Of a DNA stretch of 26,227 nucleotides, positions 1-26,227 are shown one piece after another. The stretch lies in IMG/VR virus record IMGVR_UViG_3300020469_000226, positions 1-26,227 of that record; one strand, written 5' to 3'. The notes beneath the pieces are model-generated. The model ran no database searches. It was given only the letters and a program-made list of their open reading frames with translations, and was not told the DNA's origin. Each line of letters opens with the position of its first letter. The stretch's first letter is position 1. This DNA is from a virus. A program made the translations under genes and the position numbers.

Positions 1-257
1 TGCTCTATTGCCTTCTCAAACAGTTCTATAGTGAACCAAACATTAGTTCTATGGAGTTTATCTATATCTGTTTCTGTTGTTGCTGAGATCGCTCCTTGAT
101 GTAGTATAAGAGATACCTTATCCCAGTCCTCAAAGTATGCTATCCAATCCCAACAGTCATGTTCATCAACCGTGACGATCTCTTCATCCAAATGCTCTAT
201 GAGATACTTAAGAAAGTTCTGACCTATGAATCCTTTTGCTCCTGTTAATATAATCAT
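1..257 (-). CDS. hldD: ADP-L-glycero-D-manno-heptose 6-epimerase (HldD-like), N-terminal part, cut by window edge
   Basis: Translating the minus strand from ATG at 257-255 gives 85 open residues running off the left edge. Residues 1-16 (MIILTGAKGFIGQNFL) form the NAD(P)-binding Rossmann glycine motif of extended short-chain dehydrogenases. Residues 53-63 (HQGAISATTET) match the HxGAxSxTTExD stretch characteristic of HldD, which separates it from generic sugar epimerases. HldD converts ADP-D-glycero-beta-D-manno-heptose to the L-glycero form, the last step of ADP-heptose synthesis in the cytoplasm. The catalytic Tyr-Lys pair lies outside the window. It is the only minus-strand gene here and stands head to head with the fibre cluster, 31 nt from the next start. 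It uses more C-ending codons (GTC, ATC, CTC) than the fibre genes. The fold is clear from the motif; the HldD assignment is strong but rests on a fragment. Confidence 0.82.
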   Translation of the reverse strand, partial: MIILTGAKGFIGQNFLKYLIEHLDEEIVTVDEHDCWDWIAYFEDWDKVSLILHQGAISATTETDIDKLHRTNVWFTIELFEKAIE

Positions 258-258
258 A

Positions 259-267
259 GATAAATAC
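259..267 (+). promoter_or_regulatory. T4-like late promoter (GATAAATAC)
   Basis: The ATAAATA core (260-266) lies 22 nt before the start of the first fibre gene. T4-like phages use TATAAATA-type late promoters read by the gp55 sigma factor. The match and spacing agree with the other copies in this window. It sits just beside the start of the divergent hldD-like gene. Confidence 0.6.
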
Positions 268-288
268 TTAAAATTATTGTGTGTTTAA

Positions 289-1767
289 ATGACCTTTGGA
301 GTACTGGGTTCAATTATACCACAGGTTAGTCTACAAGGACCAGCCCAAAAAGAAGATTTATACGTAGGTATACAGAGTTCAGTAACACTGGGTAAAGTAT
401 CTATATGCAATCATTCAACTGATCCTGCTAGGGTTCAGTTGGGGTATTATGATGATAATGATGTAGCAAGATATTTTGAATTTAATAGAACGATAAGATA
501 TGGTGAAACTTATGAGACTAAAACACTTCATATAGGTGAAGATCAAAAATTATTTGTATTATCGGATCAAAATAAAACTAGTTTTATTCTTAATGGTGAA
601 GCATTAACTGACACTGCTAATCCTGTTAGGTCTGGTATCTTTACAGGATTAATATCTTCTAATAAGTTTAATAAGTTATTATATGAAGCACCTTCTGGTT
701 CTAAGGCATCTGTAACATTATCTATTGTTAATTTAGGAACTCTAGCAGCAAAAGCAAAGATTGGAATATCTTCCTCTGGTGGTATTGCTGGATTTTCAAC
801 TACTAATTATATCGAATATGATATTAATTTAAATGTAGATGATACTTATGTTCGTCCAGATATAAAATTAAATGCTGGTGAGAGTCTTGTTTGTTCTTCT
901 GATTTTGATTCAACTCTTAGTTTTACTGTTCATGGCACTTTATCATATGTTCTATCTACAGATGATGTTGATATTGTAGGTGAGACTAGAATTGGTGGTA
1001 ATTTAGGAATAGGAACAACAGCACAATCGGGTAATAGATTAGATGTTCTTGGCACTTCTAATTTTGCTGGTGATGTTAATATATCTAATAATTTAATTGT
1101 TGGTGGATTTACTGTTGTTAATGAGACAGGTGGATTTAATATTGGAGTAAGTTCAAACACTTATGATGTAACGCCTGGTAATATTAAAGAAATAAATTTC
1201 TTAGGTGTAGGAAATACATTCTTTTATGATTCAATCACTCAAAGATTAGATATTAAAATTAGTGGTGATGGAGCAATTACTAATGATGATAGTCTTAAGA
1301 ATGTTGCTTTCCTACATTATGGTGGATTTGGAGAAGATGATAGTATAAGATTCCCACAAAAATTTCATGAGATATTTTCACATGAGGATGCTGCTGTAGA
1401 TATTGAAGATGGTGTTAATGTTGATATTGATGAAGATTGTTTGTTAGTTTTAACTGATAAGAATACATTTGATACTTTTTCCACAGAAATTGAGAAAACT
1501 AACTTCTTGAGTGCTACTGGGTTTAGGGATAATATTAGATGTGTATTTGATTTTGATGCGGAATTAAATGCTGAAAAGAAAGTTGGTTATGTGATGATTC
1601 CTGATGCATATACTGATGTAGTTGCTTGTGATATTGAAGATGGATATACTGTTTCTATTGGTGATATGTGTGTTTTGATTGTAGGAAGTGAGAGTCGTAG
1701 TGAGCAACCATCTGAGATTGATAATGATTTACTCAATCCTTATTTCTTACAGGGTGGTATATATTAG
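289..1767 (+). CDS. Putative virion structural / tail-fibre-like protein (492 aa)
   Basis: This is the first gene of the fibre cluster, preceded by a late promoter. No signal peptide or membrane segment is visible. Residues 1-230 are beta-rich and contain no motif I recognise. Residues 230-280 hold the fibre-type repeat IGGNLGIGTTAQSGNRLDVL followed by NFAGDVNISNNLIVGG, the short Gly-Asn beta-strand pattern common in fibres of marine T4-like phages. The C-terminal third is acidic, with two related stretches (VDIEDGVNVDIDEDCLLVL near 362 and CDIEDGYTVSIGDMCVLIV near 450) that look like a duplicated beta unit. No strong Shine-Dalgarno sequence precedes the ATG. A virion role is inferred from composition, promoter and neighbours; the exact function is unknown. 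Confidence 0.7.
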   Translation: MTFGVLGSIIPQVSLQGPAQKEDLYVGIQSSVTLGKVSICNHSTDPARVQLGYYDDNDVARYFEFNRTIRYGETYETKTLHIGEDQKLFVLSDQNKTSFILNGEALTDTANPVRSGIFTGLISSNKFNKLLYEAPSGSKASVTLSIVNLGTLAAKAKIGISSSGGIAGFSTTNYIEYDINLNVDDTYVRPDIKLNAGESLVCSSDFDSTLSFTVHGTLSYVLSTDDVDIVGETRIGGNLGIGTTAQSGNRLDVLGTSNFAGDVNISNNLIVGGFTVVNETGGFNIGVSSNTYDVTPGNIKEINFLGVGNTFFYDSITQRLDIKISGDGAITNDDSLKNVAFLHYGGFGEDDSIRFPQKFHEIFSHEDAAVDIEDGVNVDIDEDCLLVLTDKNTFDTFSTEIEKTNFLSATGFRDNIRCVFDFDAELNAEKKVGYVMIPDAYTDVVACDIEDGYTVSIGDMCVLIVGSESRSEQPSEIDNDLLNPYFLQGGIY

Positions 1768-1789
1768 AAAGCATCTAATAGATTGGCAT

Positions 1790-1798
1790 TATAAATAA
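1790..1798 (+). promoter_or_regulatory. T4-like late promoter (TATAAATAA)
   Basis: A perfect TATAAATA element lies in the 65-nt gap after the first fibre gene and 35 nt before the next start codon. It matches the T4 late-promoter consensus. Confidence 0.7.
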
Positions 1799-1832
1799 TC
1801 AAAGAAAAAAAAGTATCTGCGGATAAATTAGT

Positions 1833-2537
1833 ATGTCAACTTTAAGAGTCGATAATATTAAGTCCAGAACAGGGACACAGGTTAATATTCCAGCAGGACA
1901 ATCATTGGTTGTTTCTGGAATAGGATCTATTGTTGGTGAGCTAAAAGTTGGTGGTGGATTGACCGTAACTGGTGCTGCCAGCGTTATTGGTGACTTAGAT
2001 GTTCCTTCTGGTAACTTAACTGTCGGGGGAAATTTATCACTAACTGGTTCTAGTAGTTTCAACTTACCGTCTGGTATAGGAACTTTTGGAACAGTTGGTG
2101 CTAATACACAAATGATATTGGGACAAGCATCAAGTAGAGTTAATTTATTTGGTGATGTTGCTTCTGGTAATTTACAATTAAAAGATAATTCTGGTAACAG
2201 AATGGGTGTTGATGGAGCAACACCAACTGTAATTACTGCTGATAGTAACATTTCTAGCAATAGAGTTTACTTTGTTGATACTAGTTCAGTGGCAGGAGCT
2301 GGTGGAAGTATTACTGTAACACTTCCTCAAACACCTGTGCTTGGTGATTTTATAAAAGTTTCTGACTATAAAGGAACTTGGACACAAGCAAATTGTGTTA
2401 TTAAAATAAATCCTTCTTCCGCAGGAGCAGCAGCAGTGATACATGGAAAGCAAGAAGATTTGGAATGTAATGTTAAACATGCAGTAGCAACATTAACATA
2501 TACTGGTATAAGTTCAACTGGATGGATCGTTAAGTAA
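1833..2537 (+). CDS. Putative tail-fibre protein with Gly-Val repeats and C-terminal knob-like domain (234 aa)
   Basis: The N-terminus (MSTLRVDNIKSRTG) resembles the short starts of many marine T4-like phage fibre proteins. Residues 30-75 are repeated short beta strands (GELKVGGGLTVTG, GDLDVPSGNLTVGG), as expected of a trimeric beta-structured shaft. Residues 130-234 form a separate domain (RVYFVDTSS, ITVTLPQTPVLGDFIKVSD, then a terminal GWIVK) that resembles most of the 117-aa protein at 11544-11897. A perfect late promoter lies 35 nt upstream, and the next gene starts one base after the stop, so the two are probably translated together. It is likely a virion fibre component; its place in the particle and its receptor are unknown. 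Confidence 0.72.
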   Translation: MSTLRVDNIKSRTGTQVNIPAGQSLVVSGIGSIVGELKVGGGLTVTGAASVIGDLDVPSGNLTVGGNLSLTGSSSFNLPSGIGTFGTVGANTQMILGQASSRVNLFGDVASGNLQLKDNSGNRMGVDGATPTVITADSNISSNRVYFVDTSSVAGAGGSITVTLPQTPVLGDFIKVSDYKGTWTQANCVIKINPSSAGAAAVIHGKQEDLECNVKHAVATLTYTGISSTGWIVK

Positions 2538-2538
2538 C

Positions 2539-4035
2539 ATGTCAAAATTAAGCTCAATTTTAGGTGGCGGTAGTAGTAGTGGTGGATCTGGTGCTGCTAG
2601 TTACGTTGCATCTTCTCAATTACCATTACTCGATTATAAAATAATAAGAAGTTCAGCATATAATACAGCAAATGGAGGTACTAGTGGTTGGGACCAATAT
2701 GCGAGAAAGCTCAGTTATCAAGGACTTATTAATAAGGCTACCAAGAATCAGTTTGGTGTAAATTTTTTAGCTCAAAATGATCAGCAACAAAACCAGATTA
2801 ACCATGTTGTTATACCTTTTCAGTCCGATGACAATGGAGCTATAACTATTGGCAACGCAAACACTGTAAAAAACAGTTCAGGTACTTCTATTTCTACAAC
2901 TTTTATTGGTAACGGATTTAATAATACTAGTCAAGGAAATATAGGTGCTGGTCAAGTTGCTGCTGAGACTGCTACACTTATTTGTTATGGTAGACAATAT
3001 TGGTCTGGTGGTTATCAGATGATGTCATGGGGTGGAACTATTGGTAGTAGTAACACTGTAACTACTCATGGTAGAAATAATTATTCTGATTATAATAGTA
3101 GCTATCCTCATCCCAATGAAGGTGTGTTTGGTAGAACTGGAGGAGGAGCTAGCACTCCATATTATAATATTGTAGGATATGATGGTAACTCATATAACTA
3201 TTGGTCTGGTTGGTATTATAATAGTGGAAATTATCCATCTCATTGGACTAATAACCAATTAGCAACTTATAGTTCTACTTCTGGTTTCCATCAGAGTATG
3301 TTGGCACATGATTCTATTTGGGATGAAGCTGGAATTTATAAGTACTATTATACTAATGATCAATATGGTATAGGTAATGTTACTAAGACTGGAAGCCAAT
3401 CAAATCAAGATAATGATCTAGAATCTTTTTGGTCTGCTCAGAATAACCCTGCTTATGAAAATGGAACTCAGTGGAATGTAATGATGTGGAGGATGGCTGA
3501 AGATATATGTATTGTACTGGACTTTAGAACATGGATGTTTTATCAATGGAATCCTACAAGCAATGGTTTTGGAACTAAGTATTACATTAGTATGGATGAT
3601 CTTAAAACTCAAGGTGGTTGGCTTGATCAGTTCGCTTATTCTGATGGAGGTAATGCTTTCGGTTCTAATACAGGTTCCTGGAGAGAGAGGAATAGAAGAC
3701 CTTGGAAGGAACCAACAGTAGTTGGATCTGTATATACTCTTGATGAAATGATACAAACTGAGAATGGTAGGGGATTTGCTATTAGAAGAGTTAAGTATGA
3801 TACTAGTAATCAAAGTCTTACTACTAAAATAATTTATCAACAGACAAATGATGATGGTATTGGTTATGAATTTGTTCAAGGAGGATATAATCCACAGTAT
3901 GCGTCTTGGTCTACTGCTGGTCCTAATAAAGAAATTTTAATTACTTGCCAATATCATAGTGCTCAACCTGGATATTTTGTTGTAAGGACTTATGATGCCA
4001 CAGCGATTAACACTGCCATAGAGAATGCGGAGTAA
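2539..4035 (+). CDS. Putative virion protein rich in Tyr, Trp, Asn and Ser (498 aa)
   Basis: I do not recognise a named family. The N-terminus has a flexible glycine-serine run (GGGSSSGGSG, residues 9-18) after a short leader, a design shared with two other proteins in the cluster. The middle (about 150-330) is unusually rich in aromatic and polar residues (for example NYWSGWYYNSGNYPSHW), which would suit an exposed binding surface. The C-terminal third is more ordinary (RGFAIRRVKYDTSNQSLT) and may be a globular domain. No transmembrane segment or catalytic motif is visible. It starts one base after the upstream stop and is followed by a short gene with a GGAG ribosome site. An adhesin or decoration role is a guess from composition and position. 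Confidence 0.62.
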   Translation: MSKLSSILGGGSSSGGSGAASYVASSQLPLLDYKIIRSSAYNTANGGTSGWDQYARKLSYQGLINKATKNQFGVNFLAQNDQQQNQINHVVIPFQSDDNGAITIGNANTVKNSSGTSISTTFIGNGFNNTSQGNIGAGQVAAETATLICYGRQYWSGGYQMMSWGGTIGSSNTVTTHGRNNYSDYNSSYPHPNEGVFGRTGGGASTPYYNIVGYDGNSYNYWSGWYYNSGNYPSHWTNNQLATYSSTSGFHQSMLAHDSIWDEAGIYKYYYTNDQYGIGNVTKTGSQSNQDNDLESFWSAQNNPAYENGTQWNVMMWRMAEDICIVLDFRTWMFYQWNPTSNGFGTKYYISMDDLKTQGGWLDQFAYSDGGNAFGSNTGSWRERNRRPWKEPTVVGSVYTLDEMIQTENGRGFAIRRVKYDTSNQSLTTKIIYQQTNDDGIGYEFVQGGYNPQYASWSTAGPNKEILITCQYHSAQPGYFVVRTYDATAINTAIENAE

Positions 4036-4040
4036 AGATT

Positions 4041-4286
4041 ATGCCATTTTCATCGATTACAGATTTAAGAACACAGGTTCAAGCAGCTTTAGATGCTTAT
4101 CCTTCATTATTAGCTAATACTTCTCCTTATGTTCAACTAGGACTTGAAGATAATGTTCGTGCGTATTATCAAGAGTTGAAAGGACTAGAGGCAAGATCCT
4201 CAGTAGTTGGTTTAGCAACAGTAACTATGCCATCTCCTGTAGGTATTGGAAGTTCAGTAAAAGAACATTTAGCTTCATTATTATAA
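4041..4286 (+). CDS. Small hypothetical protein of the fibre cluster (81 aa)
   Basis: A short, mostly helical protein (DLRTQVQAALDAYPSLL, YVQLGLEDNVRAYYQELKGLEAR). It is preceded by GGAG (4029-4032) at good spacing, and that site overlaps the end of the previous gene. It has no cysteine, membrane segment or known motif. The helical character differs from the beta-rich neighbours, so it could be a small linker, a fibre-assembly factor or a chaperone-like protein rather than a shaft. The ribosome site, tight packing (5 nt after the previous stop, 4 nt before the next start) and good codon use make it a real gene. Function unknown. Confidence 0.65.
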   Translation: MPFSSITDLRTQVQAALDAYPSLLANTSPYVQLGLEDNVRAYYQELKGLEARSSVVGLATVTMPSPVGIGSSVKEHLASLL

Positions 4287-4290
4287 TATT

Positions 4291-6834
4291 GTGGCATTAA
4301 ATGCGTTAACTAAGTTAGGTCCTAATTCATTACCACCTAAATTAAGTATTGATGAATTAAATGTTGCTGGAATAACAACATCTGGTAGTGCTGTTGTTAC
4401 TGGAGTGACAACTTCAGGAGCATTTCATGGTAATCTTGTAGGGTCAGTTACTGGTGGTAATATTGCTGGTAATGCTGCTGGTTTATATGGTAATCCAGAT
4501 ATTAATGTTGGAACAGTTGTTGCATCTGGAACTATTACTGCTCCTTTAATTGGTAATGTAACTGGAGATTTAACTGGTAATGTAACTGGTAATGTATCTG
4601 GTACTGCTACTGGTTTAAGTGGCACACCAAATATTACTGTCGGAACTATAACTGGTAATCTGAATGGTGATGTAACTGGAGATGTAACTGGTAATCTTAC
4701 TGGTGTAGCATCGAGTGCTACTGCTCTTATTGATGCTGCTAATATTCTTACTGGAAATATTAGTCCTGCTAGAATTCCTACACTTAATCAAAGTTCATCG
4801 GGAACTTCTGCTGGATTAACTGGAGTTCCTAGTATTGCGATAACAAATTTAACTGGTGTTGCTGCTACATTTACTGGTAGTGTATCTGTTGGAGGTACAT
4901 TGACTTATGATGATGTAACAAATATAGATTCTGTTGGACTTATAACTGCTAGGACAGGTATTAAAGTTACTGCTGGTTCTATTACTATTGGATCTAATTC
5001 AGATTTACAAATATATCATAATCCAAGTACTAATCATAGTTACATTGATGAAACTGGATCGGGAAATTTATATATTAGAAATGGTTCTAAAAATTCTATC
5101 TGGTGTCAAACTGATGGGCAAGTAAATTTATATCATAATGATGTAAAGAAATTTGAAACATCTGAATCGGGAGTGATAGTAAGTGGAGTATGTACTGCTA
5201 CAAGTTTTGTTGGATCAGGTGCAAACTTAACTGACTTACCTGCTGGTGGTAATAGTTTTGAAGCTATAGCAGATGGAGCATTGGTATCTAATAAACCAGT
5301 AATACTTTTAGCAGACGGTAAAGTTGCTCATGTATCCGAAACAATAACTACCTTATCTGATCCTGAATTAGGGGCACATAGGAGCCTTTATCAGAACGAT
5401 AGTAATGAATGTCAGATTACACATCTTGGAGGTAATGATTACTTTACTACTTATGTGAATGGTTCACAGGGTGATAGTGCTTATGGAAGGATTGTTATTC
5501 ACAATGAAGATACGAATTCTTTTAATTATGGAGCACAAGTAAGGATATCTCCAACTATTAACAACAACCCAAGGACTTGTTATATAAGTGCAGTTTGGGA
5601 TTCTAATGTATCAAAAATTCTTTGTGTTTGGGCACAAGGTCCAGGAAATGATCGAGGTATTTATTATGCTGTTGGCACAAGAGATAATAGTAATGGTACG
5701 ACTTGGACAAGTAGAATTAACTTAGAAAGTGAACAGAACGATAGTAATACATTTTCTCAAATAAATAGTGCTTTTGATCCCGATACCAATCGTTGTACTA
5801 TTATATTTCAACAAAATGGTAGTCACAACACTTATTCAAGAACAGCACAAATAGCATCTGATGGTACTGTTACATGGGGATCAAGGCAGACAATAAACAG
5901 TGAGACTGGCTATGACTTATATGGCACAGACTTAGTTTACGATACAAGTATTGATCGGTATGTTGCTTGTTATGGATACAAAGACGGTGATAATGGTGGA
6001 CAACATATCATGGAATTTAGAGTAGGAACAGCTAATGGAAATAGTGTTACTTGGGGTACTGCCTTACAATCCATACAAAACGCTTCAAGTACTATACATC
6101 AAGGACCAAAAATGGCACTTGATCCTGATAGTGGTTCTATTTGTGTTGTCACTCAAGAAACCGATTCACGAGATATATACTCTTGGACATTAGCACCAGT
6201 AGGTGGATCAACTAATACCATCTCTTTAAGAGATACTTATCCTAGTGTTATAAGATCTAACGTCGATGTCGGTATTTTTGGAGTAGCTTATGATACATCC
6301 ACAAATAGAATGTGTGTAATCTATAAAGATTCTTCCAATGGTAATAGACCAACGGCTCAAATAGGTACATTTACCGAAAACTATTCTGGCAATCTTGATA
6401 AGTATGTTTGGGGTACACATGTTCAACTGAATACTGATAGCATGAATGGTTCCAACAATTTTTCTGTTGGAAACCAAGGTAATGATGAACAATCTCAAAA
6501 TGTAGTTGCATTGCCAACAGGAGGAAGAGTAATAATGTTCTATAAAGCAACCAGTCAAAATGTTATAACTGCAAACCTAAGTAACAGTTCAACTAATCTT
6601 ACTAACAATGAACATTATGTAGGTTTCCCCGATGCTAGTTATGTTGACGGTGCGACTGCAAATATTAAAACTCATGGTAACGTAGCAACTGGATTATCTG
6701 GACTAACCGTATACAGCTCTTATTACGTGCTAAATACTGGTGAAATATCACTTACACCGTGGGGTCAATTGGGTTGTTTATTAGGAAGAGCAGTAGCTAC
6801 TGATAAATTACAAATAAATGTAAACTATATTTAA
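4291..6834 (+). CDS. Large tail-fibre protein: Gly-Asn repeat shaft plus predicted beta-propeller (847 aa)
   Basis: It starts at GTG (4291), four bases after the upstream stop and without a clear Shine-Dalgarno sequence. Residues 25-150 are tandem short strands of the GNVTGDLTGNVTGNVSG type. Residues 200-320 carry the module DVTNIDSVGLITARTGIKV, then DLQIYHNPS and CTATSFVGSGANLTDL, all familiar from marine T4-like phage fibres. From about 325 to 780 the sequence shows irregular repeats of the pattern 'DPDTNRCTIIFQ...GTVTWGS' (also VYDTSIDRYVACYG, ALDPDSGSICVVTQ, AYDTSTNRMCVIYK), which look like beta-propeller blades. Residues 790-847 (ATGLSGLTVYSSYYVLNTG...) resemble the C-terminal cap seen on other phage fibres. 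The propeller may be the receptor-facing part. The fibre role is well supported; the propeller is inferred from repeat pattern only. Confidence 0.75.
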   Translation: MALNALTKLGPNSLPPKLSIDELNVAGITTSGSAVVTGVTTSGAFHGNLVGSVTGGNIAGNAAGLYGNPDINVGTVVASGTITAPLIGNVTGDLTGNVTGNVSGTATGLSGTPNITVGTITGNLNGDVTGDVTGNLTGVASSATALIDAANILTGNISPARIPTLNQSSSGTSAGLTGVPSIAITNLTGVAATFTGSVSVGGTLTYDDVTNIDSVGLITARTGIKVTAGSITIGSNSDLQIYHNPSTNHSYIDETGSGNLYIRNGSKNSIWCQTDGQVNLYHNDVKKFETSESGVIVSGVCTATSFVGSGANLTDLPAGGNSFEAIADGALVSNKPVILLADGKVAHVSETITTLSDPELGAHRSLYQNDSNECQITHLGGNDYFTTYVNGSQGDSAYGRIVIHNEDTNSFNYGAQVRISPTINNNPRTCYISAVWDSNVSKILCVWAQGPGNDRGIYYAVGTRDNSNGTTWTSRINLESEQNDSNTFSQINSAFDPDTNRCTIIFQQNGSHNTYSRTAQIASDGTVTWGSRQTINSETGYDLYGTDLVYDTSIDRYVACYGYKDGDNGGQHIMEFRVGTANGNSVTWGTALQSIQNASSTIHQGPKMALDPDSGSICVVTQETDSRDIYSWTLAPVGGSTNTISLRDTYPSVIRSNVDVGIFGVAYDTSTNRMCVIYKDSSNGNRPTAQIGTFTENYSGNLDKYVWGTHVQLNTDSMNGSNNFSVGNQGNDEQSQNVVALPTGGRVIMFYKATSQNVITANLSNSSTNLTNNEHYVGFPDASYVDGATANIKTHGNVATGLSGLTVYSSYYVLNTGEISLTPWGQLGCLLGRAVATDKLQINVNYI
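4551..4710 (+). repeat. Coding tandem repeats GGTAAT-GTA-ACT type (Gly-Asn-Val-Thr)
   Basis: Inside the 847-aa fibre gene, 6- to 12-base units of the kind ggtaatgtaact recur imperfectly and encode GN(V/L)TG(D/N). They stay in frame and vary in third positions. This fits a beta-repeat shaft and could allow length change by slippage or recombination. Confidence 0.7.
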
Positions 6835-6840
6835 ACAACT

Positions 6841-7236
6841 ATGTACATTGGAAGATCCCACGCACAAGGTGGATTCATAAAATTAGATCCAATTGCCGAT
6901 CAGTTTGATGGTATTAAGACTTTGTTTAATGCTTCGGTAGGAGGGACTCCTTTTTATGCTAGTAGTCCTTATTCTTTATTGGTATCATTGGATGGTATCA
7001 TACAGGAACCAATGAATTCTTTTACTATTGTTGAGAATCAAATAACACTTGCTGAACCACCACCTGCTGGTTCAACATTTTTTGCTGTTGTTTTAGCAAC
7101 AACAAACTCACAAGTATTGTCAACAATTAGTGTTGGTGCTAGAGTAGGATCACAGACTTTAGATCTTCACGGTAAGACAATGGCGATATCAACTAGGGAT
7201 GGAAGTAAGATTCCTGTTGGTTTTAACCTAGCATAA
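6841..7236 (+). CDS. Small virion protein, YxGRS type (131 aa)
   Basis: It begins MYIGRSHAQGGF, similar to the start MPYVGRSPDTAA of the protein at 11544, which suggests a shared N-terminal docking peptide. The rest is beta-rich: FNASVGGTPFYASSPYSLLVSLDGIIQEP, then SFTIVENQITLAEPPPAGSTFFAVVL, a pattern often seen near the ends of fibre or baseplate-attached proteins in marine T4-like phages. No enzymatic motif is visible. It lies 6 nt after the large fibre gene, and its stop codon overlaps the late promoter for the next gene. Likely a virion component or fibre connector; function unproven. Confidence 0.66.
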   Translation: MYIGRSHAQGGFIKLDPIADQFDGIKTLFNASVGGTPFYASSPYSLLVSLDGIIQEPMNSFTIVENQITLAEPPPAGSTFFAVVLATTNSQVLSTISVGARVGSQTLDLHGKTMAISTRDGSKIPVGFNLA

Positions 7237-7240
7237 ATAA
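7233..7240 (+). promoter_or_regulatory. T4-like late promoter (ATAAATAA)
   Basis: The ATAAATA core (7233-7239) overlaps the stop codon of the 131-aa gene and lies 22 nt before the next start, the same spacing as the first late promoter in the window. Confidence 0.6.
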
Positions 7241-7261
7241 CAAAAAGGCTATCGGAATATA

Positions 7262-8950
7262 ATGGCGAATAGAGTTCCCTTAATCATTAATACGACTGCT
7301 AATCAGATTCAAGAACTAGCTGTAGGAGATTGCTTAGATTTAACTGCTTCTGGAATTAGTAATGCTGGTGTTATAACTGCTACGAAATTTGTTGGAGATG
7401 GATCGCTTTTAACCAACCTTGCTGGTGTTTCTGCTTTATCAGATGTTGCTGATGATGTTACACCACAACTTGGTGGTAATTTAGATATTAATGGTAAGAT
7501 AGTAAATGGTTCTGGTAGTATAGTTATTACTGGTGGTATACAGGCAACATCATTTACTGGTTCTGTAGTTGGTGATGTAACTGGTAATGTATCTGGTTCT
7601 GCTGGATCTGCTTCTGGATTAACTGGAAATCCAGCAATACAGGTAGCAAGTGTTGTTGCTACTGGACATATACAGGCAGACACTGTATCTGTAGCATCTA
7701 CATTAACTTATGAAGACGTAACTAATATAGATTCTGTTGGTGTTGTAACTGCGAGAACAGGTATTAAAGTTCTTGGTGGTGGTATTGATGCTGTTGGTAC
7801 TATAACCGCTACATCATTTAGTGGTGATGGGTCTGGTTTAACTAATGTTGGTGGTGGTATTAGTGATATTGTCGATGATACAACTCCACAACTTGGTGGT
7901 AATTTAGATATTAATGGTAAAACTATTAATGGAACTGGAAATATTACTATTACTGGTAATGTAACTGCTACAGCATTTAGTGGTGATGGGTCTGGTTTAA
8001 CCAATATTGGTGGTGGTATTAGTGATATTGTCGATGATACAACTCCACAACTTGGTGGAGACCTAGATCTTAATGGTAAAGCTATTCTTGGAACAACTAA
8101 CATTAAGGTTGATGCTCCTTCAGGTCCTGGAGTCCAGGTCATGTTGTCAAATAATGCTTTAACTGGAAATGGAACAAACCCTGATGTTGCAGTACTTGGT
8201 TATGCTTCTGGTGGATCTGTAAAGGCAAGTATAAGAGCAGCAGTATATGGTGAAGGGTGGATGTCATTCCACAATAATAATGATAGTGAGAAGATGAGAC
8301 TCACTGCTGCTGGTGCATTAGGTATTGGAACTGATGTTGTTAGTGGAAAACTAGATGTATATGGTGCTATATACGCACAAGATAGACCAAATAATTCTGG
8401 TGCTCAAGTATCTGCTGATGGAGCACTTGAAATATGGAGAGACAATAGTGATGCTTATATTGACTTTAAATCAGGAACTGGAGAAGATTTTGATTGCCGC
8501 ATTCAACAAGCTAGTAATGGTTTAAATTTTGTTACTGGTGGTAATGGAAATGCAACTCAAGTTTCTCTTGAAGTATTATCTGGTGGTGATGTAAAAGCAT
8601 CTTCTGGTAGTGTATATGATATTAAAGGTAACTTAAGAACGGTTCCTTTAAATGATCAACAGGCTAGTGCTAATTATGATCTAATATCCACTGATGCTGG
8701 AAAGTGTATTCACGCACATGCTACAACAACACAAGTCACGGTTAAGAATTCTGTGTTTGCTGCAGGAGATATGGTAACTATTTTGAATGGTGATGCAAAT
8801 AACTTAACAATTACTGAAGATAGTGGATTTGCTTTAAGAAATTCTGGAGATGGAACAACTGGTAATAGAATACTGGGTGCATTTGGTATGGCAACAATAT
8901 ATTTCTCAGGACCTAGTGTAGGTTATATATCAGGTGCTGGACTAAGTTAA
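7262..8950 (+). CDS. Tail-fibre protein with repeated TPQLGGNLDINGK modules (562 aa)
   Basis: Three copies of the phage-fibre motif (D)D(V/T)TPQLGG(N/D)LD(I/L)NGK lie near residues 60, 204 and 257. The last two belong to a near-identical 53-residue direct repeat. Residues 95-125 carry the GDVTGNVSGSAGSASGLTGNP shaft pattern, and residues 145-170 the DVTNIDSVGVVTARTGIKV module shared with the 847-aa fibre at 4291. Residues 330-365 (EKMRLTAAGALGIGTD, KLDVYGAIYAQ) match a motif common in fibres. The C-terminus, about 460-562, looks like a knob (YDLISTDAGKCIHAHA ... GYISGAGLS). A late promoter lies 22 nt upstream and CGGA, a weak ribosome site, lies just before the ATG. Very likely a structural fibre; the receptor is unknown. 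Confidence 0.78.
   Translation: MANRVPLIINTTANQIQELAVGDCLDLTASGISNAGVITATKFVGDGSLLTNLAGVSALSDVADDVTPQLGGNLDINGKIVNGSGSIVITGGIQATSFTGSVVGDVTGNVSGSAGSASGLTGNPAIQVASVVATGHIQADTVSVASTLTYEDVTNIDSVGVVTARTGIKVLGGGIDAVGTITATSFSGDGSGLTNVGGGISDIVDDTTPQLGGNLDINGKTINGTGNITITGNVTATAFSGDGSGLTNIGGGISDIVDDTTPQLGGDLDLNGKAILGTTNIKVDAPSGPGVQVMLSNNALTGNGTNPDVAVLGYASGGSVKASIRAAVYGEGWMSFHNNNDSEKMRLTAAGALGIGTDVVSGKLDVYGAIYAQDRPNNSGAQVSADGALEIWRDNSDAYIDFKSGTGEDFDCRIQQASNGLNFVTGGNGNATQVSLEVLSGGDVKASSGSVYDIKGNLRTVPLNDQQASANYDLISTDAGKCIHAHATTTQVTVKNSVFAAGDMVTILNGDANNLTITEDSGFALRNSGDGTTGNRILGAFGMATIYFSGPSVGYISGAGLS
7815..8079 (+). repeat. Two 159-nt-spaced direct repeats inside fibre gene
   Basis: The segment starting catttagtggtgatgggtct at 7815 recurs at 7974, 159 nt (53 codons) later, nearly identical for about 105 bases. 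Encoded units read FSGDGSGLTN(V/I)GGGISDIV, then DDTTPQLGG. A more diverged third copy of the TPQLGG part lies near 7441-7500. The high DNA identity points to recent duplication. Confidence 0.85.
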
Positions 8951-8953
8951 ATT

Positions 8954-11497
8954 ATGTCTCAACAACAAATACTATTGGGTGCTGGTGGTAAGATAAGTTA
9001 TCAAATTGCTGTAAGTACTACCTACCAAACTGAAGGTGGCACTGTAACAACTACTGTAACAACTACAAATGTTCCTAGTGGAACTACTTTATATTGGTCG
9101 GTAGATGGATCAGTAACATCTGCTGATTTTTCATCAGGTTCAATGACTGGATCTGGAACTATTTCAAATGGTTCATTTAGTTTCTCTCATACTCTTTCTG
9201 CAGATTTAGCTACAGAAGGTAGTGAAAGTATGATAATGAAGTTGTATGAAGATTCTGGTAGAACAATACTTTTAGATACTTCTGCTACTGTGACTGTTGC
9301 TGATAGTAGTGTTACACCAACCATGAATACTAGTGGTTTAGAGCATTGGTGGGAATTTAATGAAAAGGTAGAAGGAGGAGGACAAACTGGTACTTATTTT
9401 GAATATGATGCTAATACTACTGGTCATATTAATTTTCAGGAGCAGGGAATAATTTACTCAGGTCCAAGTGGTGACTATCAAATGGGAACGGGTGACTTTA
9501 CCATTGAATGTTGGGTTTGGAAAAACAATTCTTCTCACAGAGGTATCTGGCAGATATCTACATCTTCTCAAGGTTTGAAAACCAGTAACTTAGATCTTAC
9601 TTTGGCAGTAGGATTTCAAAATTATTGTTGGCAAATCTATGGTGTTAATAATGGCAGTGGAGTTGGATATAGTCAAGGACCTACTTATACTAATTATCCT
9701 CCTAATACTGCTGGTGATTGGCATCATTTAGCATTAGTTCGTAGATCTGGAAGTATTTTAACTTTATATGTTGATGGGGTGAAACATATTGAAGAAACTG
9801 GTTGCAATCAGAATTATACTGGAAACTATATTTGTCTTGGTGGATATTATAATACTAGTTATAGGCATTTTGGTAAAATAAGTAATTTTAGATTAGTAAA
9901 AGGACAAGCAATTTATACTGAGCAATTCACACCACCACAAGGACCATTAGCAGCAGGAAGTGGTGGGGCAAATCATATAAATGCTTACCAAGCCTATGAT
10001 GGAACTGTTGGTACAAATGTTAAACTATTAGGTGCTCGTCATCTTACTAATTACTTAACTTGGGATATATCTCCTCTCTCATGGTCTCTGAGTGGTCAGA
10101 ATGTTTCTTCTCCTGGATCTCAGTACAGTGGATCGAATCATTCAAATGCTAGAGGATGTGTAGCGGATTTAATTGGAACTAATGACATATATGATCAAGG
10201 TAGTTATTCCTCATTACAGGGATCTACTGCTGGTAAAAAATATGTATATGAAGATGGTGTTGGATATTGGAAATTTAACTATCCAGTTAAATATGGAAAG
10301 TCTGTAGGATATGGTGCGGTTCAATATGATCCTTCTAGTAATGATGATTATGTTTATACTGATGGATCTAATAATGATTCATTGTTTAACTTTAATAGCA
10401 ATACAGATTTTACACTTGAAGCATTTGTAAAGGTTGGTAGTGTTGGTACTGGTGCGAAGGGAACGAGAAATATTATTAGCAGATGGCAAACGGGTAACTA
10501 TTGTTTCCAGATGCATTTCAGATGTAATCCAAGTCGGATTGGGTTTACTGGTGGTCCCAGTATTACAGTTGAAAATTCAAATACATGTAATTGGCAAGCT
10601 AATACATGGCATCATGTAGCAATAACAAGAAGAGGTAGTAATAGTAATAACTGCACCTTCTGGGCAGACGGTGAAGAGAAAGGAACCTTTACATATACAC
10701 AAGGTCCTTATAGTAATAATAATCAACCAGTTGTTATTGGTGCTAATTTGGATGGTGTTACTACTTACAGTATGGAAGATGGAATGATAAGTAATGTAAG
10801 AATTATTAGAGGTTATGCTTTATATGGTGGATTTAGTGGTGTTGATAGCTTCACACCACCAACAGAACCATTAACAAAAACCAGTCAGGGTCTTGGTGCT
10901 GTTGGAGAAGAGGATAGTGTAAGACTCATTTGTTGCCAAGACCCAAGGGATGTTACTACTGTTGATTCAACTTTATCTAATGGATGGACCAGTGCTTTAA
11001 CTAGTTCTGGTGATCCTGTAGCTGTTTCTGACAGTCCATTCGGTACTCGTAGTGGTGCGTTTACTTTCTTTATGTCACTTTTCAGTTATACCAATACTAC
11101 AACTTGGTGGATGATGGCAACAAATGATGATGGTAATAATTTTATTGCGACAAAAGATGATAATTTCAGATTAGATAGTGATCAAAATACTCAAGCTAAT
11201 TATCAAGCATCTAGTTATACAGTACCAAATAATCAAGAAGTAACTTTCTATTTTACTATGAGTGCTAGTGGAACATTCAAAGTATATAAGAATGGAGTAT
11301 ACCTTGGGTCTGGTAATTATAGTGGAACTTGGTCAGATGATGGTGTAGTATTTCAATATCTTGATAAGTATACTGGATCATCATTTCAATGGACAAAGCA
11401 AATGTTTTTCTCTGGATTCTATAATCGAGAATTGAGTGCTAGTGAAATTAGTTCTAATCAAGCTTATCATAATTTAAGATTGGGTACTGGACTTTAA
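8954..11497 (+). CDS. Putative carbohydrate-binding virion protein with Calx-beta-like and LamG-like domains (847 aa)
   Basis: Residues 15-115 resemble a Calx-beta fold (SADFSSGSMTGSGTISNG, then LSADLATEGSESMIMKLYED). Two clear LamG/concanavalin-like domains follow, each with the pattern DFT(I/L)E...WHH(L/V)A(L/I)...VDG or ADG...ISN(F/V)R(L/I)(V/I)(K/R)G. The first spans about 150-335 (DFTIECWVW near 181, WHHLALVRR near 256, FRLVKGQAIYT near 312). The second spans about 455-645 (DFTLEAFV near 485, WHHVAITRR near 552). The last 170 residues look like a third, degenerate copy ending in GFYNRELSASEISSNQ. LamG domains bind sugars or proteins, so this fits a surface-binding virion protein. It starts 3 nt after the previous stop. 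No catalytic residues are evident. Confidence 0.75.
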   Translation: MSQQQILLGAGGKISYQIAVSTTYQTEGGTVTTTVTTTNVPSGTTLYWSVDGSVTSADFSSGSMTGSGTISNGSFSFSHTLSADLATEGSESMIMKLYEDSGRTILLDTSATVTVADSSVTPTMNTSGLEHWWEFNEKVEGGGQTGTYFEYDANTTGHINFQEQGIIYSGPSGDYQMGTGDFTIECWVWKNNSSHRGIWQISTSSQGLKTSNLDLTLAVGFQNYCWQIYGVNNGSGVGYSQGPTYTNYPPNTAGDWHHLALVRRSGSILTLYVDGVKHIEETGCNQNYTGNYICLGGYYNTSYRHFGKISNFRLVKGQAIYTEQFTPPQGPLAAGSGGANHINAYQAYDGTVGTNVKLLGARHLTNYLTWDISPLSWSLSGQNVSSPGSQYSGSNHSNARGCVADLIGTNDIYDQGSYSSLQGSTAGKKYVYEDGVGYWKFNYPVKYGKSVGYGAVQYDPSSNDDYVYTDGSNNDSLFNFNSNTDFTLEAFVKVGSVGTGAKGTRNIISRWQTGNYCFQMHFRCNPSRIGFTGGPSITVENSNTCNWQANTWHHVAITRRGSNSNNCTFWADGEEKGTFTYTQGPYSNNNQPVVIGANLDGVTTYSMEDGMISNVRIIRGYALYGGFSGVDSFTPPTEPLTKTSQGLGAVGEEDSVRLICCQDPRDVTTVDSTLSNGWTSALTSSGDPVAVSDSPFGTRSGAFTFFMSLFSYTNTTTWWMMATNDDGNNFIATKDDNFRLDSDQNTQANYQASSYTVPNNQEVTFYFTMSASGTFKVYKNGVYLGSGNYSGTWSDDGVVFQYLDKYTGSSFQWTKQMFFSGFYNRELSASEISSNQAYHNLRLGTGL

Positions 11498-11511
11498 TTA
11501 AATTTAATCAT

Positions 11512-11520
11512 ACTAAATAA
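11512..11520 (+). promoter_or_regulatory. T4-like late promoter (ACTAAATAA)
   Basis: CTAAATA (11513-11519) lies in the 46-nt gap after the LamG protein gene and 24 nt before the next ATG. It is a one-base variant of the TATAAATA late element, also seen at 26189. Confidence 0.5.
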
Positions 11521-11543
11521 TACTATACGAAATTATACTTAAG

Positions 11544-11897
11544 ATGCCTTACGTTGGCAGATCTCCTGACACTGCTGCTTCTACTGCGACTGCTGTAGAA
11601 CCAAAGTTTATTGCTGTATCTAGTGACTTCACTGTTTCGAGCAATAAAAAGTATTTGGTTGATACAAGTTCAAATATAGTTACTATAACTCTACCTTTGG
11701 ATAGAGAGATAGGTGATTCTATTGAGGTTGTAGATGCTGAGGCAACATGGGAGATAAATAATCTTACCATTTCATCTCAGGGTGGAGACAAGTTTAAAGA
11801 TTTTTCTGGTATAGTTGATTCTCCTCTAATTTGTGATGTTGGAGGTTCAACTTTACTTTTGATTTGGGAAGGAGACAACTGGAGGTTAATCGCATGA
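11544..11897 (+). CDS. Small virion protein with fibre-knob-like domain (117 aa)
   Basis: It begins MPYVGRSPDTAAST, a short leader shared in style with the 131-aa protein at 6841. Residues 25-117 form one beta domain (KKYLVDTSSNIVTITLPLDREIG, DSIEVVDAEATWEINNLTI, terminal WEGDNWRLIA). It parallels the C-terminal domain of the 234-aa fibre protein at 1833, with the same order of VDTSS, TxTLP, GDxIxVxD and a closing tryptophan strand. It may be a free-standing copy of a fibre tip or cap. The final ATGA overlaps the next start, and GGAGG inside this gene serves as the next ribosome site. A virion role is inferred. Confidence 0.68.
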   Translation: MPYVGRSPDTAASTATAVEPKFIAVSSDFTVSSNKKYLVDTSSNIVTITLPLDREIGDSIEVVDAEATWEINNLTISSQGGDKFKDFSGIVDSPLICDVGGSTLLLIWEGDNWRLIA

Positions 11898-12286
11898 GTC
11901 CTTTATATCTTAGTGGTAGTATGTTATCTGGCTCCAGTGGTGGTGGCGGTGGCGGTGGTGGATTGCAGTTTAATCAGCAAGATAAATTTTATGTTCATGC
12001 TTTGAGGAGAGATCAGGATGGTATGCTTAGATACACTAAACAAAAGACTAATGAAGGTGGTGTAGTTGATGTTTCTCATCGATTAGATGGATCACAATTA
12101 CCTGGATTTTTGGATGGTATAGACTATGTTGATGAAACAACTGAAAATAAAGAGTATTTAAATCACTCAGCAGATAAATATCAACAGTATAGGTTTGATT
12201 TTCGCAAACTTTCATATTATATTGATGCAGAGGGATATCTCGTTGCACAATTTGGTGATTATGATTATTCGGTAGGACCCAAATAG
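11894..12286 (+). CDS. Small virion protein with poly-glycine linker (130 aa)
   Basis: I chose ATG 11894 over an upstream in-frame ATG at 11864. It overlaps the preceding stop as ATGA and has GGAGG at 11881-11885. After a short leader (MSPLYLSGSMLSGSS) comes a run of eight glycines (residues 16-23), then LQFNQQDKFYVHALRRDQDGMLRYTK and an acidic, tyrosine-rich region (DKYQQYRFDFRKLSYYIDAEGYLVAQFGDYDYS). The glycine run looks like a flexible tether between a docking peptide and a globular part. No known enzymatic motif is visible. The next gene begins 15 nt after its stop. Function unknown; virion association is inferred from the cluster. Confidence 0.68.
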   Translation: MSPLYLSGSMLSGSSGGGGGGGGLQFNQQDKFYVHALRRDQDGMLRYTKQKTNEGGVVDVSHRLDGSQLPGFLDGIDYVDETTENKEYLNHSADKYQQYRFDFRKLSYYIDAEGYLVAQFGDYDYSVGPK

Positions 12287-12301
12287 GAGTTAAAAAAACA
12301 A

Positions 12302-15300
12302 ATGGCTGAATTCAGGATTGGTAGACTTAAATTTAATTGGCGAGGTGTGTGGGTTGTCAGCACTGCATATGTTATTGACGACATCGTAAAATTTGGTGCG
12401 AATACCTATGTTTGTACTACAAATCATACTTCAACTGCTAGTGAGACTAATTTCTACGTTGGAGATTTAAGTAATTGGAGTTTACATACTGAGGGTCTTT
12501 CGTTAAAGGGTGCTTGGGAAACAAATACTTTTTATAAACAAAATGATATCTTTAAGTATGGTAATACTCAGTATAGAGTAATAGCTTCGCATACTTCTGG
12601 AAATGCTTTTACTTTTACACCAGGTGGTGTACAAGCTTTAGAAGAATATCTAGAGTCATTTAACTTTGAAAATACTTGGGATAATACTACTGAGTATCAA
12701 GCAGGTGATGTAGTAACATTTGGTGGATATACTTATGTTTCTAAGAGTATTAATACTAATAAAGCACCTGCCACAAATACCTCAGACTGGGATATTTTAA
12801 CCACAGGATTTAATGTTGTTGGTGAATGGAATTCTGGAACAAATTATATTCAAGGTGACGTTGTTAAATTTGGTGGTGCTAGTTTCGTTGCTGTAGTTAA
12901 TAATCTTAATAATTCGCCATCATCAGGTGGATCTTCTGTTTGGAAATTAGTTGTAGAAGGTCTTTCTTGGAAGGGTAATTGGGATTATGCAACTACCTAT
13001 AAGAAAGGGGAGGCTGTAAAGAGATTAAGTAATAGTTATATTGGTATCTCCACAACAGGAAACTTAAATCAGGATCCTGCTACTGATGCTAGTGGTACTT
13101 ATTGGAATGTATTAGCGGAAGGTGCTGCTAATAATGTTATGAGTAACGAAGGTGACTTGGTTTACTATACATCTGGAGCAACAAGACTTCCTGCTGGTAC
13201 TGATGGTCAAGTATTAACTATCAATAATCATTCTGGAGTTCCATCTTGGGATAATAATAGTGTAACTAATCCAGTTTTCTATGTAACAGAAGAAGGAAAT
13301 GATACTTATGATGGTTCAAATATCAGTAGATCATTCGCTACTATTAAAAAGGCATGTGGAATCGCAACTGGTCCTGCTACAATTTATGTGAAGGCAGGTA
13401 CATATGAAGAACAGTTACCTATTATTGTTCCAGAAGGAATTACAATTGTTGGTGATAACTTAAGAACTACAAAAATTAGACCAACTACTGGAGATTCTCA
13501 TTTCCAAGAAATAGAATTAGCTAGTACTCCATCTGAAACATATACTGTGGCTAACGCTACTTACAATAATACTAGTGGAGATATGGTGTTGACTATTGGT
13601 TCACACTCTCTTCATGTTAATGATAGTATTAAGATTGCTGATGAATCAATAACATTTAGTTGTAATTCTTTTGGTGCTACTGGTCCTGCTTCTCAGAAAG
13701 CATATCCTAGACCAATAGTTGAGGGTGTAACAAATGATTATGTTACTGGTAAGAATGTTAAGGTTATTGAAATTACTGCCACTACTATCACAGTAAACGT
13801 TAATAAGAAGAGAGGACAAGCAATTAGTATTACTGAAGCACATACATTTGTGAGTGCTACTGCTGGAGGAATTCAAAAATCTGAGTTCCAGATTTCTTTA
13901 GGTACTTATATTACTAATGGTGCTGGAACAAAAAATGCATTGGTTTTAAATGCTGATTATGCTGAGAAGAAGATTGATATAGCACCATTAACTGGTGGAC
14001 TATGGACAACATCTGATACTTGGGATCAAGGTGCTTCTCCTATATCTATATTATCTACTTTAACAAGACCTAATAACGAGTCTTATATGTTCTTGATGAG
14101 TAATAGGACAATGCTCAAGGATATATTAATGGATGGATTGACTGGATTCCAACCAGCAGGTCAAGTTGCTCAAATTACTGCTTCTATTAGTGGAACTATT
14201 GTTACAGGAACAAATTTCTTCCCAGATTTGGTTGGAACAACTGTAACAGGAACTAGTGTTACTGCTGGAACTAAGGTTAATAATTTTATAAGTTCTTCTC
14301 AAATTGAGGTAGATAAGGTTCAGACCGTTTCTTCTACTCAATTAACATTTACTGCTACACCAGAAGACCCAAATAATGCAACTATAAAGGGTGTATATGT
14401 TTCATTGAACCCTGCTAGTCCAATTACGAAATCACCATATATTTCAAACTGTTCTGCCCAATCTATAGGTGGTGTAGGAGCAATGGTTGATGGTCAGGTT
14501 CACCGTCAATTTGCCGATGATGGTATAAACCCATCAAACAAATCAATTGTGATGGACTCCTTTACTCAAATACATGATGGTGGTATGGGATTCTTTATCA
14601 CTAACGCTGCTGCATCTGAACTTGTTTCTTCATTCACATACTATTGCCACATAAGTTATGCTGCTACTCGTGGTGGTAGAATTAGATCTCTTGCTGGAAA
14701 CAGTTCATGGGGTAACTATGGTATTGTAAGTTCTGGATATAGTAATAATGAGAAAGCATTAGAAGGAACTGTTGAAGGTTTGATAGCTCAATATGATGCT
14801 TCTAATGTAACTGGTGGTGCTGGATTCTCTATTAACGAAAGAATTAAAGGTGCTGATTCTGGTGCTATTGGATATGTTAATACTATCCAAGGAACAACTC
14901 AAGAAAATCTATATTATTCTCTAATTACTGCTGGACCTGTAAGTGCTGGTGGAACTGGATTTAGATCTGGTGAAGAAATTGAAGGATTAACTACAGGAAC
15001 TAAAGCAAATCTTATTTCTAACACCAATGCTAACAGAGGACAGGATGGTAGAACATTGGTTCTTGCTGGATTAAGTACTGCTGTTGTTGAGAATGGTAGT
15101 ATTCAGTTCCTAACTGGATCTGGTAATGGTGGACTTGGTAATGTGAATATTAGTGGTGCTGATCCATTTACGTTCGTGATTAGTGGTGTAAGTAGAGTTG
15201 GTGCTGATGGAAGAGGATCTGTTGTTATTGATAGAAGTGAATGGGCTACAACAGGTGTTGCTCATACTGGTGCGATTACCGAAATTATAAAGTATCCTAA

Positions 15301-16246
15301 CCAGACAACTTCTACTGCTTCATTACTTACTCCTCTATATGCTAATGAAACTACAATTAATGTTTCTACTATTACTGGATTTGACCCTAACGAATTTGTT
15401 CTAATTGATAAGGAGTTATGTAAGATTGCTTCTTTCCCAACATCAAACTCAATTACAGTCACAAGAGCATCTCAGGGAGCAGGTATAGCATCTGATTATC
15501 CTACAGGACAGTCTATAGTTTCTATAGGTGCTAGTTCTCTTGTATCTAATGCTGAAATACAAAAAGATTTTGAATCTGCTGATATATCAATGAGAGTATT
15601 TGATGCTTCCGTTTATGAACTAGATCAATACTATAAGATTGAGGATGAGTTTGTTAAGGTAGTTGGTATAAACACTGATATTCATGGATTAACTACAATA
15701 ACACTTGTTGAAGATAAAGCTGCTAAGTGTTATGATGAGCAGAATATTAATATTAGATATATCTTTAGTCAGGCAAGATTAACTGGACATGACTTCCTAC
15801 AAGTAGGAACTGGTGGAACCGTTACAACTAACTGGCCTGATGTTCCTGAGCAAGATCCTGCTCAATCTCAGGAAATTAATGAGAGTTATCCTGGTCGTGT
15901 TTTCTATGTGTCAACTGACCATGAAGGTAACTTCCGTGTTGGTAGATACTTCCGTGTTAACCAAGCAACTGGATCAGCAACATTGAACGCTAACGCATTT
16001 GATCTTTCTGGTTTGACCAACTTACAATTGGGTTCTATTGGTGCTCAGTTGGGTGCTGCTATCAACGAGTTCTCAACCGATGGAACACTTTCTCAGAACA
16101 GTAATGAGAAGTGTCCTACACAGGCTGCTGTAAAAACTTATGTTGATACGAACATAACCAGTTTGACCAATGATACTAACGTTGGATTAACATCTGTTCA
16201 GACAGATGCTTTAACTCAGGCATTTTGGCTTGGGTTGAGTGCTTAA
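12302..16246 (+). CDS. Giant virion protein: five CBM5/12-like repeats plus pectin-lyase-like region (1314 aa)
   Basis: The largest gene here has AGGAG (12285-12289) before its ATG. Residues 10-275 contain five tandem units of about 50 residues with the pattern W...Y..GD(V/I)VK(F/Y)G...Y......W.....G (for example FNWRGVWVVSTAYVIDDIVK, WNSGTNYIQGDVVKFGGASF). This resembles chitin/cellulose-binding CBM5/12 modules. Residues 325-400 (FYVTEEGNDTYDGSNISRSF, then IYVKAGTYEEQLPIIVPEG) are the typical N-terminal entry into a right-handed beta-helix, as in pectin-lyase-like phage tailspikes. A long beta-rich middle follows. The last 120 residues (VFYVSTDHEGNFRVGRYFRV ... CPTQAAVKTYVD) resemble the conserved tail of large virion proteins in cyanophages. 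Its 3' end uses more C-ending codons than the rest. Possible polysaccharide-binding or degrading spike; no catalytic residues could be assigned. Confidence 0.78.
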   Translation: MAEFRIGRLKFNWRGVWVVSTAYVIDDIVKFGANTYVCTTNHTSTASETNFYVGDLSNWSLHTEGLSLKGAWETNTFYKQNDIFKYGNTQYRVIASHTSGNAFTFTPGGVQALEEYLESFNFENTWDNTTEYQAGDVVTFGGYTYVSKSINTNKAPATNTSDWDILTTGFNVVGEWNSGTNYIQGDVVKFGGASFVAVVNNLNNSPSSGGSSVWKLVVEGLSWKGNWDYATTYKKGEAVKRLSNSYIGISTTGNLNQDPATDASGTYWNVLAEGAANNVMSNEGDLVYYTSGATRLPAGTDGQVLTINNHSGVPSWDNNSVTNPVFYVTEEGNDTYDGSNISRSFATIKKACGIATGPATIYVKAGTYEEQLPIIVPEGITIVGDNLRTTKIRPTTGDSHFQEIELASTPSETYTVANATYNNTSGDMVLTIGSHSLHVNDSIKIADESITFSCNSFGATGPASQKAYPRPIVEGVTNDYVTGKNVKVIEITATTITVNVNKKRGQAISITEAHTFVSATAGGIQKSEFQISLGTYITNGAGTKNALVLNADYAEKKIDIAPLTGGLWTTSDTWDQGASPISILSTLTRPNNESYMFLMSNRTMLKDILMDGLTGFQPAGQVAQITASISGTIVTGTNFFPDLVGTTVTGTSVTAGTKVNNFISSSQIEVDKVQTVSSTQLTFTATPEDPNNATIKGVYVSLNPASPITKSPYISNCSAQSIGGVGAMVDGQVHRQFADDGINPSNKSIVMDSFTQIHDGGMGFFITNAAASELVSSFTYYCHISYAATRGGRIRSLAGNSSWGNYGIVSSGYSNNEKALEGTVEGLIAQYDASNVTGGAGFSINERIKGADSGAIGYVNTIQGTTQENLYYSLITAGPVSAGGTGFRSGEEIEGLTTGTKANLISNTNANRGQDGRTLVLAGLSTAVVENGSIQFLTGSGNGGLGNVNISGADPFTFVISGVSRVGADGRGSVVIDRSEWATTGVAHTGAITEIIKYPNQTTSTASLLTPLYANETTINVSTITGFDPNEFVLIDKELCKIASFPTSNSITVTRASQGAGIASDYPTGQSIVSIGASSLVSNAEIQKDFESADISMRVFDASVYELDQYYKIEDEFVKVVGINTDIHGLTTITLVEDKAAKCYDEQNINIRYIFSQARLTGHDFLQVGTGGTVTTNWPDVPEQDPAQSQEINESYPGRVFYVSTDHEGNFRVGRYFRVNQATGSATLNANAFDLSGLTNLQLGSIGAQLGAAINEFSTDGTLSQNSNEKCPTQAAVKTYVDTNITSLTNDTNVGLTSVQTDALTQAFWLGLSA

Positions 16247-16256
16247 TAATTAGGAC

Positions 16257-16266
16257 CTATAAATAC
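16257..16266 (+). promoter_or_regulatory. T4-like late promoter (CTATAAATAC)
   Basis: TATAAATA (16258-16265) is a full match to the late consensus in the 46-nt gap after the giant virion gene and 27 nt before the next start. It would drive the 109-aa protein and the cysteine-rich adhesin. Confidence 0.72.
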
Positions 16267-16292
16267 TACAAGAAGAGGAACACTTTTAAAAA

Positions 16293-16622
16293 ATGGCATC
16301 TGGACTATTAGGACAAGCTGCATTGGTTGGGACTACAACCACCACAGTATATACAGTTCCTGCATCTAAATTGGGTGTGTTAAATATTAACATTGTTAAT
16401 CGTGACACAACTAATGCTGCTACTGTAAGAGTAGCGTTAACAACTGCTGCTTCAGTATCAGAGCCTTTGGATGCGGAATATATTGAATATGGAGCTGAGA
16501 TTCCTGCTAAAGGAGTTTTAGAAAGAACTGGCATAGCACTTGACGCAACAAAGAATGTTGTTGTGTATGACGCACAAGGCACTTGTAGCGTGAGTGTATA
16601 TGGTTTAGAACAATCAGCATAA
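16293..16622 (+). CDS. Small virion structural protein (109 aa)
   Basis: A compact beta protein (VGTTTTTVYTVPASKLGVLNI, then NRDTTNAATVRVAL, ending in GTCSVSVYGLEQS). Sequences of this kind (ttTTvYTVPa...nvnivNr....a.vrvAi) occur in marine T4-like phages as small structural proteins beside fibre genes, though I cannot name the family. It is preceded by AGAGG (16274-16278) and a perfect late promoter. The next gene's ribosome site AAGGAG overlaps its stop codon, pointing to joint translation with the adhesin. It may be an accessory or capping subunit for that adhesin. No membrane or catalytic features. Confidence 0.7.
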   Translation: MASGLLGQAALVGTTTTTVYTVPASKLGVLNINIVNRDTTNAATVRVALTTAASVSEPLDAEYIEYGAEIPAKGVLERTGIALDATKNVVVYDAQGTCSVSVYGLEQSA

Positions 16623-16638
16623 GGAGAATTATTAGAAA

Positions 16639-18369
16639 ATGGCAAGATTTTTAGGAACTGCTGCTGGTAGATCTGCTGGAGGTGGAGGCGGTGGAGGTTT
16701 ATTTACCAAAGCAAAGGTATTTACAACAGCAGGATCGAGTACATTTGATGTACCAGGTAATGCTTCAACGGTAAAGGTTTTTGTAGTTGGTGCTGGTTCT
16801 TGTTATAGACCAGGTTTATATTGTTTTAATAGTACCAACTGTTGTTCTGGTGTTTCATATCCTAGAAGATATTATAACGCATGTTTTTGTGGTCATTTGA
16901 CTGGTGCTGGTGGAGGATATGCTGAAAAGACATGGACATCAAAGGATGATCAGATTGGTGGTAAACAATTAACTGTTATTGTTGGATCTCCAGGTGGTAC
17001 TTCATCAAGTAGTGTAGATGGAGCAGGATTAAATGCTGTAACTGCTACTAATGCTACAGAGTCTGCTTATACTTGGGCATGTACTAGTAATAGCACAGCA
17101 AGAGATAATACAAATGACAACCCAATTTTTGGTGGTTTCAAGTTACCTACTTGTGGATATCAAAATAATTTTAATGGATATAATAATGATGGTGGAAGTG
17201 CTAGTGGTGGAGATATAAACCGTACTGGTGGTGAAGGTGAATTAATACCTGAATTCCTATATGATGCTAAATTAGATGCTTACAGTACTGATACTGGCGG
17301 TGGTTCAAGTAGTGGAACTACAGGTACTAACTCTTGTTGGGTAAGTCCTAGTATTTGTTGTATGTGCTGGAGAGCTTATCATCAGGTCTTTGGAAGTCAT
17401 TGTTATTGGCAAGCATGGTGTTGTGATAACTGTACTTGTTATTATCTTTGTGCTAATATAAGCAGTATGTGCTACTGTGTACCAGGTGGTGGTAGTAATC
17501 CTGCTAGAGCAGAAGTTCAGATTCAATATCGTGGAAAGGCTGCTGGTGGTGTAGGAAGTTGTGGTGGTTGGTGTAATGCCTCCAATAGCTTTGAGGAAAC
17601 ATTTAATGATGGAGGTAGAAAATTCCCAGATAGTTGTGGTCCTGTTGGTATTCCACCTATTGCTCCTGGCAATAATACAATGCCAGATGCTTCTTTAGAA
17701 GATGAAACATGGCATACTGTTCCAATAGGTATGGGTGCTCAATCTGGATATAGTGCTGGTAATGGTGCTGCTGGTAGAACAGAAGGTATTATTGCCGATG
17801 TTACTCCACGTAATGATCAAAAAGGTGATGCTAGTGGTGCTGGTGGTAGCGGTTCGGAAATGCAAGTTACCTGTGGATGGAACTCTAGTTATGGATATGA
17901 TTATTCCTTTGGTGGATCTGCTGTTCACTGCGGATGCTTTATGTATTATCCTGGAGTTCATAGTAGTTGCCAATCTAAAACTGCTAGCTGTGGAGCTGGT
18001 TCAAACCCTCCATATTGTTACTCTTGTACTGGATTTGGTTGGACTTATGTGTTTGGATCCTGCCAATCTACTCAGGCAATGTGTTGGAAAATGCCCTATG
18101 GTTCTACATCAGTAGATTCTGGTGGAGGTGCTGACTGCGTTTATAAGACATGCTATAATGTAGGTTTCTTACATGATCCAGAGTCAAACGCTGCTGATAC
18201 TTATACTATTCCATTATCTACCTTATTAAATGCTGATACTGATGGAAATCAGGAAGACTTCATTTATGGTAGAGGTGCTACTCTTGATAAAGCTGCTGGA
18301 TATGGTGGTGGCGGAAATAGAGAGTATAAAGCTGGTGGTAGTGGTGCGGTTGTAATTGTCTACGGTTAA
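16639..18369 (+). CDS. Glycine-rich, cysteine-rich tail adhesin-like protein (576 aa)
   Basis: The frame of the protein is that of glycine-rich phage adhesins. A start FTKAKVFTTAGSSTFDVPG, then VKVFVVGAG (residues 22-52), matches the 'vF...GtftvP.....V.V.vvGaGG' opening. The end YGGGGNREYKAGGSGAVVIV is the usual closing strand. Between them are 34 cysteines by my count, some paired (CC) or in CxC and CxxC spacing (for example SICCMCWRAYHQVFGSHCYW near 238-258), mixed with aromatic residues. This is highly unusual for a phage fibre and suggests either disulfides formed outside the cell or metal binding. Residues 12-20 include a glycine run. AAGGAG lies 14 nt before the ATG. Best read as a receptor-binding tip; the cysteine role is unknown. 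Confidence 0.72.
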   Translation: MARFLGTAAGRSAGGGGGGGLFTKAKVFTTAGSSTFDVPGNASTVKVFVVGAGSCYRPGLYCFNSTNCCSGVSYPRRYYNACFCGHLTGAGGGYAEKTWTSKDDQIGGKQLTVIVGSPGGTSSSSVDGAGLNAVTATNATESAYTWACTSNSTARDNTNDNPIFGGFKLPTCGYQNNFNGYNNDGGSASGGDINRTGGEGELIPEFLYDAKLDAYSTDTGGGSSSGTTGTNSCWVSPSICCMCWRAYHQVFGSHCYWQAWCCDNCTCYYLCANISSMCYCVPGGGSNPARAEVQIQYRGKAAGGVGSCGGWCNASNSFEETFNDGGRKFPDSCGPVGIPPIAPGNNTMPDASLEDETWHTVPIGMGAQSGYSAGNGAAGRTEGIIADVTPRNDQKGDASGAGGSGSEMQVTCGWNSSYGYDYSFGGSAVHCGCFMYYPGVHSSCQSKTASCGAGSNPPYCYSCTGFGWTYVFGSCQSTQAMCWKMPYGSTSVDSGGGADCVYKTCYNVGFLHDPESNAADTYTIPLSTLLNADTDGNQEDFIYGRGATLDKAAGYGGGGNREYKAGGSGAVVIVYG

Positions 18370-18377
18370 AAACTATT

Positions 18378-19130
18378 ATGTATTACATTAGAACAAAGAA
18401 AAACAAGTATGATGTTGATGTGATTATAGATGTCACAACAGATTCTACTTACAAAAATCACACTTCTCTTGAATGGAAGGATGCTGATATAGCAGCACCA
18501 GGACCTCAAGTTGGTAATTACTGGTATGATGGTAAGTCTATTGCTTTAGATTCATCTGATTATAGTCTAATAGAAAAGATTATTGATGATATTGAGACTC
18601 CTCTTATCGCAAGTAGGGATCCAGAACCTGCTATACCTGATGCACCAGATGTAGTTGATCCAGAACTTACTTTATTCCCTGGTGTTGGTGCTTCTGCACT
18701 AAGAGAAGAACTAGCTATCAAAGAACAGATGGATACTGCTAGAGCAGTAGGAAAATCTATTGCTGCTGATCGAGATCCTCTAAAAACCTTTGAACCTAAT
18801 CAACTTGTATCTGATCAACCTAATTATAATAGAGTTTCTAAGGAATTGTCTAATATTAAAGTTATGGTTGCTGGATTTTCTACAACAACCAATTATACTT
18901 TAAACGTAGCATCTAAAGAAACTGAATTTACAACAGTTACATTTAATCCTCCTTTAACTTTTGTTGGAGAGAAAGATGAAAATGGAGATCCTGTTGGACT
19001 GACTACTATGAATATTCCACCTGGAGATGATATTTCTGGTAATATAGATGACTATATTCAGTATTGGTCTGATCTAGAATCTAAGTATCAATCAGTTAAT
19101 GATACGATGAAAGGTGATCTAGGCTTGTAA
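18378..19130 (+). CDS. Hypothetical protein after the adhesin, possible fibre assembly factor (250 aa)
   Basis: I do not recognise the family. The N-terminus (MYYIRTKKNKYDVDVIIDVT, then YWYDGKSIALDSSDY) is mixed alpha/beta. A proline-rich acidic stretch follows (DPEPAIPDAPDVVDPE, near residues 75-92), then a helix (SALREELAIKEQMDTARAVG) and a beta-rich C-terminal half. It lies 8 nt after the adhesin stop. Many phages place a fibre-assembly chaperone directly after the adhesin gene, so that role is possible, but this is inference from position only. It lacks the glycine/asparagine repeats of the shafts. No signal peptide or membrane segment. It is the last gene before the sugar cassette. Confidence 0.66.
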   Translation: MYYIRTKKNKYDVDVIIDVTTDSTYKNHTSLEWKDADIAAPGPQVGNYWYDGKSIALDSSDYSLIEKIIDDIETPLIASRDPEPAIPDAPDVVDPELTLFPGVGASALREELAIKEQMDTARAVGKSIAADRDPLKTFEPNQLVSDQPNYNRVSKELSNIKVMVAGFSTTTNYTLNVASKETEFTTVTFNPPLTFVGEKDENGDPVGLTTMNIPPGDDISGNIDDYIQYWSDLESKYQSVNDTMKGDLGL

Positions 19131-19153
19131 AATAATACATCTTGGTGTATACT
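19125..19153 (+). promoter_or_regulatory. Sigma70-like promoter for the sugar cassette (TTGTAA-17-TATACT)
   Basis: TTGTAA (19125-19130, overlapping the upstream stop) and TATACT (19148-19153) are separated by 17 nt, the ideal spacing. Matches are 4 of 6 and 5 of 6. A second TATAAT at 19155-19160 lacks a partner box. No late element occurs in this gap, so host-polymerase (early type) transcription is plausible. Confidence 0.4.
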
Positions 19154-19189
19154 ATATAATGTAACGATTGACCTTTATTATGGGTGGGA

Positions 19190-20116
19190 ATGAAAAAGGT
19201 ATTTTATATTAACGGTGGTGCTGGTAGAGTCTTGTGCTCTATTCCAGCACTTTTAAAGTATAAGAAATTACATGGTGATGAATTCTATGTTATATCAGAA
19301 TCTGGTATAGAATTTTTTATCGGAGTTCAAGAACTTCAGCATCTATGTTTTGATCCAAATCATAAAGGTATATGGGAATCTATCATTAAACCTAATGAGA
19401 TTGTTACTGTAGAACCATATAGGGAGCATGGATATTACAATCAAAAGAGGTCACTAACAGAGGCTTTTGATAAGATAATTAATAATACGGATGATCATTC
19501 TGATTTACCAAAATCTAAGATAGTTTTAAATCAAGAAGAAGAAATATCAGCATTAGATGCTATTGAAAGTGCTAAATCGTATCATAAGAAAAAGAAAACA
19601 GTAGTATTTCAACCCTTTGGTAGATCTTCTAAGGTTCATAAATCAGGACATGCTTATGATCCATCTGCTAGATCATTAAGTACTGATGATTATTTTCAGA
19701 TATCTGAAAAGATAAGAGAAAAATATAATTGTATTGTTTTTACTGAACATAGATTTGAGAATGATGGTAATGTTTATGTTCAAGCTCCTAATCTTAGGGT
19801 TTGGGCTGGTATCGTAGAGGCTGCTGATTATTTCTTAGGATGTGATAGTGTTGGACAACACATGGCAAATATTTTTAATAAACCTGGTAGTGTCATATTA
19901 GGTTCAACTTTTGCTGAGAATATTACATATTCAAAACATTTTAATATTGTTGAGAAGAAGGACAATCCGAAAGTGTATAGTCCTATTAGAATAGATGGTA
20001 TAGATAATGAACTCATTAATAGAATTAATGATAAGTGTATGGAATTTAGTAGAAAAGAATTGGGTGAAATAACAAATAATATTATGCGTCATATTAAACA
20101 AAAAATTGGATCTTAA
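19190..20116 (+). CDS. Glycosyltransferase family 9-like protein (heptosyltransferase-type)
   Basis: GT9 enzymes move L-glycero-D-manno-heptose from ADP-heptose onto lipopolysaccharide core. Here the N-terminus (KKVFYINGGAGRVLCSIPALLKY) fits the GT9 entry strand and glycine turn. Residues 138-165 (VVFQPFGRSSKVHKSG...SARSLS) open the nucleotide-binding half. Residues 212-238 (DYFLGCDSVGQHMANIFNKP, then GSVILGST) match the conserved 'D(S/T)G..H.A...g.P.v.l.G.T' donor-site motif, with the His kept. The length of about 308 aa is slightly short for the family. A GTG six bases upstream (19184) could also serve, but ATG 19190 has GGTGGG before it. It heads a cassette of sugar genes and ends 3 nt before the carbamoyltransferase. 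The GT9 fold is likely; acceptor and sugar are inferred. Confidence 0.7.
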   Translation: MKKVFYINGGAGRVLCSIPALLKYKKLHGDEFYVISESGIEFFIGVQELQHLCFDPNHKGIWESIIKPNEIVTVEPYREHGYYNQKRSLTEAFDKIINNTDDHSDLPKSKIVLNQEEEISALDAIESAKSYHKKKKTVVFQPFGRSSKVHKSGHAYDPSARSLSTDDYFQISEKIREKYNCIVFTEHRFENDGNVYVQAPNLRVWAGIVEAADYFLGCDSVGQHMANIFNKPGSVILGSTFAENITYSKHFNIVEKKDNPKVYSPIRIDGIDNELINRINDKCMEFSRKELGEITNNIMRHIKQKIGS

Positions 20117-20119
20117 CTC

Positions 20120-21931
20120 ATGAATATCGTTTCTATTGCCCGTGGACATAACGGAAGCACTACCTTAATGGTAGATGGTGAAATCGTTTTTTACTTAGAA
20201 GAAGAAAGATTAACCAGAGCAAAATATGATGGTGCTCCTCTTGCTGGATTAATTAAAGTATTTGATTATGTTGATCATATTGATCATCTAGTTATTTGTC
20301 ATACTCATAATCAACAGTGTATATTGGATTGGACTGCTGAAAATGTTTATGATGGACTTATAAGAAAATTATCTAGAAGAAAGTTTAATTATAAAACACA
20401 TAATATCTTTTCAATTCATCATGAACTTCATGCTGCTTGTGGATATTTTAATTCTGGTTTTGATACTGCTGCTTGTGTTATTGCTGATGGTGCTGGTAGT
20501 TTCTTAGGTATGAATAAAGATGCTGATTGGATGCCTCAAGTATTGAAGAATTTAGATAAACATGTATATGAATTTGAAACTATATTTAATGTAAAGGATC
20601 CTGAAGATTTTGATACTGTTCATAAGCATCTTGGATCTGCAGAACCTATAGGATTTCAAAATCCAAGTCCTAATTTCTTTGTTACTGAACATCCAGGTCT
20701 AACTAAAACATATGAAGCAGTAACTCAGTATTGTGGGTTTGATGCTATTGATGCTGGTAAGACTATGGGACTAGCACCATATGGAAAACCAAATGAAGAT
20801 CTCCCAAGATTTTTAGATGAAAAACATGAATGGGTAAACCGTCAACTTATTCTACCAACATATCCTAATGCTGCTCAAATTAATACTTTAAAGTATCCTG
20901 TTTTACTTGATGATATGGTAGAATATCAAAATATGTCAGAAGAGGATAAACCACCATATAGTAAAATTCAGATGGATTTAGCATATGCTGTACAGGAAGA
21001 AACCTCAGAAGCAATGTGTAATCTTATTCAGAAAGCACATGATATAACAGGTCAAACTAATATTGTTATTTGTGGTGGATATGGATTAAATTGTGTTGCA
21101 AATTATAAGTATGCTAAAAGATTCCCTGATTTGAATATCTATTGCGAACCCATTTCTCATGATGGTGGAACTTCTATAGGTGGTGCTAAGAAATTATATA
21201 CAGAATTAACTCAAGGTCAAGTTACTTTCGGAAGACAATCATCTATTTATTATGGTCCTCAATATAATCCTGATACTTACCTTGATGGTATTGGTGATAA
21301 TGTAAAGGTATCTGATACTTCTTATGATGATATCGCTAATTTAATTCGTGAAGGTAATATTGTTACTATTTTCCAAGGAAGGTCTGAAGGTGGACCAAGA
21401 GCACTTGGTAATAGATCTATTTTATTTGATCCTACTATTAAGGATGGTAAGGATCTTGTTAATGAGGTAAAGCATAGAGAGTTCTTTAGACCTTTTGCTT
21501 GTTCTATTAAGAAAGAGAATGTACATGAATGGTTTGATCTTGCTGGAATGGAAGAGTCTCCACACATGATGTATGCTGTAGAGGCTTTAGAAGGAGTTGC
21601 TGATAAGATACCATCAGTCATTCATGTAGATAATACATGTAGAGTTCAAACAGTTACTGTAGAACAGAATGAACATTACTATAATCTCATAGATGCTTTT
21701 GAGAAATTGAGTGGAGTTCCTATTCTCTTTAACACTTCATTTAATCTTGGTGGAGAACCATTAGTTGAGACTATAGAAGATGCTATAGAAACTTTAGAAA
21801 CTAGTGATATAAAGTATATGTACTTGCCAGAACTACAAAAATTGGTTACAATTGATTATAAAAATGATAGTGATAAAATTTATGCATATAGAAGTGTAAT
21901 GATAAAGGATGACAATCATGTGGAAATTTAA
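20120..21931 (+). CDS. O-carbamoyltransferase, NodU/CmcH/TobZ family
   Basis: These enzymes make carbamoyl-adenylate from carbamoyl phosphate and ATP in a Kae1-like/YrdC-like pair of domains, then carbamoylate a sugar hydroxyl. The Kae1-like half shows HNGSTTLMVDG (residues 10-20), EEERLTRAKYDG, HHELHAACGYFNSGFDTAA (98-116), AGKTMGLAPYG (about 212-223) and VICGGYGLNCVAN (about 315). The C-terminal half has GRSEGGPRALGNRSI (about 420-434), EFFRPFA (453-459) and FNTSFNLGGEPLV (536-548), all hallmark motifs. At 603 aa it is full length for the family, and no key motif seems lost. Its 3' end overlaps the next gene. Next to ADP-heptose genes it may carbamoylate a heptose, as known for the lipopolysaccharide core of Pseudomonas; that target is inference. 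Confidence 0.92.
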   Translation: MNIVSIARGHNGSTTLMVDGEIVFYLEEERLTRAKYDGAPLAGLIKVFDYVDHIDHLVICHTHNQQCILDWTAENVYDGLIRKLSRRKFNYKTHNIFSIHHELHAACGYFNSGFDTAACVIADGAGSFLGMNKDADWMPQVLKNLDKHVYEFETIFNVKDPEDFDTVHKHLGSAEPIGFQNPSPNFFVTEHPGLTKTYEAVTQYCGFDAIDAGKTMGLAPYGKPNEDLPRFLDEKHEWVNRQLILPTYPNAAQINTLKYPVLLDDMVEYQNMSEEDKPPYSKIQMDLAYAVQEETSEAMCNLIQKAHDITGQTNIVICGGYGLNCVANYKYAKRFPDLNIYCEPISHDGGTSIGGAKKLYTELTQGQVTFGRQSSIYYGPQYNPDTYLDGIGDNVKVSDTSYDDIANLIREGNIVTIFQGRSEGGPRALGNRSILFDPTIKDGKDLVNEVKHREFFRPFACSIKKENVHEWFDLAGMEESPHMMYAVEALEGVADKIPSVIHVDNTCRVQTVTVEQNEHYYNLIDAFEKLSGVPILFNTSFNLGGEPLVETIEDAIETLETSDIKYMYLPELQKLVTIDYKNDSDKIYAYRSVMIKDDNHVEI

Positions 21932-22646
21932 AAAGAAACCATTAAAATTAGATCTTTATACTCATGATAAGGGTTATTTTATTAATGATAAACCAACTTT
22001 AAAGAGAGATACACCATCTTGGTATAAGAGTCTAGCACCAACAGTAAAGTGTTCTGATGAACCAACAAAAACAGAGTTTGATGTGGGAACTGCTAAGGGT
22101 TGTCCTGGAATAAAAAATTTAATGTCTAATGGTATTAAATTTCATTTATGGGAACCTTTGAAGTTAAGAATACATCCAGATGGAAGAGTTGAACAACTTC
22201 CACTGTCTGTTGAATCAAAAGGACAACCATTTGTTCAACATTTTCCTTTACAGTATACTGGATTGTATCCAAAGAATGCAACTGCTTTTAAATTAAATAC
22301 TCCTTGGTTGGGTGTATGTAAAGAGGAAACCAGTTTTATTTTCATGGAATCACATTTTTCAACTAATTTTATTAGAGAAAATAATTTATACATTGCTCCA
22401 GGATATATTGATTTTAAGTATCAACATTCGTTAAATTGTCATATAATAGTTGCTGTGGAATTTGAACCATATGATATAGAGTTTCCATACGGTTTACCTT
22501 TGTTTACTTTATACCCAGTTACGGAAAGAGAACTAAAAATAGAACATCATCTTATATCTAAAGATGAATATGGAAGTCTTACTAATGAATTTCCACAGTG
22601 TCCTGCTAGAAAGTACTATCAACTAGTTAAAAATATTAACTCTTAA
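21918..22646 (+). CDS. Unknown protein of sugar cassette, 'PSWYK/CPGI' type (242 aa)
   Basis: I chose ATG 21918 because AAAGGA (21904-21909) lies at proper spacing; an in-frame ATG at 21909 abuts that site. The gene overlaps the carbamoyltransferase end by 14 nt. Residues 31-41 (RDTPSWYKSLA) and 61-70 (GCPGIKNLMS) recall a family of unassigned proteins in marine phages with an 'iPsWyK...CPG...W.d' layout. Residues 130-205 are beta-rich (TPWLGVCKEETSFIFMESHF, YIAPGYIDF, FPYGLPLFTLYPV). No catalytic residues or membrane segments are recognisable. The following gene aligns to it by eye over most of its length, so the two appear to be old duplicates. Placement inside the cassette suggests a part in making or placing the sugar, but function is unknown. 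Confidence 0.72.
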   Translation: MWKFKKKPLKLDLYTHDKGYFINDKPTLKRDTPSWYKSLAPTVKCSDEPTKTEFDVGTAKGCPGIKNLMSNGIKFHLWEPLKLRIHPDGRVEQLPLSVESKGQPFVQHFPLQYTGLYPKNATAFKLNTPWLGVCKEETSFIFMESHFSTNFIRENNLYIAPGYIDFKYQHSLNCHIIVAVEFEPYDIEFPYGLPLFTLYPVTERELKIEHHLISKDEYGSLTNEFPQCPARKYYQLVKNINS

Positions 22647-22648
22647 TT

Positions 22649-23395
22649 ATGACAACGACAATTTATTGGTCTCCTTGGTATCAGGAGGTGGAACCTTATA
22701 CTGATAATTATCTAGCACATTATGATATTGAAGATGTATATCAAGATTTAGTGAAACAAAAGGAAACTAGGAATGTAAGTGATAATTTTTTTAACTGTCA
22801 TGCTTTTAAATCTTTCTGTAAGAATCTATATTTTTTAAAGAATCCATATACTATAGATTTAAAATATATTCCAGAGGAAGATAGAGTTATTTCTAATAGA
22901 CAACCAAAAGGATCTTTGATTGATATGTCAATAGTTGGTCAAAATAAACAACCATCTGTTAGGGGATCTCTTACAATAAATTATTCTGTTAATTGGATAT
23001 TTTTTGCTGATAAACCTGTTCAATTACAGACTATGGCTCCTTTTATGCATGAGAATGAGATTTATAAAACATCATATTATGTTCCTGGTATGTTTGATAT
23101 ATCACAGTGGTTTAGACCTTTTGAATTAGCATTACAAATGAAACCTGGACAGAGGGATTTGAAGAGTGTAGAGGGAGAACCAGTAGTATATGTTAAGTTT
23201 CATACTGATGATAATATTAAACTTAAAAGAGTTTTTCTGACACAAGAACTAATAAATTATTCTAAAAGTTGTTTTAATCTTAAAAAATTTAAGACTTTTA
23301 AAACCTTACCAAATCTTTATAAGATTTTTAATGCTTCACATCTTAGGAAAAAAGTATTGAGAGAACTTGAAGATAATGTTTTGGAGAACCTATGA
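22649..23395 (+). CDS. Unknown protein of sugar cassette, diverged relative of the preceding gene (248 aa)
   Basis: No named family is recognised. Its layout follows the preceding protein: NCHAFKSFCKNLYFLKNPYT (residues 49-68) matches the CPGIKNLMSNGIKFHLWEP region, and NWIFFADKPVQLQTMAPFM, YVPGMFDI and EGEPVVYVKFHTDD match the TPWLGVCKEETSF, YIAPGYIDF and YGLPLFTLYPVTE regions in the same order. The C-terminus is basic and helical (KKFKTFKTLPNLYKIF, SHLRKKVLRELEDN). It starts 2 nt after its neighbour and its stop overlaps the next start as ATGA. Tandem related proteins with equal length suggest a heteromer or two related specificities. This relationship was seen by eye and has not been scored. 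Confidence 0.72.
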   Translation: MTTTIYWSPWYQEVEPYTDNYLAHYDIEDVYQDLVKQKETRNVSDNFFNCHAFKSFCKNLYFLKNPYTIDLKYIPEEDRVISNRQPKGSLIDMSIVGQNKQPSVRGSLTINYSVNWIFFADKPVQLQTMAPFMHENEIYKTSYYVPGMFDISQWFRPFELALQMKPGQRDLKSVEGEPVVYVKFHTDDNIKLKRVFLTQELINYSKSCFNLKKFKTFKTLPNLYKIFNASHLRKKVLRELEDNVLENL

Positions 23396-23802
23396 AAATT
23401 GTTTGGTGTAATGGAACATTTGATATTCTACATCCTGGACATATTCAATTGTTTAAAGCTGCTAGAGCATTAGGTGATAGGGTCATAGTTGCCACTGACA
23501 CCGATGAAAAGATTAAGAATGATAAAGGTGATAGTCGTCCTATAAACGACCTGTGTCACCGTGTAGCAATGCTAGAAGCGATCAAATATATTGATGTTGT
23601 TCATACCTTTGGTAGTAGACAGGAGTTAGAGGGGTTGATACAATTATACAATCCTGATATACTATTATTGGGTGATGACTGGCAAGGTGGTGATGTTGTG
23701 GGAATAGAACATGCTAAAGGTGTTAGGTTTCTTCCTAGAGTAGGTGGTTATGCCACTAGTAACATTGTTAAAAAGATAAATGAAAGTTCTATTACTGGGT
23801 GA
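23392..23802 (+). CDS. hldE: D-glycero-beta-D-manno-heptose 1-phosphate adenylyltransferase (HldE C-domain type)
   Basis: A 136-aa cytidylyltransferase-fold enzyme. GTFDILHPGH (residues 8-17) holds the HxGH nucleotide-binding motif. Residues 93-103 (LLGDDWQGGDV) and the end GGYATSNIVKKI (118-129) match the HldE C-terminal domain, whose family ending is 'STT.I(V/I)(K/R)(K/R)I'. The reaction is heptose 1-phosphate plus ATP giving ADP-heptose and pyrophosphate. It is a separate gene here, while in many bacteria it is fused behind the kinase. Its ATG overlaps the upstream stop (ATGA), GGAG lies at 23383-23386, and its 3' end overlaps the kinase gene by 23 nt. A glycerol-3-phosphate cytidylyltransferase-like activity is possible, but the C-terminal motif and the neighbouring kinase favour heptose. 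It uses more G/C-ending codons than its neighbours. Confidence 0.82.
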   Translation: MKIVWCNGTFDILHPGHIQLFKAARALGDRVIVATDTDEKIKNDKGDSRPINDLCHRVAMLEAIKYIDVVHTFGSRQELEGLIQLYNPDILLLGDDWQGGDVVGIEHAKGVRFLPRVGGYATSNIVKKINESSITG

Positions 23803-24520
23803 TAGTTGTGAAGATGAATATATCTATGGTAATTGTGATAGGTTAAGTCCTGAAGCACCAGTTCCTGTTATGAAGCTTGGGAGAGTGGAAACCAAGTCTG
23901 GTATGGCTGGTAATGTGTGCTTAAACCTACAAGCATTTAATTTAAACATTACTTTTTTAACTAATACTGAAAAAATAACTAAAACTAGATTTATAGATGA
24001 AGGATCCAATTATCAGATGCTTCGTGTGGATAGTGAGCAAAGAACAAAACCTATGTTAGTACCAGTTTCTACTGGTAGTTTTGATGCTGTTGTTATATCT
24101 GATTATGATAAGGGATATCTTACTTCAGAAAAGATATTTGATATTGTAGAGAGTAGTAGTTGTCCTGTTTTTATTGATAGTAAGAAATCTATATTACCAA
24201 ATAGAAGTAATTGTTTTGTAAAGATAAATGATAAAGAATTTGGCAATATGGATCAAAGATATCCTATTGATAATTTAATAGTAACAAAAGGATCTGAAGG
24301 ATGTATCTACAACAATACATTATATCCAGCAGAGAAAGTAAAGGTTTTTGATGTTGTTGGTGCTGGAGATACATTTTTAGCAGCTTTAGTTTTTGGATAT
24401 CTAAGACATAAAGATATTAATAAAGCAATTATGTTGGGTAATAGAGCAGCAGCAATAGCTGTTCAGCATACAGGAACGTATGTTCTTTCTCAAACAGACA
24501 TAAACGGATTGATATTATAA
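23780..24520 (+). CDS. hldE: PfkB-family kinase, D-glycero-beta-D-manno-heptose 7-phosphate kinase type (HldE N-domain)
   Basis: A ribokinase-fold enzyme of 246 aa. The start LLGDSCEDEYIYGNCDRLSP, then EAPVPVMKL, strongly matches the HldE kinase domain ('GD...D.y.yG...R.SPEAPVPV'). SGMAGNVCLNLQAF is the sugar-binding GG(A)xNV segment, VISDYDKGYL follows, and DVVGAGDTFLAAL (about 192-204) carries the GAGD catalytic base and ATP-site motif. The product would be heptose 1,7-bisphosphate. Against the usual 310-330 residues it lacks roughly 25 residues after the NV segment, where the substrate-lid region lies, and is trimmed elsewhere, so it is a reduced kinase. Its ATG lies inside the adenylyltransferase gene (23-nt overlap), implying coupled translation. 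Motifs for catalysis are kept; substrate is inferred from SPEAPVPV and context. Confidence 0.85.
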   Translation: MKVLLLGDSCEDEYIYGNCDRLSPEAPVPVMKLGRVETKSGMAGNVCLNLQAFNLNITFLTNTEKITKTRFIDEGSNYQMLRVDSEQRTKPMLVPVSTGSFDAVVISDYDKGYLTSEKIFDIVESSSCPVFIDSKKSILPNRSNCFVKINDKEFGNMDQRYPIDNLIVTKGSEGCIYNNTLYPAEKVKVFDVVGAGDTFLAALVFGYLRHKDINKAIMLGNRAAAIAVQHTGTYVLSQTDINGLIL

Positions 24521-24539
24521 GTGTTATAATTGCTACTCT

Positions 24540-24547
24540 TATAAATT
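24540..24547 (+). promoter_or_regulatory. Possible degenerate late promoter (TATAAATT)
   Basis: Seven of eight bases match TATAAATA, and it ends 22 nt before the glutaredoxin ATG, the same spacing as clear late promoters in the window. The mismatch at the last base lowers confidence. A TATAAT at 24525-24530 has no convincing -35 partner. Confidence 0.35.
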
Positions 24548-24569
24548 ATATTTTAAGGTATAAAGTCAT

Positions 24570-24806
24570 ATGAACTTTGCTATTTTTTCAAAAGATGGAT
24601 GTCCTTATTGTGAGAAAGTAAAGGATGTTTTGGAGTTGACAAAAGTAAGTCATGTAGTGTATAATTTAGACGAACACTTTGATCAAAAATCATTCTATGG
24701 TGAATTCGGAGAAGGATCCACCTTTCCACAAGTTGTGGTTGATGGTAAGAAGTTGGGGGGATGTGTTGACACAATCCAATACCTCAAAGAAAACAAAATC
24801 GTCTAA
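24570..24806 (+). CDS. Glutaredoxin (78 aa)
   Basis: A short thiol-disulfide oxidoreductase of the classic CPYC type. The active site C11-P-Y-C14 sits after the first strand (MNFAIFSKDG). TFPQV (near residue 52) supplies the cis-proline, and GGCVDTIQYL the usual GG.D glutathione-binding end. Length is normal for phage glutaredoxins. T4-like phages often carry one to serve ribonucleotide reductase or general thiol balance; no reductase gene is in this window, so its partner is unknown. AAGG (24556-24559) lies upstream of the ATG. Its 3' end is overlapped in another frame by the open stretch that leads into the small membrane protein gene. There is no sign of degradation. Confidence 0.93.
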   Translation: MNFAIFSKDGCPYCEKVKDVLELTKVSHVVYNLDEHFDQKSFYGEFGEGSTFPQVVVDGKKLGGCVDTIQYLKENKIV

Positions 24807-24812
24807 GGGCGG

Positions 24813-24820
24813 TATAAATA
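24813..24820 (+). promoter_or_regulatory. T4-like late promoter (TATAAATA)
   Basis: A perfect TATAAATA lies just after glutaredoxin. Unlike the others it is 104 nt from the next good ATG (24925), inside a stretch that is open in that gene's frame. It could drive the membrane protein and the two following genes. Confidence 0.6.
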
Positions 24821-24924
24821 AATCAGATTACGATATAGATCGTGGGTTTGAATTTATTCTAACTGGAGGTAAAAAGAAAACCAAACCATTACATATTACC
24901 ACACTTAAAATAGGAGAAAGAGAC

Positions 24925-25149
24925 ATGTTAGCAACAAGTTTAGTATTTGGATCATTTCTAACATTATTATTTCTTATAGTGGGAGCCATTGGTGGTTGGG
25001 TAGCCAGAGAATATATGATGAACTACCAAGAAATACCTAGAATACATCCTGAGATGTTTGATGGTAATGGAAACTTGGTTCCAGATGAAATTGTAGCATT
25101 CCGTTTTGAAAACAATTATGACAACGACGAAGAAGACATCGACGACTAG
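24925..25149 (+). CDS. Small membrane protein conserved in marine T4-like phages (74 aa)
   Basis: The start at ATG 24925 is backed by AGGAG (24912-24916) at ideal spacing. Residues 2-24 (LATSLVFGSFLTLLFLIVGA, then IGG) make one clear transmembrane helix. A conserved-looking soluble tail follows (MMNYQEIPRIHPEMFDGNGN, then LVPDEIVAFRFENN) and ends very acidic (DNDEEDIDD). I recall similar small proteins with 'HPEM(Y/F)D..GN..PDE' in cyanophages, but know no function. The frame stays open upstream to at least 24679, across the end of glutaredoxin, and the upstream peptide (KTKSSKGGINKSDYDIDRGF) looks protein-like, so a longer form from GTG 24763 is possible. Its 3' end overlaps the next gene by 32 nt. 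Confidence 0.75.
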   Translation: MLATSLVFGSFLTLLFLIVGAIGGWVAREYMMNYQEIPRIHPEMFDGNGNLVPDEIVAFRFENNYDNDEEDIDD

Positions 25150-25750
25150 AAAGAAGTCAACAGCAGCAACTAAGAAACCTGCTGCTAAGAAATCAACAAC
25201 ACCACAAAAGGTTCCAGACCTTCCAACAAACCCTTTTGCATATGAGGTGTTTGATGCTGTTTCTAAGATGAAAAGTAAAGCATTAAAGATAGAAGCACTT
25301 CAGAGATATAATGATCCTTCTATTAGGGCACTTCTTATTTGGAATTTTGATCCGAATGTAATATCTCAACTTCCTACTGGTGAAGTACCTTATGGGAATA
25401 ATAAGCAGGATGAATTGTCAACAGGAACATTATCAGATAAGATAAATGATGCTGTTGATAAAATGGATGAGATGGGATCTAACTCATTAGGTTCACAAGA
25501 TCAAGGTAGAACAACTATTCGTAAAGAATTTAAGATGTTTTATAACTTTATCAAAGGTGGTAATAACTCTTTGAGTGGTCTTCGTAGAGAAACTATGTTT
25601 ATAGGCATTCTTGAAGGATTACATCCATTAGAAGCAGAGATTCTTATCTTAGTTAAGGATAAGAAGTTAGGTGAGAAGTATAAAATTACAAAGGAAGTTG
25701 TTGCAGAAGCATTTCCACAGATTAATTGGGGAGTAAACAGATCAACATGA
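25118..25750 (+). CDS. Conserved T4-like phage protein with Lys/Thr/Ala-rich N-terminal tail (210 aa; possibly DUF6433-like)
   Basis: The first ATG is at 25118; an earlier in-frame TTG (25106) is less likely. Residues 1-35 are a basic, low-complexity tail (TTTKKTSTTRKKSTAATKKP, then AAKKSTT) like histone H1-type or nucleic-acid-binding tails. The body (NPFAYEVFDAVSKMKSKALK, IEALQRYNDPSIRALLIWNF) is helical. A region rich in Ser/Gly/Asp separates it from a second helical part (EFKMFYNFIKGGNNSLSGLR, LHPLEAEILILVKDKKLG). I associate the body with an unassigned family in T4-like marine phages, possibly DUF6433, from memory only. A link with DNA or late transcription is suggested by the tail and the neighbourhood, not shown. 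It overlaps genes on both sides, so translation is coupled. Confidence 0.75.
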   Translation: MTTTKKTSTTRKKSTAATKKPAAKKSTTPQKVPDLPTNPFAYEVFDAVSKMKSKALKIEALQRYNDPSIRALLIWNFDPNVISQLPTGEVPYGNNKQDELSTGTLSDKINDAVDKMDEMGSNSLGSQDQGRTTIRKEFKMFYNFIKGGNNSLSGLRRETMFIGILEGLHPLEAEILILVKDKKLGEKYKITKEVVAEAFPQINWGVNRST

Positions 25751-26109
25751 GTGAAACAGCAGAGTTAAAAAAACCAGATCTACCTGTAGAAAAGAAGAAA
25801 TCTTTTTGGACTCAAGAAGAAAGAGATAGAATCAAATCACAGTATGGTTGTGAGATGTTAGTTGAGAATGGATCTCTTCATGATGTTAACGGTAAAGAAT
25901 TTCCTACTGATGCTTACATTATAAAGTATGTTTTTGAGGATCAAGTTTGTCTTGATTTGACTAGAGGAACCAAGACTAATTTGTTTGATTTGTATTATGA
26001 CAAGTTCAAGCAAGGTCTAAAAGACATACAGTATGGTACAGGAACTGTAAGTCCAAAGATGTGGGGGTATAGATCTAAGCAAGCACCCCAAAGGAAAAAG
26101 AGAAAGTGA
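25747..26109 (+). CDS. Conserved small phage protein of unknown function (120 aa)
   Basis: ATG 25747 overlaps the previous stop as ATGA; GGGGAG (25729-25734) lies 12 nt before it, so the earlier TTG (25726) is unlikely. The protein starts charged and proline-containing (SETAELKKPDLPVEKKKSFW), then TQEERDRIKSQYGCEMLVE, a compact alpha/beta middle (GKEFPTDAYIIKYVFEDQVC), LFDLYYDKFKQGLKDIQYG and a strongly basic end (KQAPQRKKRK). No named domain is recognised. The basic tail would suit binding to nucleic acid or to a polymerase. In T4 a similarly sized gene pair (33 and 59) acts in late transcription and replication, but I see no sequence match and do not assign either name. An inverted repeat follows 11 nt later. 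Confidence 0.75.
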   Translation: MSETAELKKPDLPVEKKKSFWTQEERDRIKSQYGCEMLVENGSLHDVNGKEFPTDAYIIKYVFEDQVCLDLTRGTKTNLFDLYYDKFKQGLKDIQYGTGTVSPKMWGYRSKQAPQRKKRK

Positions 26110-26120
26110 TTCCAAATATC

Positions 26121-26151
26121 GGGCAAAAAAATCTCCAGGTATTTTTTGCCC
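26121..26151. terminator. Inverted repeat, possible bidirectional terminator
   Basis: A perfect 10-bp stem (gggcaaaaaa at 26121-26130 and ttttttgccc at 26142-26151) encloses an 11-nt loop, 11 nt after the last gene. The T-run lies within the stem on each strand rather than after it, so it is not a textbook terminator, but its place at the end of the gene run and before a late promoter suits one. Confidence 0.55.
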
Positions 26152-26187
26152 TGTAGGGTCGATGTAACAAATTTACATTCCTACTTG

Positions 26188-26196
26188 ACTAAATAA
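26188..26196 (+). promoter_or_regulatory. T4-like late promoter (ACTAAATAA) near window end
   Basis: CTAAATA (26189-26195) is the same variant as at 11513, placed after the inverted repeat and near the right edge. It probably serves a gene that begins beyond the window. Nothing else is seen in 26152-26227. Confidence 0.45.
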
Positions 26197-26227
26197 TTCA
26201 AATGTGTTAGTATTAGCACAATCGTTC

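Follow-up and report, generated by a model that had tools for sequence, protein, structure and literature searches.

Conserved cysteine-rich proteins at one gene position in several cyanophages suggest cross-linked receptor-binding loops

Little is known about the proteins with which marine T4-like cyanophages bind their receptors. The fibre tip of cyanophage Pam3, gp24 (PDB 7ypx and 7yfw), is built by a TNF-like domain that bears glycine-rich loops, and receptor binding has been proposed for the distal ends of these loops (PMC9608196). The loops contain 39% Gly with GGGGxGG motifs, the protein is encoded together with its chaperone gp25, and the words cysteine and disulfide are absent from the text of the paper (PMC9608196). 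Proteins of the PF21722 Gly_rich_2 family, such as that of Pelagibacter phage Mosig, are related to the proteins described here; they have the same frame and occupy the same genomic slot, but they are polyglycine-rich and contain 0-2% Cys.

The slot lies behind a related tail fibre in the cyanophages P-SSM2, S-CAM1, S-CAM3, S-SSM7 and Sf-FS3, which encode two or three proteins each with 8-12% Cys in this position. P-SSM2 has two of them (PSSM2_304 and PSSM2_306, with 36 Cys each in ~355 aa), S-CAM1 has three (SXBG_00224-00226, with 25-36 Cys in ~300 aa), S-SSM7 has three (SSSM7_114-116, with 28-30 Cys in ~262 aa), and S-CAM3 and Sf-FS3 have three each. The single-cell contig AG-345-P14 encodes a 282-aa protein with 26 Cys in the same slot, and the most Cys-laden slot proteins contain 44-48 Cys in 383-415 aa (L065, L066 and L072; 10.6-12.1%). 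All those of the named cyanophages are annotated as 'hypothetical protein', with PHROGs of unknown function (phrog_35878 and phrog_4205), and a literature search, which covered open-access sources, found no work on such Cys-rich proteins. Many slot proteins, Cys-rich and Cys-poor alike, match PF21722; among the Cys-rich ones, scores above the cut-off of 24.3 bits are found in S-CAM1 (40.4 bits), L175 (44.1 bits) and L165 (32.8 bits), while the slot proteins of P-SSM2 and the first one of S-CAM3 score below it. The slot is a concrete candidate position for receptor-binding genes in at least five cyanophage isolates, and its genes, so far annotated merely as hypothetical, can now be described by a predicted fold, by a promoter of late type and by a chemistry that can be measured.

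The window analysed here, which is the whole stretch of 26,227 nucleotides, comes from a marine relative of Prochlorococcus phage P-SSM2, and the tail fibres of the two are 57% identical over 99%. The tail fibre is followed by a late-type element, a 109-aa protein, the Cys-rich ORF, a 250-aa protein and then by genes that match the P-SSM2 sugar-modification cassette, such as a carbamoyltransferase (Table 1). The N-terminal part of the tail fibre contains four CBM_5_12 carbohydrate-binding modules (E=2.7e-16, 4 stretches). Exact copies of TATAAATA occur only three times in the window (at 1790, 16258 and 24813), all on the + strand and each in the gap just 5' of an ORF, a placement that would be expected for T4-type late promoters. 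The late-type element is found in the same place in L002-L004, P-SSM2, S-CAM1 and S-CAM3, and lies at most 900 bases from the anchor fibre in 17 of 17 further census loci inspected. The counterparts of the 109-aa protein in P-SSM2 and S-CAM1 match phrog_11338 too. The 250-aa protein matches no Pfam or PHROG model and shows no similarity to its P-SSM2 and S-CAM1 counterparts by BLASTP, and it is a probable fibre chaperone by its position behind the Cys-rich gene. Genes shortly 3' of the Cys-rich sets in S-SSM7 and Sf-FS3 match tail-fibre assembly PHROGs, and that of S-SSM7 also matches PF16778 Phage_tail_APC (E 1.1e-9), so a slot chaperone, such as Pam3 has in gp25, is indicated by match in these two phages, while the window has a candidate by position.

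Table 1. Features of the slot and of its surroundings in the window
Feature	Position	Strand	Basis
Tail fibre, 1314 aa, syntenic anchor of the slot	12302..16246	+	phrog_9851 tail fiber protein, E=0, 1431 bits
T4-type late promoter-like element CTATAAATA, ~28 bases 5' of the next ORF	16257..16265	+	Consensus match
Small fibre-associated protein, 109 aa, first slot gene, conserved	16293..16622	+	phrog_11338 tail fiber protein, E=7e-6
Cys-rich adhesin-like protein, 576 aa, 34 Cys	16639..18369	+	Intact ORF, five homologues, no Pfam or PHROG match
Putative docking stretch (N-terminal, Gly-rich) with the first strands of the frame, residues 1-54, no Cys	16639..16800	+	hhalign with Cys-poor Gly-rich slot proteins
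Cys block 1, residues 55-84, 6 Cys, insert in first frame loop (putative)	16801..16890	+	Cys positions; Cys55 and Cys84 both missing in L005
Frame strands (putative), residues 86-147, no Cys	16894..17079	+	hhalign to S-SSM7-type Cys-rich cluster; weak A5 alignment
Cys block 2, residues 148-333, 17 Cys, densest at 241-288	17080..17637	+	11 of 17 Cys invariant in six homologues
Cys block 3, residues 412-505, 11 Cys	17872..18153	+	8 of 11 Cys invariant in six homologues
C-terminal frame (putative), residues 527-576, ending GGSGAVVIVYG, no Cys	18217..18366	+	Ending resembles Gly_rich_2 slot proteins
Candidate fibre chaperone, 250 aa, no Cys, kept beside the Cys-rich gene in L002-L005	18378..19130	+	Position
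Glutaredoxin	24570..24806	+	Pfam match, PF00462, E 1.7e-14

The Cys-rich ORF and the slot proteins of the cyanophages share the genomic slot, a Gly-rich frame with dense Cys, the late-type promoter and fibre-related neighbours. They differ in that the ORF is single and longer, whereas the cyanophage proteins have 260-356 aa and occur as two or three per genome with 8-12% Cys, and the ORF has neither BLAST-level similarity to them nor a PHROG match. Cys makes up 5.9% of its residues (34/576), against 1.03% in the remaining 23 ORFs of the window taken together (7,938 residues), and the second-highest content belongs to the 78-aa glutaredoxin, which has 3 Cys. The count of 34 Cys given in the preliminary description is exact, and its remark that Cys are usually scarce in phage fibres is true of the remaining fibre-like ORFs in the window (0-1.3%). 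The Gly-rich ends that it reported are indeed free of Cys; the Cys-rich middle that they were said to enclose is made of three blocks, with a Cys-free frame between the first two, and none of the 34 Cys falls in the Gly-rich frames. The densest zone, with 10 Cys, lies inside block 2. All the CC, CxC and CxxC spacings noted earlier are present (3, 5 and 2, respectively). Given 34 Cys, only CxC (5 against 1.8 expected, p 0.03) and Cys-Cys steps of at most 3 residues (10 against 5.5 expected, p 0.024) are enriched among the spacings tested, and only mildly, so the outstanding feature of the protein is the density of Cys and not its spacing. The C-terminal ending is comparable to those of Gly_rich_2 slot proteins, such as GGSGIVVVQF in Mosig and GGSGLVKITYV in S-SSM7. 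The ORF (residues 1-20) shares with the otherwise different slot proteins PSSM2_303 and that of AG-345-P14 (L011:22367-22642 and L015:5117-5965) an N-terminal MARF or MGRF, behind which comes either a Gly-rich stretch or a different domain, and this suggests a common docking end on which heads are swapped.

Five full-length homologues of the ORF are found in IMG/VR, with best-segment identities of 97, 85, 78, 63 and 60%, 29-34 Cys each and a conserved surrounding gene order. They lie on independent contigs and retain the frame and the Cys, with a dN/dS of ~0.37-0.42 at moderate divergence, and therefore the ORF is not a sequencing or frame artefact. Across the six sequences 23 of the 34 Cys are invariant (68%), compared with 262 of the 542 other residues (48%, p 0.034). 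One homologue (L005) lacks both Cys55 and Cys84, which flank block 1, and another (L009) lacks both Cys278 and Cys280; these paired absences, which are two cases only, may be a hint of pairing. The ORF and its close homologues match no Pfam model, including PF21722 (E 0.1), and no PHROG. Searches by tblastn with the ORF and with the following gene against 50,697 phage records gave no match, and neither did sequence searches of the PDB with the family of the ORF or with the Cys-rich relatives.

An AF2 model of the ORF product from the six-sequence alignment had a pLDDT of 28.6 and was set aside. The model of a Cys-rich slot relative, which was made from a 67-sequence alignment, has a pLDDT of 81.8 and a pTM of 0.82, and the ORF product is likened to described proteins through this relative. 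Its best solved match is the Pam3 fibre (Foldseek E 2.4e-7; VIA Z 17.9, 3.1 A over 195 residues), with the same TNF-like and glycine-rich distal domain, followed by the Bxb1 tail tip (Z 13.9) and by the glycine-rich domains of ALK and LTK (Z ~8-8.8). ALK and LTK are eukaryotic receptors whose extracellular TNF-like/glycine-rich domain is of the same overall fold class, and the likeness is at a level where arrangement alone may be common. The S16 gp38 structure (6F45) is absent among the matches listed for the model, which is no evidence against a gp38-type adhesin. The profile of the ORF aligns over residues 34-253 with that of the S-SSM7-type Cys-rich cluster (hhalign E 1.4e-4, prob 53, score 39) and over residues 25-52 with that of the Cys-poor Gly-rich slot proteins (E 0.002, score 33); in these two comparisons the highest scores of the reversed and column-shuffled controls are 18.6 and 22.4. 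Residues 88-137 also align to A5 as a weak match, and the values in the other hhalign comparisons with slot clusters are low and not significant. This moderate profile similarity suggests that the ORF product may share the fold of its relatives.

The proposal that the protein is adhesin-like and forms a receptor tip is supported by the tail-fibre synteny, the late-type promoter, the fibre-assembly gene behind related sets and the Cys-rich relative, whose fold is the one seen in the Pam3 receptor tip. From the slot, the promoter and the fold of the relatives, an adhesin role is likely. A late-expressed non-structural or secreted factor, encoded by chance beside the fibre gene, is a very unlikely alternative, against which stand the position between a fibre gene and a fibre-assembly gene, the late-type promoter and a relative whose fold equals that of a fibre tip. 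In our view the ORF represents a new family of fibre-tip adhesin, and the best explanation of the data is that its loops are held by Cys chemistry rather than by a polyglycine lattice (probability about 0.5). We infer a virion location, a tip position, a receptor role and a disulfide state for its product, and a chaperone role for the next gene. The product would be a late-expressed adhesin carried by the virion at the distal tip of the tail fibre, where it would touch the surface of the cyanobacterial host. The Cys-free frame, whose parts lie at the two ends and behind block 1, would fold as a TNF-like/glycine-rich beta-sandwich of the Pam3 gp24/Gly_rich_2 type, and the Cys- and aromatic-rich segments would be loops that leave this frame and form a receptor-contacting crown. 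In ordinary members the loops are held by a polyglycine hydrogen-bond lattice, while here much of the polyglycine would be swapped for Cys that cross-link neighbouring loops. The cross-links would most likely be disulfides, closing during or after lysis, and would make long and divergent loops rigid and protease-stable outside the cell.

The distribution of the Cys-rich class was followed in a census of 80 IMG/VR loci, which were taken with a conserved fibre segment as anchor, and of their proteins that are encoded up to 7 kb downstream of the anchor, contain at least 13% Gly and are 180 aa or longer. The Cys content of the 109 Gly-rich proteins is bimodal: 84 have at least 6%, 24 have less than 3% and one lies between. 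By locus, 35 are Cys-rich, 20 Cys-poor, one intermediate and none mixed, and on the anchor tree, in which many forks are unresolved, the Cys-rich label changes 6 times, compared with 29.5 times when labels are shuffled. Among the 50,697 phage records, Cys-rich queries match only Synechococcus and Prochlorococcus phages and AG-345 single-cell contigs, and every named isolate found with the class infects one of these two genera. Cys-poor Gly_rich_2 proteins (0-0.8% Cys) are found in Mosig and HTVC008M (both SAR11) and in Melnitz (Methylophilales); a Mosig-based list of heterotroph phages was not used wholesale, as most matches are to the N-terminal region of the Mosig protein and several proteins are not Gly-rich. 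S-PM2, P-SSM4, S-SM2 and P-HM1 match neither the Cys-rich nor the Cys-poor profile. The psbA gene, taken as host marker, is present on 3 of 35 Cys-rich and 0 of 33 other anchor contigs, a comparison that is uninformative because the contigs are fragments.

This host range agrees with a mechanism in which reduced or reactive Cys would undergo exchange with disulfides in a receptor on the cyanobacterial surface and attach the phage covalently, since the heterotroph phages are Cys-poor. One exchange needs far fewer Cys, however, and cyanophage Syn9 (L194/L203, record 30601-32219; 0.8-1.8% Cys) and a second locus of P-SSM2 (L198, record 109786-110481; 0.4% Cys) use Cys-poor Gly_rich_2 proteins, so thiol exchange appears unlikely. 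The same two loci rule out that a cyanobacterial host means a Cys-rich protein. P-SSM2 has both kinds in one genome, and Cys richness is therefore tied to the fibre slot in some lineages and not simply to the host or genome.

Cys is the most conserved residue in 83 sister pairs of the Cys-rich class (94.5% kept, compared with 92.2% for Gly and 88.0% for Trp). In the most Gly-rich 220 residues, Gly is 18.6% in Cys-rich and 33.6% in Cys-poor slot proteins, and the median number of GGG per protein is 3 and 14, respectively. The sum of Gly and Cys does not differ significantly (29.5% vs 33.9%, p 0.24), and aromatics are about double in the Cys-rich proteins (11.8% vs 6.1%). The anticorrelation between Cys and polyglycine fits loops in which Cys has replaced polyglycine as the element that holds them together. 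No convincing disulfide pair emerged from phi tests or from tests for co-change along branches; Cys co-changes are ~2x the null in one cluster, equally in both directions, and the apparent excess in the largest cluster is confounded by paralogy. Cys are most often lost singly, and the Cys count is odd in 113 of 246 Cys-rich proteins. The preliminary description had named free variation of Cys and lack of a pairing pattern together as the outcome that would speak against stapling or metal binding. The Cys do not vary freely, as their retention in sister pairs shows, but the expected pairing pattern was not found. Cys as a mere filler, which arises by drift or composition bias, forms no cross-link and serves no function, would agree with this lack of pairing; it is extremely improbable in view of the conservation of Cys, both in the wider class and above that of the average residue in the family of the ORF, the almost empty gap between Cys-rich and Cys-poor classes, and the low Cys content of the other fibre-like ORFs of the window.

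That the Cys of the ORF are stapled or metal-binding, as first proposed, is plausible. Disulfides specifically have about even odds, and metal binding is a possibility of lower standing. In T4-type fibres iron is bound by clusters of His. The same adhesin could use its Cys to bind Zn, Fe or Cu ions that hold the loops or join the receptor contact, and such sites would explain the mild enrichment of CxC, would accept odd Cys counts and single losses more easily than strict disulfides, and, if made with zinc or iron, could be loaded in the reducing cytoplasm ahead of lysis. Runs of CCC and isolated Cys would be unlike standard CxxC..CxxC sites, though, ~25-36 Cys per 260-580 residues would imply many sites per chain, and His is scarce in the ORF (7/576), which leaves this alternative doubtful. 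For the adhesin with cross-linked loops, we tentatively propose that a subset of cyanophages evolved a distinct receptor-binding tip, in which the polyglycine crown of the ALK/TNF-like glycine-rich fold gave way to dense Cys cross-links. This tip would first fold in the reducing cytoplasm, and oxidation at lysis would then lock it. Such a redox-matured adhesin would exist in at least two families that diverged beyond BLAST-level similarity and occupy the same slot. If the Cys are cross-links, they show how a virus built in a reducing cytoplasm carries an extracellular stapled binding head, and suggest that the redox state at lysis matters for infectivity.

The link between the Cys-rich protein and the glutaredoxin of the window, which had been raised as speculative, is not upheld. 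The best glutaredoxin matches in S-CAM1 and S-CAM3 lie ~75 kb from the slot, a position relative to the slot is not conserved in other Cys-rich phages, and the gene of the window is probably outside the Cys-rich slot system. Glutaredoxin-like genes number 2-3 each in S-CAM1, S-CAM3, S-SSM7 and Sf-FS3, against one weak match each in the Cys-poor Mosig and Melnitz, which are too few phages to interpret. Upstream of the tail fibre, the window also encodes an 847-aa protein (8954-11497) with concanavalin-like Laminin_G_3 stretches (E 8.5e-28), which is probably another fibre or spike.
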